From positions 44,012-108,011 of the IMG/VR virus record IMGVR_UViG_3300047548_000827: a DNA stretch of 64,000 nt; one strand, 5' to 3'. Under the pieces are notes generated by a model, which saw only the letters and a list, made by a program, of their open reading frames with translations, was not told the DNA's origin and did no database searches. Shown here one piece after another: positions 1 to 64,000 of the stretch (positions are counted from its first letter, which is position 1; the number at the start of each line of letters is the position of its first letter). Source of the DNA: a virus. The position numbers were made by a program, and so were the translations under genes.

Positions 1-85
1 ACTAAATATTACTTTGGTAAATCTGATGCTTGTATGTAAGATCAGAGTTTGTTAAAATAGTCAAACTTTATAGAAAGGAAAAACA

Positions 86-532
86 ATGAAAAAACTAATC
101 ATCGCTTCACTAATGGCAGCAGCAATTGGAACAGCAAGTGCATACGAGATCGGCGTTACTGCCGGTCGTGATGGTACTGCAGGCGTAAACACCGCAGGTG
201 TTACTGTTGGTCAACGTTGGGACAAAGTTACCGCTACTCTAGGTTATGAGCGTGTTAACTATATCGACAACGAGCAAAATCGCTGGAGTCTCACTGGTGG
301 ATATGATGTAGTTAAACTAGGACAACTTACTGTTTCTGCACTAGCAGGGGTGTCTTATCTGGACAATCGTGTTGGTGAAAATGGTTATGCTCTACGAGCA
401 GGTGTTGGTGCATCGTATCCTGTCACTAAGAACGTTGCCCTAACCGCAGCAGCATTCCGTCAGTTTGGACAAGATCGCGTCAGCATGTATGACGGCAACA
501 ACGTCCAAGTTGGTCTCAAGTATTCGTTCTAA
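86..532 (+). CDS. Small outer-membrane beta-barrel-like protein with signal peptide
   Basis: The 148-residue product begins with a Sec signal peptide (residues 1-19, MKKLIIASLMAAAIGTASA, AxA cleavage site). The mature part has alternating polar/hydrophobic strands rich in Gly, Tyr and Val and ends in the terminal Phe (KYSF) typical of outer-membrane barrel proteins. A ribosome binding site (AAAGGAAAA) lies just before the ATG and a strong terminator follows, so it is probably monocistronic. Inference: an OmpA/Ail-like small barrel made during infection, which might change surface receptors. Exact family not recognised. Confidence 0.7.
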   Translation: MKKLIIASLMAAAIGTASAYEIGVTAGRDGTAGVNTAGVTVGQRWDKVTATLGYERVNYIDNEQNRWSLTGGYDVVKLGQLTVSALAGVSYLDNRVGENGYALRAGVGASYPVTKNVALTAAAFRQFGQDRVSMYDGNNVQVGLKYSF

Positions 533-550
533 TTTTTAGTTAGTAACGGG

Positions 551-575
551 AAAAAGGCTCCCAAGGAGCCTTTTT
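551..575 (+). terminator. Rho-independent terminator
   Basis: Stem AAAAAGGCTCC / GGAGCCTTTTT with a CAA loop and a following T run, 18 bases after the barrel gene. It ends that transcript and isolates the next promoter. Confidence 0.9.
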
Positions 576-590
576 CATTTTGTGGAAAGC

Positions 591-599
591 TGCTATAAT
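591..599 (+). promoter_or_regulatory. Extended -10 promoter giving a predicted leaderless transcript
   Basis: TGCTATAAT is a perfect extended -10 element; no good -35 is seen. The predicted start (7 bases after the last base of the -10) is position 606, which is the A of the next ATG, so the mRNA would have no 5' leader. The same exact spacing recurs before 51442 and 56433. Confidence 0.6.
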
Positions 600-605
600 C
601 AATGT

Positions 606-860
606 ATGAAAATTGAAAATTCATTAGATTGGGCAAAGGTAAGTATTTCGTTGATCAAGGATTTGTCCAAGATTCCATACAACAAAGATTTGTATAAGAT
701 GATGGATAATATATCTCACATGATAACTGAACTTAGCAAAAAAGAAGTCGCTGCTCGCCAACAACGAAACCCGAATTATTTAAGTGCAGATATAGAAAAG
801 ATCAACGGCTCAATAGCTCATCTAGAAAAACTTATTTTTATGGCTACATTAATGAGGTAA
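606..860 (+). CDS. Hypothetical protein, 84 aa
   Basis: Helical, charged small protein (MKIENSLDW at the start), not recognised. The frame is open from a GTG at 582, but that codon lies upstream of the TATAAT at 594-599. The ATG at 606 is exactly where transcription should start, so this start is preferred. It is followed after 2 bases by the DUF2693-like gene, suggesting a small operon 606-1374. Confidence 0.6.
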   Translation: MKIENSLDWAKVSISLIKDLSKIPYNKDLYKMMDNISHMITELSKKEVAARQQRNPNYLSADIEKINGSIAHLEKLIFMATLMR

Positions 861-862
861 AC

Positions 863-1144
863 ATGTCTAAAGATTGGAAAAAAATTGCAGGTTGGTTGAA
901 GTCTATTCTAAATGAAGAGGTAGTAAAGGTAACGTTTACTAAAAAAGACGGAACTGATCGAGTCATGAATTGCACTAGAAAACCAGAGTTAGTTCCAAAA
1001 GTTGAAGTAACAGAAGGTAAAAAAGCCAAAACCGTTTCTGAAGATATTATTGTTGTATATGATGTGGATGTTGAGGGTTGGAGAAGTTTCAACATTAACT
1101 CTGTCAAAGAAATTTCTTTCTCTCTTTCAAAGGAACAAGTATGA
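863..1144 (+). CDS. DUF2693-like SH3-barrel phage protein
   Basis: 93 residues. The centre has the pattern of the DUF2693 family common in T4-like phages: VKVTFTKKDGTDRVMNCT, then a Pro/Val segment, then VVYDVDVEGWRSFNINSVKEI at the C-terminus. The family is thought to form a small beta barrel; its function is unknown. The last 4 bases overlap the next start, indicating translational coupling. Confidence 0.65.
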   Translation: MSKDWKKIAGWLKSILNEEVVKVTFTKKDGTDRVMNCTRKPELVPKVEVTEGKKAKTVSEDIIVVYDVDVEGWRSFNINSVKEISFSLSKEQV

Positions 1145-1374
1145 ATGTTAGATACGGGGACACCGTTCAAGTCACTTGTGTTGACAATGGACAAACACTA
1201 GTAGCGGATGTACTATCATTTGACCCTGAGAAGTTTTTATCTGTTAGTCTTCAGAAATCAATAAAGTTAGGAATGAAGTACAATACAAATACGAAGGAAT
1301 ACTTTGGAGATTTGTACGGAAAAACATTCACATCCAAAGGGCCAACTGCGACTAGATACACAGTAGGAAGGTAA
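1141..1374 (+). CDS. Hypothetical protein, 77 aa
   Basis: Small beta-rich protein (MNVRYGDTVQVTCVDNGQTL at the start) whose N-terminal half resembles an SH3-like or Tudor-like barrel. Its start overlaps the stop of the upstream DUF2693-like gene, so the two are probably translated together. Family not recognised. Confidence 0.6.
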   Translation: MNVRYGDTVQVTCVDNGQTLVADVLSFDPEKFLSVSLQKSIKLGMKYNTNTKEYFGDLYGKTFTSKGPTATRYTVGR

Positions 1375-1480
1375 GTTGTCAAAGTAATAACATATTTTAT
1401 GTACCATACCTTGCTATATAAGATTCTCTTACTTCAAAATCTAGTCACTAAATATCATCGTTATTGGAAGAAAAACAAAA

Positions 1481-3796
1481 ATGCCTATACATGTATTAAA
1501 AAGATCAGGTAATAAAGAACCACTTACTATTGAAAAATGGCAGACGCAGATCGCTAAGGTTTGTAAGGGAATCTCAGAGGTAAGCCAAAGTATGATTGAA
1601 ATTAAAGCTCAACCTCATTTTTACGATGGTATCAGTACTAGAGAAATTGATGAAATTACTCTAAGAGCAATTGTAGACTTGATCGATGTAGAAACTAATC
1701 CAGACGTAGGACATACTAACTATCAGTACGTTGCGGGAAAACAAAGACTTACAATGTTGCGTAAGGACGTATACGGGGATTACGAAGTTCCTCATATTTA
1801 CGAGATTGTAAAAACCAATGTTAAGGCAGGGTTGTATACTCCAGAACTTCTAGAGTGGTACACCGAAGAAGACTGGAATAAGATGGAGGACATGATCGAT
1901 CATTCTAAAGATGAAGAATATTCTTATGCTGCTATCGAACAACTAATCGAAAAATACCTAGTTAAGAATAGGGCAACAAATCAATCTTACGAAACACCTC
2001 AGATTCGATACATGGTGGCAGCGGCTACAGTTTTTCATAAGGAAGAACCCAACTCAGCTAGAATGCGTTACATAAAGGAATACTACAATGCTGCTTCAGA
2101 TGGTCTTTTTACCCTTGCAACTCCTGTGTTGGCTGGTCTTGGTACTCCTACTAAGCAGTTTAGCTCTTGTGTTCTCATCAGGTCTGATGATGATCTTGAT
2201 AGCATCTTCGCTAGTGGGGAAATGATGGCTAAGTATGCTAGCAAACGTGCTGGCATTGGTTTGGAGATTGGTCGTCTACGTCCCTTAGGTAGTCCCATTC
2301 GTGGTGGCGAAATCATGCACACGGGAATGGTTCCCTTCTTAAAGAAATGGTTCGGTGATCTGCGTTCATGCAGTCAAGGGGGAATTCGTAATGCGTCAGC
2401 TACTGTATTTTATCCGATTTGGCATCATCAATTTGATGACCTCATTGTTCTCAAGAACAACCAAGGAACAGAAGAAACACGGGTTAGACACATGGACTAC
2501 GGTGTCGTACTCTCGGCGTTCTTTTGGCGTAGGTTTAAGAACAAAGAAAATATTACATTCTTCGACCCGAATGAAGTACCCGACCTCTACGAAGCCTTCT
2601 ACAGCAACACCGAAGAATTCGAAAGACTCTACCTAAAGTACGAAAAGCAATCAGGTCTTCGTAAGAAGACAATGAGTGCTGAGGAAGTATTCAAAAGTGG
2701 CATTCTTAAAGAGCGTACTGATACTGGACGAATTTATCTTGTGTTCGTTGATAACGTAATGAACCAAGGTCCGTTCGATCCAGAGTATCATACAATTTAC
2801 CAGAGTAACCTTTGCTGTGAAATCCTATTACCGACTGTACCGTTTAAGCGTCTTGATGACAGCAATGGCCGCATTGCTTTGTGTACTTTGGGCAGCATCA
2901 ATTGGGGCGCATTCCGTAATCCTGAAGATATGCGCCGTGCTTGCCGTATTCTTCATCGTAGTCTTAACAATATTCTCGATTACCAAGACTTCTTGTCGAT
3001 CCAATCGAAACTAAGTAATGACGAAATTCGTCCTCTTGGTATTGGTGTTACTAATCTTGCATACTGGCATGCTAAACGTGGACTACAATATGGTGAAAAG
3101 GATGCTCTTGCAGAAGTTAAATCTTGGATTGAACATCAAGCCTACTATCTAACTGAAGCATCGGTTGAACTTGCTAAGGAAAGAGGCAAGTGCCTTGATA
3201 GTGATAAGACTAGGTATGGCAAAGGAGTTTTCCCTTGGGAGCTCCGTGCTAAAGGAGTCAATGAACTCGCTGACTTTACTCCTGAGTTAGATTGGGAACC
3301 TCTTCGAGAGCAGATGAAAAAATATGGAGTAAGAAACGCTACTCAAATGGCAATCGCACCAGTTGAATCAAGTTCAGTTGTAATTAACTCAACTAACGGT
3401 ATCGAGATGCCCATGAGTCTTATCTCCACTAAAGAAAGTAAAGCTGGCTCGTTTACTCAAGTAGTTCCCGAGTACCACAAGCTGAAAAACAAGTATCAGC
3501 TAATGTGGGAACAGAAAGACTGTGATGGATACCTTAAGACTGCTGCTGTATTGGCTGCGTATGTCGATCAAAGTATCAGCACCAATACTTTCTATAACCC
3601 TGCTAATTTCTCAGATAGAAAAGTTCCTACTACACTAATCGCTAAGAATCTAATGCAGGCTCATATGTGGGGGCTGAAAACTTTCTATTACAGCCTTATC
3701 AATAAAGCTGGATCAAAAGCAGTTGCAGAAGAAGCTCCGGCTATGTTAGAAGAAATTGACTTCGATGATTTAGACTGTGAGGCGTGTAAGTTGTAG
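1481..3796 (+). CDS. nrdA: Ribonucleoside-diphosphate reductase large subunit (class Ia)
   Basis: 771 residues, the usual size of NrdA. Reduces ribonucleoside diphosphates to deoxyribonucleotides using the radical made by NrdB. Visible parts: an N-terminal ATP-cone-like region (about 4-90), the active-site Cys in FSSCVLI near 230, the radical triad N443-C445-E447 in SNLCCEIL, and a C-terminal Cys pair (CEAC) for re-reduction by thioredoxin or glutaredoxin. No intron or insertion is seen. It heads a cluster with an Fe-S carrier and nrdB, supplying dNTPs for phage replication. Confidence 0.97.
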   Translation: MPIHVLKRSGNKEPLTIEKWQTQIAKVCKGISEVSQSMIEIKAQPHFYDGISTREIDEITLRAIVDLIDVETNPDVGHTNYQYVAGKQRLTMLRKDVYGDYEVPHIYEIVKTNVKAGLYTPELLEWYTEEDWNKMEDMIDHSKDEEYSYAAIEQLIEKYLVKNRATNQSYETPQIRYMVAAATVFHKEEPNSARMRYIKEYYNAASDGLFTLATPVLAGLGTPTKQFSSCVLIRSDDDLDSIFASGEMMAKYASKRAGIGLEIGRLRPLGSPIRGGEIMHTGMVPFLKKWFGDLRSCSQGGIRNASATVFYPIWHHQFDDLIVLKNNQGTEETRVRHMDYGVVLSAFFWRRFKNKENITFFDPNEVPDLYEAFYSNTEEFERLYLKYEKQSGLRKKTMSAEEVFKSGILKERTDTGRIYLVFVDNVMNQGPFDPEYHTIYQSNLCCEILLPTVPFKRLDDSNGRIALCTLGSINWGAFRNPEDMRRACRILHRSLNNILDYQDFLSIQSKLSNDEIRPLGIGVTNLAYWHAKRGLQYGEKDALAEVKSWIEHQAYYLTEASVELAKERGKCLDSDKTRYGKGVFPWELRAKGVNELADFTPELDWEPLREQMKKYGVRNATQMAIAPVESSSVVINSTNGIEMPMSLISTKESKAGSFTQVVPEYHKLKNKYQLMWEQKDCDGYLKTAAVLAAYVDQSISTNTFYNPANFSDRKVPTTLIAKNLMQAHMWGLKTFYYSLINKAGSKAVAEEAPAMLEEIDFDDLDCEACKL

Positions 3797-3820
3797 TATG
3801 CGGAACTTTTTAATTACAAT

Positions 3821-3850
3821 AAAAGAAACTATAATTGGTATGTTTCTTTT
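3821..3850 (+). repeat. Inverted repeat after nrdA, possible terminator or processing hairpin
   Basis: AAAAGAAAC (3821-3829) and GTTTCTTTT (3842-3850) are perfect 9-base arms around a 12-base loop that itself contains TATAAT. It lies between nrdA and the Fe-S carrier gene. No long T run follows, so termination may be weak. The TATAAT inside the loop echoes the promoter-in-hairpin layout seen elsewhere in the window. Confidence 0.5.
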
Positions 3851-3877
3851 AGCTAAAGTTTTACTTTTTAGGAAACA

Positions 3878-4204
3878 ATGATATCCGTAACTGATGTTGC
3901 TGCGACCAAGATCAAAGACTTTCTGAAAAAGAGAGGAAAAGGTCTTGGTATAAAAATAGGAACAAAGACTACCGGGTGTTCCGGTCTTGCGTATACGTTA
4001 GAATATGTAGATGTAGGTCCAGTAACCCGAGACTACTTTCTTTATGAGGACAAGGATGTTAAGATATGGGTCTCAGGTAAAGATTTCGCCTACGTCAATG
4101 GAATGACGATTGATTGGGTTAAACAAGGATTAAACGAAGGGTTTGAGTTTATCAACCCTAATGAAAAAGATCGCTGCGGATGTGGCGAAAGTTTTAGGAT
4201 TTGA
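3878..4204 (+). CDS. A-type iron-sulfur carrier protein (IscA/ErpA/SufA family)
   Basis: 108 residues, the standard family length. The three conserved Cys ligands are present: C34 in TTGCSGLAY and C100 and C102 in the C-terminal CGCGESF. Family members bind Fe-S clusters or iron and hand them to apo-proteins. Ribosome binding site AGGAAAC precedes the ATG. Its position between nrdA and nrdB suggests it supports metal loading of NrdB or of an Fe-S glutaredoxin-linked step; that role is inference. Confidence 0.93.
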   Translation: MISVTDVAATKIKDFLKKRGKGLGIKIGTKTTGCSGLAYTLEYVDVGPVTRDYFLYEDKDVKIWVSGKDFAYVNGMTIDWVKQGLNEGFEFINPNEKDRCGCGESFRI

Positions 4205-4205
4205 T

Positions 4206-4637
4206 ATGAAAATTAATGAATTAGCGAACAACCCTAACCCATATGAAGTTGAGTACGAAGACGAAGACGACAAGGTCATCAACAGTTCTGATTTGGCCCT
4301 TTCAGTTTATCTTACTAGAGGGTCATTGGGGAAAGATGATAAAGTCAATATAGAATTTAGTGTGATGGGTAGATATGATATAACTGGCGCCGGAAAACAA
4401 TTTAAGATTTTTTCGACTGTAAACGCTATTTTGAAGGAGCATTTACCTCTTTTCTTGAAATCAAGTGACAGATATGTTGATTTTACCGCAGACAAAACAG
4501 AACCAACTAGAGTTAAATTTTATAAAAGTTGTGCCCCTTATGTTTCTAAAATATTAGGCAATAATTGGGAATATATGGAAGAGGATTTACCTGAGCATAA
4601 TCTAGTAAGATATCTCTGGACTAAGATTAACCGATAA
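4206..4637 (+). CDS. Hypothetical protein, 143 aa
   Basis: The frame is open from 4143, but the ATG at 4206 directly follows the Fe-S carrier stop and has AGGA just upstream, so it is preferred. The product starts MKINELANNPNPYE and has an acidic stretch (EVEYEDEDD). The M-K-x-N-E-L start resembles other virion-type genes here (60588, 61315, 35975), but its place inside the nrd cluster argues for early expression. Function unknown. Confidence 0.6.
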   Translation: MKINELANNPNPYEVEYEDEDDKVINSSDLALSVYLTRGSLGKDDKVNIEFSVMGRYDITGAGKQFKIFSTVNAILKEHLPLFLKSSDRYVDFTADKTEPTRVKFYKSCAPYVSKILGNNWEYMEEDLPEHNLVRYLWTKINR

Positions 4638-4647
4638 AGATAACTAC

Positions 4648-5751
4648 ATGTCAAAACAACAATATAACCTAAATACAAAACCAGATTACCTAAACAGAAA
4701 GATGTTTCTTGACCCTGCTGGTCCAGTAACCATTCAAAGATTTGAGGAAGTCAAATACAGCAAAATTTCTAACTTTGAAACTACTGCACGAGGATTCTTT
4801 TGGGTGCCCGAGGAAATCTCGCTGACTAAGGACGCACAAGATCATAAGAACGCTAGTGAAGCGATCAAACATATCTTTACCAGCAACCTATTACGTCAAA
4901 CTGCATTAGACAGTTTACAAGGGAGAGGTCCAAGTCAAATCTTCACCCCTGTTATTAGCCTACCTGAACTAGAAGCACTCGTTTATAATTGGACTTTCTT
5001 TGAGACTAATATTCACAGTCGTAGTTATAGCCACATTATTCGCAACATCTATAATGTTCCAAAAGAAGTTTTCAACACAATCCATGACACACAAGAAATC
5101 GTTGACATGGCTTCAAGTATAGGAAAGTATTACGACGACTTACATAAACTAAATTGCCAAAAAGAAATCGGAGATATGCTAGTTAGCGAAAAAGATCATA
5201 TCAAGGCAATCTGGCTAGCCCTACATGCAAGCTATGCACTTGAAGCATTCCGTTTTATGGTGTCATTTGCTACTAGTCTAGCAATGGTTGAAAACAAGAT
5301 TTACATCGGCAACGGAAACATCATTAGTCTAATTCTACAAGATGAACTTCTACACAAAGGTTGGACTGCATATATCATCAATCAAGTAGTCAAAGAAGAT
5401 GAACGTTTTGTTAAGGCAGCAGCAGAATGCGAGCAAGAAGTACTACAGATTTATAAGGATGTAATTCGTGAAGAAAAGGAATGGGCTGACTATCTTTTTA
5501 AGAAAGGGCCAGTCATCGGACTGAATGCAACGATTCTCAAAGACTTTGTTGACTTTACAGCAGTAGGTGCATTGAAGGATATTGGTATCAAGTATTGGAA
5601 CCCTGCCCCTAAGACTACACCCATTCCTTGGTTCAACAAGCATTCCGATACAAGTAAGAAGCAGACGGCTTTGCAGGAAAATGAATCGACAAACTACGTC
5701 ATTGGGTTACTGAGTGACAACCTAGATTACGAACAATTACCGAACATCTAA
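4648..5751 (+). CDS. nrdB: Ribonucleotide reductase small subunit (class Ia)
   Basis: 367 residues. Builds the di-iron/tyrosyl radical used by NrdA. The metal/radical segment reads ETNIHSRSYSH with E119, H123 and Y127; the second metal pair is in QDELLHKGW. In the E. coli protein the first Glu and His are three apart (ETIH), whereas here they are four apart. The helix SEKDHIKAIWLALHASYALEAF carries further ligands. The 3' end runs straight into a strong early promoter at 5759. Confidence 0.96.
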   Translation: MSKQQYNLNTKPDYLNRKMFLDPAGPVTIQRFEEVKYSKISNFETTARGFFWVPEEISLTKDAQDHKNASEAIKHIFTSNLLRQTALDSLQGRGPSQIFTPVISLPELEALVYNWTFFETNIHSRSYSHIIRNIYNVPKEVFNTIHDTQEIVDMASSIGKYYDDLHKLNCQKEIGDMLVSEKDHIKAIWLALHASYALEAFRFMVSFATSLAMVENKIYIGNGNIISLILQDELLHKGWTAYIINQVVKEDERFVKAAAECEQEVLQIYKDVIREEKEWADYLFKKGPVIGLNATILKDFVDFTAVGALKDIGIKYWNPAPKTTPIPWFNKHSDTSKKQTALQENESTNYVIGLLSDNLDYEQLPNI

Positions 5752-5758
5752 AAAGTAC

Positions 5759-5813
5759 TTGACAAATAATCCTCAGAGTGTTAGAATGCTAATTCTTGAC
5801 TTTGAGGATTATT
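5759..5813 (+). promoter_or_regulatory. Early sigma70 promoter nested in an 11-bp inverted repeat
   Basis: TTGACA (5759-5764), 17-base spacer, TAGAAT (5782-5787), predicted start near 5794. AATAATCCTCA (5765-5775) is an exact reverse complement of TGAGGATTATT (5803-5813), and the second arm contains the Shine-Dalgarno GAGGA of the gene starting at 5816. RNA entering from nrdB can fold and hide the ribosome binding site, while RNA begun here lacks the first arm. Confidence 0.8.
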
Positions 5814-5815
5814 CC

Positions 5816-6148
5816 ATGATCATTCACTCGCCCCGTCAAAAAAGCAAACCCAAAAAGCCTAACGCCAAGCAGCGTGAACTCGACGCACAATGGCAGCAAT
5901 TGATGAGTCAGTACAAACCGAAAAAGGTAGAAGCAAAAGTGCCACAATATTCTGCACCCAAAGTTCCTGCTAATCGTTCCACCAGGCAATTCAAAAGTGT
6001 GGATACTGGTATCGGGAATGCATCCCTGCCCGAGCAAAAAGTCTATACGGGTACGAAGGTCAAAGGTATTGCGACGATGCACAAGTCCAATGCCGTGCCT
6101 GTCTTTAGTGATGAGGCTGCGGTCGATATTTCCAAAATGCGGCGTTGA
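5816..6148 (+). CDS. Basic hypothetical protein, 110 aa
   Basis: Start chosen at 5816 because the promoter (-10 at 5782) rules out the longer frame from 5759 and GAGGA sits 7 bases upstream. The product is strongly basic and low-complexity (SPRQKSKPKKPNAKQRELDA), which may indicate nucleic-acid binding. No family recognised. The next early promoter overlaps its stop codon. Confidence 0.6.
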   Translation: MIIHSPRQKSKPKKPNAKQRELDAQWQQLMSQYKPKKVEAKVPQYSAPKVPANRSTRQFKSVDTGIGNASLPEQKVYTGTKVKGIATMHKSNAVPVFSDEAAVDISKMRR

Positions 6149-6173
6149 CAACAGTAAATAGGTAGTATATACT
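6145..6173 (+). promoter_or_regulatory. Early sigma70 promoter
   Basis: TTGACA (6145-6150), 17-base spacer, TATACT (6168-6173), overlapping the stop of the preceding gene. It drives the small genes at 6199 and 6359 and probably the SPFH lipoprotein at 6547. Confidence 0.8.
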
Positions 6174-6198
6174 CTTTTCTCACTCAAGGAGATCATGT

Positions 6199-6357
6199 AT
6201 GAAGTTCATCGTTGAATCTGGCAATGGTCGTGTAATCTTCAAAGACTTCACCCGAATGTCTGAGGATTTCAGTAAGGTTTTTCGTTTCATGCTGTCTCTG
6301 CAAGCCCGCGAAATGATTCAGGGCAAAATCACCTACAAAATTAAAGTAGAAGGCTAA
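6199..6357 (+). CDS. Small hypothetical protein, 52 aa
   Basis: MKFIVESGNGRVIFKDFTRM at the start. AAGGAG lies 7 bases upstream of the ATG at 6199; the in-context ATG at 6195 gives only a six-codon frame. First gene of the unit driven by the 6145 promoter. Function unknown. Confidence 0.6.
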   Translation: MKFIVESGNGRVIFKDFTRMSEDFSKVFRFMLSLQAREMIQGKITYKIKVEG

Positions 6358-6358
6358 C

Positions 6359-6535
6359 ATGATTAAAAGTTTGTTTGCATTGATTCTTACCTTTGGTTTG
6401 GTATATGGATCAATCGAACTGTTTCGTTCGCTCACAAAACGGGAAAAATGGGAGTTTACAAAGCAGGCAGGATATAGTATTATTGTCGGGTTAATCGCGT
6501 TTCTCATTCTCTCTCTTATCGTACTCTTCTTTTAA
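6359..6535 (+). CDS. Small membrane protein, 58 aa
   Basis: Two hydrophobic segments (about residues 3-20 and 39-58) separated by a charged loop (RSLTKREKWEFTK), so a two-pass inner-membrane protein. It starts one base after the upstream stop and is followed after 11 bases by the SPFH lipoprotein, so the two may act together at the membrane. Family not recognised. Confidence 0.6.
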   Translation: MIKSLFALILTFGLVYGSIELFRSLTKREKWEFTKQAGYSIIVGLIAFLILSLIVLFF

Positions 6536-6546
6536 AGGAAATAAAC

Positions 6547-7341
6547 ATGAATCGTTTTGCTAAAATTTCTCTTATCGCACTCGCTGTTTCTACCGCTGTT
6601 GGCTGCACTCGTATTGAGACCGGTGAAGTCGGTGTTCGAGTCGGCTTTGACAAGCAGATCCAACAAGGAGAACTGCTTCCTGGATCGTTTAACCAGACTT
6701 TCTGGGGAGATGTTCTTACGTTCCCTGTGAAGGATGTTAACGTCACGCTGAATGACATGACGCCTGTTGCAAAAGACAATAGCACCATGAAGGATATGGA
6801 TGCGGTTGTTGTCTACAACATCAACCAAAATCAGGTTGCTGAACTTTACAGCCAGAAAAATCGCAGCTTCCATGCTACCGCAAATGGCGATGTTTATCTG
6901 ATGTATAACTACGTCACTCAGATGGCACGAAATGCGATTTACAAGGCTGCTCGCAAGTACGAAGCCCTTGATATGGCAGACAATCGTACTGAAATGGAAG
7001 CTCTGATTAAGGACGAAATTGTTCGTAATCTTGCCGAAGAAAAGCTCGACGGATCGATCACTATCAGTCAGGTCATGATTCGTAATGTGCAACCTGCTGA
7101 TGCTGTCACCAAGAGTGCAAATGAACTGGTTCGTGCTAAGAACGAACTGAAGCAGAAAGAGGTCGAAGTTAAGACTGCCGAAGCAGAGGCTCGTCGTATG
7201 GCAGCACTGGCTAATCAGTCGAGTCAGTCTATTGCTTACATGCAAGCTCAGGCTATGCTGAACATTTCTGAGGGTATCAAGAACGGCAAAGTTCAGACTA
7301 TCGTTGTCCCGTCGAACTTTACTGCGCTGATGACTAAGTAA
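6547..7341 (+). CDS. SPFH/prohibitin-like lipoprotein
   Basis: 264 residues. Signal peptide with lipobox ending AVGC (lipidated Cys near 20). The rest fits the SPFH (stomatin/prohibitin/HflK-C) pattern: RIETGEVGVRVGFDKQI, a central beta/alpha domain, then an Ala/Glu-rich coiled coil (KQKEVEVKTAEAEARRMAAL). Cellular relatives form rings that control membrane proteases such as FtsH. Inference: a phage HflKC-like factor acting on host membrane proteolysis or lysis timing. AAAGGA precedes the ATG. Confidence 0.8.
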   Translation: MNRFAKISLIALAVSTAVGCTRIETGEVGVRVGFDKQIQQGELLPGSFNQTFWGDVLTFPVKDVNVTLNDMTPVAKDNSTMKDMDAVVVYNINQNQVAELYSQKNRSFHATANGDVYLMYNYVTQMARNAIYKAARKYEALDMADNRTEMEALIKDEIVRNLAEEKLDGSITISQVMIRNVQPADAVTKSANELVRAKNELKQKEVEVKTAEAEARRMAALANQSSQSIAYMQAQAMLNISEGIKNGKVQTIVVPSNFTALMTK

Positions 7342-7343
7342 AA

Positions 7344-7607
7344 ATGATAAACTTGTTTGGTTGGTTCAGGAAGAAAAATTCAAATGTAATTCCTTTTCCT
7401 AAGCCAAATAAAATTGGAGGGGAGAAAAGAATCCTCCCCTCCCCTCCTGAAAAGGTGCCACAGGTTTATTACACTATCGGGTTTACTGACGACAACCGTG
7501 TTTTATTGACAGTTAAGTACCCTGGATTATTAATGAACAAAGAGGGCTGCCAAAAGCTGATTGATAAAATTACTATTTTTATGAACGGACTAAAGGATCA
7601 AGAATGA
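7344..7607 (+). CDS. Hypothetical protein, 87 aa
   Basis: Starts 2 bases after the SPFH gene and overlaps the next gene by 4 bases. Basic, Pro-rich N-terminal half followed by a beta-strand/helix C-terminal half (QVYYTIGFTDDNRVLLTVKY). Not recognised. Confidence 0.6.
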   Translation: MINLFGWFRKKNSNVIPFPKPNKIGGEKRILPSPPEKVPQVYYTIGFTDDNRVLLTVKYPGLLMNKEGCQKLIDKITIFMNGLKDQE

Positions 7608-8122
7608 TTACGCTTAAAGATTGGTTTGAAGCTATTCAGTACAAGATTACTGAGGGATCTGAGTACGGCTGGAAATGTTACGGTGATAGCCCGTTTCGTC
7701 TAACTTCTTTTGCTGGTTGGAAAGAAGGTCAAGAAGGCCCTTGCTCTGAGGTAATCTTCGACACGAATACTCAACAGGTTTTCGAAATTACAGTTTCGGA
7801 CAATAGACACAATCGTTTCTATCGATGGATCAATCCTGACTATGTTAAAGCATACGAGGATGAGTCCAAGAGTCGTGGTGTGGATGCTAAGGCTGTATTC
7901 GATGATTTCGACTTTATCGACCTAGAAGTCGAAGAAGAAATCATCGAAAAAACTAAGTGCATCATGGCAGGTCTTCCGTATGACACGAGGGTGCAAGTTC
8001 CAATCGAGCTAGAAGATGAGGAAATTTTTCAACTCATGAAAATGGCTCATAAGTACGATGTAACACTTAACGAATTTGTGGGACGTATTCTTCTAGAGGC
8101 GCTCAATAAAACAAAGGAATAA
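7604..8122 (+). CDS. Hypothetical protein, 172 aa, RHH-like C-terminus
   Basis: ATGA overlap with the upstream gene. The N-terminal part is Trp/Tyr-rich. The last 45 residues (VQVPIELEDEEIFQLMKMAH, then TLNEFVGRILLEAL) have the strand-helix-helix pattern of ribbon-helix-helix proteins, so DNA binding or dimerisation is possible. Function not established. Confidence 0.6.
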   Translation: MITLKDWFEAIQYKITEGSEYGWKCYGDSPFRLTSFAGWKEGQEGPCSEVIFDTNTQQVFEITVSDNRHNRFYRWINPDYVKAYEDESKSRGVDAKAVFDDFDFIDLEVEEEIIEKTKCIMAGLPYDTRVQVPIELEDEEIFQLMKMAHKYDVTLNEFVGRILLEALNKTKE

Positions 8123-8124
8123 CA

Positions 8125-8799
8125 ATGCATGTATGTATCGGCAAGTACAACCGGTGGTGGGGTCCATATCAGATCGCAGAAAAAATTCTGTTTTGGATGG
8201 ACAAGCATGATGACCGAGTTCATAACTTCGGTACTTGGCTTGCCGATAAAAAAGACGGCAGTGATAGTTGGTTAACCAAAGTTTGTCTTTGGATTGATAA
8301 GAAGAAGAGTCGTGAGGTTTATATTAAGATTCATAAGTATGATACTTGGAGTATGGATCATACTCTTGCTCTTATTATCTACCCCATGCTCAAACAACTT
8401 AAAGAGCAAAAACAAGGAGCACCGATCGTAGATGACGAGGATGTTCCTGTAGAATTGCGAAGCACCACAGCCCCTAAACCAGAGAATCAGTGGGATACCG
8501 ATGGCAATTGGTTCAAGCGTTGGGATTGGGTACTCGATGAAATGATTTGGACCTTTGAACAGTTGTCTAATGACGATAACGAAGAACGATTTTATTCAGG
8601 TACTTCTGACTTGCAGATGGTCGAGACAGGTGAAACCTATCCTAACCCTGAGACAGGCAAAGAAGAACCTGTCTTCAAGATGGAAGAAGGACCTAATCAT
8701 ACAATGACGATAGATAAGGAAGGTCTTACTGCACACAATGAACGTATCCAGCGCGGGTTGTTATTGTTTGGTAAGTATTTTAGGAGCCTTGCATCTTGA
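8125..8799 (+). CDS. Conserved phage protein of unknown function, 224 aa
   Basis: Contains the segment KIHKYDTWSMDHTLALIIYP followed by MLKQLKEQKQGAP and a DEDVP motif, a signature seen in many unrelated large phages. No catalytic motif is evident. Ribosome binding site AAAGGAATAAC precedes the ATG. Its stop overlaps the TTG start of the next gene. Confidence 0.65.
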   Translation: MHVCIGKYNRWWGPYQIAEKILFWMDKHDDRVHNFGTWLADKKDGSDSWLTKVCLWIDKKKSREVYIKIHKYDTWSMDHTLALIIYPMLKQLKEQKQGAPIVDDEDVPVELRSTTAPKPENQWDTDGNWFKRWDWVLDEMIWTFEQLSNDDNEERFYSGTSDLQMVETGETYPNPETGKEEPVFKMEEGPNHTMTIDKEGLTAHNERIQRGLLLFGKYFRSLAS

Positions 8800-9146
8800 A
8801 CTATCAAGAACCTGCAAAGGGTATTTCTCAAGTAGGTGATTACGGAACAGCAAAGAGTTATCACGTTGATTGCTCTTGTACTTCACCCGATCACGCATTA
8901 TCAATGTGGATTGAAGTAACTGGAGACGAAGATGTTAAGGATGTGGAACTTACCTTCTACGGGACGTTTTACACCTCAAGCAAACTAGTCGAATCGTTCA
9001 AAGAACGACTCAAGCTAGCATGGACTATTCTGACTAAGGGGGTCTACACTGCTGAACATTCTACGTTACTCAATAAACAAGCTGCCTATAATCTAGCAGA
9101 AACTATCAATCGCACTATAAAAGACCTAGAAAAGGTTGAAAATTAA
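8796..9146 (+). CDS. Hypothetical protein, 116 aa (TTG start)
   Basis: TTG start overlapping the upstream stop in TTGA, with AGGAGC a few bases before. Contains DCSCTSPDHALSMWIEVTGD, where Cys and His could bind metal. The C-terminal half is helical. Last gene before a fresh promoter at 9136. Family not recognised. Confidence 0.55.
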   Translation: MNYQEPAKGISQVGDYGTAKSYHVDCSCTSPDHALSMWIEVTGDEDVKDVELTFYGTFYTSSKLVESFKERLKLAWTILTKGVYTAEHSTLLNKQAAYNLAETINRTIKDLEKVEN

Positions 9147-9168
9147 TTAAATTGGGTCTATAATAGAC
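9136..9168 (+). promoter_or_regulatory. Early promoter with palindromic -10 region
   Basis: TTGAAA (9136-9141), 17-base spacer, TATAAT (9159-9164). The -10 is the centre of the palindrome GTCTATAATAGAC (9156-9168). Drives the 59-residue gene at 9197. Similar palindromic -10 regions occur at 9401, 28362 and 28757. Confidence 0.7.
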
Positions 9169-9196
9169 TCATAAACTGAACAACACGGGGCAGGTT

Positions 9197-9376
9197 ATGA
9201 AGAAAGTTTATTTGCTGATCGAAGAAAACGGCGACAACCTCGATAGAGAGGTTATTGGAGTGTTCTCTAGTCTCAAAAAGGTCCTGAGTGAGCGTGATGC
9301 CTACCGTGAAGTGGCTGACACCACTAGCGGTGGCGGCTCGGTGTTCTTTTCTATCAAGGAAATGGATGTTGAGTAG
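9197..9376 (+). CDS. Small hypothetical protein, 59 aa
   Basis: MKKVYLLIEENGDNLDREVI at the start; a compact beta-alpha-beta-like protein. GGGGCAGG lies just upstream. It has its own promoter at 9136 and is followed at once by another promoter at 9380. Function unknown. Confidence 0.6.
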   Translation: MKKVYLLIEENGDNLDREVIGVFSSLKKVLSERDAYREVADTTSGGGSVFFSIKEMDVE

Positions 9377-9379
9377 TAC

Positions 9380-9408
9380 TTGACATTATTTTGGTTTGGC
9401 TATATAAT
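9380..9408 (+). promoter_or_regulatory. Early sigma70 promoter
   Basis: TTGACA (9380-9385), 17-base spacer, TATAAT (9403-9408). The -10 sits in GCTATATAATAGC, again nearly palindromic. Predicted start near 9415, 25 bases before the ATG at 9440. Confidence 0.8.
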
Positions 9409-9439
9409 AGCTTCATACACTGAGAAAACGGAGAATCGA

Positions 9440-9856
9440 ATGGCTTACATGAACCAAGAACGCAAGGCTGTTATTTCTGCTGCACTCAAGCCGATTTTGG
9501 CTAAGTACAAAGTCAAAGGTACCCTTTCGGTTCGTAATAATCTCGCTATCACTCTTACGGTGAAATCGGGTGCTATCGATTTCATTGGCAATTGCAACAA
9601 AGTTTGCGGTAACAGTCATTACCAAGTTTCTAGCGGATTCCGTCCGATCACGGAAGGGTATACTGACGTTAATCAGTATTGGTATCAGGATCACTTTGAT
9701 GGTGCGGCTAAGGAATTTCTCGATGAAGCGTTCAAGGCGCTGAAGGCCGCGGGTTGGTATGATGAATCGGATGCAATGACTGATTATTTCAACACCGCAT
9801 ATTACATTGACATTCAAATCGGAAAGTGGAATAAACCCTACGTTTTCACTGCTTAA
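9440..9856 (+). CDS. LPD29-like domain protein, 138 aa
   Basis: The longer frame from 9380 would start inside the promoter; GGAG 6 bases before ATG 9440 fixes the start. The protein (RKAVISAALKPILAKYKVKG, then SVRNNLAITLTVKSGAIDF) matches the pattern of the LPD29 domain found in large polyvalent proteins and as stand-alone phage proteins. Role unknown; often early and abundant. GC-rich codons suggest high expression. Confidence 0.6.
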   Translation: MAYMNQERKAVISAALKPILAKYKVKGTLSVRNNLAITLTVKSGAIDFIGNCNKVCGNSHYQVSSGFRPITEGYTDVNQYWYQDHFDGAAKEFLDEAFKALKAAGWYDESDAMTDYFNTAYYIDIQIGKWNKPYVFTA

Positions 9857-9866
9857 GGAGCATTAC

Positions 9867-10067
9867 ATGGCTTACCGAGTTTTCAAGCACAATCAAGAGT
9901 ATGGTCCTCGCAAAGGTCTTGAGGGGCCTTTTCACTATCCGAACGGACAGGTTCTCTACTACGATGCGAAAGAAGGTTCGTACTGGGATCCTCGTACTGA
10001 CTTCTATGTTCCTGCTGACGAGGTTGTGCGTCTTCAGGCTCAGATTTTCGACATCGTGAGGGCTTGA
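9867..10067 (+). CDS. Hypothetical protein, 66 aa
   Basis: AAGGAG precedes ATG 9867 by 6 bases, so the upstream in-frame ATG (9807) inside the previous gene is not used. Sequence MAYRVFKHNQEYGPRKGLEG then Tyr/Trp-rich strands. Second gene of the 9380 unit. Not recognised. Confidence 0.55.
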   Translation: MAYRVFKHNQEYGPRKGLEGPFHYPNGQVLYYDAKEGSYWDPRTDFYVPADEVVRLQAQIFDIVRA

Positions 10068-10068
10068 T

Positions 10069-10680
10069 ATGCGGCTCACTATGCTAGGTTCGCTGCCTGA
10101 AAACCCGATGATTGCATTGAGTGGCGGCGTGGATAGCATGGTAGTCGCGGACTTTATTTCTCGCACTAGGGAAGTTACTTGTCTGTTCTTTCACCACAAA
10201 ACTGAGACAAGTGAAAAGGCTCATTCCTTTCTAGTGGATTATTGTAAGAGTCGAGATTGGTACTTAATCGTTAAATACTTGTCTGAGGAGAAACCCAAAC
10301 ATGAAAGCTACGAAGAGTTCTGGCGTAATCAACGCTATTCCTGGTTTGATTCCTTTAGTAGAACTGTCGTTACCGGTCATCATCTGGATGATTGCGTAGA
10401 GACTTATCTTTGGAGTACTATGCACGGTACCCCAAAGACGATCCCTTATCAACGAAACAATGTGGTTCGCCCTTTTCTACTGACGCCAAAGCAGGCAATG
10501 TATGACTGGGCAAAAAGACATAGTATTCCTTGGATCGAAGATGAAACGAACAAGGACACTTCCTACATGCGAAATTTTGTTAGGCATGAACTACTACCCA
10601 AAGCATTGCATGTAAACCCCGGACTTCAAAAAGTGGTTGCAAGAAAAGTAAAAGCCTGCTATAATGCTGCTCTTAATTAA
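10069..10680 (+). CDS. TilS-like PP-loop ATPase (tRNA-Ile lysidine synthetase catalytic domain)
   Basis: 203 residues. PP-loop SGGVDS at 18-23, then HHKTETSEKAHSF, TGHHLDDCVETYLW and RNNVVRPFLLTPKQAM, all in the order seen in TilS/MesJ. TilS adenylates C34 of tRNA-Ile and attaches lysine. The bacterial enzyme has about 430 residues; this one keeps only the N-terminal catalytic domain. It sits next to two RNA ligases and a kinase, so a tRNA-maintenance role is plausible. Another N-type pyrophosphatase activity cannot be excluded. Confidence 0.8.
   Translation: MRLTMLGSLPENPMIALSGGVDSMVVADFISRTREVTCLFFHHKTETSEKAHSFLVDYCKSRDWYLIVKYLSEEKPKHESYEEFWRNQRYSWFDSFSRTVVTGHHLDDCVETYLWSTMHGTPKTIPYQRNNVVRPFLLTPKQAMYDWAKRHSIPWIEDETNKDTSYMRNFVRHELLPKALHVNPGLQKVVARKVKACYNAALN
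10637..10665 (+). promoter_or_regulatory. Promoter inside the 3' end of the TilS-like gene
   Basis: TTGCAA (10637-10642), 17-base spacer, TATAAT (10660-10665) preceded by TGC (extended -10). Predicted start near 10672, leading to the RNA ligase at 10697. Confidence 0.6.
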
Positions 10681-10696
10681 ATAATCAGGAAACAAA

Positions 10697-11677
10697 ATGC
10701 GTCAGCTTGCTACTATCCGAAAAATTGATTCTATCCTTCCCATCGAGGGCGCCGATGCAATTGAGTGCGCGGTGGTCGGTGGCTGGAAAGTTGTGATCAA
10801 AAAAGGTGAATTTCAACCTAACGACCTCGCAGTGTACGTCGAGATCGATTCATGGGTTCCTCACGAACTTGCTCCTTTTCTGTCGAAAGGTAAAGAGCCT
10901 CGGGAGTTCAATGGCGTCAAGGGTGAACGTCTTCGTACTGCAAAGCTCCGCGGGCAAATCTCGCAAGGTCTTTTGCTTCCTCTTTCTGTCTTCCCTCATT
11001 CCCTTGGATTTGAGTACGCAACAGAAAAAACAATCGGCGAAGATGTTACTGAATGGTTGAAGATTCAAAAATGGGAAGCTCCTATCCCTGCTCAACTCGC
11101 GGGTGATGTCGAAGGTCTGTTCCCTTCGTTCATTCCTAAGACCGATCAGGAGCGAATTCAGAACCTCGGGGCTGAGTACGATGCTTGGAAGCAAGAAGGT
11201 GATGAGTGGGAAGTCACCGAAAAACTTGATGGTTCTTCGATGACTGTGTTTCTCAAGGACGATCACTTTGGTGTCTGTGCTCGTCAGTACGATATTGAAG
11301 GGATTTTGCGTTCCAAAGGACACTTCGCCCTGCAAGGTGAATTGATCGGTGAAGGTATTCAAGGCAACCCCTACAAGATCAAAGGACAGGACTTCTTTGT
11401 CTTTGATATCTACGACATTGATCAAGGGCGTTATCTGTCTCCCTCGGAGCGTAAAGCGTTCCTTGAAGGCACTGCACTGAAGCACGTTCCGATTCTGAAT
11501 GAAGCTGAATCGTTCAAGGATCATGTTGGTACTATCCATCATGTTCTTGGTTGGGCTGAAGGGAAAAGCGTTCTGAACGGCCAGACTGAACGTGAAGGAT
11601 TGGTGTTCAAACGTCGAGACGGTGCTGTTTCGTTTAAGGCAATTTCCAACAAGTTTTTGCTTAAAACGGGCGGTTGA
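10697..11677 (+). CDS. RNA ligase, Rnl5/DRB0094-like
   Basis: 326 residues. The N-terminal domain (about 1-120, RQLATIRKIDSILPIEGADA onward) resembles the OB-fold module placed before the nucleotidyltransferase domain in Deinococcus RnlA-type ligases. Motif I is EKLDGSS with catalytic K176; motif IV EGLVFK and motif V FKAISNKFLL follow. The enzyme seals nicked or broken RNA after self-adenylation. With the kinase at 13335 and the second ligase at 14041 it forms an RNA-repair set. GC-rich codons, typical of the early genes here. Confidence 0.88.
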   Translation: MRQLATIRKIDSILPIEGADAIECAVVGGWKVVIKKGEFQPNDLAVYVEIDSWVPHELAPFLSKGKEPREFNGVKGERLRTAKLRGQISQGLLLPLSVFPHSLGFEYATEKTIGEDVTEWLKIQKWEAPIPAQLAGDVEGLFPSFIPKTDQERIQNLGAEYDAWKQEGDEWEVTEKLDGSSMTVFLKDDHFGVCARQYDIEGILRSKGHFALQGELIGEGIQGNPYKIKGQDFFVFDIYDIDQGRYLSPSERKAFLEGTALKHVPILNEAESFKDHVGTIHHVLGWAEGKSVLNGQTEREGLVFKRRDGAVSFKAISNKFLLKTGG

Positions 11678-11725
11678 CTTTTATTCCTTGCTCTGCTATA
11701 ATGTTGTTAATGAGTAGAGCAAGGA
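11674..11725 (+). promoter_or_regulatory. Early sigma70 promoter nested in a 10-bp inverted repeat
   Basis: TTGACT (11674-11679), 17-base spacer, TATAAT (11697-11702), start near 11709. TCCTTGCTCT (11685-11694) is the exact reverse complement of AGAGCAAGGA (11716-11725), whose AAGGA is the ribosome binding site of the gene at 11733. Read-through RNA from the ligase gene could hide this site; locally started RNA cannot. Confidence 0.8.
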
Positions 11726-11732
11726 GTAAATC

Positions 11733-11882
11733 ATGATCAGCGGTAGGACTAAAAAAGAAATCACTTATTCGTACTACCTCGAACTTTGCAGGAAATACTC
11801 TGAAAAGACTATTACCGATGACGAAGGATTCGATCTTGAACTCTGTCTTGCTGAGTTCGAAACCGACAGTTGGTTTAGGTAA
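11733..11882 (+). CDS. Small hypothetical protein, 49 aa
   Basis: MISGRTKKEITYSYYLELCR at the start; acidic helical C-terminal half. AAGGAG lies upstream. The same AAGGAGTAAATC leader is repeated before the next gene at 11893, suggesting a small local duplication of the leader. Function unknown. Confidence 0.6.
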   Translation: MISGRTKKEITYSYYLELCRKYSEKTITDDEGFDLELCLAEFETDSWFR

Positions 11883-11892
11883 GGAGTAAATC

Positions 11893-12234
11893 ATGCCTTG
11901 CAGGGACTATGAAAGTGATACTTGGGGTTACGGTTCGGGGATTTCAATGAAAGCATACGAAGAGCTTAAACAACAGGCAGATAAGTTGGCGAGGATCGCG
12001 TGTAAAGCAATGTCCGCACTTGAACAGGGAACCACACTTAACCAACTCTTGGAAGATCCAGAGGTTTCAAAATGGTGGCCTGCTCACAAGAAGGCGGATG
12101 CTGCTAGGCAAAAAAAAGAAGCCGCCGAAAAAATCAAAAAAGAACAGGAAGCACTTCTTAAAAAAGAAGTGTTGGCAAAGCTGACGGAAGAAGAGCTTCA
12201 GGCATTTGGTTTGATTAAAAAGAGAAAATCATGA
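11893..12234 (+). CDS. Hypothetical coiled-coil protein, 113 aa (paralogue of the next gene)
   Basis: Starts MPCRDYESD, a start seen in other large-phage small proteins. Residues 60-100 are a Lys/Glu/Ala coiled coil. The C-terminus (LTEEELQAFGLIKKRKS) matches the pattern LTPAERKLVGIRKPRKPS of the next protein, so the two look like diverged duplicates. Stop and next start overlap. Function unknown. Confidence 0.6.
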   Translation: MPCRDYESDTWGYGSGISMKAYEELKQQADKLARIACKAMSALEQGTTLNQLLEDPEVSKWWPAHKKADAARQKKEAAEKIKKEQEALLKKEVLAKLTEEELQAFGLIKKRKS

Positions 12235-12569
12235 CTGATGAAAGAGAAGAAGGTTATTCGCAAGATGATGTTTATCAATACTTGTTGACTCATCGAATTG
12301 AAAGTCCGTGGGGAATCGATACTGATAAGATTGCAACCAATCTAATGATCGAATTGCTCAAGGCGAACGGCGGTGTGGTCATGGCTCTATTTCTCAAAGA
12401 TGACAAGCTTCGGGAATGGTGGAATCGAAGAGTAGAATTTGCAAAGCAAAAACTTTCAGAAAAAGCAGAAAAGATGCGGCTTTACAATGTCAAGCTAGCA
12501 GCATATAATAAACTCACTCCTGCTGAAAGAAAGCTAGTTGGCATTCGTAAACCCAGAAAACCGAGTTGA
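12231..12569 (+). CDS. Hypothetical protein, 112 aa (paralogue of the previous gene)
   Basis: ATGA overlap with the preceding gene. Shares its layout: acidic N-terminus, a W-W element (EWWNRR here, KWWPAHK there), basic coiled coil, and a C-terminal LT-E-G-I-K tail. A late-type AATAAATA and a TATAAT follow its stop at about 12570-12582. Not recognised. Confidence 0.6.
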   Translation: MTDEREEGYSQDDVYQYLLTHRIESPWGIDTDKIATNLMIELLKANGGVVMALFLKDDKLREWWNRRVEFAKQKLSEKAEKMRLYNVKLAAYNKLTPAERKLVGIRKPRKPS

Positions 12570-12587
12570 TATAATAAATAAAGTATC

Positions 12588-12782
12588 ATGAAAATTTCTG
12601 ACATTTCCAAAACTAGCCAAAAACGTCTTACGGAAGACCTAAGTAAGGATGAATCTGGATTCCTTACTGAGGATCTAGTAAAAATTGTCCAAGCTCACCA
12701 AGCAGACAATTGGTCTGAGCCGATCGATGGAGAGGACTATCTCCAGCTTCTGAAACAAGGCAAATTGACGTGGCAGCGGTAA
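12588..12782 (+). CDS. Small protein, possible antitoxin, 64 aa
   Basis: MKISDISKTSQKRLTEDLSK at the start, ending in a compact acidic domain. It is translationally coupled to the next gene, which looks like a RelE/YafQ-type toxin. A small acidic gene placed just before and overlapping a toxin-like gene fits an antitoxin, but its sequence is not recognised. TATAATAAATA lies shortly upstream of the start. Confidence 0.45.
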   Translation: MKISDISKTSQKRLTEDLSKDESGFLTEDLVKIVQAHQADNWSEPIDGEDYLQLLKQGKLTWQR

Positions 12783-13141
12783 GAGTCTTAGAATGTGATC
12801 TCTTTAGAGAAACTGCTGCGATTCATTTGAAACCGGGATCTTCGACTGAAGAAAGTTTCCAAAATTTTATTGCAACTAAGATTCAAAATCCAATCGCAAG
12901 TTACGGTAAATCGGATAAGGCGAACCCAGCAGGAACGCCAATGGCACAATATGTTCCTAAAATTCGTCATGCCCACTTAACGCACGATATCAGCATATTT
13001 TATACCATAAGTGGGTCTAACCCATCTGAGCTTAGACTATACGGTGTTTTGACTCACGATGAAGCAGGCACAGGCCAACCAGTTAATAATAAGCGTCAAA
13101 AAAGTGTAGCAAAGAGGTTTTCTAACCAAGATTTCAACTAA
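12770..13141 (+). CDS. Possible RelE/YafQ-like mRNA interferase (toxin), 123 aa
   Basis: GTG start at 12770, overlapping the previous stop by 13 bases. The segment KIRHAHLTHDISIFYTI followed by LRLYGVLTHDEAGTGQP has the strand pattern and His residues seen in compact RelE-superfamily toxins. Basic C-terminus (KRQKSVAKRF). Inference: second half of a toxin-antitoxin pair or a host-directed RNase. An alternative is a non-toxic phage protein with a similar fold. Confidence 0.45.
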   Translation: MAAVRVLECDLFRETAAIHLKPGSSTEESFQNFIATKIQNPIASYGKSDKANPAGTPMAQYVPKIRHAHLTHDISIFYTISGSNPSELRLYGVLTHDEAGTGQPVNNKRQKSVAKRFSNQDFN

Positions 13142-13145
13142 ACGG

Positions 13146-13174
13146 TTGACAAAAAACCCAAACTGTCGTATAAT
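13146..13174 (+). promoter_or_regulatory. Early sigma70 promoter
   Basis: TTGACA (13146-13151), 17-base spacer, TATAAT (13169-13174), start near 13181. The spacer begins AAAAACCC, and its CCC could pair with the GGGG of the downstream ribosome binding site (13195-13198). That is only a weak version of the paired layout seen at other promoters. Confidence 0.8.
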
Positions 13175-13203
13175 TTACTTAAGTTAGATAGAAGGGGTAA
13201 CAA

Positions 13204-13338
13204 ATGTCTGTCAAGCACAATCAACTGAAACCCTCCCCGCAATGGTGGAAGCATCTGCGTGAATGGAAGCGTGTCTTTTGGAAAAAAGAACGTAAAGCGT
13301 GGCAAAAAGAAATCAAAAATCGTAAGGATGTCGAATGA
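13204..13338 (+). CDS. Small basic Trp-rich protein, 44 aa
   Basis: MSVKHNQLKPSPQWWKHLRE then a Lys/Arg/Trp-rich helix. Such a small basic protein could bind nucleic acid. GAAGGGG precedes the start and the stop overlaps the kinase start in ATGA. Function unknown. Confidence 0.55.
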   Translation: MSVKHNQLKPSPQWWKHLREWKRVFWKKERKAWQKEIKNRKDVE

Positions 13339-13736
13339 AGCTGATTCTGATTCGCGGTCTCCCTGGCTCTGGTAAATCGACGCTCGCCAAAACGCTGATG
13401 ACCGACAATACGGTCCACGTTGAAGCGGACATGTACTTCATCGATGATGCTAGCGGCAAGTATGTTTTCCATCCCGAACTGATTCGTCAGGCACACGGCT
13501 GGTGTCAGAATACGACTGGTGCTGCACTTGCGGAAGGCAAGGATGTGATCGTGTCGAATACGTTCACGACCATCAAGGAGCTTCGCCCGTACTTCGACAT
13601 GGCGAAAAATTTCGGCATCGTGCCTACTGTGATTCTCGCACAAAACCAGTTTCAGAACGAACACAATGTCCCCGAAGAAACCCTGAAGCGTATGCGTGAT
13701 CGGTTTCAGTATGATCTCACTCAACTTTTTGCTTAA
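13335..13736 (+). CDS. P-loop kinase, polynucleotide-kinase-like
   Basis: 133 residues, single domain. Walker A GLPGSGKST at 8-16 directly after a beta strand, then VEADMYF (the Asp motif of the AAA_33/PNK group) and RMRDR near the C-terminus as a lid-like basic element. It resembles the 5'-kinase half of T4 PseT without the phosphatase domain. Likely phosphorylates RNA 5' ends before ligation by the neighbouring ligases; a small-molecule kinase role is the alternative. Confidence 0.75.
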   Translation: MKLILIRGLPGSGKSTLAKTLMTDNTVHVEADMYFIDDASGKYVFHPELIRQAHGWCQNTTGAALAEGKDVIVSNTFTTIKELRPYFDMAKNFGIVPTVILAQNQFQNEHNVPEETLKRMRDRFQYDLTQLFA

Positions 13737-13745
13737 GGAGCAAAC

Positions 13746-13949
13746 ATGAAATATCTTGGTTACTTTCTCGTTATCGCGGGCCTCGCAATTGGTCTTGGAT
13801 TGCTTTTCGCTCTTCCTGTCATGTTGCTGTGGAATTACTGTCTGGTTGATGCAGTCGATGGAGTAAAAGAAATTACGTGGCTACAAGCGTGGGGATTGAA
13901 TGTTCTCACTCATCTTCTGTTCACCAAGGCTAGTGTGAAGTCTGACTGA
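13746..13949 (+). CDS. Small membrane protein, 67 aa
   Basis: Two hydrophobic segments: about 3-29 (YFLVIAGLAIGLGLLFALPV and on) and 45-60. AAGGAG precedes the start. Similar short two-pass proteins with an LLWNY/W element occur in many phages; function unknown. The region after its stop holds the 13970 hairpin and a promoter. Confidence 0.6.
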   Translation: MKYLGYFLVIAGLAIGLGLLFALPVMLLWNYCLVDAVDGVKEITWLQAWGLNVLTHLLFTKASVKSD

Positions 13950-13969
13950 TATTAGAAAGTAGTCGAGTT

Positions 13970-14037
13970 AAATGGAGTTTATGGTTGACATAAACTCCAT
14001 TTCCATGTATAATGTTTGTATTCTGAATAAGGAAATG
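13970..14037 (+). promoter_or_regulatory. Early promoter with two competing inverted repeats
   Basis: TTGACA (13985-13990), 17-base spacer, TATAAT (14008-14013). AAATGGAGTTTAT (13970-13982) is an exact 13-base complement of ATAAACTCCATTT (13990-14002). A second pair, CATTTCC (13998-14004) with GGAAATG (14031-14037), spans the -10 and covers the ribosome binding site of the ligase gene. The shared CATTT cannot pair both ways at once, so upstream pairing would free the site. Confidence 0.7.
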
Positions 14038-14040
14038 CAA

Positions 14041-14931
14041 ATGGATAAGGACTCTCTGCGTCAATTCGTGCAAGACAACCCGAAGCTGGTTACGATGCGT
14101 GAAACCTCTACGCCTGGTCTTTTTGTGATCAAATATTCCAAGCGTGTTTTCTTCGACAATCTTTGGAATGAATTCCTCGAAGAGTGTCGCGGCTTGATCG
14201 TTGACGCGGACTGGAACCCTGTTGTGCGTCCTTTCAAGAAGGTGTACAATTTCGGCGAGAACGGTGCTTCTTATGATCGTGATCGTATGGTGTATGTCGA
14301 GCGTAAAGTAAATGGCTTTATGGGTGCTGCGACCTATGTCTCGTCTGTTGATCAAGTTATCTACTCCACGACTGGTTCGCTGGATTCTGACTTCGCGGTG
14401 ATCGTTCGTAAGTGGCTGTCTCCGTACGAACAGTTTTTCCGCTATCATCCGAATCGTACCTTTTTGTTTGAGGTGTGTGACAAGTCTGATCCGCATATCA
14501 TCCCTGAAGTCGAAGGGGTGTATCTGATTGGTGCTCGTAATGCTGGAAAGTGGGACAATGAAGTTCGTTGTGCGAACACTGATATGCTGGATTGGTATGC
14601 GAAATATATGGGCGGCGGAATTCTTCGTCCTTCGCACTCTGTTCAACGGTTTGGTGATGTGGTTCAGCAAGTCAAGACTTGCTACCATGAAGGGTTCATT
14701 GTGTATCCGGTAGATTCTTGGGAGACTGATGCGGGACTGAAGATCAAGTCCAAGTACTATCTGATTCAAAAGGCGTTGGCTCGTAAAAAGGATATCATGA
14801 CCCTGAACAAGCAACTGCTGGATGAAGAATTCTATCCGCTCGTTGATCATCTCAACGGAATGAAGGACGAGTTTAATGCTATGGACGAGCAGTCGCGTCT
14901 GGATTACATGCGTAAGTTTTTGCAAGCATGA
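14041..14931 (+). CDS. RNA ligase, T4 Rnl1-like nucleotidyltransferase
   Basis: 296 residues from ATG 14041 (GGA 7 bases upstream; earlier in-frame ATGs lie at or before the promoter). Order of motifs: ECRGLIVD, motif I VERKVNG with lysine 89, FLFEV, motif IV HEGFIVYP, motif V LKIKSKYYLI. This is the pattern of T4 RnlA-type RNA ligases that rejoin cleaved tRNA anticodon loops. Forms an RNA-repair module with the kinase at 13335. Its stop overlaps the first small LRW-family gene. Confidence 0.88.
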   Translation: MDKDSLRQFVQDNPKLVTMRETSTPGLFVIKYSKRVFFDNLWNEFLEECRGLIVDADWNPVVRPFKKVYNFGENGASYDRDRMVYVERKVNGFMGAATYVSSVDQVIYSTTGSLDSDFAVIVRKWLSPYEQFFRYHPNRTFLFEVCDKSDPHIIPEVEGVYLIGARNAGKWDNEVRCANTDMLDWYAKYMGGGILRPSHSVQRFGDVVQQVKTCYHEGFIVYPVDSWETDAGLKIKSKYYLIQKALARKKDIMTLNKQLLDEEFYPLVDHLNGMKDEFNAMDEQSRLDYMRKFLQA

Positions 14932-15089
14932 TCTATAAAGTAAAGATGCCCGAAGCATATGCTAGGGTCGAGTGGTGCAAGAAACATCTGGGTACCTCTA
15001 TTAGAGGTGAGAACTGGTGGAGACACAAAGGACATCTTTACTTTTGTAACGAAAAAGATTATACTTTCTATTTACTGAGGTGGAAGTAA
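14928..15089 (+). CDS. LRW-family small protein, member 1 (53 aa)
   Basis: Shortest member of the family that fills 15.7-19.3 kb. MIYKVKMPEAYARVEWCKKH, then a Trp/His strand region and the C-terminal NEKDYTFYLLRWK. ATGA overlap with the RNA ligase stop. The codons for the C-terminal LRW contain GAGGTGG, which acts as the ribosome binding site of the next gene at 15089. Separated from the rest of the array by one unrelated gene. Function unknown. Confidence 0.75.
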   Translation: MIYKVKMPEAYARVEWCKKHLGTSIRGENWWRHKGHLYFCNEKDYTFYLLRWK

Positions 15090-15745
15090 TGGCAAGAGTT
15101 GAAGTTTGGAAGTGCGATCATTCTGGTAAACTTTTTGAAGATAGGAAAAGGTACGTTGCTCATCTTCGAAAGTTGGCGAGGGTGAATAGGTATGAAAGAC
15201 GAGTTCAGTGCCTCAATGAAGAACGTGATGCGCTTATGACTACAATGGGAGATACGGTCAAGTACATGGACCAGCTTGTTCAGTTCATCAAAGACAACTG
15301 GAAGTGGTTTTTTTATAACGGGTTGCGGCACGAGCCTTTCAATCGTGAAAAGACTGAAGATTGGCATGAACTAGTGTCTTTGTCTTTTGAGCAGATGCGT
15401 TGGAACAATAATGCTAGTAACAGTCACGTTGCACCCAAAAATGGTGTTCTAAACTGGTCTAAAAAAGAAACCTTTCCCGATGGAACTCCTAAACCCACTG
15501 GATATCCTGGCTGGACCGGACAAATGAAAATATCAATCCGCGGTGACAAATACACCTATCGAGGAAAAGAAAAGTTCACTACCGGATTCGGTAGTCGCTA
15601 TTTCACCGACACTCCAATTAAGACTGGTTCAGGAGGAGGTGGACCAGACGTATTTAATTACGGGGTTACTCTTTTTGCTGATGACTTCCCTGCTATGGCA
15701 GAGCAGCGTGAAAAGGATCTCATCTGGGATAAGATAACTGCGTAA
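15089..15745 (+). CDS. Hypothetical protein, 218 aa, C2H2-like N-terminus
   Basis: Start at 15089 overlaps the upstream stop (TAATG). The N-terminal WKCDHSGKLFEDRKRYVAHL has Cys and His spaced like a degenerate C2H2 finger, followed by a basic helix. The middle is Trp/Asn-rich, the C-terminal half Gly-rich (KTGSGGGGPDVFNYGVTLFA). Not a member of the LRW family although it sits inside that array. Function unknown. Confidence 0.6.
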   Translation: MARVEVWKCDHSGKLFEDRKRYVAHLRKLARVNRYERRVQCLNEERDALMTTMGDTVKYMDQLVQFIKDNWKWFFYNGLRHEPFNREKTEDWHELVSLSFEQMRWNNNASNSHVAPKNGVLNWSKKETFPDGTPKPTGYPGWTGQMKISIRGDKYTYRGKEKFTTGFGSRYFTDTPIKTGSGGGGPDVFNYGVTLFADDFPAMAEQREKDLIWDKITA

Positions 15746-15746
15746 T

Positions 15747-15962
15747 ATGGATCTAAACACTCTTCTTTATAGATTGCATGTCAAGTACTTGGGCTCAGTA
15801 TGGGATGATGTCACGTTTAAGCATATGAGTGAAGATGTAAAAACCGTATTCCCGCAAATTAGACGAATTGAGTTTGATCGCACACGAATGTACCCTACAG
15901 TACTTGACATCGAATTTAATACCGAAGAAGATAAGATTTGGTTTTATCTGAAAAATAAATGA
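15747..15962 (+). CDS. LRW-family small protein, member 2 (71 aa, divergent)
   Basis: MDLNTLLYRLHVKYLGSVWD at the start; C-terminus FNTEEDKIWFYLKNK keeps the acidic-E-D-x-x-F-x-L part of the family motif but ends KNK, not RW. Coupled to the next gene by ATGA. Same helix-strand-acidic-tail layout as its neighbours. Function unknown. Confidence 0.65.
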   Translation: MDLNTLLYRLHVKYLGSVWDDVTFKHMSEDVKTVFPQIRRIEFDRTRMYPTVLDIEFNTEEDKIWFYLKNK

Positions 15963-16228
15963 TTGTCAAAAAGAAATATGAAAACTCAGTTAATCTAGAT
16001 GACCCCAATGGATACTGGGAGAACTTCTATGTTCATGTAGTGTCTGAACAGATTATGCAAGCAGCAGGCAAGATGAATAGAATCCCGCCGAGTGTCCTGT
16101 ATGAGGCGATTAACGATGCTTTGAAGCCATATAAGGCGAAGTTGGATAACGTCTTCACCAACCAATACTTAACTGTGGTGTTTCAAGATGAAGCTGCGTA
16201 TGCTTGGTTTAAACTGAAGTGGTCATGA
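15959..16228 (+). CDS. LRW-family small protein, member 3 (89 aa)
   Basis: ATGA start. Ends FQDEAAYAWFKLKWS, the family C-terminal motif with Lys in place of Arg. N-terminal part longer than in other members and contains a helix VSEQIMQAAGKMNRIPPSVL. Coupled to member 4. Function unknown. Confidence 0.65.
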   Translation: MIVKKKYENSVNLDDPNGYWENFYVHVVSEQIMQAAGKMNRIPPSVLYEAINDALKPYKAKLDNVFTNQYLTVVFQDEAAYAWFKLKWS

Positions 16229-16404
16229 CTAAGGTTAGAATATCCTGTCCTATAACCTGGTATAAGCAGTGCGAGTGGATTCAGAAAAACTGTAAAGGTT
16301 ACATAGATGTCACTGAGTGGTCAGCTTGGAATATAGGATACGATGATATTTACTACTATCTTAGTGATGAAGATGCTATAATCTTTTATTTGATGTGGTC
16401 GTGA
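16225..16404 (+). CDS. LRW-family small protein, member 4 (59 aa)
   Basis: MTKVRISCPITWYKQCEWIQ then KNCKGYIDVTEW and the tail LSDEDAIIFYLMWS. Typical layout: N-terminal strand, helix with W-x-x-K-N-C, strands, acidic tail. ATGA overlap at its start and GTGA at its end. Function unknown. Confidence 0.7.
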   Translation: MTKVRISCPITWYKQCEWIQKNCKGYIDVTEWSAWNIGYDDIYYYLSDEDAIIFYLMWS

Positions 16405-16637
16405 AGAAAATAAATCTAAAATTTAGTCGAGCAAAATGGCATATCGCCGAAAGTGTTCTCCGCCCGAATTGGTTTTTTTCAGGTGAAGAAGCTCAAGAAA
16501 AAGTTAGATGGTGTCAAGAACAGTTCGGTCCTGTAACCTATCCACCTAATGGCTATACACGATGGTATGTTAGTGGGCTCGATGTTAGATTCCGTGACGA
16601 AAAAGATTACATTCTGTTTCTATTGAGGTGGACATGA
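16401..16637 (+). CDS. LRW-family small protein, member 5 (78 aa, GTG start)
   Basis: GTG start inside GTGA; an upstream in-frame GTG (16395) also exists. Helix KVRWCQEQFGPVTYPP and tail FRDEKDYILFLLRWT show clear membership. Its GAGGTGG codons provide the ribosome binding site of member 6. Function unknown. Confidence 0.7.
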   Translation: MKKINLKFSRAKWHIAESVLRPNWFFSGEEAQEKVRWCQEQFGPVTYPPNGYTRWYVSGLDVRFRDEKDYILFLLRWT

Positions 16638-16819
16638 GCTACATCTTTAGAAGACCTGTTAACTCAGGTTTTAAAGAGACAGAAGAAATGACCAAGTGGG
16701 CTGTACAACATTGCCCGTCGTATATTGCCAACGATGTAGACCAGACGGGTGAATGGTGCTACCGTCTTTATTTTAGTGACGAGAAAGATTACCTTATGTT
16801 TGTGTTGAGGTGGGCATGA
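16634..16819 (+). CDS. LRW-family small protein, member 6 (61 aa)
   Basis: MSYIFRRPVNSGFKETEEMT then KWAVQHCPSYI and the tail FSDEKDYLMFVLRWA, close to members 1, 5 and 15. ATGA coupling on both sides with GAGGTGG before the next start. Function unknown. Confidence 0.75.
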   Translation: MSYIFRRPVNSGFKETEEMTKWAVQHCPSYIANDVDQTGEWCYRLYFSDEKDYLMFVLRWA

Positions 16820-17199
16820 GTTATAATAGAGCAGCATTTTTTGGTCCAATGGATACAGTTCTTAAAATGCGATTGAAATTGTTAGAAGAGTTTGGTACGA
16901 TAGATACATTTTGGTGGAAGTTAGTACCTGGGGTAGAAATAGAAGTTAAATGGCCAAGGGGTGAGATAGTAATTGACGAATCAATGCCGCAATGGGATTG
17001 GACTGTAGGACCAAGTAAGTATATCGTAGAATCTGCTGACCCTAATGATCATTATCGCCCCGAACTGGAACGACTTGTAGGTACACAGAGATGGGATTGG
17101 GATTGGAAAATTAATCCAAACAATCTTGATAGACTTACAATAAAGTTTAGAAAGGGGAAAGCAAAGTATGCATCTTACTTTGCTTTGAAATGGACATGA
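16816..17199 (+). CDS. LRW-family small protein, member 7 (127 aa, long)
   Basis: Longest member. Tail KAKYASYFALKWT keeps F-x-L-K-W. The central part is Trp-rich and Pro/Asp-rich (QWDWTVGPSKYIVESADPND) and may hold an inserted segment or a fused second unit. ATGA coupling on both sides. Function unknown. Confidence 0.65.
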   Translation: MSYNRAAFFGPMDTVLKMRLKLLEEFGTIDTFWWKLVPGVEIEVKWPRGEIVIDESMPQWDWTVGPSKYIVESADPNDHYRPELERLVGTQRWDWDWKINPNNLDRLTIKFRKGKAKYASYFALKWT

Positions 17200-17450
17200 T
17201 ACTTATAAAAGCAGGAGAAATATACTACAATACTCAGGTATATTTTCGCAAACATATCTTAGATAGTCTTCCGAACGATGACAAAGTATGGGAAGCAGAA
17301 TATAAAAAGTGGCTCAAGGATCAAGGAGCAGTTGTTATAAAACCTAAACGTCAATGTTTAACAACTGCACTTGGTGTAAGTCCATTTTATGATCATTTCG
17401 GTTTTGAAAATGATCATGATGCTGCTGTGTTTGTGTTGAGGTGGTCATGA
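17196..17450 (+). CDS. LRW-family small protein, member 8 (84 aa)
   Basis: MILIKAGEIYYNTQVYFRKH at the start; helix VWEAEYKKWLKDQGAVV; tail FENDHDAAVFVLRWS. GAGGTGG in the last codons precedes the ATGA of member 9. Function unknown. Confidence 0.7.
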   Translation: MILIKAGEIYYNTQVYFRKHILDSLPNDDKVWEAEYKKWLKDQGAVVIKPKRQCLTTALGVSPFYDHFGFENDHDAAVFVLRWS

Positions 17451-17692
17451 GTATTAAAGAGTATTTGAAAAAGAATCGAAACCAGCACTTGGGTGCTCTT
17501 AATTATAGAACTATTCTTATTCGACAAGGTTACCCTAATGTGTTGTTAGGTAATGAAGGCCATAAGAATTGGAAAGAAGTGCATCGATGGTGTAAAGAGC
17601 AATACGGAGAAGACCATTATACGTGGACTGGAAGTAGATTTTGGTTTGAGACAGAGCAAGATGCTACGTGGTTCGTAATGAGGTGGGCATGA
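17447..17692 (+). CDS. LRW-family small protein, member 9 (81 aa)
   Basis: Helix EVHRWCKEQYGEDHYTWTG and tail FETEQDATWFVMRWA. Member of the W-C-x-x-Q-Y/F-G subgroup with members 5 and 12. ATGA coupling on both sides. Function unknown. Confidence 0.7.
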   Translation: MSIKEYLKKNRNQHLGALNYRTILIRQGYPNVLLGNEGHKNWKEVHRWCKEQYGEDHYTWTGSRFWFETEQDATWFVMRWA

Positions 17693-17910
17693 ATGATATA
17701 ACTAGAGTCTTTCCCAAAGGATGCACTGATTACACTATGATCGATGTTTCTGAAAAACGAGATAGTAACTGGTTAACATGGGAATCAGAAATGTTACGAT
17801 GGCTAACAGAATTTGACCACGACAGCTGGTTTGCATGGGAGAGACCTGCTAATAAAGTAATCTTTGAAAAAGAAGATATCGCTATTTTATTCGCTTTAAG
17901 GTGGTTATGA
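17689..17910 (+). CDS. LRW-family small protein, member 10 (73 aa)
   Basis: MNDITRVFPKGCTDYTMIDV at the start and tail FEKEDIAILFALRWL. Almost the same protein as member 16 (19103-19309), with a five-residue insertion (around DSNWLTWES). The two copies are 1.4 kb apart and point to a recent duplication inside the array. Function unknown. Confidence 0.75.
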   Translation: MNDITRVFPKGCTDYTMIDVSEKRDSNWLTWESEMLRWLTEFDHDSWFAWERPANKVIFEKEDIAILFALRWL

Positions 17911-18083
17911 AGAAATATGTAATAGCGGTTGAAAGATGGGCTGACAGAGACAAGTTTGTTAAATGGTTGGAAGATAACTATGGGCCTGAACACATCCGAT
18001 GGGGCGTTGAACAAGACTTTAATTTAGAAAACTTGTGGATGGACGAAGATATCTATGTACTATATAAGTTAAAATGGAGTTAA
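17907..18083 (+). CDS. LRW-family small protein, member 11 (58 aa)
   Basis: MKKYVIAVERWADRDKFVKW then LEDNYGPEHIRWG and the tail WMDEDIYVLYKLKWS. ATGA start preceded by AAGGTGG, the RW codons of member 10. Ends with TAA and a 2-base gap to member 12. Function unknown. Confidence 0.7.
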   Translation: MKKYVIAVERWADRDKFVKWLEDNYGPEHIRWGVEQDFNLENLWMDEDIYVLYKLKWS

Positions 18084-18085
18084 AA

Positions 18086-18331
18086 ATGGCTATTGCGTTT
18101 AACGAAATAACTCACTACGTTGAATTTGTAGACTATATTCCAGAGAATGCCAGCGACTCTAAAAAAGTTGTGTTTAGGTGTTCAGGTGATCCTATCAAGA
18201 TCATTAAATGGTGTCGTAGAAACTTTGGTGAGAGGGGAGACGGTTGGGACTTTACTGGTTCAGGCAAAAAGGTAGATATTATCATTTGGTCTAGCAGACT
18301 GATAACTATGTATGAACTATGGCAGAATTAA
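18086..18331 (+). CDS. LRW-family small protein, member 12 (81 aa, degenerate tail)
   Basis: IIKWCRRNFGERGDGWDFTG is typical, but the tail reads SSRLITMYELWQN, so the acidic/LRW motif has decayed to L-W. It is the closest relative of the frameshifted copy at 53214-53392, which shares W-C-R-x-N-F-G-E-R-G-x-G-W-D. Function unknown. Confidence 0.65.
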   Translation: MAIAFNEITHYVEFVDYIPENASDSKKVVFRCSGDPIKIIKWCRRNFGERGDGWDFTGSGKKVDIIIWSSRLITMYELWQN

Positions 18332-18646
18332 ATGTTAATCAAAAAACTAGACAAACGAAATAAAGGTCACGAATACTTTAAGTACTACATCAAAACATCC
18401 TATCCAGTCCAAACAAAAGATCCGGACTACCATGAATTGAGAGCTTGGATGTGGCAAACCTGGGGACCTAGTAAAGAACTAGTAGACTGGATAGATGATG
18501 AAAATGAAAAGCACAGGCTAGTAACATATAGAAAAAACATCAGTTGTCAAAATGAACATTGGTGTTGGCAAAATGATGACTATTACAGTAGGTTGTACCT
18601 CACGGGAGATGACGAATTAGTTCTGTTTAAATTAAGATGGCAATGA
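18332..18646 (+). CDS. LRW-family small protein, member 13 (104 aa)
   Basis: Helix ELRAWMWQTWGPSKELVDW and tail LTGDDELVLFKLRWQ. Longer central region with a Cys/Trp-rich stretch (SCQNEHWCWQNDDYY). Starts directly after the stop of member 12. Function unknown. Confidence 0.65.
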   Translation: MLIKKLDKRNKGHEYFKYYIKTSYPVQTKDPDYHELRAWMWQTWGPSKELVDWIDDENEKHRLVTYRKNISCQNEHWCWQNDDYYSRLYLTGDDELVLFKLRWQ

Positions 18647-18927
18647 TTTTAACCAGGCAAGAGTTCATCGATATGTGGAACTCTTATCGTATTGGTCTAG
18701 GAGATTATGATAGTCCTCTTTGGACATTGGAAGTAACTAAGAATTTCCAATGCCATTGGTTCGTGTGCGTTCGACCAATAAACGATATGGAAACTCATAA
18801 TCAATGGTGTTCGGATCATTGCAAAGGTAAAATGCTATGTTATTCTTCTGACGATGAAAACAATGAAGAATGGTACGGGTTCACAGAGAAAGATGACATT
18901 ATCTGGTGGCTACTAAAATGGGGTTAA
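18643..18927 (+). CDS. LRW-family small protein, member 14 (94 aa)
   Basis: MILTRQEFIDMWNSYRIGLG at the start; helix HNQWCSDHCKGKMLCYSSDD; tail FTEKDDIIWWLLKWG. ATGA overlap with member 13. Function unknown. Confidence 0.65.
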   Translation: MILTRQEFIDMWNSYRIGLGDYDSPLWTLEVTKNFQCHWFVCVRPINDMETHNQWCSDHCKGKMLCYSSDDENNEEWYGFTEKDDIIWWLLKWG

Positions 18928-19106
18928 AGGTAAACTTGCCATATGATCCAACTTGGCAAGCAGTAGCGTGGGCAAAAAAGAACTGTCCTAGCTATGTAAC
19001 CTGTTTCATTACTGAGGACAAGGTTAAAATGACTCAGAAACCTGTTATAGCTTATGTGTTCTCTGACGAAAAAGATGCCACTTTTTTCGCGCTGAGGTGG
19101 TCATGA
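18918..19106 (+). CDS. LRW-family small protein, member 15 (62 aa)
   Basis: MGLKVNLPYDPTWQAVAWAK then KNCPSYVTCF and the tail FSDEKDATFFALRWS. Compact consensus member. GAGGTGG in its last codons precedes the ATGA of member 16. Function unknown. Confidence 0.7.
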   Translation: MGLKVNLPYDPTWQAVAWAKKNCPSYVTCFITEDKVKMTQKPVIAYVFSDEKDATFFALRWS

Positions 19107-19309
19107 TTGATATAACTAGTGTCTTCCCAAAAGGATGTACAGATTACACTGTGATTGATGTTTCGGAAACACGAAGTAATAACCGAGAAATGTTGCGATG
19201 GTTAAGAGAATTTGACCATGACAGTTGGTTTGCATGGGAGAGACCTGACAATAAAGTAATCTTTGAAAAAGAAGATATTGCTGTGCTATTCACATTAAGG
19301 TGGTTATGA
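19103..19309 (+). CDS. LRW-family small protein, member 16 (68 aa)
   Basis: MIDITSVFPKGCTDYTVIDV and tail FEKEDIAVLFTLRWL. Near-identical to member 10 (17689-17910). Last gene of the array. Its last codons still carry AAGGTGG although no family gene follows, as expected if the 3' end was copied together with the gene. Function unknown. Confidence 0.75.
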   Translation: MIDITSVFPKGCTDYTVIDVSETRSNNREMLRWLREFDHDSWFAWERPDNKVIFEKEDIAVLFTLRWL

Positions 19310-19350
19310 ACGTTGTTTAGATGGTTTAGTAAGCGGTTCAAAATAGTACT

Positions 19351-19397
19351 GGTTTCCTCGAAGGTTCTAGCTAAATAAAAGAACCTTCGAGGAAACC
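19351..19397 (+). promoter_or_regulatory. Late promoter enclosed by a perfect 17-bp inverted repeat
   Basis: GGTTTCCTCGAAGGTTC (19351-19367) pairs without mismatch with GAACCTTCGAGGAAACC (19381-19397). The 13-base loop holds a late-type box GCTAAATA (19370-19377), giving a start near 19383, just inside the second arm. That arm carries the GAGG ribosome binding site of the gene at 19401. Early read-through from the small-gene array would hide the site; late RNA would expose it. Confidence 0.85.
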
Positions 19398-19400
19398 TTC

Positions 19401-21467
19401 ATGCCATTAAACCCATCGATACCGACCCCAGCCGAAACAATAGTTAACATTAACGAAGATCCGGCGTTAGTTAAATTATACGCAAAACAAGCCGAAACGG
19501 TAGTAAACACAACTACAAAATCGTCGGCCAAATTTGCAGTTCCTGCACCAACTGTTACAATGGTAACAAAACAGGTGTTTGTTAATAACATAGTTAATAA
19601 TCAGGCAACAGGAAACATAAATGAACTTCAGTTCAAATCATCAACTGGATTCAGTAGTGATCCAGAGTTATCCTATAATCCAAACCTAAATGAGTTAACT
19701 GTGGAAGGTAATATTGAAGCAACTGCTATACTTACAGATAACTATTTTTATAGTAATGGTGTTTCAATATTTTCAACATTAGGATCAGGAAACACTGGTG
19801 ACATCACGTTCGATGCTACAACTATATCCGCACCTGATGAGAGTACTATTACTATAGAGAGTAAATTTGAAAATGTAGTTAAATCTAAGTTGGTGTTAAA
19901 TCCAGAGTATGCTATAGCTAAACTCGAATCTAAATCTACGGACCAAAATACAACTTTCTTCAGCGGTGACGGATTCTGGGTTACTGCTAATTGGATTGTG
20001 AATCAGTATGGTCGAGGAGAGTTAGTATTTACAGGTTCTGAACAACTTTACAGCTTTTTAAATAGTTCACCTTCTTGGAACAGCGGAGAGAACAAGCGTT
20101 TTAGCTGGAATAGCGGCTCTCCTCTACAGTTTAGTGGGTGGGGATACGGTGGCGGAACGCTGAATATAGATGTGGGAACTGAACTACTACCTCCTGTAGA
20201 TCCTACTGAAATTACAGAAATTTCTTTTATTTGGGACAATGTATCTCGTGTGTCAGTTGACAGTAATGATTATCAAGAATTACAAATTCAAGCTCGCGGA
20301 ATGAATATTGAAATTGACAGCACTAGCGACGTTAACATCGAAGCCGGTGACGATCTAAGACTAACAGGCAATGATGTTGTTAGTATTCGCAATAGATCCG
20401 TTTCTGACCCAATTACTATTGTTACAAACTACAACGGTGCATCTCCAACATGGAGTTTTGAAGCAGATGGTGCCTTAACATTACCCAACGGCAGCTTCAT
20501 CAGAGAAACCGTAGTGACAGGGAATCCTACTATTGAATTAGAACCTGCCAATGCTGAAGGAGCTAGTCAGAAACTAGTCATCAAAGGTGGTGGCCCAGTT
20601 TTCTCTAACACAGAAAACGGTATCACTGTGGAAGTCTTTAATACCATAACTTATGCTCAAGGCGATACTGTCTATATGGGAGTTAGCACAGGACTAGCTC
20701 AAGGCACTACACTTTACTGGTGGATTGATAACTATAGCCCAGGAGCACAGTTTACTCCGGACAACGGAGAACTAACTATTAATGAGTTCGGTGGTGCATC
20801 ATTTAACTTTGTAGTCAATGATGATACTATTCCATTCCGTGTTTATGTAGCAGATACATTATACAACGCCTACATTAATAATCTCGGTGCGGTTAGCGTT
20901 GACATGAATGCAGGTGCGGTGGATAACAGCCTACACTTACATTTGACTACTGGTGATTTAACTGCGACCAGCATTTTCTTAGGTACAGACGATCACAACG
21001 TTAGAACAAAGCCCAACGGTAATATAGAAGTTACAGTCTACAATTCCGAGGACGGAGTTTCAAAAGCTTGGAACTTCGGTAACGATGCCAAGTTGACATT
21101 CCCTTTACCAGTTAACAATGATATTCCATCCATAGAGTTCCCAGTTCCCAATGGCAGTGCTGGAATTGGTGTTAGTCCAAATGGATTTGATATTAGAGTC
21201 TTAGATAGCTACTGGACATTTAGCCCTCTACTTACAGGTGAAGGGACTGTTCCTGCTAAGATAACATTCCCGGACGGAACTCAACAAGTTACTGCTTGGG
21301 CAGGTGGTCGAGTAGTTAATATTCCAAATTCTAGTACAGGTGCTGCAGGTGACAAGTCAGGAGACATTTCATTTGATTCTACCTTCATGTATTACTGTGT
21401 AGCTGACTATACTGATGGATTATCAAATATATGGAAGCGTATAGCTTGGAGTGCTGATACTTGGTAA
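19401..21467 (+). CDS. Virion structural / tail-fibre-like protein
   Basis: 688 residues, Ser/Thr/Asn/Gly-rich beta repeats (for example LPNGSFIRETVVTGNPTIEL, then TFPDGTQQVTAWAG near the end), typical of phage fibre or adhesin proteins. The segment GDITFDATTISAPDESTITI is a motif common in marine and freshwater myophage fibres. Late expression is indicated by the promoter at 19370. Its place next to early genes suggests a host-range cassette. Exact position in the virion unknown. Confidence 0.7.
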   Translation: MPLNPSIPTPAETIVNINEDPALVKLYAKQAETVVNTTTKSSAKFAVPAPTVTMVTKQVFVNNIVNNQATGNINELQFKSSTGFSSDPELSYNPNLNELTVEGNIEATAILTDNYFYSNGVSIFSTLGSGNTGDITFDATTISAPDESTITIESKFENVVKSKLVLNPEYAIAKLESKSTDQNTTFFSGDGFWVTANWIVNQYGRGELVFTGSEQLYSFLNSSPSWNSGENKRFSWNSGSPLQFSGWGYGGGTLNIDVGTELLPPVDPTEITEISFIWDNVSRVSVDSNDYQELQIQARGMNIEIDSTSDVNIEAGDDLRLTGNDVVSIRNRSVSDPITIVTNYNGASPTWSFEADGALTLPNGSFIRETVVTGNPTIELEPANAEGASQKLVIKGGGPVFSNTENGITVEVFNTITYAQGDTVYMGVSTGLAQGTTLYWWIDNYSPGAQFTPDNGELTINEFGGASFNFVVNDDTIPFRVYVADTLYNAYINNLGAVSVDMNAGAVDNSLHLHLTTGDLTATSIFLGTDDHNVRTKPNGNIEVTVYNSEDGVSKAWNFGNDAKLTFPLPVNNDIPSIEFPVPNGSAGIGVSPNGFDIRVLDSYWTFSPLLTGEGTVPAKITFPDGTQQVTAWAGGRVVNIPNSSTGAAGDKSGDISFDSTFMYYCVADYTDGLSNIWKRIAWSADTW

Positions 21468-21474
21468 AAAAAGG

Positions 21475-21529
21475 TTGACAAAAAATCCCTTTCGTACTAT
21501 AATAACAAAATAGTTGAAAGGGATTTTTT
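21475..21529 (+). promoter_or_regulatory. Early sigma70 promoter nested in a perfect 14-bp inverted repeat
   Basis: TTGACA (21475-21480), 17-base spacer, TATAAT (21498-21503), start near 21510. AAAAAATCCCTTTC (21480-21493) exactly complements GAAAGGGATTTTTT (21516-21529); the second arm holds the AAAGGG ribosome binding site and ends at the ATG (21530). Because it ends in six T, the same structure could also terminate late read-through RNA from the fibre gene. Confidence 0.85.
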
Positions 21530-22096
21530 ATGAAAAACATTTGGTTCACCTCTGACACGCATTTCTATCATCGGAACATTCTGAAGTTCTGCCCGAATAC
21601 GCGGGAAGGTGCGGATTCTGAGGAAATGACTGAACTGATGATCCAGCGCTGGAACGAAAAGGTCAAGCCTCACGACCGCATTTACCATCTTGGTGATTTT
21701 TCGTTCGCCAACCATCAGCGTACCCTCCAGCTTCTGCTTCGTCTGAACGGGCAGATTCACCTGATTCAGGGTAACCATGATCATGTGATTGACAATAACG
21801 ACATTCGCAGCCAGTTTGTCGATATCAAAGCGTACAAGGAGATCAAGGTCGGTACAGAAAAAATCTGCATGTTTCATTTTCCGATGTACGAATGGAACAG
21901 GATGCATCATGGTGCGTGGCAGCTTCACGGACACACTCATGGTGAGGTTCAGATCGAAGGCAAATCGCTCGACGTTGGCATTGACGGACCTGTGACGAAG
22001 GGTATGTCTCCGGTTCACTTCGATGAAGTGGCTGAATGGATGAGCAAGCGAGAAATTCGCACTCATCATGGAAAACATGGAGAAAATATACTTTGA
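21530..22096 (+). CDS. Metallophosphoesterase
   Basis: 188 residues with the complete calcineurin-like motif series: SDTHFYHRN (D-x-H), LGDFSF, GNHDH, MFHFP and GHTHG. These bind two metals and hydrolyse phosphomono- or diesters. Single-domain size fits the YfcE/phage type. Substrate unknown; nucleotide or RNA end processing is possible. GC-rich codons and a strong early promoter suggest high early expression. Confidence 0.88.
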   Translation: MKNIWFTSDTHFYHRNILKFCPNTREGADSEEMTELMIQRWNEKVKPHDRIYHLGDFSFANHQRTLQLLLRLNGQIHLIQGNHDHVIDNNDIRSQFVDIKAYKEIKVGTEKICMFHFPMYEWNRMHHGAWQLHGHTHGEVQIEGKSLDVGIDGPVTKGMSPVHFDEVAEWMSKREIRTHHGKHGENIL

Positions 22097-22121
22097 CAGT
22101 AAATCCGAATTAACGTATACT
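22093..22121 (+). promoter_or_regulatory. Early sigma70 promoter
   Basis: TTGACA (22093-22098), 17-base spacer, TATACT (22116-22121), overlapping the stop of the phosphoesterase gene. Spacer starts GTAAATCC. Only a short pairing (TTGAC with GTCAA at 22141-22145) is seen with the leader. Confidence 0.8.
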
Positions 22122-22144
22122 TATACATAATTTGAAAGAGGTCA

Positions 22145-22588
22145 ATGATGAACATCCAAGTTATCAGTAAGTCTAAAGCAAAGCGGCCTTTTATTGAAGC
22201 GATTGCTTTGCTTTATGAAAACAAATTGAATCTTGGGTCGAACAAAGTTGACCTCTTGATTTATACTGTCGCTAACTTCAGGAATTCTACTGGGTTTAAT
22301 GGTGCTGCATATCAAATTGATGACAGGACTATCTCCGTGGCACTCGACAGTCGCCTCAAGACCGAAGAACTGGTGCATACTCTTGCACATGAGATGGTTC
22401 ATGTAAAGCAATACGCCAAAGGTCAACTTAAAAACAAAGTTGATAAAAAAGGAAAAACTTATCAGACATGGCTCGGTCGTCGTTATGACGTTCACTACTA
22501 TGATCAACCTTGGGAAATCGAGGCATTTAAACGTGAGCGGCTTTTGGCGAACGAAGTAGCCAAACTCGTAATAAACAAAGGAAAATAA
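22145..22588 (+). CDS. SprT-like zinc metalloprotease-type protein
   Basis: 147 residues. Zinc motif HEMVH in VHTLAHEMVHVKQYAKGQL, and a later acidic residue in DQPWEIEAFKRE that could be the third ligand. The layout resembles phage SprT/WLM-like peptidases. Substrate unknown. ATG at 22145 or 22148. TAATG junction with the Nudix gene. Confidence 0.7.
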   Translation: MMNIQVISKSKAKRPFIEAIALLYENKLNLGSNKVDLLIYTVANFRNSTGFNGAAYQIDDRTISVALDSRLKTEELVHTLAHEMVHVKQYAKGQLKNKVDKKGKTYQTWLGRRYDVHYYDQPWEIEAFKRERLLANEVAKLVINKGK

Positions 22589-23031
22589 TGAAAACTACTT
22601 CATATGGAGTTCTTATAGTGAACGAAGAGTTGGAGGTTCTACTTGCACATCCAACCCATAATAGATTTTGGAATCTTCCCAAAGGTGGCGCCGATAACGG
22701 CGAAAGTCCTATGGCTGCTGCAATCAGAGAAGCAGAAGAAGAAATTGGTGTAAAGTTTAGTCCCTCTGATCTTACAACTTTGGGAAAGTTCAACTACCTT
22801 CCATCGAAAGACCTTTATCTATTTTTGGTTAGAGTGAGCAAAGCTGAACTTAACATCGATGATTGTGTTTGCAACAGCACATTCGAATTGTACGGCAGGA
22901 CATTTCCTGAAATGGACAATTTTGTTTGGGCAACACCAGAGATGGTTCGTGGAATGTGCACCAAGAATTTGTCAAATATCATCCTTCCGATACTAAGTAA
23001 AATCGAACAAGGAGAGTATGGTGAAAATTGA
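22588..23031 (+). CDS. Nudix hydrolase
   Basis: 147 residues. Nudix box GGADNGESPMAAAIREAEEE followed by IGVKF, matching the G-x5-E-x7-R-E-x-x-E-E-x-G consensus. Family members hydrolyse nucleoside diphosphate derivatives; substrates could be oxidised dNTPs, Ap4A or 5'-capped RNA. Here the neighbours (rIIA, oxygenase-like, protease-like) do not settle this. Confidence 0.88.
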   Translation: MKTTSYGVLIVNEELEVLLAHPTHNRFWNLPKGGADNGESPMAAAIREAEEEIGVKFSPSDLTTLGKFNYLPSKDLYLFLVRVSKAELNIDDCVCNSTFELYGRTFPEMDNFVWATPEMVRGMCTKNLSNIILPILSKIEQGEYGEN

Positions 23032-23671
23032 TAGAATTTTTAACACCGCACAGCAATTTATTCTAGTAAAAGATATGACCTCATTGATTAATTTTGAGGA
23101 CATCCATGAGGAGTTTGAAAAACTAGAGTATGAACCAAACATTGGCAATATGATTAGTACTGACACAAATTTCTTTGACAAAGAAAAGTTCGTGGATACT
23201 AAAACTGCCCTAGAAAATGAATGCAAACAATACTTAAACAATGTATTTGGTCTTCGTTCCTTTTACGAAGGTTTAGTAATGACAAACTCGTGGGGAAATA
23301 TCACTGGTCCAAATATGTTTCACCATGAACATACCCATCCGTTTAGTGTAGTCAGCGGAGTACTGTTCTTAGATAACCACGCAGGAAATCTAAATCTAAC
23401 GATTGAGGCTCACCTTCCGCAAATCCCTCATTTTTTGGATCGATCTAGACCTTTTATCTCTCTGCGAAATCTTGCCGACGATGCAGAAGTTGATACTGAC
23501 ATTTTAGAAAATTATAGGCATTGCCTAGTGCTATTCTTGTCTAACCAACATCACTATGTTCGGCAATTGCCGAAAGAAGAAATTGCAAGGAGAAGGACTA
23601 TTTCTTTCAATACATTTTGGAAGGGAAAAGTTGGAGTAGAGAATAAAGACTTGGCTTCTATCACATTTTAA
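23018..23671 (+). CDS. 2OG-Fe(II) oxygenase-like protein
   Basis: 217 residues. FHHEHTHPFSVVSGVLFLDN has a His pair followed by the G-V-x-x-L strand as in phage 2-oxoglutarate/iron oxygenases; a later His (SNQHHYV) and Arg (RRRTISFNTF) fit the distal iron ligand and 2OG-binding Arg. Such genes are common in aquatic T4-like phages with unknown substrates. Overlaps the Nudix gene by 14 bases. Confidence 0.6.
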   Translation: MVKIDRIFNTAQQFILVKDMTSLINFEDIHEEFEKLEYEPNIGNMISTDTNFFDKEKFVDTKTALENECKQYLNNVFGLRSFYEGLVMTNSWGNITGPNMFHHEHTHPFSVVSGVLFLDNHAGNLNLTIEAHLPQIPHFLDRSRPFISLRNLADDAEVDTDILENYRHCLVLFLSNQHHYVRQLPKEEIARRRTISFNTFWKGKVGVENKDLASITF

Positions 23672-23673
23672 CA

Positions 23674-23913
23674 ATGGAAGTTCCTGTACATCTTGATTTG
23701 CTTGGTCGCCCGGTAAAAGAGGGGGACTATGTTGCTGTTTGTCATCATAACTCTTTGATGGTATGTACTGTTAAGAAGCTGATAAACAAACAGATTAGAG
23801 TAATTCCTATGAATGGAAAAGGATGGAGATCTGAAGATGGTTATTTAAAATACAGCAACCAATGTGTAATCATCGGTGGTCCTGATCTAATGATGTACAT
23901 TCTTAAATCTTAA
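23674..23913 (+). CDS. Hypothetical SH3-like protein, 79 aa
   Basis: GRPVKEGDYVAVCHHNSLMV followed by strands and an IRVIPM element suggests a small SH3/KOW-like barrel. Starts 2 bases after the upstream stop. Function unknown. Confidence 0.55.
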   Translation: MEVPVHLDLLGRPVKEGDYVAVCHHNSLMVCTVKKLINKQIRVIPMNGKGWRSEDGYLKYSNQCVIIGGPDLMMYILKS

Positions 23914-23924
23914 AGGAGTAAACG

Positions 23925-24128
23925 ATGATTGTATACGTGGTGCATTCTACTATTAGCGGGTACGCTAGAGAAGATCCGAAGAATAGTCATGTGACAGGTG
24001 TGTATGAGGATGAAAACCTGGCTAAAAATCTCGCAAAAGTCACTCAAGGGCGAGTCACTGCGATTCAACTGAATCATGTGGCCCGCGGACTGAACGATGC
24101 TTTGGAGTTATTTGGTCTGAAGGCTTGA
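23925..24128 (+). CDS. Hypothetical protein, 67 aa
   Basis: MIVYVVHSTISGYAREDPKN then a helix and a strand. AAAGGAG upstream. GC content rises here as the early GC-rich block begins. Its stop overlaps the -35 box of the next promoter. Function unknown. Confidence 0.55.
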   Translation: MIVYVVHSTISGYAREDPKNSHVTGVYEDENLAKNLAKVTQGRVTAIQLNHVARGLNDALELFGLKA

Positions 24129-24179
24129 CAATAAATCCAATTTCGTGTACAATACATGTATTGACGATAAGGAATTGGA
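24125..24179 (+). promoter_or_regulatory. Early sigma70 promoter with flanking complementary arms
   Basis: TTGACA (24125-24130), 17-base spacer, TACAAT (24148-24153), start near 24160. TCCAATTTC (24136-24144) pairs with GGAATTGGA (24171-24179) over 9 bases with one G-U, and the second arm is the ribosome binding site of the gene at 24181. Confidence 0.75.
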
Positions 24180-24180
24180 C

Positions 24181-24318
24181 ATGCAATACACTCTGATTAC
24201 GAAGTCCGGCAAGATCATGCAGTTTTACATCAAGGCTTTGGCTGAGAGTTATCAAGCTGCATATGGCGGAGTCATCGTCACTGATGCTATTCTTTCCACT
24301 GAACAAACTACGGTTTAA
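24181..24318 (+). CDS. Small hypothetical protein, 45 aa
   Basis: MQYTLITKSGKIMQFYIKAL at the start. It opens the rIIA-rIIB unit, driven by the 24125 promoter with AAGGA upstream. Similar tiny genes precede rIIA in other phages; function unknown. Confidence 0.6.
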   Translation: MQYTLITKSGKIMQFYIKALAESYQAAYGGVIVTDAILSTEQTTV

Positions 24319-24330
24319 TTAGGATAATTC

Positions 24331-26478
24331 ATGATTCTGAATAACGCTCCCCAAGATCAAGCAGTTCTTTCCAACGTCGGCCAAATCGGCGAGTTTCGTA
24401 TTCGCAACTCCGCGAAGGCATTTAGTATTCTGTCTTCGGGGCTGTACGCAAACAAGATCCGCGCGATCATCCGTGAACTTTCCTGCAATGCGGTTGACTC
24501 GCACGTTGCAGCAGGCAAATCGGAAACCCCTTTCGATATTCATCTTCCGAATGCTCTTGAGCCTTGGTTCAGTATTCGTGACTACGGTACTGGGCTCGAT
24601 CACGCTCAAGTAACCAACATCTATACGACCTACTTCGAATCTACCAAAACGGAATCGAACGATTTTATCGGTGCGCTGGGTCTGGGTTCGAAGTCCCCGT
24701 TTTCGTATACTGACAATTTCACCGTGACTGCGATCAAGGATGGTCGCAAAGGTATCTACACCGCATTCATCAATGAACATGGTGTTCCGAGCATTGCCCT
24801 GATGTTCGAGGAAGAAACGACCGATCCGGCTGGTGTCGAGGTGAAGTTTTCGGTCAACGATAAGCATGACTACGAAAAGTTCAACCAAGAAGCGAGGAAC
24901 GTTTATGAATATTTCAAGCTGCGTCCGGTAGTCAGCGGTCGTTCGGATTTCAAGTTCAGTGATCCTCACTTTGAAGATCGTGACATCGTTCCTGGTGTTC
25001 ATACGCTGAAGGTTAATCGTGCTTATGATAGCATTAGTTTTGCTATCATGGGTAACATTGCGTATCCCGTGAATGTTCCGGAAGCTGACAAGACGCTAGG
25101 TACTCTTCGCCCGCTGCTTAAGTGTGGTCTGGTGATGGAGTTTGGTATCGGTGAACTGGATTTTCAGGCTTCGCGTGAAGGTCTCTCGTATGTTCCTCTG
25201 ACGATTGAATCGATTCAGAAAAAGCTGGTCGTTCTGAATGATCAACTGGTTAAGTACGTTGCGAAAGAAGCTGAAAAGATCGAGAATCTGTGGGAACGTG
25301 CAGTCTGGCTTGCTAAGAAGCGTGACTATACGCTTTGGCGTAACGCGGTCGATAAGTATGTTACGGATACGAAGTTTCCTCTTGCATCGGGTAGCACGAA
25401 TCGTTGGGAATTCCTGAACTCGTTTAAGTTCACTGTCGAAGAACTTCGTGAAAAGTACAACATCGTTATTCGAGGCTTTCAGAAGCAATCCGGATATCAG
25501 CATATGTCTACGCTGAAACCACGTAGTGTGCATAACTCCGTTTACGGTACTTTTAAGGAAACTTGGGAATTTACGATTGACCTGAACAAATCATTTGTCT
25601 TCAACGACACTAATGTCGGAGCACTTGAACGAGCCAAGCATCACTGGAAATCTGCGGATGACGTACACCATGCATCCGTCTATGTCATCGATGCATTTGT
25701 CAAAGGTAATCCTATCAAGAAGCAGGAATTCCTCGATGCACTGATGAACCCTCCTTCTAATATGTTTTTTAAAGCTAGCGAACTTGCTAAGAAGGACAGC
25801 AAGGCTCGTATTGGCAAAAATGTTTCGATTCTGAAGCTGGAAGAACGTCGTCGCAGTTCTTGGAATACTGAATGGGTCTGGGCTGCTGCTGGTAAGATTG
25901 ACAGTTTTTCTGACAGTGAAACCTTTTACTACGTCGAAATGTCTGCGTGGGAGCCCCTCGATATTCCAGTCGATATCAAAACTCTCCGTCTCCGACTTTA
26001 TGAATCGGATGTGTTTAAAGGTTCGATCTACGGAGTTCGTAAGTCTGATATCGAAGAAGTTCGTAGTCGTAAAAATTGGGTCAGCCTGAACGAGATGATC
26101 AAGTCCTCGCTTGGTAAGTTGGATACTTCTAATGTGATGGGAATGGTCAAACAATCGGTTGACATCAAGGCACTTTACAAGTATATTAACGTTATCAACA
26201 AAGTTGATCAAAATAGTCCGTATGTCAAACTGTACAATGTTTTTAAGGATGTTAAAGATGACAGCCCGGTGAAACGTCAAGCACTAGAGTTTCTCTGCAA
26301 GAAATATGGAATCACAACTGCTGCAAAAGTTGATCCGAATGCATTGATTGCTAAGTACAATGGAGAAGTTGCAGCGATTTATATTCGATATCCCCTGCTT
26401 CGCAGCCTGAGCCACACGGTCGATTCTCAAGCTGTTGCTGAATACATTAACCTCATCGATCAAAACAAAGGAATTTAA
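24331..26478 (+). CDS. rIIA: rIIA-like protein with GHKL ATPase domain
   Basis: 715 residues (T4 rIIA about 725). GHKL motifs in the N-terminal third: RELSCNAVDSHVAAGK (N box), DYGTGLD (G1) and GALGLGSKSPFSYTDNF (G2). rII proteins act at the inner membrane and protect T4 in lambda lysogens (RexAB exclusion). The rIIB gene should follow directly, but an HNH endonuclease has been inserted. GC-rich codons for most of its length. Confidence 0.88.
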   Translation: MILNNAPQDQAVLSNVGQIGEFRIRNSAKAFSILSSGLYANKIRAIIRELSCNAVDSHVAAGKSETPFDIHLPNALEPWFSIRDYGTGLDHAQVTNIYTTYFESTKTESNDFIGALGLGSKSPFSYTDNFTVTAIKDGRKGIYTAFINEHGVPSIALMFEEETTDPAGVEVKFSVNDKHDYEKFNQEARNVYEYFKLRPVVSGRSDFKFSDPHFEDRDIVPGVHTLKVNRAYDSISFAIMGNIAYPVNVPEADKTLGTLRPLLKCGLVMEFGIGELDFQASREGLSYVPLTIESIQKKLVVLNDQLVKYVAKEAEKIENLWERAVWLAKKRDYTLWRNAVDKYVTDTKFPLASGSTNRWEFLNSFKFTVEELREKYNIVIRGFQKQSGYQHMSTLKPRSVHNSVYGTFKETWEFTIDLNKSFVFNDTNVGALERAKHHWKSADDVHHASVYVIDAFVKGNPIKKQEFLDALMNPPSNMFFKASELAKKDSKARIGKNVSILKLEERRRSSWNTEWVWAAAGKIDSFSDSETFYYVEMSAWEPLDIPVDIKTLRLRLYESDVFKGSIYGVRKSDIEEVRSRKNWVSLNEMIKSSLGKLDTSNVMGMVKQSVDIKALYKYINVINKVDQNSPYVKLYNVFKDVKDDSPVKRQALEFLCKKYGITTAAKVDPNALIAKYNGEVAAIYIRYPLLRSLSHTVDSQAVAEYINLIDQNKGI

Positions 26479-26479
26479 A

Positions 26480-26515
26480 ATGAGCTACCCCTATCTGATT
26501 CAAGGAAAGGTATAA
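26480..26515 (+). pseudogene. Truncated 5' copy of rIIB (11 codons)
   Basis: Frame MSYPYLIQGKV then stop, starting one base after the rIIA stop and with AAAGGA upstream, the natural position for rIIB. Its YLIQG matches YLIQG of the full rIIB at 27344, and CCTATCTGATTCAAGG agrees with CCTATCTTATTCAAGG at 15 of 16 bases. The remaining gene was cut off by insertion of the HNH gene. Confidence 0.75.
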
Positions 26516-26538
26516 ATACTAGTACGAGGTACTAGTAT
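26511..26538 (+). promoter_or_regulatory. Consensus late promoter overlapping a hairpin that hides the HNH start
   Basis: TATAAATA (26511-26518) is a perfect T4 late box; predicted start near 26524. ATACTAGTAC (26516-26525) pairs with GTACTAGTAT (26529-26538) around a GAG loop, covering the GAGG ribosome binding site (26526-26529) and two bases of the ATG. Late RNA begins inside the hairpin and loses most of the first arm. This is the same logic as T4 I-TevI control. Confidence 0.85.
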
Positions 26539-27271
26539 GAATTATCAAAAAATATACGACACGCTTATAGCAAGAGCTATCGGTAGGAAAAAAATGAATA
26601 AACATGATCCTGGTTATGTTTATTATGAACGACATCATATTGTTCCTAAATGCTTAGGCGGCACCGATTCTACTTTAAATTTGGTTTATCTGACAGCAGA
26701 AGAACATTGGATTGCTCATTTATTACTAGTAAAGTTGAATCCCGAAAACAATAAATTAGTGTATGCTTGCCAAGCAATGTCGATGTCTGGTGGGAACAAT
26801 AAGAGAACTACAAATAAGTTATTTGGATGGATCAGGAGAAAGTACAGTAATGCCACTAGTGAGCGGCAAAAGGGCCGCGTTGTAACGCAGGAACAAAGAC
26901 TTAAAATAAGCTCATCACTAATAGGTAGGCCGGCTCTTCATCAACAAGGCAATAATAACATATCAAAAAGACCTGAGGTTGCCAAAAAAATAAGCGAGTC
27001 AAATAAGGGCAGGAAGCAGAATTTCTCGAACCCTGAATTGCGATTAAAAAGAATAAGTGAGGCTAAGAAAGGAAAACCTCACTTATCAGGAGAATCAAAC
27101 CCTGCATTTAAAGGATGGATTATAGGTACTCCAGTAGAAGGTGGACCTGAGATAAGAATATCATCCAAAAAAGACATGGATTTTTATGGGTTTACCAAAA
27201 CATCAGTATATAAGTGCGTAAACGGCATTAACCATCAACACAAGGGTTACAAATTTAGAAGAGAAGAATAG
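26537..27271 (+). CDS. HNH homing endonuclease with NUMOD3 repeats
   Basis: 244 residues. HNH core near 30-65: YERHHIVPKCLGG, then NLVYLTAEEHWIAHLLL. Residues about 110-200 hold NUMOD3-type DNA-binding repeats (ISSSLIGRPALHQQ, ISESNKGRKQNFSN, SEAKKGKPHLSGES). It is free-standing between rIIA and rIIB, lower in GC than both neighbours, and under a late promoter while its hosts are early genes. A mobile element likely homing into rIIA-rIIB. Confidence 0.9.
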   Translation: MNYQKIYDTLIARAIGRKKMNKHDPGYVYYERHHIVPKCLGGTDSTLNLVYLTAEEHWIAHLLLVKLNPENNKLVYACQAMSMSGGNNKRTTNKLFGWIRRKYSNATSERQKGRVVTQEQRLKISSSLIGRPALHQQGNNNISKRPEVAKKISESNKGRKQNFSNPELRLKRISEAKKGKPHLSGESNPAFKGWIIGTPVEGGPEIRISSKKDMDFYGFTKTSVYKCVNGINHQHKGYKFRREE

Positions 27272-27282
27272 CCCAAAAAGCA

Positions 27283-27311
27283 TTGATATTTGCGACATTT
27301 TCAGTTAAAAT
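27283..27311 (+). promoter_or_regulatory. Promoter restoring rIIB expression downstream of the HNH gene
   Basis: TTGATA (27283-27288), 17-base spacer, TAAAAT (27306-27311), start near 27318, before the rIIB ATG at 27344. It lets rIIB be made although the insertion separates it from the rIIA transcript. Confidence 0.6.
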
Positions 27312-27343
27312 CAACTTTCGTTAATTACACTAAAAGGAACATC

Positions 27344-28318
27344 ATGAATTCGACTCCGGCCTATCTTATTCAAGGTAACAACATTACCGTTGTCATCGAC
27401 AACAAACCCTACACGATCTCCAAGACTCATATCACCTACAATAAGGTTCTTGAGGCAATCAAAGCAGGTGACTGGGAAGCAGTCAAAGATGCGATTGAAC
27501 CTAAGAAAATTTTCTACAAGTTTTCTAATGGTGTGGTCAAAATCGAAGACGGCCAGTTCTTCTGGAAAGGTCAACTCATGCATAATGCGCTGACCACTCG
27601 TATGATTGAAATGCTGAAGGAAGATTTTCCGATTGACCCGCTCATCAATTTTATGAGCAACCTGATGTCGAATCCCAGCAAGCGTTCAGTCGATGAACTG
27701 TATGGCTTTCTGGAGAAGAACAACCTTCCGATTACTCCCGATGGACACTTCCTTGCTTACAAGCGTGTTCGTAATGACTACAAAGATTGTCACTCGGGTA
27801 CGATGGATAACAGCATCGGTAGTATTGTCGAGATGGAACGCAATCAAGTCGATGATGACAAAGATCGCACTTGCAGCACTGGTCTGCACTTCTGCTCGCA
27901 TGAGTATCTGAAGAGTTTTGGTGGCGAACGCACGGTGATTCTGAAGATCAATCCTCGTGATGTTGTCAGCATTCCGTCTGACTATAACGATAGCAAAGGT
28001 CGCTGCTGCCGTTATGAAGTTATCGGTGAGGTTGATCACACTCCGGATGAGTCTGTTGAATTCAACAAGCCTGTGCAGTCGAACGCTAACTCGGTAAAAT
28101 CTGAAAGACCCAAAAAGGGAGACTCTGAATTTTATCGTGGGTATTCAGAAGGATATGACGACCTAGACTTTGACGAAACTGTGTGGGATGATGAGGATGC
28201 GGATGAGTATGAAGATGGATTCAACCAAGGGTGTGATGATAGGCTTGCAGGAAATCCTGCACGATACGAATTCGATGACTTTTCTGATGGATTTGAGTTT
28301 CCTACCCGCATGCCTTAA
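27344..28318 (+). CDS. rIIB: rIIB-like protein
   Basis: 324 residues from ATG 27344 with AAAAGGAAC upstream; the frame extends back to 27290 but crosses the promoter. The N-terminus VIDNKPYTISKTHITYNKVL then EAIKAGDWEAV is the typical rIIB start; residues about 125-260 contain the conserved GHFLAYKRVRNDYKDCHSG and GLHFCSHEYL. The C-terminal 70 residues are very acidic, ending in a Gly/Asp tail. Partner of rIIA at the membrane. Confidence 0.85.
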   Translation: MNSTPAYLIQGNNITVVIDNKPYTISKTHITYNKVLEAIKAGDWEAVKDAIEPKKIFYKFSNGVVKIEDGQFFWKGQLMHNALTTRMIEMLKEDFPIDPLINFMSNLMSNPSKRSVDELYGFLEKNNLPITPDGHFLAYKRVRNDYKDCHSGTMDNSIGSIVEMERNQVDDDKDRTCSTGLHFCSHEYLKSFGGERTVILKINPRDVVSIPSDYNDSKGRCCRYEVIGEVDHTPDESVEFNKPVQSNANSVKSERPKKGDSEFYRGYSEGYDDLDFDETVWDDEDADEYEDGFNQGCDDRLAGNPARYEFDDFSDGFEFPTRMP

Positions 28319-28340
28319 ATAATCATTTGATCAGCTTCGG

Positions 28341-28369
28341 TTGACATTAAATAAACTCGGTGCTATAAT
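28341..28369 (+). promoter_or_regulatory. Early sigma70 promoter
   Basis: TTGACA (28341-28346), 17-base spacer, TATAAT (28364-28369). CTATAAT (28363-28369) and ATTATAG (28373-28379) form a small inverted repeat over the start region. Start near 28376. Confidence 0.8.
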
Positions 28370-28399
28370 AGCATTATAGTGAATCAAACGGAGCGTCAG

Positions 28400-28738
28400 A
28401 TGGAAAAAGAACTGAATCAGTATCTGGAAGCGATTCGTAATGACTATCGTGCGTGGCAGTCGCGGTGCAACGTTGGCACTGGTCTTGACATTGACCGCAA
28501 GATCCGTGACAAGATGACCGAAGAATTCTGCGAGAGCCTCTCCTTCAAGGAAGGTGGCAAGTACATCAAGGTCATCCGCGAGTCCAGCGTTCACTCGTTC
28601 ATCGTCAAGGAAGACGGTGGCAAGTTCAAAAAAGGTGACATTCTCAAGGCTGCTTCTTGGAATGCTCCTGCCCGCAACTTCGCCCGCGGGAACATTCTGA
28701 AGGGCGGTTACAAAATTTCTTGGACTGGTGCAGTCTAA
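28400..28738 (+). CDS. Hypothetical protein, 112 aa
   Basis: GGAG 6 bases before ATG 28400 sets the start; the GTG at 28379 is at the transcription start. MEKELNQYLEAIRNDYRAWQ, a helix, then a basic beta-rich part ending ILKGGYKISWTGAV. Very GC-rich codons. Resembles small early proteins in other large phages; function unknown. Confidence 0.6.
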   Translation: MEKELNQYLEAIRNDYRAWQSRCNVGTGLDIDRKIRDKMTEEFCESLSFKEGGKYIKVIRESSVHSFIVKEDGGKFKKGDILKAASWNAPARNFARGNILKGGYKISWTGAV

Positions 28739-28740
28739 GG

Positions 28741-28772
28741 TTGACAAAAATCTCAGGCTAGTATATACTAGC
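28741..28772 (+). promoter_or_regulatory. Early promoter with 16-bp palindrome over the -10
   Basis: TTGACA (28741-28746), 17-base spacer, TATACT (28764-28769). GCTAGTATATACTAGC (28757-28772) is a perfect palindrome centred on the -10, a possible operator. It drives the AAA/VWA pair. Confidence 0.8.
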
Positions 28773-28805
28773 ATCTCTTAGTTAATCACTTCAAAGGAAA
28801 AGCAA

Positions 28806-29903
28806 ATGGCTCAAGTTAGCGATCATATCACTGTCACTTCGATTCAAGCCAAGAAGGCTCTCAACAAAGCTATCCGCGTTCAGCGCCCGGTCGTTCTCTG
28901 GGGTCCCCCGGGAATTGGCAAGTCGGATGTCGTTCAGCAAATTGCTGATGACCTCGGCGGTGTCCTGATCGACGTTCGTCTCTCGCAGTGCGAGCCGACT
29001 GACATTCGTGGTATTCCGTTCTACAATAAGGACCTCGGCAAGATGGACTGGGCTCCCCCGGTCGAGCTTCCCGACGAGGAGTTCGCTTCGCAGTATCCGG
29101 CTGTGATTCTGTTCCTCGATGAAATCAACGGTGCTGCGCCCGCTGTTCAGGCTGCTGCTTACCAGCTGATTCTCAATCGTCGTATCGGCAAGTACGTTCT
29201 TCCGAAGAACGTGTCTATCGTCGCTGCGGGTAACCGCGACTCTGACAAAGGCGTGACGTATCGCATGCCGATGCCCCTCGCTAATCGTTTCATTCACTTG
29301 GAAATGCGTCCTGACTTCACTAGCTGGCAACAGTGGGCCGTCAACAAAGGCATTCACAAGGACGTGGTTGGTTATCTGTCGTTCGCCAAGCAGGATCTGT
29401 ACGATTTCGATGCCCGCTCGTCGTCGCGTTCGTTCGCTACTCCGCGTTCGTGGTCGTTCGTTTCGGATCTGCTGAAAGACGAGGATATCGATACTGATAC
29501 CCTGTTCAATCTGGTCGCTGGTACTGTCGGCGAAGGTCTCGCTACGAAATTCGCTGCTCACCGCAAGGTGGCTGGCAAGATGCCCGAACCGAGTGATATT
29601 CTCTCGGGTAAGGTCAAGGACCTCGCAGTCAAGGAAGTGTCCGCAATGTACTCGCTGACGATCTCCATGTGCTACGAACTGCGTGATGCTATCGAGAATA
29701 AAAAGGTCAAAAGCAAAGAGTTCCACGAAATGGCTGATAACTTCTTCAGCTTCATGATGGATAACTTCGAAACGGAGCTCGTGGTTATGGGCGCTCGTAT
29801 CGCTCTCAAGACCCACGAACTTCCGATCGAGCCCTCGCAGTTGAAAAACTTCGATGCCTTCTACAAAAAGTTCGGCAAGTACATCATCGCTAGCAACGAA
29901 TAA
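28806..29903 (+). CDS. MoxR-type AAA+ ATPase
   Basis: 365 residues. Walker A GPPGIGKS at 33-40, Walker B LFLDEINGAAPAVQAAAYQL, then sensor region IVAAGNRD. Such ATPases work with VWA-domain partners as metal-dependent assembly or maturation machines; the next gene is such a partner. In several aquatic phages this pair is conserved. Target unknown. Codons are strongly GC-ending, suggesting very high early expression. A terminator follows. Confidence 0.85.
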   Translation: MAQVSDHITVTSIQAKKALNKAIRVQRPVVLWGPPGIGKSDVVQQIADDLGGVLIDVRLSQCEPTDIRGIPFYNKDLGKMDWAPPVELPDEEFASQYPAVILFLDEINGAAPAVQAAAYQLILNRRIGKYVLPKNVSIVAAGNRDSDKGVTYRMPMPLANRFIHLEMRPDFTSWQQWAVNKGIHKDVVGYLSFAKQDLYDFDARSSSRSFATPRSWSFVSDLLKDEDIDTDTLFNLVAGTVGEGLATKFAAHRKVAGKMPEPSDILSGKVKDLAVKEVSAMYSLTISMCYELRDAIENKKVKSKEFHEMADNFFSFMMDNFETELVVMGARIALKTHELPIEPSQLKNFDAFYKKFGKYIIASNE

Positions 29904-29912
29904 TTGCTAGAT

Positions 29913-29938
29913 AAAAAGGGGAGTTTTCTCCCCTTTTT
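29913..29938 (+). terminator. Rho-independent terminator
   Basis: AAAAAGGGGAG / CTCCCCTTTTT with a TTTT loop, 9 bases after the AAA gene. It separates the ATPase from the VWA gene, which has its own promoter at 29946. Confidence 0.9.
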
Positions 29939-29945
29939 ATTTTTG

Positions 29946-29974
29946 TTGACAAAAAATCCAAGGTTTGCTATAAT
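29946..29974 (+). promoter_or_regulatory. Early sigma70 promoter
   Basis: TTGACA (29946-29951), 17-base spacer, TATAAT (29969-29974). The spacer AAAAATCC could pair with GGAGTTTT (29991-29998, the ribosome binding site) with one mismatch. Confidence 0.82.
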
Positions 29975-30000
29975 TATAAAATCAACTTAAGGAGTTTTAC

Positions 30001-31278
30001 ATGGCGAACACCGCAGTCAAGAACAAAGATCGTAACACCAGTCTCGACAACCTCGTTGGTTCGACCGACGCTAAAATCGACGCTCAAGCCCGTGAGCGTA
30101 TCGTTACTTCCCGAATTGGTCTGCTGCTGAAACATTCCTTTTTCGGCAATCTGGCTACTCGTCTGCAACTCGTTAACGCGGATGAGTGGCTCCCCACTGC
30201 TGCGGTCGACGGTATTCGCTTCTATTACAACAGTCGGTTTGTGATGAAACTCAAGCCCAAGGAAGTCGATTTCCTGGTTGCTCATGAGATTCTTCACCTG
30301 GTCTACGATCACCTTGATCGTCGTCAGAATCGTGATCCGCAGATGTACAACATCGCCTGCGACTACGCGGTCAATGCTGACCTGAAACGTCAACGTATTG
30401 GTCAATTCATTACGACTGTTCCGTGTCTGTACGAGCCCAAATACGACGGTAAGGCTTCTGAGGAAATTTACGATGACCTCATGAAGAATGTTCAGAAACT
30501 CGACCTCGATCAACTGCTTGACCAAATGATCGATCAACACCTCGACGGTGATGATGGTGATGGTGACGGCGATGAAACTGACGGCGAAGGCAAACCGAAA
30601 AAAGGTCCTGCTAAGATGTCGGATGCTGAACGTGAGCAGGCCCGTCAGGAAATGAAGCAGGCAATCATCTCGGCTGCTCAGTCTGCCGAGGCTGGTTCGC
30701 TTCCGCGGGGCGTCGAGCGTATGATCAAGGATCTGACTAGCCCGGTCATGCCCTGGCGTGATCTTATTCAGGTCAATCTGACTTCTGCTATTCGCAACGA
30801 CTATAGCTGGATGCGTCCTTCTCGTCGTGGCTGGCACATGGATGCGGTGATGCCTGGTATGACTCCCGGCGAGGAAATCGATGTTGCTGTGGCAATCGAT
30901 ATGTCCGGTTCTATCTCTGACAAACAGGCTAAGGCATTCCTTAGCGAGGTCGTCGGAATGATTGAATCGTTCGATGGTTTCAAACTGCATATCTTCTGCT
31001 TTGACACTAACGTGTACAATGCTCAGGATTTCAGTAGCGATAACCTCGATTCTGTCGAAACTTACGAACCGAAAGGTGGCGGTGGTACTGATTTCACTGC
31101 GATTTATACGCACCTCAAGGACAACGATAACGTTCCGAAACGTCTGATTGTCTTTACTGATGGTCTTCCGTATGGTTCGTGGGGCGATCCTGACTACTGC
31201 GACGTTACGTGGATCATCCATGGTAGCAAGGATATCACTCCCCCGTTTGGTCAGTGGGCCTATTTCGATGACAAATAA
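30001..31278 (+). CDS. VWA-domain metallopeptidase-like protein (DUF2201 type)
   Basis: 425 residues. The N-terminal half has HEILH (95-99) in VAHEILHLVYDHLDRRQ, as in DUF2201 proteins; a Gly/Asp-rich linker (GDDGDGDGDETDGEG) leads to a VWA domain with MIDAS DMSGSIS (300-306) and GGGTDFTAI. Partner of the AAA+ ATPase upstream. The pair resembles chelatase/MoxR-CoxE machines. Substrate unknown. Confidence 0.85.
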   Translation: MANTAVKNKDRNTSLDNLVGSTDAKIDAQARERIVTSRIGLLLKHSFFGNLATRLQLVNADEWLPTAAVDGIRFYYNSRFVMKLKPKEVDFLVAHEILHLVYDHLDRRQNRDPQMYNIACDYAVNADLKRQRIGQFITTVPCLYEPKYDGKASEEIYDDLMKNVQKLDLDQLLDQMIDQHLDGDDGDGDGDETDGEGKPKKGPAKMSDAEREQARQEMKQAIISAAQSAEAGSLPRGVERMIKDLTSPVMPWRDLIQVNLTSAIRNDYSWMRPSRRGWHMDAVMPGMTPGEEIDVAVAIDMSGSISDKQAKAFLSEVVGMIESFDGFKLHIFCFDTNVYNAQDFSSDNLDSVETYEPKGGGGTDFTAIYTHLKDNDNVPKRLIVFTDGLPYGSWGDPDYCDVTWIIHGSKDITPPFGQWAYFDDK

Positions 31279-31600
31279 GTATTTGGCAATGTGGTGTTCG
31301 GAGGGGCTAGAATGCCTCTTCAACATCACTGAGTGGGAAAAGAAAAGGGTGTGGAGTACGATAAAAGATGAGAAACAACCTCAAGCTCCTAACCTGCAAA
31401 TGCTAATAATCAGAGCAAGGATGAACACTCAACGAAGGTACGAAATCTACGTCTTTAACGCTGATGAAAGTCTGAGTGAATACGATATTGGAAAAGCCTT
31501 TAAGGAAGATCCTCAGTATCTGGTAGACTTTATTCGACAACATGGAGAAAAGTTGTACAGTGACTATTCCCCAAACACTGGTAGACAAGTAATCACTTAA
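31268..31600 (+). CDS. Conserved hypothetical phage protein, 110 aa
   Basis: ATG 31268 overlaps the VWA stop by 11 bases; the longer open frame from 31148 lies inside the VWA gene. MTNKYLAMWCSEGLECLFNI then LQMLIIRARMNTQRRYEIYV, a pattern seen in many T4-like aquatic phages, function unknown. A terminator follows. Confidence 0.65.
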   Translation: MTNKYLAMWCSEGLECLFNITEWEKKRVWSTIKDEKQPQAPNLQMLIIRARMNTQRRYEIYVFNADESLSEYDIGKAFKEDPQYLVDFIRQHGEKLYSDYSPNTGRQVIT

Positions 31601-31603
31601 CTT

Positions 31604-31627
31604 AAGCCCCGCAAGGGGCTTTTTTTT
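31604..31627 (+). terminator. Rho-independent terminator
   Basis: AAGCCCC-GCAA-GGGGCTT followed by seven T. Ends the early AAA/VWA unit; a late-type TTAAATA (31646-31652) follows before the next gene. Confidence 0.93.
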
Positions 31628-31672
31628 CGAAGATATTTTTGTCAGTTAAATATGAGATCAAGGAGAAATAAT

Positions 31673-32398
31673 ATGAAATTTTTAAGACATATAGGCAAAG
31701 TTGGTGATCGTAAAGTAGCAGTAATTTTTAGGGAAATTCCAGGGGAAGATCATATGTGCCTGCTTGTTCATACCGAACTACTGAACTCGCATATTCATGA
31801 TCCATTGATGCAATGCATTGAGTCTGATATTGGACAAAACAGTGAAAACTTGGGCGACGCACTTAATCGATCTTTTACAAAAGACGGGAAGATTATTCTT
31901 CAAGTACTTCACAAAGAAGGCTTATTGAAAAAGATGCAATCATCACAAGTATTGATGACACCTACCCCGACTACAACCATCCGTTTAGATGAACTAAACA
32001 AGATCCTAACTGAAATGAAGCAAGGTGAAGAGGCAGTTAAACGCCTAGCTGAACTTGATCGAGCCGCTGGCATGGGACAACCACCGAGTACTTATGCAAA
32101 GCAACTTTATGAAGCTGGTGCTAGGCGAGTTACTGAGCGTCCACAGACACAATCTCAACCAGCGCAAAGTGTCCAGGCAGGCGTAAATGGTGCGCTAGAT
32201 GACGCTGCGTTAGCGAATAACCTAAGGGCACAGGCTGAAAGAATGACTAGAGAAGCAAATGGATTGATGGCTGAAGCAAGTAGATTACTACAAGAGGCAG
32301 CGACGATTGCACCTACAGAATCAGTAACACCAGCAACTACACCTGAACCAGTCACAAAGAAACGAGGTCGTCCCGCAAAAGCAAAGGTCACTGCTTAA
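31673..32398 (+). CDS. Conserved hypothetical phage protein, 241 aa
   Basis: Start at ATG 31673 with AAGGAG 7 bases upstream. MKFLRHIGKVGDRKVAVIFR then EDHMCLLVHTELLNSHIHDP and MQCIESDIGQ are conserved in T4-like phages of aquatic bacteria. The C-terminal third is an Ala/Glu coiled coil ending in a basic KKRGRPAKAK tail like an AT-hook, which may bind DNA. GTTAAATA at 31645 suggests late expression. Function unknown. Confidence 0.65.
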   Translation: MKFLRHIGKVGDRKVAVIFREIPGEDHMCLLVHTELLNSHIHDPLMQCIESDIGQNSENLGDALNRSFTKDGKIILQVLHKEGLLKKMQSSQVLMTPTPTTTIRLDELNKILTEMKQGEEAVKRLAELDRAAGMGQPPSTYAKQLYEAGARRVTERPQTQSQPAQSVQAGVNGALDDAALANNLRAQAERMTREANGLMAEASRLLQEAATIAPTESVTPATTPEPVTKKRGRPAKAKVTA

Positions 32399-32406
32399 TT
32401 TAGATT

Positions 32407-32703
32407 ATGAAAGAAGAACTATACAAGAAATGGGAAGCTGTTCTTGATGGTGTAGAAAAGAGTCGCATCCCTATTAGATTTGTCAAGAAGTTTGTTTGTA
32501 AGTTGGAAGGAAGGAAGCAACATACAATTAACATACAGAATTTACTAAAGCAAGGATTAGATCCTGAAGATATCGAAGATATCGTAAATCGTAAAATCGA
32601 AGAACTAGATGAGTCTATGGTAAGCTTTGAAATCATTCTCAACATAGATGAAATTGCTAATGTTGTTCAACCAGAAACTGATAAATTACTCGGGAATCTA
32701 TGA
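32407..32703 (+). CDS. Hypothetical protein, 98 aa
   Basis: Helical protein (MKEELYKKWEAVLDGVEKSR, then PIRFVKKFVCKLEGRK). ATGA overlap with the DHFR gene suggests co-translation with it. Family not recognised. Confidence 0.55.
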   Translation: MKEELYKKWEAVLDGVEKSRIPIRFVKKFVCKLEGRKQHTINIQNLLKQGLDPEDIEDIVNRKIEELDESMVSFEIILNIDEIANVVQPETDKLLGNL

Positions 32704-33185
32704 AGGCAATTATAGCATGTGACCCAAATGGGGGAATAGGATATAAAGGCAAACTACCTTGGGAGAAACTCGACGGCGATCTCCCAAGATTTAAAAAACT
32801 GACAATGGGCAAAACTGTTATTATGGGAAGAAATACATGGGATAGCTTGCCATTTAAACCATTGTCAGGAAGAAGTTCAGTAGTTGTCACTTCAAGACCA
32901 CTTGACACAGAATATGAAAACGTAATTACAGTACCATCGCTGGAGAACTTCAAAACGTATGAGGATGATTGGTTAATAGGTGGAGCTTCACTGTTAGAAA
33001 GCAGTTGGGGTTTAGTAGAGGAAGTCCATTTATCTAGAACATTTGCCGAATACACTTGTGATACTTTCATTGATCTGATAAAGTTCACAGAGAGATACTG
33101 GTGCGAGGTAACGTATACCCAATCAGATCACACCTATGAAATTTGGAGAAAAGTAGATGAAGCAATACTCGGACTTATTAATTGA
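32700..33185 (+). CDS. Dihydrofolate reductase
   Basis: 161 residues, standard size. Motifs: AIIACDPNGGIGYKGKLPWE (Met20-loop region), MGRNTWDSL (NADPH site), VVVTSRPL and the GGASLLESSW element. Regenerates tetrahydrofolate consumed by the adjacent thymidylate synthase, whose start overlaps by 29 bases, as in T4 frd-td. Confidence 0.95.
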   Translation: MKAIIACDPNGGIGYKGKLPWEKLDGDLPRFKKLTMGKTVIMGRNTWDSLPFKPLSGRSSVVVTSRPLDTEYENVITVPSLENFKTYEDDWLIGGASLLESSWGLVEEVHLSRTFAEYTCDTFIDLIKFTERYWCEVTYTQSDHTYEIWRKVDEAILGLIN

Positions 33186-34056
33186 TATTTTAACTAACGG
33201 AGAAGAGAGATCAGATCGCACTGGTGTTGGAACAAAGTCTGTTTTTGGTAGACATCTAAGATTCGATCTTCGTGAAAGTTTTCCTGCAATAACGACAAAG
33301 AAGTTAGCATGGAAAGCTTGCGTCGGTGAACTTCTATGGTTCATTGAAGGAAGTAATGATGAACGAAGGCTTGCAGAAATCACACACGGGTCAAGAGAAG
33401 GACCAGTAACTATTTGGACACCTAACGCACTTGCCCCGTATTGGAAACATAAGGCAACATTCTTAGGGGATCTAGGAAGAGTCTACGGAGTACAATGGCG
33501 TCATTTTAATAAGTACACTGAAGTAAAAGACTATGGATCTGCACACGGCGGTGGCGAAAGATTAGCCGTAAACAAAACTGAAGTAGATCAACTAATTAAT
33601 TTAGTGAATGGACTGAAAACCAATCCTTACGATAGACGACATATTCTTAGTGCTTGGAATCCAGGAGAACTAGATCAGATGGCACTTCCCCCTTGTCATG
33701 TCCTTGCACAGTTTTACGTTAGTAAGAACAAACAACTAAGTTGTCACATGTATCAAAGGTCAGTTGATGTATTTTTGGGATTGCCGTTTAACATCGCAAG
33801 TTATGCGTTACTGACTCATATGCTAGCACAGGTGTGTGATTATGAAGTAGGGGAGCTAATTATTAGTACAGGTGACACTCACTTATATTTGAATCATTTG
33901 GATCAAGTAAAAGAGCAGCTTACTAGAACTCCGCTGCGCCAACCTGTGCTTTGGTTAAAACCAAATATAAAAGACATAACTAAATTCACTATAAACGATG
34001 TGAAGCTGGTTGGATATGAGTCACATGGCCCACTTACTGCGCCAATGGCTGTTTGA
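33157..34056 (+). CDS. Thymidylate synthase (ThyA type)
   Basis: 299 residues. DRTGVGTKSVFGRHLRFDL, ELLWFIEGSND, catalytic C180 in LPPCHVLAQFYV, then RSVDVFLGLPFNIASYALL and HLYLNHLDQ. Makes dTMP from dUMP. Overlaps the DHFR gene. No intron is present, unlike T4 td. Confidence 0.96.
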   Translation: MKQYSDLLIDILTNGEERSDRTGVGTKSVFGRHLRFDLRESFPAITTKKLAWKACVGELLWFIEGSNDERRLAEITHGSREGPVTIWTPNALAPYWKHKATFLGDLGRVYGVQWRHFNKYTEVKDYGSAHGGGERLAVNKTEVDQLINLVNGLKTNPYDRRHILSAWNPGELDQMALPPCHVLAQFYVSKNKQLSCHMYQRSVDVFLGLPFNIASYALLTHMLAQVCDYEVGELIISTGDTHLYLNHLDQVKEQLTRTPLRQPVLWLKPNIKDITKFTINDVKLVGYESHGPLTAPMAV

Positions 34057-34057
34057 C

Positions 34058-34101
34058 AAATAAAATTAAATCCTAGATAAATATCAATATGAATTTTATT
34101 T
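34058..34101 (+). promoter_or_regulatory. Late promoter within a 10-bp inverted repeat, leaderless start
   Basis: AAATAAAATT (34058-34067) exactly complements AATTTTATTT (34092-34101). Between them is AGATAAATA (34075-34083), a late-type box whose predicted start is 34089, the A of the i-spanin ATG. Read-through RNA from thyA would put the start codon in the loop of a hairpin; late RNA would be leaderless and free. Confidence 0.75.
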
Positions 34102-34598
34102 TGAACTTCATTCCAGAAGCCATATTCTATCTAGGTGCTTTTATAGGGATAATAGGAATTCTGATCAGTGTCCTATTATCCGCTTTCCCCTTCATTCAAA
34201 AGTTTCAGTCTGCACTTACCATCGCATTTACTATTTTGTTTGGACTTTCGATATACTACATCGGTGGAATAAACCAAAAAGAAATTTGGGAAGCAAAAGT
34301 AAAAAACTTAGAAATACAATTAGCTGAGGCAAAAGCAAAAAAAGCTGAAGTCGATACAAAAATAGTAACCAAAGTAATAACTAAACGGCAGGTTATCAAA
34401 GAGCGTGGAGATGCCATAGTTGAGTACATCGATAGAATACACCCTGTTCCTAATTGCCCTGTTCCTGAAAAGTTGATAACTGCACATAATGCAGCCGCCA
34501 AAAATGAAGCAATTGTGGAAGTTGAAAACAATGTAACTACAACCACGCATGATACTGCCGCTAAAAAACCTACACTAAAGCTAGTACCTAAGAAATGA
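34089..34598 (+). CDS. Putative i-spanin (Rz-like inner-membrane lysis protein)
   Basis: 169 residues: two hydrophobic segments (about 8-35 and 42-58), then a long charged coiled coil (EAKVKNLEIQLAEAKAKKAE) and a Lys-rich end. The next gene is a small lipoprotein overlapping in ATGA, the arrangement of Rz/Rz1 spanins that fuse inner and outer membranes at lysis. An extra N-terminal segment compared with one-pass Rz. Late promoter directly upstream. Confidence 0.7.
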   Translation: MNFILNFIPEAIFYLGAFIGIIGILISVLLSAFPFIQKFQSALTIAFTILFGLSIYYIGGINQKEIWEAKVKNLEIQLAEAKAKKAEVDTKIVTKVITKRQVIKERGDAIVEYIDRIHPVPNCPVPEKLITAHNAAAKNEAIVEVENNVTTTTHDTAAKKPTLKLVPKK

Positions 34599-34876
34599 AA
34601 AAAGTAATTATCATCGCAGCCTTGGTGTTGACTGGATGCTCAACAACTCTCCCGGTGAAACAAACTTTTCCTGCGTTGCCAGAAGAGCTTCGAAAACCGT
34701 GCGAACCACTCCAAACTGCGGATGACAAGGTCGTTCCTTTAAATGAACTAATAAAGATCGTAGTTCGAAACTATATGAAGCGGCATGAGTGTGCTGCTCG
34801 ATTGGATGCAGTCATTGAATGGCACGATGAGCAAAAGAAAATATTTGATTCCGTAAATTCAGGCAAATCCAAGTAG
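34595..34876 (+). CDS. Putative o-spanin (Rz1-like outer-membrane lipoprotein)
   Basis: 93 residues. Lipobox LTGC (Cys near 15) after a short basic start (MKKVIIIAALVLTGC), then a Pro-rich stretch (FPALPEELRKPCEPL) and a helix ending in HDEQKKIFDS. The gene starts inside the i-spanin stop. Two extra Cys may form disulfides. Works with the i-spanin for outer-membrane disruption. Confidence 0.75.
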   Translation: MKKVIIIAALVLTGCSTTLPVKQTFPALPEELRKPCEPLQTADDKVVPLNELIKIVVRNYMKRHECAARLDAVIEWHDEQKKIFDSVNSGKSK

Positions 34877-34877
34877 T

Positions 34878-34924
34878 TTTTTGTTCCGAATATTTGATAA
34901 ATAACAATACATTCGGAACAAAAA
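34878..34924 (+). promoter_or_regulatory. Late promoter enclosed by a perfect 14-bp inverted repeat
   Basis: TTTTTGTTCCGAAT (34878-34891) exactly complements ATTCGGAACAAAAA (34911-34924). The loop carries GATAAATA (34896-34903) with a predicted start near 34909, at the edge of the second arm. That arm contains the GGA ribosome binding element before ATG 34926. Confidence 0.85.
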
Positions 34925-34925
34925 T

Positions 34926-35963
34926 ATGGCCCAAGAAATAATCAACACCGGTGCATTGCCAAACGACGGAGAAGGTGATCCTCTCCGTGTTGCGTTTACA
35001 AAAATAAACAACAACTTTTCTGAACTATTCAGTGAGTCATCATCTGAAGGGTCGAACGGGGCTATACAATATAATCTCGTTACAGTAGGATATGGAGCAA
35101 CAGCACATTCAGTAATAACTGGTGGAGTTGTTACCGACATAGTTATTGACCTAGTAGGTTCTGGTTATAAATCACTTAATCCTCCTTCTGTTAGTATAAC
35201 TCCTGCGTCGGGAGACACAACAGGGTCAGGAGCTACAGCAATCGCTGAAGTTACGGATGATTACGTTTCTTCTATTTTAATTACCAATGGAGGCAATAGT
35301 TATACGTTGCCACCAATAGTAACACTATCCCAGACGTTTGATAACGAATTGAAAGGTAGTGAGGATTTAGTCTATAACTTGGAAGAGCATTCTATAACAA
35401 TGGGAGCAAACTTATTAGTATTCACTAATAATACATACCAAATAGGTGATACTCACAATAGAATAAAACAAATCTTTCTTAATCAAGCAGGCGCAACTAT
35501 AGGTAATGTTTCAGTATCAGAAACAGGGAATACGCTTTACTTTCAAGTAAGTGCTAATACGCAGGTTAAGTCAGACATTGTAGTATCAAATATCACCGCA
35601 CAAAATATCACCGCTGCTTCTATAAATAGTGGAAATGTTTCAGTTTCTGACAAGGTAACTATTACTATTGATAATGATCCTAATCAATCTATCTTAGAAA
35701 TACCCGTAAGTGATTTTAGTTATGGTAAATTTATGGTATCATCTAGACAGGCTAATTCTCAATTTTATCAATCTGCAACAGTAGACGGAACAAAGAGTTC
35801 AGATGGATCATCAGTAAAGTATATGGTTTATGGAACTATATTCAATGGAACAGTTGTTAACTCGTATGATATGGACATCTTTAATGGGAACGTTAGATTG
35901 CTAGTTTCTCCTCAACCAAACGAAGTGGTTACGCATAAAGTAAGTTATCAAATAACTAAATAA
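34926..35963 (+). CDS. Virion structural / fibre-like protein
   Basis: 345 residues. The start AQEIINTGALPNDGEGDPLR then AFTKINNNFSEL is a typical N-terminus of aquatic T4-like phage structural proteins. The rest is Ser/Thr/Asn-rich beta sequence with repeats like SGYKSLNPPSVSITPASGDT. Late promoter at 34896. Position in the virion unknown (tail fibre or baseplate accessory). Confidence 0.7.
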   Translation: MAQEIINTGALPNDGEGDPLRVAFTKINNNFSELFSESSSEGSNGAIQYNLVTVGYGATAHSVITGGVVTDIVIDLVGSGYKSLNPPSVSITPASGDTTGSGATAIAEVTDDYVSSILITNGGNSYTLPPIVTLSQTFDNELKGSEDLVYNLEEHSITMGANLLVFTNNTYQIGDTHNRIKQIFLNQAGATIGNVSVSETGNTLYFQVSANTQVKSDIVVSNITAQNITAASINSGNVSVSDKVTITIDNDPNQSILEIPVSDFSYGKFMVSSRQANSQFYQSATVDGTKSSDGSSVKYMVYGTIFNGTVVNSYDMDIFNGNVRLLVSPQPNEVVTHKVSYQITK

Positions 35964-35974
35964 TCGAGAAAAGA

Positions 35975-36349
35975 ATGAGAGCCAGAGAATTCATAAGAGA
36001 AACGACAGAAGGTCATTTATCTAAAAGACAGCAAAATCCTACCGTAGGACTTAACACTTTTTCTGACGGGGAACGTTGGAATACTGATTATGTAGCATAT
36101 AGGTTAGGGGTCGCTGTAGCTAGTACTGACGGAAAAACTGAACCAAACGTTGACGGGAAAAGTTGGGTAGGAAAACGAAAGACTGCACATCCATATACTA
36201 AAGAAGAACAAGCAATGCTGAAGAAAGCTTATAAAGCAGTCGGAGCAGATTATGAAGATTTAAACCACGGAGACATGAAGAGTAAGGAATTAGATTCCAC
36301 TAATAAAACAAGTCCAGTGTTAGGGTTCAAAGGGTTTAAAAATAAATGA
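35975..36349 (+). CDS. Conserved phage protein with capsid-targeting-like N-terminus, 124 aa
   Basis: The start MRAREFIRETTEG resembles the N-terminal capsid-targeting sequence of T4 internal proteins (M-x-x-x-E-F-I-x-E) and the C-terminal end of that peptide is Glu-Gly, like a prohead protease site. The rest (KRQQNPTVGL, ERWNTDYVAYRLGVAVASTD, KTAHPYTKEEQAMLKKAYKA) is conserved in aquatic T4-like phages. Possibly packed in the head; function unknown. Confidence 0.65.
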   Translation: MRAREFIRETTEGHLSKRQQNPTVGLNTFSDGERWNTDYVAYRLGVAVASTDGKTEPNVDGKSWVGKRKTAHPYTKEEQAMLKKAYKAVGADYEDLNHGDMKSKELDSTNKTSPVLGFKGFKNK

Positions 36350-36396
36350 CGACCTATAAATTTGAATAAGTAACTCTATATTTTACGGAAAGTAAT

Positions 36397-37089
36397 ATGA
36401 TAGACATAAACAAAACACTAGATGTAGTCAAACTTAGATTTTATCAAGAATGGTTGTATTCTACTCATCTATACGATGAAGGCGAATCACAATTTCATCA
36501 ATCGTTAACCGGGGAAGTTGTTAGAAGATATGTTGACCCACTAGAATTACCTAAGGACAGTAGAATCTTAGACCTGGGATGCGGCCCAGGATACTTCTTA
36601 GATGAGATGAAAGCACGTGGATACAGTAATCTATTAGGGGTCACTCTTAGTGCATCCGACATAGAACTTTGCAAAAGTAAAGGTCATTCAGTGCAAGACT
36701 ATGACATTACCTTCTTACCACAAAGCGCAGGGTTCACGGATGAAAGTGTTGACTTTATCTTTTTGCGTCATGCATTAGAACATAGCCCTTATCCAATCTT
36801 TAGTTTAATGGAATATAATAGACTTCTGAAAAATAAAGCTAAAATTTATATTGAAGTCCCTGCCCCTGATTGTGATAGGAAACATGAGTTTAACTCCAAC
36901 CACTATAGCATCTTAGGTAGCACTCAACTATCAGCGTTATTAGATAGAACCGGGTTTACTGTTGATTCATTTAACAAAATGGAATTCGATGTTTCTTTGA
37001 AAGAAGACGATGGTACTTCCAAGCAAAATCTAAGAGAAGTATACTATTGCGTTATTGCAACAAAAAATAGACCATTGGATATAAAATGA
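36397..37089 (+). CDS. SAM-dependent methyltransferase
   Basis: 230 residues. Class I fold: motif I ILDLGCGPGYFLDEM, acidic strand LLGVTLS, DESVDFIFLRHALEH (motif IV region) and IYIEVPAPDC. Substrate unknown; this type often acts on small molecules or glycans. A TATAAATT at about 36355 is a possible late box. Coupled to the next gene by ATGA. Confidence 0.8.
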   Translation: MIDINKTLDVVKLRFYQEWLYSTHLYDEGESQFHQSLTGEVVRRYVDPLELPKDSRILDLGCGPGYFLDEMKARGYSNLLGVTLSASDIELCKSKGHSVQDYDITFLPQSAGFTDESVDFIFLRHALEHSPYPIFSLMEYNRLLKNKAKIYIEVPAPDCDRKHEFNSNHYSILGSTQLSALLDRTGFTVDSFNKMEFDVSLKEDDGTSKQNLREVYYCVIATKNRPLDIK

Positions 37090-37367
37090 CTTTTGACGCC
37101 TGGAAACAAGCTGCGATTCAGAATAGTTTCCAGCGAATAAAAGAAAATAAAATTGCTTCGATTGAACCTGTCGAAGATTTAGCTGAACTCAAAGCATTGG
37201 CAGGGATCAAAGACAAAACTAACATTTCGGGTGAGTTGTCTGTAATCAATCATAACGAAAAGGCTGAACTTATGCGAAAGCATAATATTCAGCCTGGAAC
37301 ACCAGAATGGTTCAAACTTTGGTTTTCAAAACCGTATTTAACAGGAGAGAAACCAATTAAAGACTAA
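37086..37367 (+). CDS. Hypothetical protein, 93 aa
   Basis: MTFDAWKQAAIQNSFQRIKE at the start, helical, with a C-terminal element GTPEWFKLWFSKPYLTGEKP seen in small virion-associated phage proteins. ATGA overlap with the methyltransferase. Function unknown. Confidence 0.55.
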   Translation: MTFDAWKQAAIQNSFQRIKENKIASIEPVEDLAELKALAGIKDKTNISGELSVINHNEKAELMRKHNIQPGTPEWFKLWFSKPYLTGEKPIKD

Positions 37368-37378
37368 ATACTAGTACT

Positions 37379-37648
37379 ATGAGAGCTACCGATTTTATCA
37401 GAGACCTGTTGGACATTATCGACAGGATTGACTGCCAACTTACCGATGATGTAATTGATGTTGAAGTAGATGTCGTTCAAGACGTTGAAGAGCTACCGTT
37501 TTCAAACACCCCTGATGAAATGTATGCGGACATTGGAAAAGTAACGGTAGATGCAGGCGGAGGAGTTAACGGTCCTAAACACCCAGCAGACATACGAGCA
37601 GATAGCGTGGCAATGTACCCCCACCTAGCTTACCGAGGTAAATCGTAA
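37379..37648 (+). CDS. Hypothetical acidic protein, 89 aa, capsid-targeting-like start
   Basis: MRATDFIRDLLDIIDRIDCQ at the start has the same form as MRAREFIRE at 35975. Acidic and Val-rich. CTAAATA (37364-37370) is a late-type box with a predicted start 3 bases before the ATG, so almost leaderless. Overlaps the next gene by 1 base (TAATG). Function unknown. Confidence 0.6.
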   Translation: MRATDFIRDLLDIIDRIDCQLTDDVIDVEVDVVQDVEELPFSNTPDEMYADIGKVTVDAGGGVNGPKHPADIRADSVAMYPHLAYRGKS

Positions 37649-38067
37649 TGGCAAATATTACCATTCAAGTTCAGAGTATGCTTAATACTGCGACATACGA
37701 TTCATATACGGTTTCGGATGCAATCACAGTCTCAACTCTTAAAACAACTATTCAAGCAGCAACTGGGTTCAACCCTTCTTGGTTCAATTTGTATTTTCAA
37801 TACGAAACCCTTAGCGATACTGATGTGCTTGCCACTAAAGGTATCGTGAATGGATCAGTTATCAGAACAATAAACGTAATTCGTTCTCTATCTTCCAAAG
37901 AAGATCGTCAAAAAGCTAAACTTGCTCTAGCAGCACTCGACAGAACTGCCTCAGGAAATCCACGAGATAGTTTTGATATCACTGAGTTGCCCACTCAATA
38001 TAGTGGTAATACTGTAGTAGATAACCCAAACGTAGGCGGGTTGGTAGAAGGTAGACCTTGGAACTGA
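37648..38067 (+). CDS. Protein with ubiquitin-like beta-grasp N-terminal domain, 139 aa
   Basis: Residues 3-78 follow the ubiquitin order: strand NITIQVQSM, strand DSYTVSDAITVSTLK, helix LKTTIQAATG, then WFNLYFQYETLSDTDVLATK and GIVNGSVIRTINVI. The C-terminal 55 residues are a separate extension ending PRPWN-like (EGRPWN), with no Gly-Gly terminus, so conjugation is unlikely. Neighbours are virion genes; probably a structural or decoration protein. Confidence 0.65.
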   Translation: MANITIQVQSMLNTATYDSYTVSDAITVSTLKTTIQAATGFNPSWFNLYFQYETLSDTDVLATKGIVNGSVIRTINVIRSLSSKEDRQKAKLALAALDRTASGNPRDSFDITELPTQYSGNTVVDNPNVGGLVEGRPWN

Positions 38068-38068
38068 T

Positions 38069-39475
38069 ATGGGCGTACAAAATCCTAATTCCACTCCATA
38101 CATTCATCCTGACGAACCAAACTTAGTAAACCTACACAAAGCAATGGAGTATAACGATCAGGGTAAACCTGTCGTTAGAGTTCAAGGCGGAGCAGATACA
38201 TATGGTGTAAGTGTTAGTTGGGCAGATAGTCCTAGTATTACTTCATTCGGTAGGGCAAGAATGAGTGACAGTCGAATACTAGGGGAGTATCGATATCAGT
38301 ATGGTGAAGGCACCCTATTTGAGATGAATGACTTCACTGCCGGTGGCGGTAGTATTTCAATGGACTATACTAGGGTATGTGCGTTAGGAAACATAGGTAC
38401 TGCATCTGGTGATAGAGTAGTTAGACAAACTAAACAGTACCATCCTTACATATCAGGCACTAGTAATCTATTCTTCATTACCTATGTAATGAATGCTCCT
38501 AAAGAAAATCTAGTTCAAGCTGTGGGTGCGTTTGATGATGACAATGGTGTATTTTTTAGACTCAATGGACTAATTCCGCAGGTAGTTATAAGAAAGAATG
38601 GGGTCGATACTGAAGTAATTGATCAGGATGACTGGAACGTAGACAGAATGGATGGTAGTTTTGCAACAGATCCAGCAGGAAACCCTAGTCACTTAACAAT
38701 TGACTTTAGTAAGGCGCAAATTCTTACCCTAGACTATCAATGGTTAGGCATCGGTAGAGTTAGAATTGGATTTGTAGTTGATGGCAAGATACATCATGTA
38801 CATCATTTTCAACATGCTAACATAGTAACCGAAGTCTATATGACCCAACCTAGTTTACCTATTCGTTGGGAAATAAAGAACACAGGAGTAACTGCTAGTA
38901 ATAGTCAACTTATGATGATTTGCGGCAGCGCATACTGTGAGGGTGCAGACTACGAAACTGGCTGGCAGCGTAGTGTAAGTACAGGTGCAAGTGCAGTTAG
39001 TCTTACTTCTGCAAATAGTGCAGCATATGGTCATTGTGTTTTGGCTGTTCGTTTAACAAACACTCAGCAAGGTAGAGCCAATAGATCATTGGCACGATTA
39101 AAAAGTTTTAATTTTATCACTGACGTAGACGTTAGATATAGAGTGGTATTGCTTCCAAATAGTATTGCAACATTTGCTACTGCCCCTACTTGGGCAGATA
39201 TTCCCGGTGCAGGCTGGACTCAATATGCAACAGACATCGCAATGAATCCCGCTTGGCAAGATGGAACAAACTACACAGTATTGTATGATGATTTTGCATT
39301 AGGCACTAAAGGCAACAATAATGCAATCGCAGGCACTGAAGATGTAAAGAACAGAATTAGCACTATATATCAGAATTATGCAGCAAATGATAGTCAGTGT
39401 TTTGCTATTATAGGATACTATCTCGGTTCAACTGCTGCCGTTAGGGCAAGTATGTCCTGGTTAGAGGTTAAATAA
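38069..39475 (+). CDS. Virion structural protein, 468 aa
   Basis: MGVQNPNSTPYIHPDEPNLV at the start; Gly/Ser/Thr-rich, beta-rich protein with segments such as SGDRVVRQTKQYHPYISGTS and AIIGYYLGST. Layout and position before the terminase gene suggest a head- or tail-attached structural protein. Starts 1 base after the ubiquitin-like gene. Exact role unknown. Confidence 0.6.
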   Translation: MGVQNPNSTPYIHPDEPNLVNLHKAMEYNDQGKPVVRVQGGADTYGVSVSWADSPSITSFGRARMSDSRILGEYRYQYGEGTLFEMNDFTAGGGSISMDYTRVCALGNIGTASGDRVVRQTKQYHPYISGTSNLFFITYVMNAPKENLVQAVGAFDDDNGVFFRLNGLIPQVVIRKNGVDTEVIDQDDWNVDRMDGSFATDPAGNPSHLTIDFSKAQILTLDYQWLGIGRVRIGFVVDGKIHHVHHFQHANIVTEVYMTQPSLPIRWEIKNTGVTASNSQLMMICGSAYCEGADYETGWQRSVSTGASAVSLTSANSAAYGHCVLAVRLTNTQQGRANRSLARLKSFNFITDVDVRYRVVLLPNSIATFATAPTWADIPGAGWTQYATDIAMNPAWQDGTNYTVLYDDFALGTKGNNNAIAGTEDVKNRISTIYQNYAANDSQCFAIIGYYLGSTAAVRASMSWLEVK

Positions 39476-39477
39476 GA

Positions 39478-41040
39478 ATGAGTAAGCCAAAAAATAACAA
39501 AACAGTAAATTTAATTAAGGATCCCTATGTAAAGACTTTCTTTAAGGATGAATCCGAATTAGAGGACTTTGTAAAGTGCTCAGATCCTGTAACAGGGCCA
39601 ATGTACTTCATGAGCAACTTTTTTTATATACAGCACCCAACAAAGGGAAGTATGTTGTATAAGCCATACCTGTATCAAGAAAAGCTGATAGAAACATATC
39701 ATAATTATCAATATTGCATCAATATGTTATCCAGACAATTAGGCAAGTCTACTAGCGCAGCTGGATATCTACTTTGGTATGCTATGTTTGTTCCAGATAG
39801 TACGATACTTATTGCTGCACACAAGTATTCAGGTGCTCAAGAAATTATGCAGCGTATTCGATATGCATATGAAAATTGTCCTGATTATATAAAAGCTGGA
39901 GTAGTTACTTATAATAAAGGCTCTTTGGACTTTGAAAACGGATCTAGAATTATTTCGGCAACTACAACAGAAAATACAGGTCGAGGTCTATCTATTTCAT
40001 TACTGTACTTGGATGAGTTTGCCTTCGTTAGACCCTCAATAGCTGAGGCGTTCTGGGTATCTATTACCCCTACTTTGTCAACTGGTGGTAAAGCGATTAT
40101 AACTAGCACTCCCAACTCAGATGAAGACCAGTTTGCTCAAATTTGGCACGCTGCTAATAAGTGCGAAGACGAATATGGTAACTCTACAGAAGTAGGTATT
40201 AATGGATTTAAAGCTTTTCAAGCTCTATGGTACGAACATCCTGAGCGAGATGAGAAATGGGCTGAAAAGATGAAGGCTCAATTGGGAACTGAAAAGTTCG
40301 AACGAGAAATGAATTGTAAATTCATATCAGCAGATGAGACTCTGATAAATCCGTTAACTCTTGCTACACTTACTGGAATTGAGCCAATTGAAAGACAAGG
40401 ACAAATAAGGTGGTATAAAAAACCAACAAAAGAGGGAATATACGTTGTTGCGCTTGATCCAAGTTTAGGGACTGGTAGTGATCCTGCTGCTATCCAAATT
40501 TTTGATGCAACTACTACTACGCAGATAGGCGAATGGAAACATAATAAAACTGATATACCCTCTCAGATACGATTACTTGCTCAAATTAACAAGTATATCG
40601 CAGAGTGCACCGGTAAGCCAAATGATATCTATTATAGTATTGAAAACAACACCATAGGTGAAGCAGCCCTAGTTTCATTGCATGAATATGGTGAACACAA
40701 TATTCCAGGTATTTTTATAAGCGAGCGAGGTAAGAAAAGAAAGGGATTCTTAACAGGACCAAAAACTAAACTTGCGGCTTGTGCAAAGCTTAAGTCTTTA
40801 GTCGAGAGCAAAAGATTGACAATTAATAGCAAGAGTTTAATAAGTGAGTTGAAGGTTTTTGTAGCATCCGGTGGTAGCTATGCTGCAAAGATAGGAGACC
40901 ATGATGATCTTGTAATGGCTGCTCTTCTAGCAGTTAGAGTAATGCAACAGTTAGGGGATTTTTACTTTGAGTTAGAAAATCAAATCAAAGATCACGAAGA
41001 GATCATCATGCCCATGCCTTTCTATGCAGTTATTGCCTAA
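39478..41040 (+). CDS. 17: Terminase large subunit (gp17-like)
   Basis: 520 residues. ATPase domain: Walker A-like SRQLGKST (85-92), Walker B LYLDEF (D179, E180), coupling motif TSTPN. RNase H-like nuclease domain: first Asp D327 in ALDPSLGTGSD, later DHDDLVMAAL. Pumps and cuts DNA into the prohead. TTAAATAA lies just before the ATG. Small subunit (gp16) not seen in this window. Confidence 0.95.
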   Translation: MSKPKNNKTVNLIKDPYVKTFFKDESELEDFVKCSDPVTGPMYFMSNFFYIQHPTKGSMLYKPYLYQEKLIETYHNYQYCINMLSRQLGKSTSAAGYLLWYAMFVPDSTILIAAHKYSGAQEIMQRIRYAYENCPDYIKAGVVTYNKGSLDFENGSRIISATTTENTGRGLSISLLYLDEFAFVRPSIAEAFWVSITPTLSTGGKAIITSTPNSDEDQFAQIWHAANKCEDEYGNSTEVGINGFKAFQALWYEHPERDEKWAEKMKAQLGTEKFEREMNCKFISADETLINPLTLATLTGIEPIERQGQIRWYKKPTKEGIYVVALDPSLGTGSDPAAIQIFDATTTTQIGEWKHNKTDIPSQIRLLAQINKYIAECTGKPNDIYYSIENNTIGEAALVSLHEYGEHNIPGIFISERGKKRKGFLTGPKTKLAACAKLKSLVESKRLTINSKSLISELKVFVASGGSYAAKIGDHDDLVMAALLAVRVMQQLGDFYFELENQIKDHEEIIMPMPFYAVIA

Positions 41041-41071
41041 GATCGAATAAATACAGAACTGAGAAAATATT

Positions 41072-43660
41072 ATGCCAAAGAACACGAAATCTATTAATGC
41101 TGAACTATTCAATTTACTAAAGTCCAGGGGCTATTCCCCTACGCCATATGATAGTAATGGAAAAGTTGCCCCTGTCATCGACGATGCTGAAGTTTTTCAA
41201 TTCAATTTCAAAAAAGACGGGATCGATTATGGACCGGTTACATTGTCGGTAGATGGGACAAATGATTTGAAAATTTACTACGGAGATGAAGTTGCAAATA
41301 GCCCCAAATCTCCTCAGCTAACCGAACAAGGTGAGCACCGTGACCTATCATGGTATCAACTACTTAGAAGACTGAAGAAGTTTGCTAAAAATAGACAACT
41401 TGGGTTCGAACTCTCTGATCAAGATGATTTAAAGTATGACCTGGCTAAACGAGTTCATACCAAAAATATCTCTGAAGGATATCATCCAATGGGTAAACAG
41501 AAAAGTTGGAACGATTCAGTTCCAGCAGTTAAAATGATCCTTAAACATTCTAGACCTATAGGAGAAGGTGAACAACGCTTCAGACATGTAGAAAAAATAT
41601 TCATAGAAAATGCTGAGGGTGAAAGAATTTTATCACCATCTAACAAGCCAGGAATTGCAAGGGCTTTTGCAAGGCATATTGCAGAAGGAGGATCTCCAAA
41701 TGATGAGAGATGGAATCACATCAAATCTATTTGTGAAGATTATAATAAGCTCGGTGGATTCGTTCGTGCAACTAAGCACGGACAATTCAACGAATCAGCA
41801 CAGAAATTAGTAGATGAAAGCGTACAACATTATCATGATTTAAGATCCACTCTTCATAGATTATCTAGCAAAAGAGGGTATGGCACTTATTTTGAGAGTT
41901 GGACTCCGACTCTCATAGAGGATGATGATTCTGCGTCAGATGATTTGGAAACTATGTTTAGAAATAGCAGAATTGACCCAAGGATCGAAAGTGCATTACC
42001 CGTACTAAAGAAAATATCAAAGAAACTGACAGAAATCTCGTTAAATGAAGTCGATGAGCTAGAAGAATGGGCAAATGAAATAATAGACGAAAATTTGTTA
42101 CCTAACTCACCAGAAGAAATCGAAAAGATAACTGATCTTCTACTAGATGACGAGCCGTTGACAGCAGGTCCGAATGGACAGAATGCAATTAAAACATTGG
42201 ATGGTTACTTAGAAGACGATGAACTATCAGACGAACTTAAAAAAGTAGGAAGCAAAGATCCAGATTTGGATACTAAGGATACTATTGCAGATTGGATGCA
42301 TGGTAGACCTGAACCAAAGTTAAAAAACATCGCTTACAAGTATCAAAAAGAAAAAGCAGGGAAACCAAAACAAGTAAAACCAGATATTAAAAAGAAAGAA
42401 ACAACTCCAAACGAACCTGAACCCATTGCACCGACTCCTGCACCTGCACCGACTCCTGCACCTGCACCGACTCCTGCACCTGCACCGAATCCTGCACCTG
42501 CACCGAATCCTGCACCTGCACCGACTCAGCCGCCATTAAAGGAAAACATTTCAATAAAACAGAAAAAAGTAGGACAATTAGGTCCAACAGAAAGAATAAA
42601 TAAGTCTAACCCCACACGAGGAAAATTAGTAGGTGTGGCGGAAGGCAGTTATGAAGAAACTGAAGAAACTGCTGTAATAAACATGTTTGAAAAACTTGTC
42701 AGACAAGGTCGTGATCCGATTGATATGATCGCACATAAATTTGGTTGGGGATCATACGAGCTTGACCAATTAGCAAAAAACCTTGGGTTCAAGAATAATG
42801 CCGACTGGGCACAAGGCGCAAAACAAGGGAAAGGTGTTACACAAATAAACCAAACAATAAAGGAAAACATTTCAATAAAACAGAAAAAAGTAGGCCAATT
42901 AGGCCCAACAGAAAAAATTGGTAGGTCTAACCCTACCCGAGGAAAACACGCCGGCGCATTAAATGAAGGGCAAGAGATCAGCGACACCCTTCTCAGTAGA
43001 GCAATGGATCTTCCAGGAGCACATGAAATTTTCAATCAAGTTATGCGTAAATTTAAAACTGTACGGGATTGGGAAGAAGGATTTCCGCAGCTAACTGACG
43101 ATCAAGCAAAATATCTAGTTTATTGGCAACGAGAGTACGAGAATGTAAAAAACACTGGTAGAGATGCGATTATTGCACCCTCAAAAGCCCATATTTTGGC
43201 TATGTTATATAAAGTCGAACCTACATTGTTTAAATCATCATCTGCATCTACTGTATCAAGACAAGAAGCTGAGAAGTTAGTACAGGACTACATCGATGCA
43301 AATCCTAGATACGGAGGATATTCACCAGAGACCCAAAAACAGATGGTGAATCTTGCAATGACAGACCCTAGAAGAAAAAAAGAATGGGAAGACCGTTTAA
43401 CATGGCAACGTAGTCAAGGCATGCTATTCGATCAACAAGCCGCCGAGAAGTTAGTACAGGACTACATCGATGCGTATCCTAGATACGGAGGATATTCACC
43501 GGCAACCCGCACCATTATGGTGCGGGATGTCCTGAGAGACCCTAAAAAAAGAAAAGAATTAGAAAACGAATTAAAATGGCAACATAGCCAAGGTGTGGCG
43601 AAAGAATTAAAAGAAGGACAAGAAGACCTAGAAGCAATACTAAGAATCGTCAGAAGGTAA
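41072..43660 (+). CDS. Large repeat-containing phage protein with prohead-protease-like sites
   Basis: 862 residues, unrecognised. It holds five L/I-x-E-G tetrapeptides (I133-G136, I163-G166, I203-G206, L630-G633, L846-G849), the form cut by T4 gp21-type prohead protease. Also a Pro/Ala/Thr tract near 450-490, the 18-residue unit KENISIKQKKVGQLGPTE twice, and a tandem 55-residue repeat near the C-terminus (EKLVQDYIDANPRYGGYSP). Late box AATAAATA at 41046. Possibly an internal head protein processed during maturation. Confidence 0.55.
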   Translation: MPKNTKSINAELFNLLKSRGYSPTPYDSNGKVAPVIDDAEVFQFNFKKDGIDYGPVTLSVDGTNDLKIYYGDEVANSPKSPQLTEQGEHRDLSWYQLLRRLKKFAKNRQLGFELSDQDDLKYDLAKRVHTKNISEGYHPMGKQKSWNDSVPAVKMILKHSRPIGEGEQRFRHVEKIFIENAEGERILSPSNKPGIARAFARHIAEGGSPNDERWNHIKSICEDYNKLGGFVRATKHGQFNESAQKLVDESVQHYHDLRSTLHRLSSKRGYGTYFESWTPTLIEDDDSASDDLETMFRNSRIDPRIESALPVLKKISKKLTEISLNEVDELEEWANEIIDENLLPNSPEEIEKITDLLLDDEPLTAGPNGQNAIKTLDGYLEDDELSDELKKVGSKDPDLDTKDTIADWMHGRPEPKLKNIAYKYQKEKAGKPKQVKPDIKKKETTPNEPEPIAPTPAPAPTPAPAPTPAPAPNPAPAPNPAPAPTQPPLKENISIKQKKVGQLGPTERINKSNPTRGKLVGVAEGSYEETEETAVINMFEKLVRQGRDPIDMIAHKFGWGSYELDQLAKNLGFKNNADWAQGAKQGKGVTQINQTIKENISIKQKKVGQLGPTEKIGRSNPTRGKHAGALNEGQEISDTLLSRAMDLPGAHEIFNQVMRKFKTVRDWEEGFPQLTDDQAKYLVYWQREYENVKNTGRDAIIAPSKAHILAMLYKVEPTLFKSSSASTVSRQEAEKLVQDYIDANPRYGGYSPETQKQMVNLAMTDPRRKKEWEDRLTWQRSQGMLFDQQAAEKLVQDYIDAYPRYGGYSPATRTIMVRDVLRDPKKRKELENELKWQHSQGVAKELKEGQEDLEAILRIVRR
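42430..42528 (+). repeat. Tandem 18-bp Pro-Ala-Thr/Asn coding repeat
   Basis: Repeats of ACTCCTGCACCTGCACCG and the AAT variant encode (T/N)PAPAP units. Likely a flexible linker in the 862-residue protein and a hotspot for length change by slippage. Confidence 0.85.
43269..43610 (+). repeat. Tandem repeat of about 175 bp within the 862-aa gene
   Basis: The two units (starting near 43269 and 43443) share the 30-base block GAGAAGTTAGTACAGGACTA onward, and their products share EKLVQDYIDA, PRYGGYSP and a W-Q-x-S-Q-G end. A duplicated helical domain. Confidence 0.8.
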
Positions 43661-43672
43661 TTCTCCCAAAAG

Positions 43673-43693
43673 CCGCACTTTTTGTGCGGTTTT
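43673..43693 (+). terminator. Rho-independent terminator
   Basis: CCGCAC-TTTTT-GTGCGG followed by TTTT, 13 bases after the 862-residue gene. It isolates the gp32 unit. Confidence 0.9.
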
Positions 43694-43704
43694 CCACGGC
43701 TGGG

Positions 43705-43808
43705 CATAAATACATTTGACGTTCAGATGGCATACATTGTATAATGTTTGAATGTTAGTAGTTGTCTCCGACAACACGACATAGGCATACTTAGGCTCAA
43801 CATAGGCA
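43705..43808 (+). promoter_or_regulatory. gp32 control region: late box, sigma70 promoter, structured leader
   Basis: CATAAATA late box (43705-43712); TTGACG (43716-43721), 18-base spacer, TATAAT (43740-43745). The leader has a hairpin GTTGTC-TCC-GACAAC (43761-43775) and two copies of ACATAGGCA (43779-43787, 43800-43808) 21 bases apart. T4 gp32 represses its own translation by binding a leader pseudoknot and the unstructured bases after it; this leader may serve the same role. Confidence 0.65.
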
Positions 43809-43828
43809 CATTTTAAGGAGAAAAACAA

Positions 43829-44800
43829 ATGGCTACATTAGCAGAAATCCGCGCTCGTATTGCAGCGCAAGAAACCAAAACACAACAAAAATCATCTGGT
43901 CCAAGTGACAACGCAATTTATCCTTTCTGGAATATCGAAGAAGGCAAAACTGCGAAACTCCGTTTTCTCCCAGATGGAAACTCAAGTAATACTTTCTTTT
44001 GGGTAGAACGTCAGATTATCAAGCTTCAGTTCAATGGAGTTGAGGGGAACCCAAATTTCAAACAAGTTACTGTGCAAGTTCCTTGTGTAGAAATGTACGG
44101 TGAAAATTGCCCTGTTCTAGCTGAAGTTCGTCCTTGGTATAAAGACGAAACACTAAAAGAACAAGCAAACAAGTATTGGAAAAAGCGGTCTTACATCTTC
44201 CAAGGATTTGTTCGACAAAATCCTCTAGAAGATGACAAGACTCCGGAGAATCCAATTCGAAGATTTGTCATTAGCCCACAGCTAATCCCAATCATTAAAG
44301 CTGGACTTATGGATCCCGAAATCCTTGAGCTACCTACTGATTATCTTCGTGGTCTTGATTTTAACATCAATAAGACAAGCAAAGGTGGATATGCTGACTA
44401 CAGTACTAGTAACTGGAGTCGCCGAGAGTCTCCGCTGACTGAAGTCGAACAAGCAGCAATTGAGACATATGGTCTCAGTAATTTGGCTGACTTTCTTCCA
44501 AAGAAGCCGAGTGAAACTGAACTCCGTATTATCAAGGAAATGTTTGAAGCTTCAGTTGAAGGTCGCCCATATGATCCAAACAAATGGGGAGCATATTACA
44601 AGCCATACGGACTTGATATTGGCCCTTCGACTCCCAAGTCAGAAAACAATAAAGTAGAAGAAAGCTCTCCTGTTGTGGAAGACGAAGTTGAGGAACTAGA
44701 AACTTCATCTCCAGTCGTCATTCCAAAGAAAACTGGAGCAGACAATGACAAAGCAAAAGATATTTTGGCTTTGATCAGGGCTAGACAAGCAAAGAGCTAA
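43829..44800 (+). CDS. 32: Single-stranded DNA-binding protein (gp32-like)
   Basis: 323 residues. N-terminal basic/Gln-rich B-like segment (LAEIRARIAAQETKTQQ), OB-fold core (YPFWNIEEGKTAKLRFLPDG, RSYIFQGFV, RRFVISPQLIPII) and an acidic C-terminal tail (VVEDEVEELETSS) for protein contacts. Coats ssDNA in replication and recombination. Placed before uvsX, uvsY-like and uvsW genes. The Zn ligands of T4 gp32 are not obvious. AAGGAG precedes the ATG. Confidence 0.92.
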   Translation: MATLAEIRARIAAQETKTQQKSSGPSDNAIYPFWNIEEGKTAKLRFLPDGNSSNTFFWVERQIIKLQFNGVEGNPNFKQVTVQVPCVEMYGENCPVLAEVRPWYKDETLKEQANKYWKKRSYIFQGFVRQNPLEDDKTPENPIRRFVISPQLIPIIKAGLMDPEILELPTDYLRGLDFNINKTSKGGYADYSTSNWSRRESPLTEVEQAAIETYGLSNLADFLPKKPSETELRIIKEMFEASVEGRPYDPNKWGAYYKPYGLDIGPSTPKSENNKVEESSPVVEDEVEELETSSPVVIPKKTGADNDKAKDILALIRARQAKS

Positions 44801-44805
44801 GACTC

Positions 44806-44833
44806 ATAGGGTAGTGGTAACACACTACCCTAT
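44806..44833 (+). terminator. Hairpin after gp32, probable attenuator/terminator
   Basis: ATAGGGTAGTG (44806-44816) pairs exactly with CACTACCCTAT (44823-44833). No T run follows, so it may be a partial terminator or an mRNA-stabilising hairpin at the gp32 3' end. Confidence 0.7.
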
Positions 44834-44851
44834 CTATTAGGGAGAAACAAA

Positions 44852-45088
44852 ATGACCACATCAGACGAACGTTACCGTGCCCTAAGGCAAGGTAAAAAAT
44901 TACTAGAGGAACTCTGTGATCCAGGAAAGACTCCCAGAGTTCCTAGTATTGTGAGAGATCGAGCAAAATCAATTCTTCGTCATTACCCAAACGAGTATGA
45001 ACTGGAGAGGATTGCAGACAGTTCACCAGAGTACTTGGATAAAGTCTCGTATCTTGATAGAATGTATACTCAGAATAAAGGAAATTAG
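44852..45088 (+). CDS. BPSL0761-like small protein, 78 aa
   Basis: MTTSDERYRALRQGKKLLEE, then PRVPSIVRDRAKSILRHYPN: the pattern of the BPSL0761 family, small proteins found mainly in betaproteobacteria (named from Burkholderia) and their phages. Function unknown. AGGGAG precedes the start. It hints at a betaproteobacterial host. Confidence 0.6.
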   Translation: MTTSDERYRALRQGKKLLEELCDPGKTPRVPSIVRDRAKSILRHYPNEYELERIADSSPEYLDKVSYLDRMYTQNKGN

Positions 45089-45090
45089 AA

Positions 45091-45282
45091 ATGGCTAATC
45101 TGAAAAAACTAGCAAAAGTAAATGATTCTTTTACCATCAATCGCTATGACAATGGTTGGATGGTAGAAGTTAGCGGAAAAGATTCAAGCGGGGATTGGAA
45201 GACTTGTAAAGTTATGTGCCAATCGGAGCAGGAACTGTTAGACCTTGTATCAGAATACAATTCAATGGAGGTGGATAACTAA
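45091..45282 (+). CDS. Hypothetical protein, 63 aa
   Basis: MANLKKLAKVNDSFTINRYD then strands (GWMVEVSGKDSSGDWKTCKV) and an acidic end. TAATG junction with uvsX. Likely co-translated with it; function unknown. Confidence 0.55.
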   Translation: MANLKKLAKVNDSFTINRYDNGWMVEVSGKDSSGDWKTCKVMCQSEQELLDLVSEYNSMEVDN

Positions 45283-46352
45283 TGGCTCGTCCTTTTGATG
45301 TTGCAAAGTTTCGCAAAGATATTACCAAGAGTATTGAGGGACTGAGTATTGGCTTCAACGATCCTACTGATTGGGTAAGCACTGGAAACTATGCACTAAA
45401 CTATCTAATCAGTGGCGATTTCAATCGCGGCGTGCCTCTAGGCAAAGTAACTGTTTTTGCAGGAGAGTCCGGATCGGGTAAATCGTATATTTGCTCTGGT
45501 AATCTTGTACGACATGCACAAGCACAAGGAATCTTTGTAGTTCTTATCGACTCGGAAAATGCACTCGATGAAGAATGGTTGCATAATCTCGGTGTTGATA
45601 CTTCAGAAGACAAGCTTCTCAAACTCAACATGGCTATGATTGATGATGTCGCTAAAACCATCTCAGAATTTATGAAGGGTTACAAAGCAATGCCACAAGA
45701 AGAACGACCTAAAGTCATGTTTATCATCGACAGTCTTGGTATGCTACTAACTCCTACTGACGTTAATCAGTTTGAAGCAGGTGATATGAAAGGTGACATG
45801 GGTCGTAAACCCAAGGCGCTAACTGCTCTTGTTCGCAACTGTGTTAACATGTTTGGTAGTCACAATGTAGGACTAATCGCTACTAATCATACCTACGCTT
45901 CACAAGATATGTTTGATCCTGATGATAAGATTTCAGGCGGACAAGGTTTTATTTACGCTAGTTCAATCGTTGTTGCTATGCGTAAACTTAAACTGAAAGA
46001 AGACGAAGATGGTAACAAGGTAAGTGAAGTTCGTGGTATTCGCTCTGCATGTAAAGTGATGAAAACACGCTATGCTAAACCTTTTGAATCTGTACAGGTT
46101 AAAATCCCATATAGCACAGGGATGAATCCTTATTCAGGACTTCTTGACCTATTTGAAGGCGCTGGGTTGCTAGCTAAAGAAGGAAATCGCCTGTCATACA
46201 CTACAAAAGACGGTGAAGTTCTCAAGTTCTTCCGCAAAGGATGGGAATCAAACGAGAATGGCTGTTTGGACAAGGTAATGACTGAATTCCAAGGAATTGA
46301 AAAATCTAAGATAAGTAGTGATGTATTAATTGAGGAGATCGATACAGAATGA
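45282..46352 (+). CDS. uvsX: UvsX-like RecA-family recombinase
   Basis: 356 residues. Walker A GESGSGKS (61-68), Walker B-type VMFIIDSLGML, the conserved ATNHTYAS and SGGQGFIYASS loops. Forms filaments on ssDNA for strand invasion and recombination-dependent replication. Preceded by gp32 and followed by a uvsY-like gene; GGAGG lies before the ATG. Confidence 0.95.
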   Translation: MARPFDVAKFRKDITKSIEGLSIGFNDPTDWVSTGNYALNYLISGDFNRGVPLGKVTVFAGESGSGKSYICSGNLVRHAQAQGIFVVLIDSENALDEEWLHNLGVDTSEDKLLKLNMAMIDDVAKTISEFMKGYKAMPQEERPKVMFIIDSLGMLLTPTDVNQFEAGDMKGDMGRKPKALTALVRNCVNMFGSHNVGLIATNHTYASQDMFDPDDKISGGQGFIYASSIVVAMRKLKLKEDEDGNKVSEVRGIRSACKVMKTRYAKPFESVQVKIPYSTGMNPYSGLLDLFEGAGLLAKEGNRLSYTTKDGEVLKFFRKGWESNENGCLDKVMTEFQGIEKSKISSDVLIEEIDTE

Positions 46353-46597
46353 ACTTAGATTTTGTTTCAAATGTCTGGGATGGTATAAAACCATACATTG
46401 CTGCAACTGATATTGATGAGGTTGCGGATCTAGTAGTTAACCTATGCATTGATAATGACTTTGATGTATCTGAGATTAAAGAAGCATTTCGCGGCGACAA
46501 AGAAATTATCAAGGCACTAAAAGCCTTTACTGATCAATCCGAAGAGTATGATGACTACGAAGATTATGAGGATGAGGACTATGAAGATTGGGACTAA
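46349..46597 (+). CDS. Small acidic protein, 82 aa
   Basis: ATGA overlap with uvsX. Helical N-terminal 60 residues (MNLDFVSNVWDGIKPYIAAT) and an Asp/Glu/Tyr tail (EEYDDYEDYEDEDYEDWD) reminiscent of the acidic tail of ssDNA-binding proteins or a DNA mimic. Lies between recombinase and mediator genes, so it may bind one of them. Not recognised. Confidence 0.55.
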   Translation: MNLDFVSNVWDGIKPYIAATDIDEVADLVVNLCIDNDFDVSEIKEAFRGDKEIIKALKAFTDQSEEYDDYEDYEDEDYEDWD

Positions 46598-46606
46598 TCA
46601 ATCACA

Positions 46607-47062
46607 ATGACCTGGTACACTAAGGTTACTCAGGATTTATCTGCTATTCCTGATTTTGTTGCACATTATGAATCAGAACTATTGTTAGCAAAGAAAGAGA
46701 TTGCCATTTACGGAAACGTAGAAAAAAATCTTTCTTTGCTACCAGGAGTTACTGAACATCGGTTCGGACAGCTTCAAGAAATTGAGGCTGTACTGAATTT
46801 TCTTAATATTCAACTTCGAAAAATAAAACGAAAGCATTTCCAAATGTATTTGGAAAAATACCCAAAAGCATTGTCAAGCCGCGATGCCGAGCGTTATGCT
46901 GACGGCGAAGATGAAGTGATTGACTTTGAAATACTAGTTAATGAGGTCGCTTTGCTTCGAAATCGATTTTTGGGCATTCTCAAGGGCCTTGAATCAAAGG
47001 GTTTTACATTAAACAACATCACCAAACTGCGATGTGCAGGAATGGAAGATACTTCTCTTTAG
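46607..47062 (+). CDS. uvsY: UvsY-like recombination mediator
   Basis: 151 residues (T4 UvsY 137). Basic helical centre KIKRKHFQMYLEKYPKALSS then RDAERYADGEDEVIDFEIL and NEVALLRNRFLGILKGLESK, the pattern of UvsY proteins in aquatic T4-like phages. Loads UvsX onto gp32-coated ssDNA. Position near uvsX and uvsW supports the call, which rests on pattern memory only. Confidence 0.65.
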   Translation: MTWYTKVTQDLSAIPDFVAHYESELLLAKKEIAIYGNVEKNLSLLPGVTEHRFGQLQEIEAVLNFLNIQLRKIKRKHFQMYLEKYPKALSSRDAERYADGEDEVIDFEILVNEVALLRNRFLGILKGLESKGFTLNNITKLRCAGMEDTSL

Positions 47063-47069
47063 GATTAAA

Positions 47070-47801
47070 ATGAAAACTATTTTTGGTAGACACACTGGGT
47101 TATTGAGTATCCTCGATGCTTATGACAATGCTCCTTTGGAGGAACACCCTGGGCTAGTAAAAAAAGAAAAATACGAGTCAAAAGAAGATATTCTAGTATT
47201 AGCTGCTGCATGCCGTCGACTTGCAAAAGAAGGGGCAAATTTTACATTAACTGATCCCAGTGTGTACAAAAGAATCACTGAAGAAGATCGTGCCAAGGCT
47301 CTAGAAATTAGAGAATATTACAAACGTAAACTCACGTGGTCTGCTCTATCCTCCGATCGACCTGAAAGTGGCTTTAGGACTGACTTAGGAAAAATTCTAA
47401 ATTCAGACGGAAAGTCGTTTGAACCAAATGACTGCAAAGTAGCATATTACATGCCAGATTTCTATGAGTATGACATGACTATCGAAGAATTAAAATCTAA
47501 GGTAGTATCAGCATACATCAATGAAAACCCGCATAGTTTTGACTTGTGTACGTTAGAACTTACCCCTGAGTTATCGTTGGCTAACGCAGGAAAAAGAAAA
47601 AGACAGGAGTACTGGTTCAAAGACGATAAGAATCGTCCTGCTGTGATTCAAATCAATACACCGAACCCATTGCTTAATGTATGGGAAAGGTTATTTCAAC
47701 AATCGAAGTCTGTTAGTATTAGGGGACGAGTCCTGCAAAAGACTAGGGATGGATTTAAATTTTCTGTAATTGCAAATTGGGAATTGGTTGACAATCAATA
47801 A
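47070..47801 (+). CDS. Conserved hypothetical phage protein, 243 aa
   Basis: Start at ATG 47070 with AGGA upstream; the longer frame from 47034 lies inside the previous gene. MKTIFGRHTGLLSILDAYDN, a helical centre (DRAKALEIREYYKRKLTWSA) and a C-terminal beta part. Similar proteins sit in recombination blocks of other aquatic phages. No catalytic motif recognised. Confidence 0.55.
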   Translation: MKTIFGRHTGLLSILDAYDNAPLEEHPGLVKKEKYESKEDILVLAAACRRLAKEGANFTLTDPSVYKRITEEDRAKALEIREYYKRKLTWSALSSDRPESGFRTDLGKILNSDGKSFEPNDCKVAYYMPDFYEYDMTIEELKSKVVSAYINENPHSFDLCTLELTPELSLANAGKRKRQEYWFKDDKNRPAVIQINTPNPLLNVWERLFQQSKSVSIRGRVLQKTRDGFKFSVIANWELVDNQ

Positions 47802-47816
47802 AAACGGTGTTAAACT
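47788..47816 (+). promoter_or_regulatory. Early promoter (weak -10)
   Basis: TTGACA (47788-47793), 17-base spacer, TAAACT (47811-47816), overlapping the end of the upstream gene. Drives the phosphatase-like gene at 47842. Confidence 0.6.
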
Positions 47817-47841
47817 GTTGTTCTCTTGAGTGAGATAAATT

Positions 47842-48339
47842 ATGGCATGGATTCAAAACGTTCCTCTCTCTGCTATCCCGAAAGGGCACCACTTTGATGC
47901 GGGCGTCAATTCCATGCTCATTCAGATTGTTGACCCTGATCTGGATTTCCCTGTTCCGAAATATGAGTTCAAGGAGATCCATCAGTTCAAGTTTCTTGAT
48001 CTGGAAAAGGATGATGCTTATGGCGAGGAATTTAAGATCACTGATGCTCAGGCAAAGTCGCTGGTCCAGATTCTGCAACATGCACTTGACAATCACATGA
48101 ACGTCATCGTTCATTGTGTAGCTGGTGTCTGTCGTAGTGGTGCAGTAACAGAGGTTGGAATCATGATGGGTTTCGATGACACCGAAGTTCATCGTAGTCC
48201 CAACCTGCTGGTCAAGCACAAGATGATGAAGTGTCTGGGCTGGACCTATGATGAAGATGAGCCCTATACTGAAAATGGGGCTCCCTTCTACTACGATGAA
48301 CTCAATAACAAGGTTTTTCTGAGCGACCCAAAGGCTTGA
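47842..48339 (+). CDS. Dual-specificity/tyrosine phosphatase-like protein
   Basis: 165 residues. Signature loop HCVAGVCRSGAV fits H-C-x5-R-S of cysteine phosphatases, after a strand and helix (LQHALDNHMNVIV). An upstream Asp-containing loop (LDLEKDDAYGEEFK) could supply the general acid. May act on host phosphoproteins or RNA/nucleotide ends. GC-rich codons, early promoter. Confidence 0.78.
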   Translation: MAWIQNVPLSAIPKGHHFDAGVNSMLIQIVDPDLDFPVPKYEFKEIHQFKFLDLEKDDAYGEEFKITDAQAKSLVQILQHALDNHMNVIVHCVAGVCRSGAVTEVGIMMGFDDTEVHRSPNLLVKHKMMKCLGWTYDEDEPYTENGAPFYYDELNNKVFLSDPKA

Positions 48340-48364
48340 CAATAAATCCAGTTTTTGCTATACT
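48336..48364 (+). promoter_or_regulatory. Early sigma70 promoter (first of a tandem pair)
   Basis: TTGACA (48336-48341), 17-base spacer, TATACT (48359-48364). No gene follows within 120 bases except a 14-codon frame at 48367-48411, so it may be an auxiliary promoter for the AAA gene or a relic of a deleted gene. Confidence 0.75.
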
Positions 48365-48428
48365 TATGAAAGTCGAGTTGCAGGGAATTTGGGTAGTAAA
48401 GTTGATCTGAGCAGTAGTAGAAAAAAGG

Positions 48429-48457
48429 TTGACAATAATACCCAAACTCTGTATAAT
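48429..48457 (+). promoter_or_regulatory. Early sigma70 promoter (second of a tandem pair)
   Basis: TTGACA (48429-48434), 17-base spacer, TATAAT (48452-48457), start near 48464. TACCCAAA (48439-48446) in the spacer complements TTTGGGTA (48388-48395) upstream, so RNA from the first promoter could fold across this region. Confidence 0.82.
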
Positions 48458-48491
48458 ACTCATATTGACAGTTCAGACAGGAAATCGCAAA

Positions 48492-49514
48492 ATGAGCAAA
48501 ATCATCGTTCTCTCTGGTTCTTATCGCAACAAACCCGTCATCAACCAAGAATTCGTGCTTGTCAAGGGATTTACGTCCGGCAAGAAAGGTAACTATGTGA
48601 CCGTCAAAAATGAAGGTCACTTTGATGTTGACATTTCGGAGATCAAAATTAAAGTCGATTCCATTGATCAAATTCGCTTCACGGGCGGTGCTGTCATCAC
48701 TTCGCAACCCGAAGCTCCCCAAGTTGTTGTTCCCGTCGAGACTGACGAGGAAGCGATGAACCGTATCGCTACCCGTTTCTCGATCCTCGATGAAATGTCG
48801 AAGGCTTGCATCAACGGTGACATCCGCGCGATGATCGTCACTGGCCCCCCGGGGGTTGGCAAGTCGCACGGTGTCACTCAGCAAATGGAGAAAGCCTCGA
48901 TGTTCGACAAAATCGTTGGCAAGAAGCTCCGCTTTGAGATTGTCAAAGGTACGATGTCCGCGATCGGTCTGTTCGCTCTGCTGTATAAGTACTCCGACAA
49001 GCAGAACGTTCTGGTGTTCGATGACTGCGACATCTGGGAAGACCAGGATGCGATCAACATCCTGAAAGGTGCTCTGGATTCGGGCAAGACTCGTCGTATC
49101 TCGTACAACAAGGATTCGCGTCTCCTGCGTGAAGAAGGTGTCCCGAACACGTTCGACTTTCACGGTTCGATCATCTTCATCACCAACAAGACGTTCGATA
49201 GCAAGCGTACTACGAAAATTCAGCCTCACCTCGATGCTCTGCAATCGCGTAGTCACTTTCTGGATCTGACGATCAACACCGAGCGTGACAAGATGCTCCG
49301 TATCAAGCAAGTGCATCGTGATGCTGATCCGGGTCTGTTCGTTGATTATGGTTTCTCGACCGAACAGGAAGAGACGATTCTGAACTTCATGTGGGACAAT
49401 CACACCAAGCTGCGTGAGATCAGCCTGCGTATGACCCTGAAGATCGCGGATCTGGTCAAGATCAGCCCGAACAACTGGCAAGCTCTCGCTGCTGCGACTT
49501 GCATGAAGGCTTGA
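48492..49514 (+). CDS. AAA+ ATPase, 340 aa
   Basis: Start at ATG 48492, after the promoter; the longer frame from 48429 begins at the -35. Walker A GPPGVGKS (118-125), Walker B VLVFDDCDIW, IIFITNKTFD as sensor 1 region. The first 80 residues form a beta-rich domain. Not the gp44 clamp loader type. Similar ATPases occur in aquatic phages; target unknown. Codons strongly GC-ending. Confidence 0.8.
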   Translation: MSKIIVLSGSYRNKPVINQEFVLVKGFTSGKKGNYVTVKNEGHFDVDISEIKIKVDSIDQIRFTGGAVITSQPEAPQVVVPVETDEEAMNRIATRFSILDEMSKACINGDIRAMIVTGPPGVGKSHGVTQQMEKASMFDKIVGKKLRFEIVKGTMSAIGLFALLYKYSDKQNVLVFDDCDIWEDQDAINILKGALDSGKTRRISYNKDSRLLREEGVPNTFDFHGSIIFITNKTFDSKRTTKIQPHLDALQSRSHFLDLTINTERDKMLRIKQVHRDADPGLFVDYGFSTEQEETILNFMWDNHTKLREISLRMTLKIADLVKISPNNWQALAAATCMKA

Positions 49515-49521
49515 TTGGTTG

Positions 49522-49535
49522 GGGCTTCGGCCCTT
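49522..49535 (+). terminator. Hairpin with TTCG loop, probable weak terminator
   Basis: GGGC-TTCG-GCCC followed by TT. Very stable UUCG tetraloop right after the AAA gene. Short T run, so termination efficiency is uncertain. Confidence 0.65.
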
Positions 49536-49556
49536 CCGTCATTCTAGGAATAGAAT

Positions 49557-49841
49557 ATGATCTTCTACAAGATTCGACACAAGATTACAGGACAATTCAG
49601 TAAAGGTGGTTCTTCAGTTCATCCCGATGGAGTATATGGTTGGGCCAAGACAGGCAAGACCTGGGACACTTTAGGAAAACTCAGGGCTCATATCACACAA
49701 CACTTGGGGTTAGATGAATACAGAAAACCAACTGATATGTCTAATTGGGAAGTAATCGAGTATCACTGTGAACCGCAACCGCCAAAAGGTATCCATGAGG
49801 TAATCGATCCTAAAAAGTTGGTAATTCTTTTAAAGAGATAA
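49557..49841 (+). CDS. Hypothetical protein, 94 aa
   Basis: MIFYKIRHKITGQFSKGGSS then VHPDGVYGWAKTGKTWDTLG: pattern of small phage proteins that resemble tail-fibre-assembly-independent hypothetical genes; not recognised. TAGGAATAG precedes the start. Followed by a terminator. Confidence 0.55.
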   Translation: MIFYKIRHKITGQFSKGGSSVHPDGVYGWAKTGKTWDTLGKLRAHITQHLGLDEYRKPTDMSNWEVIEYHCEPQPPKGIHEVIDPKKLVILLKR

Positions 49842-49862
49842 ATCTTAAACTCTCATTTCCCC

Positions 49863-49888
49863 AAGGGCTTAACAGGCCCTTCCTTTTT
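49863..49888 (+). terminator. Rho-independent terminator
   Basis: AAGGGC (49863-49868) pairs with GCCCTT (49876-49881), then CC and five T. The T run overlaps the first arm of the inverted repeat around the uvsW promoter. Confidence 0.8.
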
Positions 49889-49943
49889 GTTTGTGTCGGC
49901 CGTCGCTAAGTAGTATACTCACACTTTAGGTCCACAAACAAAA
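49885..49943 (+). promoter_or_regulatory. uvsW promoter nested in an 11-bp inverted repeat
   Basis: TTGTGT (49891-49896), 17-base spacer, TATACT (49914-49919), start near 49926. TTTTGTTTGTG (49885-49895) exactly complements CACAAACAAAA (49933-49943), the leader just before ATG 49948. Only read-through RNA can form the hairpin. Confidence 0.7.
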
Positions 49944-49947
49944 CTAT

Positions 49948-51405
49948 ATGTCAAAACAATGTACCATTATCATCACAGATGAAGTCAACTGCAAGATACA
50001 AGGCTTAACACCTGAAGATAGACGCACACTAACCAAAATGTTCTCATATGAAAAGCCAGGGGCGAGATTTATGCCTGCTGTGCGACTAGGCAGGTGGGAC
50101 GGAAAAGAAACCTATTTTGGGTTAGGAGGTGGAACTTACATAAATCTATTACCTGAAATCGTTCCATTATTAGATCAAGCCGGATACGATATTGAGCTTG
50201 ACGATCAAAGAACTTATTCAGGAAAGTTCGAATTTGATAAAGTGACAGAATCAACCTTTTCTAGTCACAGTTGGCCAAAGGGACACCCTAAGGAAGGTCA
50301 ACCTATTCAACTAAGGGATTATCAAGTCGAGATTATAAACACGTTCTTGTCAAATCCTCAAAGTGTCCAAGAAATTGCAACTGGTGCGGGAAAAACAATT
50401 ACTACAGCCGCATTAAGTTATAGTGTTCAGTCTTACGGTAGAAGCATTGTGATTGTCCCGAATAAAAGTCTAGTTGTGCAGACTGAAGAAGATTATCGAA
50501 ATGTAGGATTGGATGTGGGAGTTTATTTTGGTGATCGAAAGGAGTGGGGGAAAAAGCATACTATTTGCACTTGGCAGAGTTTAAATAACCTACTTAAAGA
50601 TACCACTTCAGGCGAAGCAGAGTTTACAATACAAGACTTCTTGGAGGGAGTGGTGTGTGTAATGGTCGATGAAGTGCATATGGCAAAAGCTAATGCGTTG
50701 AAGACGTTACTAACGTCTGTTTTTGCTAAAGTTCCGATTCGATGGGGATTAACAGGAACTATTCCAAAAGAAAAATACGAGAACCAAGCAATCTTTGTTT
50801 CACTTGGCAATGTTGTAGGCAAACTAAGTGCGAGTGAACTACAGGATAAAGGTGTGCTTGCTCAATGTCATGTAAATGTAATGCAACTACAGGACAAAGT
50901 TGAGTTCAGTAACTACCAAAGTGAACTAAAACATTTACTAGAAGACAAGAAACGCTTAGACGCTATTGCACAAATGGTATTGGAAATAAAAGAAACAGGG
51001 AATACTTTAGTATTAGTAGACAGAATTGGAGCAGGAAAAGAGCTTATTAGTAGACTACCAGGTTCAGTTTTTGTCAGCGGGGAAACTAAACTTACTGAAC
51101 GCAAAGAAGAATACGATGAAGTTGCTACAGCCAGTGAGAAAATTATTGTTGCAACATATGGTGTTGCGGCAGTAGGTATCAACATTCCTCGTATATTCAA
51201 TCTCGTACTGATCGAACCAGGTAAGTCTTTCGTGAGGGTGATTCAATCGATTGGTCGAGGTATTCGAAAAGCAGAAGACAAGGACTTTGTTCAGATTTGG
51301 GATATCACTAGTAGCTGCAAGTTCTCTAAGCGTCACTTAACTAAAAGAAAGCAATACTACACTGAAGCAAAGTATCCACATACGGTAAAGAAAGTAACCT
51401 ATTAA
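49948..51405 (+). CDS. uvsW: UvsW-like DNA helicase (SF2)
   Basis: 485 residues (T4 UvsW about 500). N-terminal small domain, then motif I ATGAGKT, motif II DEVH in VCVMVDEVHMAKA, motif III LTGTIP, motifs V and VI VGINIPRIF and QSIGRGIRK. Unwinds branched DNA and R-loops and helps shift from origin- to recombination-dependent replication. T4 uvsW is late; here the promoter is sigma70-like. Confidence 0.93.
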   Translation: MSKQCTIIITDEVNCKIQGLTPEDRRTLTKMFSYEKPGARFMPAVRLGRWDGKETYFGLGGGTYINLLPEIVPLLDQAGYDIELDDQRTYSGKFEFDKVTESTFSSHSWPKGHPKEGQPIQLRDYQVEIINTFLSNPQSVQEIATGAGKTITTAALSYSVQSYGRSIVIVPNKSLVVQTEEDYRNVGLDVGVYFGDRKEWGKKHTICTWQSLNNLLKDTTSGEAEFTIQDFLEGVVCVMVDEVHMAKANALKTLLTSVFAKVPIRWGLTGTIPKEKYENQAIFVSLGNVVGKLSASELQDKGVLAQCHVNVMQLQDKVEFSNYQSELKHLLEDKKRLDAIAQMVLEIKETGNTLVLVDRIGAGKELISRLPGSVFVSGETKLTERKEEYDEVATASEKIIVATYGVAAVGINIPRIFNLVLIEPGKSFVRVIQSIGRGIRKAEDKDFVQIWDITSSCKFSKRHLTKRKQYYTEAKYPHTVKKVTY

Positions 51406-51406
51406 G

Positions 51407-51435
51407 TTGACTTTCTACATTGTTTTGTGTAAGAT
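51407..51435 (+). promoter_or_regulatory. Promoter giving a predicted leaderless transcript
   Basis: TTGACT (51407-51412), 17-base spacer, TAAGAT (51430-51435). Seven bases after the -10 is 51442, the A of the ATG. No ribosome binding site is present. Confidence 0.65.
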
Positions 51436-51441
51436 GTGATA

Positions 51442-51942
51442 ATGAAAATTTTAACATTAGATAACCTAAGCTATGATTTATCTACACTGCCGGAAGAGGT
51501 AGACGATCTAAGATTTGCTATTTTGGACAATAGCAATCCTAGCAATGTAGACTATTTTTACATTCCACTGATATTCTTGGAGAGCTTCAATAACCCTGCA
51601 TTAGTACTACAAGTGGGAGATCAAACTATTAAAATGCCAGTAGATTGGCAAATTTTGATTGGAGAACCCGAGATGGGTGATCTAGAAACATTACCATTGA
51701 CTAGCATCAATGATAGAGGGTTTAAAGCATTTGAATTTAACCCATTGAGTTCATTCAAACCCACTTTCCTAAACGTAGAAATTATGGACATATATCAGGA
51801 TGTAACTTGGTATGCACCCAGACTAAAAAATGGACAGTTTCTTTGTGTTCCAATCGAAGATGGACCTAAGCCAAGGTGTGTTTATTTCATCAAAGATACG
51901 AGCAGGCAAACTGAAATCGTAGACTACAACCAGTGTTTCTAA
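51442..51942 (+). CDS. Conserved hypothetical phage protein, 166 aa
   Basis: MKILTLDNLSYDLSTLPEEV at the start, acidic, beta-rich (VTWYAPRLKNGQFLCVPIED). It precedes a gp62-like gene and lies between helicase and replication genes. The start is set by the promoter, which leaves no leader; GTG 51436 would lie before the transcript. Function unknown. Confidence 0.6.
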   Translation: MKILTLDNLSYDLSTLPEEVDDLRFAILDNSNPSNVDYFYIPLIFLESFNNPALVLQVGDQTIKMPVDWQILIGEPEMGDLETLPLTSINDRGFKAFEFNPLSSFKPTFLNVEIMDIYQDVTWYAPRLKNGQFLCVPIEDGPKPRCVYFIKDTSRQTEIVDYNQCF

Positions 51943-52539
51943 ATGGCTAAGAAAAAGCAACCAGTAAATGCAGACGAGAAACTTGAAGATCAAGACCTAA
52001 ACATTTTTGATCTTCTTACTTCTGCTGACAAGAAAAAATATGATTTCTTTGATACTCTTTCAGAAGAGCAAAAGAAAAAATTTGCATATTTTATGGTGAC
52101 TCAATGGATGAGTTCTGTTTCGTCAAAGACAGAAATTCAACAGTATTATCTAATGAGTGTCAATGAATGCTGCAACAAATATATCTTTGATGAAAAAGTT
52201 AGAAACCATCCTAAGTTACAATGGCTTCTGTTATGTGCAAGCAGCCCTGGAATAGGCACTCAACGACATCAATGGATTCCTCAGCTATCAGCTAGAATTA
52301 CCTCACTACGAGACTCGGCAGACAAACCAACTGTAAAAAAGTACTTCAGTGCTATGTATCAAGGTGCGTCAACTGAAAGCATCAATGAGGTTGTAGATGT
52401 TTATGTACAAGACCATAAGAAAAAATACTATCTTGCACAGAACTACCCAAACTTGAAGTTAGCAGACATTGAAACGTTGGCTCAACTAATTACTGATGAA
52501 GACATTAGGAAAAATGAACGAGACAAAGGAAACGACTAA
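51943..52539 (+). CDS. Possible clamp-loader small subunit (gp62-like)
   Basis: 198 residues. After an acidic/Lys-rich start: NIFDLLTSADKKKYDFFDTL, KKKFAYFMVTQWMSSVS, NECCNKYIFDE and HPKLQWLLLCASS, the helical pattern seen in gp62-type proteins of T4-like aquatic phages (F-D-F, P-F-M-V-N-x-W, H-P). gp62 holds gp44 and loads the gp45 clamp. No gp44 gene is in this window. Tentative. Confidence 0.45.
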   Translation: MAKKKQPVNADEKLEDQDLNIFDLLTSADKKKYDFFDTLSEEQKKKFAYFMVTQWMSSVSSKTEIQQYYLMSVNECCNKYIFDEKVRNHPKLQWLLLCASSPGIGTQRHQWIPQLSARITSLRDSADKPTVKKYFSAMYQGASTESINEVVDVYVQDHKKKYYLAQNYPNLKLADIETLAQLITDEDIRKNERDKGND

Positions 52540-53212
52540 GTTCGGATGTGATTTTTGCAAGAGAAGCTTCGTCAAAGAAAAGACGATGCTAAGTCACATT
52601 TGCGAATATAAAAATCGATGGTTAGATAAAGACAAAAAAGGAAACGTATTAGGGTTTCAATCTTGGTTGCAATTCTATGCTAAGACGACCGCAAGTAAAA
52701 AGAAAAACAAAACCTATGAGGAATTCATCAAGTCTGCGTACTTCATCCCATTTGTAAAGTTTGGAAACTATTGTGTGGACGTTCGTGTTATCAATGTTAG
52801 CAGATACGTTGATTGGTTGTTAAAATTCAACGTTAGGATTGATGATTGGACAAGTGATACAGTTTACGGAAGATACTTGTGTGATTATCTCAAAACAGAA
52901 GACCCGTATGATGCCGTTAGGCGTGGTATAGAATACTGTATGGATCTTGCAGAACAGGAGCATATACAGCCTGGAGACTGTTTGAAGTTCATTCACCCAA
53001 ATAAAATTTGCATGGCAGTAGCCAACGGAAAGATAAGTCCTTGGCTTCTCTACCAAAGTAAAAGCGGAATAACGTTTATGGAAAAGCTAAACTCAGATCA
53101 AGTAAAGATTGTGTTTGACTACATTGATCCTGAGTTTTGGGCATTAAAATTTAAACGAGATCCAGATACTACTAGCAAGATAAAAAGTCTATTGACGGAA
53201 GCAGGATACTAA
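52514..53212 (+). CDS. C2H2 zinc-finger phage protein, 232 aa
   Basis: Start at ATG 52514 (AGGA upstream) overlapping the previous gene by 26 bases. FGCDFCKRSFVKEKTMLSHI then C gives C-x2-C-x12-H-x-C, a zinc finger, followed by KNRWLDKDKKGNVLGFQSWL. The rest (KFGNYCVDVRVINVSRYVDW, DYIDPEFWALKF) is conserved in T4-like aquatic phages. Likely DNA-associated; function unknown. Confidence 0.68.
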   Translation: MNETKETTKFGCDFCKRSFVKEKTMLSHICEYKNRWLDKDKKGNVLGFQSWLQFYAKTTASKKKNKTYEEFIKSAYFIPFVKFGNYCVDVRVINVSRYVDWLLKFNVRIDDWTSDTVYGRYLCDYLKTEDPYDAVRRGIEYCMDLAEQEHIQPGDCLKFIHPNKICMAVANGKISPWLLYQSKSGITFMEKLNSDQVKIVFDYIDPEFWALKFKRDPDTTSKIKSLLTEAGY

Positions 53213-53213
53213 T

Positions 53214-53392
53214 ATGAAAAAGATTGCCTTAATCTCAAGTGCAATAATTGGTTGTGGAGGCGGTGGTGTAGGGAAAACTTTGGTGAGCGTGGTTACGGAT
53301 GGGATTTTTATTTTTCCTATTCGAAAGAAACAGTTCAGTTGTCAATTTGGGATGAACGGATAAAATTTATATATGATATGTGGATTAAGTGA
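53214..53392 (+). pseudogene. Frameshifted LRW-family gene, distant copy
   Basis: ATG 53214 (AGGA 7 bases upstream) opens MKKIALISSAIIGC, but the family homology is in another frame: NNWLWRRWCRENFGERGYGW then DFYFSYSKETVQLSIWDERI and KFIYDMWIK, ending at TGA 53390-53392. It closely matches member 12 of the array (W-C-R-x-N-F-G-E-R-G-x-G-W-D). A single base change near 53243-53248 would join both parts. Stop overlaps the next ATG, as in the array. Either a decayed gene, a programmed frameshift or a sequencing error. Confidence 0.65.
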
Positions 53393-53616
53393 TGTATAAT
53401 GACGGATACACTTGGGATCTTGACCCAAATGATAAAATGGTAATAGTAATCAAACTGAATGGAGACAGAGTTATGAGTATCTATTTGGGTGAAGCTATTG
53501 AAAGCGCTGGTTATCATGCGGTCATGAACCATATTGATGAAATAAATCGTTCACCTTGGATTCACGCTTGGCATAGTGAAAGAAAAGCAGAAGTAGTCAA
53601 AATTTTAAAGGAATAA
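53392..53616 (+). CDS. Hypothetical protein, 74 aa
   Basis: ATG 53392 overlaps the stop of the frameshifted gene (TGATG); the GTG at 53389 is less likely. MYNDGYTWDLDPNDKMVIVI then a strand-helix C-terminus. It probably depends on translation of the upstream frame. Function unknown. Confidence 0.5.
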   Translation: MYNDGYTWDLDPNDKMVIVIKLNGDRVMSIYLGEAIESAGYHAVMNHIDEINRSPWIHAWHSERKAEVVKILKE

Positions 53617-53618
53617 AA

Positions 53619-54161
53619 ATGGCTGATCATATTATGATAGACTTAGAAACACTGGATACTGCACCCTCATGCGTAATACTTAGCATTGGTGCGGTAAGAT
53701 TCGACCCCAAAGGAACTGGCGTAGCAGAGAAGTTCTCGATGAAACCGAATGTCGATGAACAACTTGCACTAGGTAGAACAGTTAGTGAAGATACGCTTGC
53801 TTGGTGGGCCAATCAAACTAAAGAGGCACAAGACGAAGCACTAGGAGATGAAGGTAGAGTTCCTCTAAAAGAAGTAATGGAGGCACTCTACCGTTTTTGC
53901 TGGAATAAGAAAGCAGTATGGAGTAATGGTGCAGCCTTTGACATTGTTGCTGTCGAGACTTGCCTACGTCAACTCGATATGAAAATTCCTTGGCCCTTTT
54001 GGTCTGTAAGAGACACTAGAACCCTCTATGACATTACAGGAGTTTCTCTAAGAGACGGAGGGGCAGTGACATCACACAAAGCAGTAGAAGATGCCGAACG
54101 ACAAGCTATCGTTGTTCAAAACGGGTACAAAAAATTGATTGATGCAGGATTGATTATCTGA
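53619..54161 (+). CDS. dexA: DexA-like 3'-5' exonuclease (DnaQ superfamily)
   Basis: 180 residues. DEDD motifs: IMIDLETLDTAPSCVILSIG (Asp-x-Glu), VWSNGAAFDIVAVE (Asp), and HKAVEDAERQA (His-x4-Asp). Degrades DNA or RNA from the 3' end. T4 DexA has about 225 residues. Its last base overlaps the start of the polymerase-alpha-like gene, so the two may be a proofreading-type pair. RNase specificity is an alternative. Confidence 0.8.
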   Translation: MADHIMIDLETLDTAPSCVILSIGAVRFDPKGTGVAEKFSMKPNVDEQLALGRTVSEDTLAWWANQTKEAQDEALGDEGRVPLKEVMEALYRFCWNKKAVWSNGAAFDIVAVETCLRQLDMKIPWPFWSVRDTRTLYDITGVSLRDGGAVTSHKAVEDAERQAIVVQNGYKKLIDAGLII

Positions 54162-54754
54162 TGAATAAACATAGATGCGGGGACGTAGACATTGATTTTG
54201 GGAACAGAGACAGTATATTGAAACTTATCAGACATACTCCTGCTGCAATGAGGAAGCTGAACCCAATACGAAAACACGCGACTGGCATCTATGTTACTGA
54301 AATTCCATATGACGCTATTAACAATATGGCTAATATAGATTACAGTGAAGCCGAAGATCGCGGGTATTTTAAGCTTGATTTTTTGAACGTGCATGTCTAC
54401 AGTCAAGTAAAAAATGAAGAACATCTAGTTGAGCTAATGCGAGAACCAGATTGGTCTAGGCTAAAAGATCAAGAGTTTGTCAATCAAGTTATTCATATCA
54501 ATAATCATTTTTCTTCCCTGAGAAAGATGCCTGAACCTATAAATAGCATAAACAAGTTAGCAATGTTCTTAGCTTTAATCAGACCAGGTAAGAAGCACTT
54601 AATTGGTAAACCTTGGAAAGAAGTAGAAAAGGATATTTGGGATAGAAAAGTTACTGGGTATACGTTTAGAAGAAGTCACGCATTAGCGTATGCTCAACTT
54701 GTAGTTGTACACATGAACCTAATAACAGAAAATGAATTATTCACTAGTACCTGA
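54161..54754 (+). CDS. Miniature C-family DNA polymerase alpha-like protein
   Basis: 197 residues carrying the motif series of bacterial DnaE/PolC in order: DVDIDFGNRD (8-17; Asp10/Asp12 match the catalytic pair of PDFDIDF), RKHATGIYV (37-45; cf. GKHAGGVVIA), GYFKLDFLN (68-76; Asp73 matches the third catalytic Asp of KFDFLGL), FLALIRPGKKH (136-146; cf. LVALFRPGP) and GYTFRRSHALAYAQL (166-180; cf. GYGFNKSHSAAYAL). DnaE has about 1160 residues; the linking regions, PHP domain and OB domain are missing. Activity unknown. Confidence 0.7.
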   Translation: MNKHRCGDVDIDFGNRDSILKLIRHTPAAMRKLNPIRKHATGIYVTEIPYDAINNMANIDYSEAEDRGYFKLDFLNVHVYSQVKNEEHLVELMREPDWSRLKDQEFVNQVIHINNHFSSLRKMPEPINSINKLAMFLALIRPGKKHLIGKPWKEVEKDIWDRKVTGYTFRRSHALAYAQLVVVHMNLITENELFTST

Positions 54755-55232
54755 ATCAGATCCAGTACTTAACTTACTTGCTTCAAGGTGGGATTGGCAA
54801 GAAGACGGAGACCCTAGCTCTTTGATAGAAAGTATGTCCACAATCATGAAAGATAGCGGTGGAGTTGGAATTGCTGCCCCGCAGATTGGCGTAAGTAAAC
54901 GGATTCTACTAATATGTCATAGTCACGGTAATATACAAGAATATATTAATCCAATACTTACTCATGCAGAAGGAGAAGTATTAGACACAGAGGGATGTCT
55001 AAGTTTTCCTGGGTTATGGTTAAAAGTAAAAAGATATCAACGAATCGAAGTTCACTATGAAACAAAAGAGAAAATTTCGTTGACTAGGTCACTAGAAGAG
55101 TTTGAAGCTAGGGTATTTCAGCATGAACTTGACCACTTAGATGGTACTACATTTACGAAAAGAGTTGGGTCATTAACGTTAGCACTAGCAAGGAAAAAAC
55201 AAAAGAAGGCTAAATCCTACGGACTAAAGTGA
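54732..55232 (+). CDS. def: Peptide deformylase
   Basis: 166 residues. All three motifs: GVGIAAPQIG, EGCLSFPG, HELDHLDG (metal Cys and two His). Removes the N-formyl group of new proteins. Phage deformylases are known in marine phages. Overlaps the polymerase-like gene by 23 bases and converges with the minus-strand gene by 23 bases. Confidence 0.95.
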   Translation: MNYSLVPESDPVLNLLASRWDWQEDGDPSSLIESMSTIMKDSGGVGIAAPQIGVSKRILLICHSHGNIQEYINPILTHAEGEVLDTEGCLSFPGLWLKVKRYQRIEVHYETKEKISLTRSLEEFEARVFQHELDHLDGTTFTKRVGSLTLALARKKQKKAKSYGLK

Positions 55233-55587
55233 TAGATTTTCGTTTGTTTTTTCTGCCACTCAAATCTAGCATACTACATACAGGTCCATGTAATATAGTT
55301 AAACTCTTATTATTGAACGTTTTCAAATAGGGCTTGAAAACAGCCCATTCTGTTTTTAGGAAAAGGTTTATGGAGATTTTTCTATTACTTTCTCCCCACC
55401 ATATATCACCTAATTCCAGAAATTTTTCTTTTAGCTCGGGGTAGATGATTGCACCATAATCATACATTGACGTTATCACATCGTCACGATTTTGAATGAT
55501 ACCTACATACTCTTGACCGGCGTACGAACAAACTGAAATAAACGGGTGTGTATCTGTTAACTTCTTGAAAAACTCGTTGTGATCCAT
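55210..55587 (-). CDS. Conserved phage protein, only minus-strand gene in the window (125 aa)
   Basis: MDHNEFFKKLTDTHPFISVC then YAGQEYVGIIQNRDDVITSM and a C-terminal ILHGPVCSMLDL-GRKNKRKSITLVRR. The pattern is conserved in T4-like aquatic phages. A consensus late box TATAAATA lies upstream on its own strand (55610-55617) with AAAGAG before the ATG. Its RNA would be antisense to the deformylase end. Function unknown. Confidence 0.75.
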   Translation of the reverse strand: MDHNEFFKKLTDTHPFISVCSYAGQEYVGIIQNRDDVITSMYDYGAIIYPELKEKFLELGDIWWGESNRKISINLFLKTEWAVFKPYLKTFNNKSLTILHGPVCSMLDLSGRKNKRKSITLVRRI

Positions 55588-55609
55588 TTATCTCTTTAAA
55601 ATTATGTTT

Positions 55610-55617
55610 TATTTATA
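55610..55617 (-). promoter_or_regulatory. Late promoter on the minus strand
   Basis: TATAAATA on the minus strand (plus strand TATTTATA), a full T4 late consensus, 17 bases before the predicted start at about 55604 and the ATG at 55587. Confidence 0.8.
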
Positions 55618-55662
55618 CAAGGTTTCTAATTTGGGAAATAAATATACTTAAAGGAGATTGTC

Positions 55663-56394
55663 TTGTATTCCACTGCTATGTTTTTCTACGTTCCTCGTCA
55701 ACAGGTAGTCTTGAATTACGGAAACTCTCCTAGGAGATACAACACTGTGTACGCAAAAAACCTCAAACTACACCGCGGTGTAGACAACAGAATTCAGTTC
55801 CAACTGATAAGTCAAGAACAAAAACCAATCGATATCACTGGGAAGGAGATTACGTTTAGGTTGATTGCCGCAGACCGTAAATCTATCCTACTACAAAAAG
55901 CATTAGTATCCGTGTTGCCTATTACAGGAATAGTTGAATTGCAAGTTCATGCAAATGAGATACAACACATCAAGCCTCAACTATGTTCTTACTCATTAGA
56001 AATACCAGTAAACGAGTTTGATCTTCCTGTATTTGTAGACGCTGACTCCGGTGCAAGAGGTGTAATTGAGGTTGTGGATAGTGTACTTCCAAAATTCACT
56101 AGTTCATTCCAAGTTACCATACCTGATCACGGAGCCTCTCCTTACTACAGTAGTGTTCTAATTAACGCAGGAAACAAGACACTAACTGTGCAGTCATATA
56201 TGACTGACTTCACTGGAAACGTTAGAATACAAGGTTCTACCATACCTGATACAGATTGGTATGACATTGGACCGATCCATACTTATGACAATTCTTCATC
56301 CTGTGATTCGTACAACATCGAAGGATTTCACCCGTATTTAAGAGTTCAAATTAATTCTGAATCTGGATCAATAGACAAAATCTTGGTAAGATAA
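55663..56394 (+). CDS. Virion structural protein, 243 aa (TTG start)
   Basis: TTG start at 55663 with GGAG 6 bases upstream; late box AATAAATA at 55637-55644. KNLKLHRGVDNRIQFQLISQ then KPIDITGKEITFRL resembles N-terminal domains of baseplate upper/tail proteins; C-terminal half is beta-rich (TVQSYMTDFTGNVRIQGSTI). Probably a baseplate or neck component. Exact identity unknown. Confidence 0.6.
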   Translation: MYSTAMFFYVPRQQVVLNYGNSPRRYNTVYAKNLKLHRGVDNRIQFQLISQEQKPIDITGKEITFRLIAADRKSILLQKALVSVLPITGIVELQVHANEIQHIKPQLCSYSLEIPVNEFDLPVFVDADSGARGVIEVVDSVLPKFTSSFQVTIPDHGASPYYSSVLINAGNKTLTVQSYMTDFTGNVRIQGSTIPDTDWYDIGPIHTYDNSSSCDSYNIEGFHPYLRVQINSESGSIDKILVR

Positions 56395-56397
56395 AGT

Positions 56398-56426
56398 TTG
56401 TTTCTTTCACTCTAATCTGCTATACT
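56398..56426 (+). promoter_or_regulatory. Primase promoter giving a predicted leaderless transcript
   Basis: TTGTTT (56398-56403), 17-base spacer, TGC then TATACT (56421-56426). The start predicted 7 bases on is 56433, the A of the primase ATG. Confidence 0.65.
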
Positions 56427-56432
56427 GATCGA

Positions 56433-57386
56433 ATGTTTGACATTCTATCCATTGTTCCTGGGAACAAAAAACAATCAGCAAGTGGCTGGTACACTTGCAA
56501 TGGAATCTGTTGCTCACATCGAGGTCATAGACCAGATACTCGTCATAGATGTGGCATTAGACTAGAGAGTAATAATTGGGTAATTCATTGCTTCAACTGC
56601 AACTTTAGTTGTTCCTTTATTCTAGGAAAAAGCATTTCTGCTAGAACCAGGCAGTTCTTGACTTGGTGCGGTGTTGATAATGAACAAATACAACGTTGGA
56701 ACATTGAATCTCTACAGAAGAAAGACTTACTAGACTTCACTACAAGAAAAACAGTAAATCTAAAATTCAAAACCAAGGTTATTCCAGGAGAGGAACTCAA
56801 CTCATCTAACAAAGATCACAAACCCTTCGCAGAGTATTTGATTAAAAGAAAAGTTCCGCTAAACGCATTGCCGTTTCATGTATCACCCAACGATACAGGA
56901 AGGAACGCAAATAGGATAATCATTCCTTATATCTTTAAGGGTAAAGTAGTAGGTCATACTAGTAGATACTTAGACAACAAAACTCCTCGCTACATCAACG
57001 AGCAGCAACCAGGCTATGTTTTTAATATTGATGCACAACGCCCCGATTGGCAGGTATGTATTGTAACTGAGGGCATCTTTGACGCTCTTAGTATCGATGG
57101 TGTTGCTTTGTTGCATAATGATATCAGTGAAGATCAATCCATTTTGTTGGCTTCTTTAAATAAGAAAATTATCTTTGTGCCTGATCGGGATCCATCGGGG
57201 TTAAAGCTGACTGATCGGGCATTGGAACTGGGCTATAGCGTAAGTATACCAAATTGGGATAAATCAGTAAAGGATGTAAACGATGCAGTAGTTAAATATG
57301 GAAAACTTCCTACACTACTAAGTATCTTACAGTTTGCAACGAACAGCAAAATCAAAATTGAAATGAGGAAAAAGAAAATTGAGTAA
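56433..57386 (+). CDS. 61: DNA primase (gp61-like)
   Basis: 317 residues. N-terminal zinc site: CNGICCSHRGHRPDTRHRCG and HCFNCNFSCSF. TOPRIM-like domain: VCIVTEGIFDALSI (Glu) and FVPDRDPSGLKL (Asp-x-Asp). Makes RNA primers for lagging-strand synthesis with the gp41 helicase, whose TTG start overlaps by 8 bases. Predicted leaderless mRNA. Confidence 0.93.
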   Translation: MFDILSIVPGNKKQSASGWYTCNGICCSHRGHRPDTRHRCGIRLESNNWVIHCFNCNFSCSFILGKSISARTRQFLTWCGVDNEQIQRWNIESLQKKDLLDFTTRKTVNLKFKTKVIPGEELNSSNKDHKPFAEYLIKRKVPLNALPFHVSPNDTGRNANRIIIPYIFKGKVVGHTSRYLDNKTPRYINEQQPGYVFNIDAQRPDWQVCIVTEGIFDALSIDGVALLHNDISEDQSILLASLNKKIIFVPDRDPSGLKLTDRALELGYSVSIPNWDKSVKDVNDAVVKYGKLPTLLSILQFATNSKIKIEMRKKKIE

Positions 57387-58812
57387 GGATTACGGTATCG
57401 ATGTGCAGAAGGTGTTTCTAAGGGTAATGATAACCAATGCGGAACTTTATGTAAGAGTCTCTAACATATTCAATCCGCAAAACTTTGATAAGAATTTACG
57501 GCCAGTTGCAGAATTTTATCGTGAACATACAGAAAAGTACAAAGTTTTACCTGATCCAATTCAAATTAAAGCAATCACTGGTATTGACATCGATCCGATC
57601 GATGAGTTGACTGACGGTCACTATTCTTGGTTTTTAGAAGAATTTGAGTCGTTCACAAAAAGGCAAGAACTTGAGCGAGCGATTCTAAAAAGTGCTGACC
57701 TCTTAGAAAAGGGTGAATTTGATCCAGTTGAAAAGTTGATCAAAGATGCAGTTCAAATAAGTCTTCAGAAGGATATGGGAACTGATTATTTTGCCGATCC
57801 AAAATCAAGACTAACCTCGTTAAAATCAAGCAATGGACAAATCAGTACAGGTTGGGTTAGCATGGATCAAAAACTGTATGGTGGATTCAATCGAGGCGAA
57901 CTTCAAATTTTCGCAGGCGGTTCAGGTTCAGGTAAATCGTTGTTTATGCAAAACTTAGCTGTCAACTGGTCACAGCGAGGGTTGAACGGAGCATACATTA
58001 CTCTAGAGCTAGCAGAAGGGTTATGTGCCATGCGAATTGACTCAATGATGACTGCCACTAATAGTAGAGAAATTTTCAAAGACATTGACAACGTTGAAAT
58101 GAAGGTTAAGATGATGGCTAAGAAAGCAGGTAAACTTAGGATCAAGTACATGCCTGCTCAATCGACAGTAAACCATATCCGTGCGTATTGCAAAGAACTA
58201 GAGGTGCAAACAGGAACGAAGCTAGATTTTCTGTGTGTAGATTATCTTGATCTTTTGATGCCAGTATCAGCGAAGGTTAGTCCTAGTGACTTGTTTGTAA
58301 AGGATAAATATGTGTCTGAAGAACTTCGCAATCTTTCGAAAGAACTTAATGTACTGTTTGTTACTGCCTCGCAATTGAATCGATCAGCGGTTGAGGAAGT
58401 TGAGTTTGATCACTCTCATATTTCAGGTGGTATTTCAAAGATCAATACAGCAGACAACGTGTTTGGTATTTTTACTAGTAGGCATATGCGAGAAAAAGGT
58501 CAATATCAACTTCAGCTAATGAAAACCCGATCAAGCTCGGGTGTGGGACAAAAAATTGAGCTAGAGTTCAATGTAGAAACTCTTAGAATTACTGACCCTG
58601 AATCAGATGAAAATGCACCTACCGTAAGCTATAAACCTCTTAGCCAAGGAGGTAGTACCAACAACATTATGAGTAAGATCAAAACCAAATCGGAAGTAAT
58701 TGATCAAGACACGGGTGAAATTACTGTAGATAGCCCAGTAAAGAAAATAGTGGCGGATGTTCGAGGGTCTAAACTAACATCACTTTTAAACAGTATCAAG
58801 AACGATAAATAA
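57379..58812 (+). CDS. 41: Replicative DNA helicase (gp41/DnaB-like)
   Basis: 477 residues, TTG start inside the primase end. N-terminal helical domain (about 1-150), then RecA-like core: Walker A GGSGSGKS near 182-189, LDFLCVDYLDLLMP (Walker B) and VTASQLNRSAVEE (H3-like Gln). Moves 5'-3' on the lagging strand. C-terminal tail (RGSKLTSLLNSIK) may bind gp59 or primase. Confidence 0.93.
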   Translation: MSKDYGIDVQKVFLRVMITNAELYVRVSNIFNPQNFDKNLRPVAEFYREHTEKYKVLPDPIQIKAITGIDIDPIDELTDGHYSWFLEEFESFTKRQELERAILKSADLLEKGEFDPVEKLIKDAVQISLQKDMGTDYFADPKSRLTSLKSSNGQISTGWVSMDQKLYGGFNRGELQIFAGGSGSGKSLFMQNLAVNWSQRGLNGAYITLELAEGLCAMRIDSMMTATNSREIFKDIDNVEMKVKMMAKKAGKLRIKYMPAQSTVNHIRAYCKELEVQTGTKLDFLCVDYLDLLMPVSAKVSPSDLFVKDKYVSEELRNLSKELNVLFVTASQLNRSAVEEVEFDHSHISGGISKINTADNVFGIFTSRHMREKGQYQLQLMKTRSSSGVGQKIELEFNVETLRITDPESDENAPTVSYKPLSQGGSTNNIMSKIKTKSEVIDQDTGEITVDSPVKKIVADVRGSKLTSLLNSIKNDK

Positions 58813-58819
58813 GTTTACT

Positions 58820-59065
58820 ATGCAAAGAAAAACTAGGAGTTTGTTAGAGGAACTTGAGGAGCTTGGAAAAAAGCATGATACTAGGCATGTAATTGAGAAC
58901 CGAGCTTCTAACATCATTGCTAGCGCAATAAATTTACTTGAAATGATCGAAAAGCATTATGGAGTTGATAAGGCTCAGTTGCTTGAGAGAAAGTTACTGA
59001 GCGCCATAAAAGCGAAAGATCAGGCAAGATTCTCTAAGTCACTCAAGAAAAATAGCGACCAGTAG
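58820..59065 (+). CDS. Conserved hypothetical helical protein, 81 aa
   Basis: MQRKTRSLLEELEELGKKHD then VIENRASNIIASAINLLEMI. All-helical and basic/acidic, of a type conserved next to gp41 in aquatic T4-like phages. AATAAG before the start; no clear ribosome binding site. Function unknown. Confidence 0.6.
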   Translation: MQRKTRSLLEELEELGKKHDTRHVIENRASNIIASAINLLEMIEKHYGVDKAQLLERKLLSAIKAKDQARFSKSLKKNSDQ

Positions 59066-59084
59066 ATAGTTTTTTTATAATCGG

Positions 59085-59092
59085 CATAAATA
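59085..59092 (+). promoter_or_regulatory. Late promoter
   Basis: CATAAATA, predicted start near 59098. The leader has a GAGC-ATTTA-GCTC hairpin, then AAAGGAAA before ATG 59135. Confidence 0.75.
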
Positions 59093-59134
59093 CAATCAGA
59101 GCATTTAGCTCATATTTTTTAAAGGAAAGATATC

Positions 59135-59548
59135 ATGGCATTTTTTACTCGTACACACGGTGGTTCACAGCCAGTATTCGCAATTGACCAATTGAATGGT
59201 ACACAAACTGGTACTATTTCTGCCGACGCAACAGTTCAAATCGCAGGTCCAAAGTTAGATTTCTTCAAGATTCTAATCAAGGATGTCGGCGCATCAGCAA
59301 TCGATCTTCGTGATCAAATGGACACCGGTGGTGTTGTCGAAGTTGTTCTTCGCACATTGACCCAGCTTGCAACTCTTCACTTCTATCAAGTAGAAGGTGA
59401 TGCAACTGGTCAAATCAGCGTTGCAGTTTATTCAACTGGCGCCTGGGCTGCTGCTGACCTCGAAGACGCAATTCAAGCACTAGGCACTGTTAACTCCAAA
59501 GACGTTAGCGGTAGTTTAGTTACAAACGGCGGATTCAAACTAGCTTAA
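59135..59548 (+). CDS. Virion structural protein, 137 aa
   Basis: MAFFTRTHGGSQPVFAIDQL at the start; Ala/Val/Gly/Thr-rich beta protein ending TVNSKDVSGSLVTNGGFKLA. Late promoter, strong AAAGGA site and a terminator on the far side suggest a highly expressed single-gene unit, consistent with a decoration or tail-tube-like protein. Identity not proven. Confidence 0.6.
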   Translation: MAFFTRTHGGSQPVFAIDQLNGTQTGTISADATVQIAGPKLDFFKILIKDVGASAIDLRDQMDTGGVVEVVLRTLTQLATLHFYQVEGDATGQISVAVYSTGAWAAADLEDAIQALGTVNSKDVSGSLVTNGGFKLA

Positions 59549-59563
59549 TAGTTAGTTACTCAC

Positions 59564-59592
59564 AAAAACCCGAGAATTTCTCGGGTTTTTTT
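59564..59592 (+). terminator. Rho-independent terminator
   Basis: AAAAA then CCCGAGA-ATT-TCTCGGG followed by seven T. Isolates the structural gene from the next late promoter. Confidence 0.93.
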
Positions 59593-59597
59593 ACCTT

Positions 59598-59605
59598 CAT
59601 AAATA
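59598..59605 (+). promoter_or_regulatory. Late promoter giving a predicted leaderless transcript
   Basis: CATAAATA; with T4 spacing (box at -13 to -6) the start is 59611, the A of the next ATG. Confidence 0.7.
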
Positions 59606-59610
59606 TCTCT

Positions 59611-60069
59611 ATGTTAAAAATACGATGTTACACACTGTTCGATATAGAAAGAACCGGAGTTAACAGCCGTAAAGTCCCTATGGGAACAGCTCCTGAAAAG
59701 GTAGTTGAATGGGAAATGAAACGCAACAAGCAATGCAATTTCGATACAGTTTTACAAGTTATCTCTCTTAGAAGCCAACCAGAAAATATTTCCGACCCAG
59801 TAAAATTTTCAGTAGAATTTAGCAAACAAGATTACTTTGGGTTTTTATATGAGGGAGAGGAAAATCAGATAGGATGGACGTTTGATTTTACTATTGCACA
59901 CAAAGATGTATTTGCAAATGAAACGGGAGAATTGGGCGAGTTATTTATAGATTGTGATAATGTGCCCATGATCAAGACTGGAAACGAATGGAGTAAGCTT
60001 GACTCGTTGTTATGTACTAGTCCTGACCTTAGGAACATATATTTTGAGGTAATACCTAATGAAGAATGA
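59611..60069 (+). CDS. Conserved hypothetical phage protein, 152 aa
   Basis: MLKIRCYTLFDIERTGVNSR then KQCNFDTVLQVISLRSQPEN; beta-rich, conserved in aquatic T4-like phages. No ribosome binding site: leaderless late transcript likely. Overlaps the next gene by 11 bases. Function unknown. Confidence 0.6.
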   Translation: MLKIRCYTLFDIERTGVNSRKVPMGTAPEKVVEWEMKRNKQCNFDTVLQVISLRSQPENISDPVKFSVEFSKQDYFGFLYEGEENQIGWTFDFTIAHKDVFANETGELGELFIDCDNVPMIKTGNEWSKLDSLLCTSPDLRNIYFEVIPNEE

Positions 60070-60541
60070 CGATTGGACCAAGCTTGAAAAACTTCTTGAT
60101 CCAAAGACAATAAGAAGGATCAAAGATATAATCATCTTAAAAGATGAAGAGACTGGTAACTATGAAATATATGGTGACTATACTATTCAAAAAAGAAATG
60201 ACATTGTATGCGTCACAAAGAGCACCAGTGATACGACTTATTTGTTTGGGTCTATAAAACACGCAATAACATGGATAATCTTAGACAAGAGAAACAAGAT
60301 ACTAGAAGCAAACAGAATTCTCGACCTAGATACTAAACTAGCAGGCGTTGAAACCGATATTTTTATACATAGAAAACTAGAGAAAAAATCTAAAGACCCT
60401 GATGCCAAATTCTTGTACTTGACAAAATTACAAGAAGACAAGCTAAAGAAAAAAAGACTTCAACTTGAAATGGAATCGCAGATCGATTCTGTTTACAATT
60501 GGCAAATACGAAAGTTTGAAGAACAAGCCAAGAGCAAGTAA
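60059..60541 (+). CDS. Conserved hypothetical phage protein, 160 aa
   Basis: MKNDDWTKLEKLLDPKTIRR; N-terminal beta part (NYEIYGDYTIQKRNDIVCV), C-terminal basic coiled coil (LTKLQEDKLKKKRLQLEMES). Overlap with the upstream gene suggests coupling. Possibly virion-associated, from its late context. Function unknown. Confidence 0.6.
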   Translation: MKNDDWTKLEKLLDPKTIRRIKDIIILKDEETGNYEIYGDYTIQKRNDIVCVTKSTSDTTYLFGSIKHAITWIILDKRNKILEANRILDLDTKLAGVETDIFIHRKLEKKSKDPDAKFLYLTKLQEDKLKKKRLQLEMESQIDSVYNWQIRKFEEQAKSK

Positions 60542-60555
60542 ATTTTTATTTCTTG

Positions 60556-60563
60556 CATAAATA
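60556..60563 (+). promoter_or_regulatory. Late promoter
   Basis: CATAAATA, predicted start near 60569, 19 bases before ATG 60588; TTTTGGAA in the leader is the likely ribosome binding site. Confidence 0.75.
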
Positions 60564-60587
60564 CACTATCAACATTTTGGAACTACC

Positions 60588-61313
60588 ATGAAACTTAATG
60601 AATTTAATAAATCACCTAGCATCGTAACAAAACGTGCTTTGAAAGAACACTATGATGTCAAGTTACCTTTGAACAGGATGAATTTGAGCGAAACTAGCAA
60701 GATGCTTAGAAAGGTTAGATCATTGATTGCCGAAGCCAAATCATCTAGCATTTCTCATAGAAGGGAAAAAGATGCTTCTTACATGAAATTGGTATTCATG
60801 GAACAAGCACTAGTTCATCACTACGGTAATCTAAAAGCGATGCCTGCATACAATCAGAGAATCGTAGTAGAAAACGAAGAGGTACAAAAATCTCAAGTCA
60901 TTCTTTCTGCACAAGAGCTATCAGATTCTATTCAAAAAATGATTGAAGATGTTAGTGACATGTTGGTTAAGGAACTTCCTGCAATCACAGATGGCGTCAA
61001 CAATGAAATCGGTGCAAATGAAGGTTCTCAGTTCAACAGTCAAATGTCCGAGGCACTGACTGCTTTACAATCAGCACTAACTCAAGCTAAAACTGGAGTT
61101 GATGGTGCGATTGGTGTAGTAACTGGTCAAGGTGGAATGGACATGGAAATGCCTGGTGAACAAGGTGCAGAAGGCATGCCTGATATGGGCGACGAAGAAA
61201 TGGGCGACGAAGAAATGGCCGACATGGGCGACGAAGAAATGGGAGGAGAAGCTCCTATGCCCGAAGAAGAACCAGATGATGAAGGTTCTGACGTAGGCAG
61301 AGAACTTAGATAA
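60588..61313 (+). CDS. Prohead core/scaffold-like protein, 241 aa
   Basis: Helical protein with MKLNEFNKS start, then LNRMNLSETSKMLRKVRSLI, SYMKLVFMEQALVHHY, RIVVENEEVQKSQVILSAQE and SDMLVKELPAI, ending in an acidic Met/Gly/Glu-repeat tail (MGDEEMGDEEMADMGDEEM). This layout is found in prohead core-type proteins of aquatic T4-like phages. Late promoter upstream. Probably a head scaffold or internal protein. Confidence 0.6.
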   Translation: MKLNEFNKSPSIVTKRALKEHYDVKLPLNRMNLSETSKMLRKVRSLIAEAKSSSISHRREKDASYMKLVFMEQALVHHYGNLKAMPAYNQRIVVENEEVQKSQVILSAQELSDSIQKMIEDVSDMLVKELPAITDGVNNEIGANEGSQFNSQMSEALTALQSALTQAKTGVDGAIGVVTGQGGMDMEMPGEQGAEGMPDMGDEEMGDEEMADMGDEEMGGEAPMPEEEPDDEGSDVGRELR

Positions 61314-61314
61314 T

Positions 61315-61650
61315 ATGCGCCTTTATGAATTTGCTAGTGACGACCCTTACCGTGTTGCATTGACCGCGGTGGTTAGTCAATATAAAGCTAGGTTAAAGGA
61401 TTCTAACTCAAAACAGAATCCTAGAACTGATGCATTCATAAACTTTTTGGCAGATAATGGATTCCCTGGACTTAACTTAGATGAACTTATCTCAATGCAA
61501 AAGCAAGAGCCATTGAAGAATCTCATTAAAAACATAAGTGGGCGTGAAGTAACATTTTTTGATGCAGACGAAGAAGAAATTACTAGTGATATAGATCAGG
61601 ATAAGAACGAAAAGATCGTACAGAATCTTGCCAAAAAAGCATTAAAATAA
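61315..61650 (+). CDS. Hypothetical protein, 111 aa, capsid-targeting-like start
   Basis: MRLYEFASDDPYRVALTAVV has the M-R-x-x-E-F start shared with 35975 and 60588. Helical centre, acidic C-terminal part (FFDADEEEITSDIDQDKNEK). Starts 1 base after the core-like gene. Probably late and head-associated; function unknown. Confidence 0.6.
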   Translation: MRLYEFASDDPYRVALTAVVSQYKARLKDSNSKQNPRTDAFINFLADNGFPGLNLDELISMQKQEPLKNLIKNISGREVTFFDADEEEITSDIDQDKNEKIVQNLAKKALK

Positions 61651-61655
61651 CCTAA

Positions 61656-61691
61656 GTGATTGTACTAGTAGTAAAAAACTAGTACAATCAC
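61656..61691 (+). promoter_or_regulatory. Promoter formed by a perfect 14-bp inverted repeat
   Basis: GTGATTGTACTAGT (61656-61669) exactly complements ACTAGTACAATCAC (61678-61691), loop AGTAAAAA. The first arm contains TTGTAC (61660-61665) and the second TACAAT (61683-61688), 17 bases apart, so the two arms themselves make a -35/-10 pair. Predicted start 61695, 3 bases before ATG 61698. It may be read on both strands. Confidence 0.7.
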
Positions 61692-61697
61692 CTTATC

Positions 61698-62381
61698 ATG
61701 TACAACCCTAATAAATTCAATTACATCCCTTTCAAAAAAGAAACAGTCGATGGACAACGAAGATATTTGTCTCCTGAAGGAGACAAATTACCTAGTGTCA
61801 CTACTATTCTTGAAGCTACTAAATCTGAAGAAAGCAAAAAAGCATTATACGAATGGCGAAAAAGAGTAGGCACCGTAAAAGCGCAAGAAATAACAACTGA
61901 AGCTGCTAGTAGAGGCACTAGAATGCACAAGTTTCTAGAAGACTTCATAAAAACTGGGCAATTAACCGAGTCAGGATCAAATCCATATAGCATTCAAAGC
62001 CACAAGATGGCTGAAGCTATTATAACGAACGGATTATCCAAGTGTAATGAATACTGGGGAACTGAAGTACCGTTATACTTTCCCAAAATTTATGCTGGTA
62101 CTACTGACCTTGTTGGTGTGCATGATGGAGCTGAATCCATTATGGATCATAAACAAACCAATAAACTCAAGAAGCGCGAATGGATCGAGGATTACTTCGT
62201 TCAATTAGCAGCATATGCAACTGCACATAACGAAGTTCATGGAACTAACATACGAAAGGGTGTAATTTTCATGTGTTCTGCGGATGTTGTATACCAAGAG
62301 TTTATTTTGGAAGGCAATGAGTTTGACAATTATACGAATACTTGGTGGAAAAGAGTAGAACAGTTCTATCTTCAACAGTAG
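61698..62381 (+). CDS. PD-(D/E)XK nuclease (RecB/Cas4/MGME1-like)
   Basis: 227 residues. LPSVTTILEATKSEESKKAL (typical N-terminal element), RGTRMHKFLEDFI, YAGTTDLVGVHDG (metal Asp) and SIMDHKQTN (D-x-K) followed by QLAAYA. Such phage nucleases act as exonucleases in recombination or DNA turnover. Promoter directly upstream; almost no leader. Confidence 0.85.
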   Translation: MYNPNKFNYIPFKKETVDGQRRYLSPEGDKLPSVTTILEATKSEESKKALYEWRKRVGTVKAQEITTEAASRGTRMHKFLEDFIKTGQLTESGSNPYSIQSHKMAEAIITNGLSKCNEYWGTEVPLYFPKIYAGTTDLVGVHDGAESIMDHKQTNKLKKREWIEDYFVQLAAYATAHNEVHGTNIRKGVIFMCSADVVYQEFILEGNEFDNYTNTWWKRVEQFYLQQ

Positions 62382-62392
62382 CCAAATTGATT

Positions 62393-62439
62393 CTTCCTGA
62401 ACTATTCGCCGAAGCGGTGATAAATACAACATCAGGAAG
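62393..62439 (+). promoter_or_regulatory. Late promoter nested in an 8-bp inverted repeat
   Basis: CTTCCTGA (62393-62400) exactly complements TCAGGAAG (62432-62439); TGATAAATA (62418-62426) lies between. The predicted start is 62432, the first base of the second arm, which carries the AGGAAG ribosome binding site of the fibre gene at 62451. Confidence 0.75.
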
Positions 62440-62450
62440 AGTTAATAACT

Positions 62451-64000
62451 ATGGCTATTGTCCAAATTTCAAGAATTCAACACAGAACAGGTAGAAACGA
62501 AGACCTACCTCAATTAGCAGAAGGTGAACTTGGGTTTGCCACTGATCAACGAAGATTATACATAGGAAATGATGCGATTCAATACCCGGCATCATCCGGA
62601 ACTACTACTCAAACTGAAATTCTAACAGAATTTAGTGAGATAAGTTTTAGTCAAATTAGGGGAAGTAGCGGGGCAGAACTAAACATAATAGAACCGCTCA
62701 CTGAAGGTCAAGTACTAGTTGTAGAAGCAAATACAACTGCAGGGTTGACTCCCACATATAGTATAGTAAATAGAGGCGGAGTATCTGGGTATTCAGGCAC
62801 TGGAAACATTCACTTAGGTGATATCAACAACGTAAAGATCCTAGGTGGATTTAATAGTTGGGTTTTAACAACAAAAGGAAATGGTGACCTAGTTTGGGCT
62901 CCATCTGGTCTTACAATTTCAGACATATCAAACATCACGTTTGACAGCGGTGCTGCAAATACCACCCTTATCACAACAGACGATGATCATAACATTGTAT
63001 TAGGACGTCTAGTTACAATAACGGACGTTGAAGGATTTTTAAATCTTATAACCGGCACAGGCACTATAACTTCAGTAAGTTCAAGTAATCTTGTTACTTC
63101 AACATCCAATGCAAGCTTTGGTTCAATTAGTATTGGAGATTTCTTAACTACTAGTGCAAACGTAATACTTGGAACAGTTGATGCTGTTTATTCCGCTAAT
63201 AGTACAATTCAACTAACCGCAAACGCATCTACATCTTATACCGGTGGATTTAGAACAGGAAAAAATGGAATCAATGGTTATACTCCGTTGTATGCAAAAC
63301 CAACTGGGATAGGAAACCAATTTTGGGTATATACTGCGTTTGATGCGAACACTAGTACTGCAAGTGGTTCATTTGATTCCACTGGATTTAGTCCATATGT
63401 TTCAGGAACAGGTAGAGTAACGTCATCTACAGCCGGTGGAGGCGGAGGTGGGATTACTCTAACAGGCACTACTAATACACAGGTACTGTTCAATAATGCA
63501 GGTACACTGGGCGGTGAGGCTAATTTAACATATGACAAGACATCAAAGCAACTATCTGTTACTTCACTAAAACCAAACGTAATTGTTGACGGAAGCTCTT
63601 CGTCTGGTACTTCAGGATTCGTTCTGTCTGCAACTGGTGCAGGTATTGCTTGGTTACCGTCGTCTTCATTACAAGGAACATCAGGCTTTTCAGGGTTAAA
63701 TGGCACCATCGGTGTTAACGGAGCTTCAGGCTTAAGTGGATATAGTGGTGTTTCTGGCTCAGGCATTTCTGGTTTTAGTGGCATCAGTGGATACTCGGGT
63801 ATAAGTGGCATCAGTGGATACTCGGGTATATCAGGTGGATCAGGATGGAGCGGATTCAGTGGAAGATCAGGATATTCCGGTATATCAGGTTCAAGCGGAA
63901 CATCAGGATGGAGTGGATTCAGCGGAACATCAGGATGGAGTGGATTCAGTGGTGCACTTGGTACATCAGGCGTTTCAGGTCGAAGTGGTTACAGTGGTTA
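62451..64000 (+). CDS. Large tail-fibre protein with collagen-like repeats (3' end outside window)
   Basis: Open from ATG 62451 to the window end (over 515 residues). N-terminus VQISRIQHRTGRNEDLPQLA then EGELGFATDQRRLYIGN is the start domain common in phage fibres and whiskers. Later beta repeats, then from about residue 400 a run of G-x-S triplets (SGYSGISGISGYSG), a collagen-like triple helix. Late promoter at 62418. Host-recognition fibre is likely. Confidence 0.8.
   Translation, partial: MAIVQISRIQHRTGRNEDLPQLAEGELGFATDQRRLYIGNDAIQYPASSGTTTQTEILTEFSEISFSQIRGSSGAELNIIEPLTEGQVLVVEANTTAGLTPTYSIVNRGGVSGYSGTGNIHLGDINNVKILGGFNSWVLTTKGNGDLVWAPSGLTISDISNITFDSGAANTTLITTDDDHNIVLGRLVTITDVEGFLNLITGTGTITSVSSSNLVTSTSNASFGSISIGDFLTTSANVILGTVDAVYSANSTIQLTANASTSYTGGFRTGKNGINGYTPLYAKPTGIGNQFWVYTAFDANTSTASGSFDSTGFSPYVSGTGRVTSSTAGGGGGGITLTGTTNTQVLFNNAGTLGGEANLTYDKTSKQLSVTSLKPNVIVDGSSSSGTSGFVLSATGAGIAWLPSSSLQGTSGFSGLNGTIGVNGASGLSGYSGVSGSGISGFSGISGYSGISGISGYSGISGGSGWSGFSGRSGYSGISGSSGTSGWSGFSGTSGWSGFSGALGTSGVSGRSGYSG
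63660..64000 (+). repeat. Collagen-like G-x-S coding repeats
   Basis: Many 9-21 base units such as TCAGGATGGAGTGGATTCAG and AGTGGCATCAGTGGATAC encode Gly-x-Ser triplets. The DNA repeat invites length variation. It continues past the window. Confidence 0.85.

Follow-up and report, generated by a model that had tools for sequence, protein, structure and literature searches.

We identified a free-standing HNH homing endonuclease gene at the junction between rIIA and rIIB in the genome of an uncultivated phage. The window analysed is a stretch of 64,000 nucleotides (positions 44,012 to 108,011 of IMG/VR record IMGVR_UViG_3300047548_000827). We consider it very probable that a homing gene inserted after codon 9 of rIIB, that the rIIB found downstream is of an old autonomous type, and that the endonuclease is under a late switch. 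The DNA itself shows the insertion, the relic of the interrupted gene, the motifs and the hairpin, that the phage uses the late promoter box, and that a promoter precedes rIIB (Table 1).

Table 1. Features of the rIIA-rIIB junction, in window positions
Feature	Position	Strand	Basis
rIIA	24331..26478	+	PHROG 612 RIIA lysis inhibitor, E 4.5e-129
Relic with RBS: 9 first codons of ancestral rIIB plus 2 extra codons (MSYPYLIQGKV)	26480..26515	+	Spacing and peptide as in endonuclease-free relatives
16-nt stretch CCTATCTGATTCAAGG, upstream copy, within relic	26490..26505	+	15/16 match to rIIB copy
Putative T4-type late promoter box TATAAATA	26511..26518	+	ATAAATA enriched before genes; recurs in leaders of HNH relatives
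Perfect 10-bp hairpin ATACTAGTAC-GAG-GTACTAGTAT	26516..26538	+	Fold z-score -5.4; pairing probabilities
Endonuclease Shine-Dalgarno GAGGT	26526..26530	+	Sequence
Predicted free-standing HNH homing endonuclease gene, 244 aa	26537..27271	+	PHROG 655 and conserved HNH residues
rIIB sigma70-like promoter TTGATA-17-TAAAAT	27283..27311	+	10/12 consensus match
rIIB RBS AAGGA	27334..27338	+	Sequence
Complete rIIB, 324 aa, start MNSTPAYLIQG	27344..28318	+	PHROG 609 RIIB, E 8.2e-83; alignment
16-nt stretch CCTATCTTATTCAAGG, downstream copy, within rIIB	27360..27375	+	15/16 match to relic copy

The relic of a coupled rIIB

The original prediction described an 11-codon frame with a ribosome binding site one base after rIIA, and this frame is present, with AAAGGA upstream of its ATG. 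Three scans of viral contigs for rIIB gave 119 distinct loci with rIIA present. In 96 of these, rIIB starts at most 2 nt past the rIIA stop codon or overlaps it (the gap is exactly 1 nt in 78 of the 96), and endonuclease-free relatives have a continuous site without insert at 96 of the 119 junctions. The spacing implies that translation of rIIB would be coupled to that of rIIA in this phage group. Coupled relatives commonly begin rIIB with M(S/A)(Y/F)P, as in MSYPFLIQG, MSYPYLIQG, MSFPYIVQG and MAYPYLIQG, and in the junction comparison the context of the relic, AAAGGA...TTTAAAATG, is also found at full-length rIIB starts. No endonuclease-free relative carries a separate short frame; what stands there is the start of a full-length rIIB. 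Because its peptide, position and spacing equal those of the rIIB start in such relatives, the frame is not a chance one, and these comparisons identify it as the genuine front of an ancestral rIIB, broken after codon 9 (Gly). The HNH gene, correctly placed at the rIIA-rIIB junction by the original prediction, thus sits inside the 5' end of a translationally coupled rIIB.

The endonuclease and its leader

Residues 1-197 of the HNH protein match the homing endonucleases of PHROG 655 (E 1.8e-52), and the catalytic residues HH33-34, N48, H57 and H61 are intact in an alignment with 19 relatives. At the C-terminus, the matches to DNA-binding motifs of NUMOD type score below the Pfam cut-offs (I-HmuI_NUMOD-like, 17.8 bits against a cut-off of 27; NUMOD3, 16.6 bits against 20.4). 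The protein is approximately 40% identical to phage free-standing endonucleases annotated as F-LimI or homing endonuclease. With F-LimI and the other free-standing HNH proteins of PHROG 655 from T4-like and Limestone-like phages, this identity extends over the first 190 residues and includes a common MNYQKIYD start and the HH-N-H motif; the insertion site of those genes, however, lies elsewhere than the rIIA-rIIB junction. The protein is probably an active nuclease, and the gene would be capable of homing.

An intron or a translational bypass could in principle remove or skip the segment and join MSYPYLIQG to NNITVV, and a join at the sequence repeated in the relic and rIIB would give back an ancestral-like rIIB. 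We consider this extremely improbable, as Rfam gave no match to a group I or group II intron even at E 5, and a complete rIIB, with an RBS and a promoter of its own, lies downstream. The gene therefore lies outside any intron or intein.

The late promoter box before the endonuclease overlaps the relic stop codon (TAA, 26513-26515). When genes were called as a simple longest-ORF set, no other 7-mer was as strongly enriched 7-60 nt before the genes of this phage as its core ATAAATA: 17 of its 31 copies fall in that interval, compared with 3.9% of all positions. In a relative the count is 19 of 37. Over whole genomes, the full T4-type TATAAATA is not enriched relative to the reversed pattern, and only the shorter ATAAATA before genes is enriched. 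Leaders of HNH relatives also contain the pattern [TG]ATAAATA: after deduplication it was present in 10 of 36 (0.8 expected; at most 4 in 500 shuffles), and several of these leaders fold as hairpins too. A gp55 late sigma was not found in the phage's own incomplete 108-kb record; homologues of this type are present in contigs of three relatives (L003, L013 and L082). The motif statistics point to ATAAATA(C) as a late promoter of T4 type in this group of uncultivated phages. In the whole record and in one relative (G007), no motif 7-60 nt before genes was stronger than ATAAATA(C).

The hairpin encloses part of the Shine-Dalgarno sequence and the AU of the endonuclease AUG, and of the 458 candidate starts in the window, only 4 have a perfect stem of at least 9 bp. 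T4 promoter spacing, which we take to apply here, puts the first base of the late RNA near 26524, and of the 10 bases in the left arm such an RNA would keep 2. The fold model gives the two AUG bases of the stem an unpaired probability of 0.02-0.05 in read-through RNA and of 0.22-0.40 when the RNA starts at 26524, so that the predicted exposure of the AUG is only partial; for the paired Shine-Dalgarno bases the value rises from about 0.01 to about 0.45. The hairpin is thus predicted to sequester the RBS and AUG of the endonuclease on early read-through RNA from rIIA, and the late box is placed such that late transcription would drop the 5' arm. Because late RNA would begin inside the left arm, the hairpin could not form on it and the endonuclease would be translated.

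Perfect 11-bp inverted repeats also occur elsewhere in the window, just upstream of the frames at 14005 and 17190 (13972-14005, with TTGACA between the arms, and 17158-17190).

A published expression logic of hairpin and late promoter has been described for Aeh1 mobE, I-TevI and segB (PMC2988022, PMC3014915). By analogy with these systems, the leader analysed here probably acts as a late switch of the I-TevI/mobE type, with late timing of the endonuclease. In the leader of I-TevI, from the T4 td intron, the late promoter likewise lies in a hairpin's 5' arm, and on early RNA this hairpin hides the RBS and start codon. I-TevI, however, is a GIY-YIG enzyme in a self-splicing intron, whereas the gene studied here encodes an HNH enzyme, has no intron, and is preceded by a translated rIIB relic that ends at the hairpin foot. 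The exact leader sequence, sought elsewhere, gave a single match, coding and unrelated, and a pattern scan for further relics followed by a late box gave no match. Nor were close-to-identical phages found in the phage collection.

Origin of the downstream rIIB and persistence of the relic

As originally predicted, the complete downstream rIIB has a different start and its own promoter, and the relic matches the rIIB start at 15 of 16 bases; the single mismatch is CTG versus CTT, Leu in both. The original prediction took this as a duplicated rIIB start, and one could propose that the HNH insertion itself produced a target-site duplication of which the 16 bases are the footprint. The two direct copies, 870 nt apart and both read as YLIQG, would fit such an event. 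The copies are alike only in conserved codons, however: the RBS, the ATG context and the first codons are wholly different, and the new start region, comprising RBS, ATG and five codons, was not copied from the relic. Furthermore, the rIIB starts of six other phages (L003, L097, L107, L109, L132 and L145) match the relic equally well, at 15 of 17 bases. Since rIIB starts of different phages resemble one another just as closely, the 16-base match shows homology to rIIB without showing a recent duplication; it is ordinary codon conservation of PYLIQG and in itself says nothing about mechanism. The 16 bases may be the cut site, as the original prediction suggested.

The downstream start type is also found in the L075 phage, which lacks the HNH gene, belongs to the same rIIA and rIIB clade, and has an rIIB starting with MNSAPAYIIQG under its own promoter. 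Nearly every synonymous position of this region differs from the MNSTPAY region of the window, so the MNSxPAY start type is old. MNSTPAYLIQG is therefore an old autonomous allele type and no copy of the relic start, and we regard duplication of the start by the insertion as distinctly unlikely. In L075, a gene of 145 aa that weakly matches PGDYG (3416-3853) overlaps the rIIA stop codon and parts rIIA from the autonomous rIIB.

We also considered that the downstream rIIB might have been imported from some distant phage, and rejected this: the window falls into one and the same clade in the trees of rIIA and of rIIB, so there is no conflict between the two genes.

An old start behind a relic that has not decayed is most simply explained by recent recombination: a coupled recipient would have received the endonuclease along with the 5' end of an autonomous rIIB, as happens in homing with co-conversion. 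The endonuclease would cut rIIB-start alleles without the HNH gene, and repair would copy the gene plus the adjoining rIIB 5' end, inserting it after codon 9 of the coupled rIIB. The 11-codon relic would be left upstream, where ribosomes from rIIA could still enter it, and an autonomous rIIB of the older MNSxPAY type would stand downstream under its sigma70 promoter. Because this rIIB is complete and has its own promoter, rIIB function would survive.

A metagenome assembly chimera of two alleles could give a similar picture. The sequence is an IMG/VR-type viral contig, and no second copy of the exact arrangement of relic, HNH gene and rIIB was found among the contigs scanned. A false join would, however, require a long shared k-mer, and there is none, the repeat being 16 nt long with a mismatch. 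In addition, the relic runs directly into the endonuclease leader, the two rII genes belong to one clade, and analogous endonuclease insertions occur in independent contigs. We therefore judge an assembly artefact to be very improbable.

Alternatively, the relic may have escaped decay because selection kept it as a leader ORF. Its stop codon adjoins the foot of the hairpin, whose left arm starts at 26516, which makes the coupling through relic translation suggested in the original prediction geometrically possible. Ribosomes fed from rIIA onto this stop codon might open the hairpin early and weaken repression. The folding results lend little to this part of the prediction: when the left arm was masked in the fold model, as by a terminating ribosome, the AUG was not clearly freed. 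That the relic now works as a leader ORF through which rIIA translation tunes the early yield of endonuclease is a tentative and rather unlikely proposal.

Recurrent insertions at the rIIA-rIIB junction

We found GIY-YIG endonuclease genes, all antisense, at four other rIIA-rIIB junctions (L013, L074, L083 and L133; L085 is a near-duplicate of L083). These genes share with the HNH gene the insertion region, a late-type box (GATAAATA, 69-79 nt before their own starts) and a sigma70 promoter before rIIB, but they belong to an unrelated nuclease class, run antisense and have no rIIB relic. A sigma70 match of at least 10/12 precedes rIIB at 5 of 5 endonuclease-bearing junctions, 60-61 nt upstream of the ATG in all five, versus 8 of 96 coupled junctions. 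Junctions with small non-endonuclease inserts have no match at this level, L075 (9/12) being borderline. All autonomous rIIB genes have a sigma70-like promoter at -59 to -62; this position also fits the next gene in the window (28341 to 28400), and it is therefore probably ordinary early-promoter geometry. A special CCCAAAA promoter module was considered and set aside, as there were too few independent cases.

The L083 and L133 junctions (L083:1101-2000 and L133:2961-4130) share a right flank that is 95% identical over 319 nt and comprises the rIIB start, the promoter and its upstream region. Their GIY-YIG endonucleases differ, so one endonuclease was swapped for another at one site. Two further phages (L199 and L216) have a near-consensus sigma70 promoter about 84-85 nt before rIIB and no insert; they represent either the state before insertion or the scar left after endonuclease loss. 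Promoter gain and endonuclease insertion can thus be separate events. Taken across these contigs, the rIIA-rIIB junction is an endonuclease hotspot used by two unrelated nuclease classes.

Other small genes occur at these junctions. A promoterless gene of about 45 aa (MDIEKEAK... or MDIDKEVK...) lies between rIIA and rIIB in L102, L137, L143 and L145. A run of small genes, several of which start with MNERI(R/Q)EL and are apparently paralogous, lies between rIIA and the GIY-YIG gene in L074 (832-3077).

The closest parallel to an insertion within a coding region is MobE in nrdA of Aeromonas phage Aeh1, likewise an HNH gene with an RBS hairpin and a late promoter, and both insertions are tolerated although they disrupt their host gene (PMC2988022, PMC3014915). 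In Aeh1, however, the two halves of nrdA are both required, and they assemble, whereas here the 5' piece consists of 11 codons only and a complete rIIB lies downstream. The endonuclease is thus of an ordinary kind, a known free-standing homing endonuclease with what we predict to be a classic late switch. What is unusual is its place at the rIIA-rIIB divide, the recurrence of endonucleases there and the preserved stump, which marks the exact point where the insertion joined. The divide between the two cistrons is the zero point, or origin, of the T4 map (PMC1524935). We found no description of an endonuclease between rIIA and rIIB in the literature searched, which leaves out most subscription journals. 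Two unrelated nuclease classes have come repeatedly to this divide, and rIIB has its own early promoter every time. Together, these junctions provide a natural series on the price that phages pay when a mobile gene breaks an operon, and on how they survive it.
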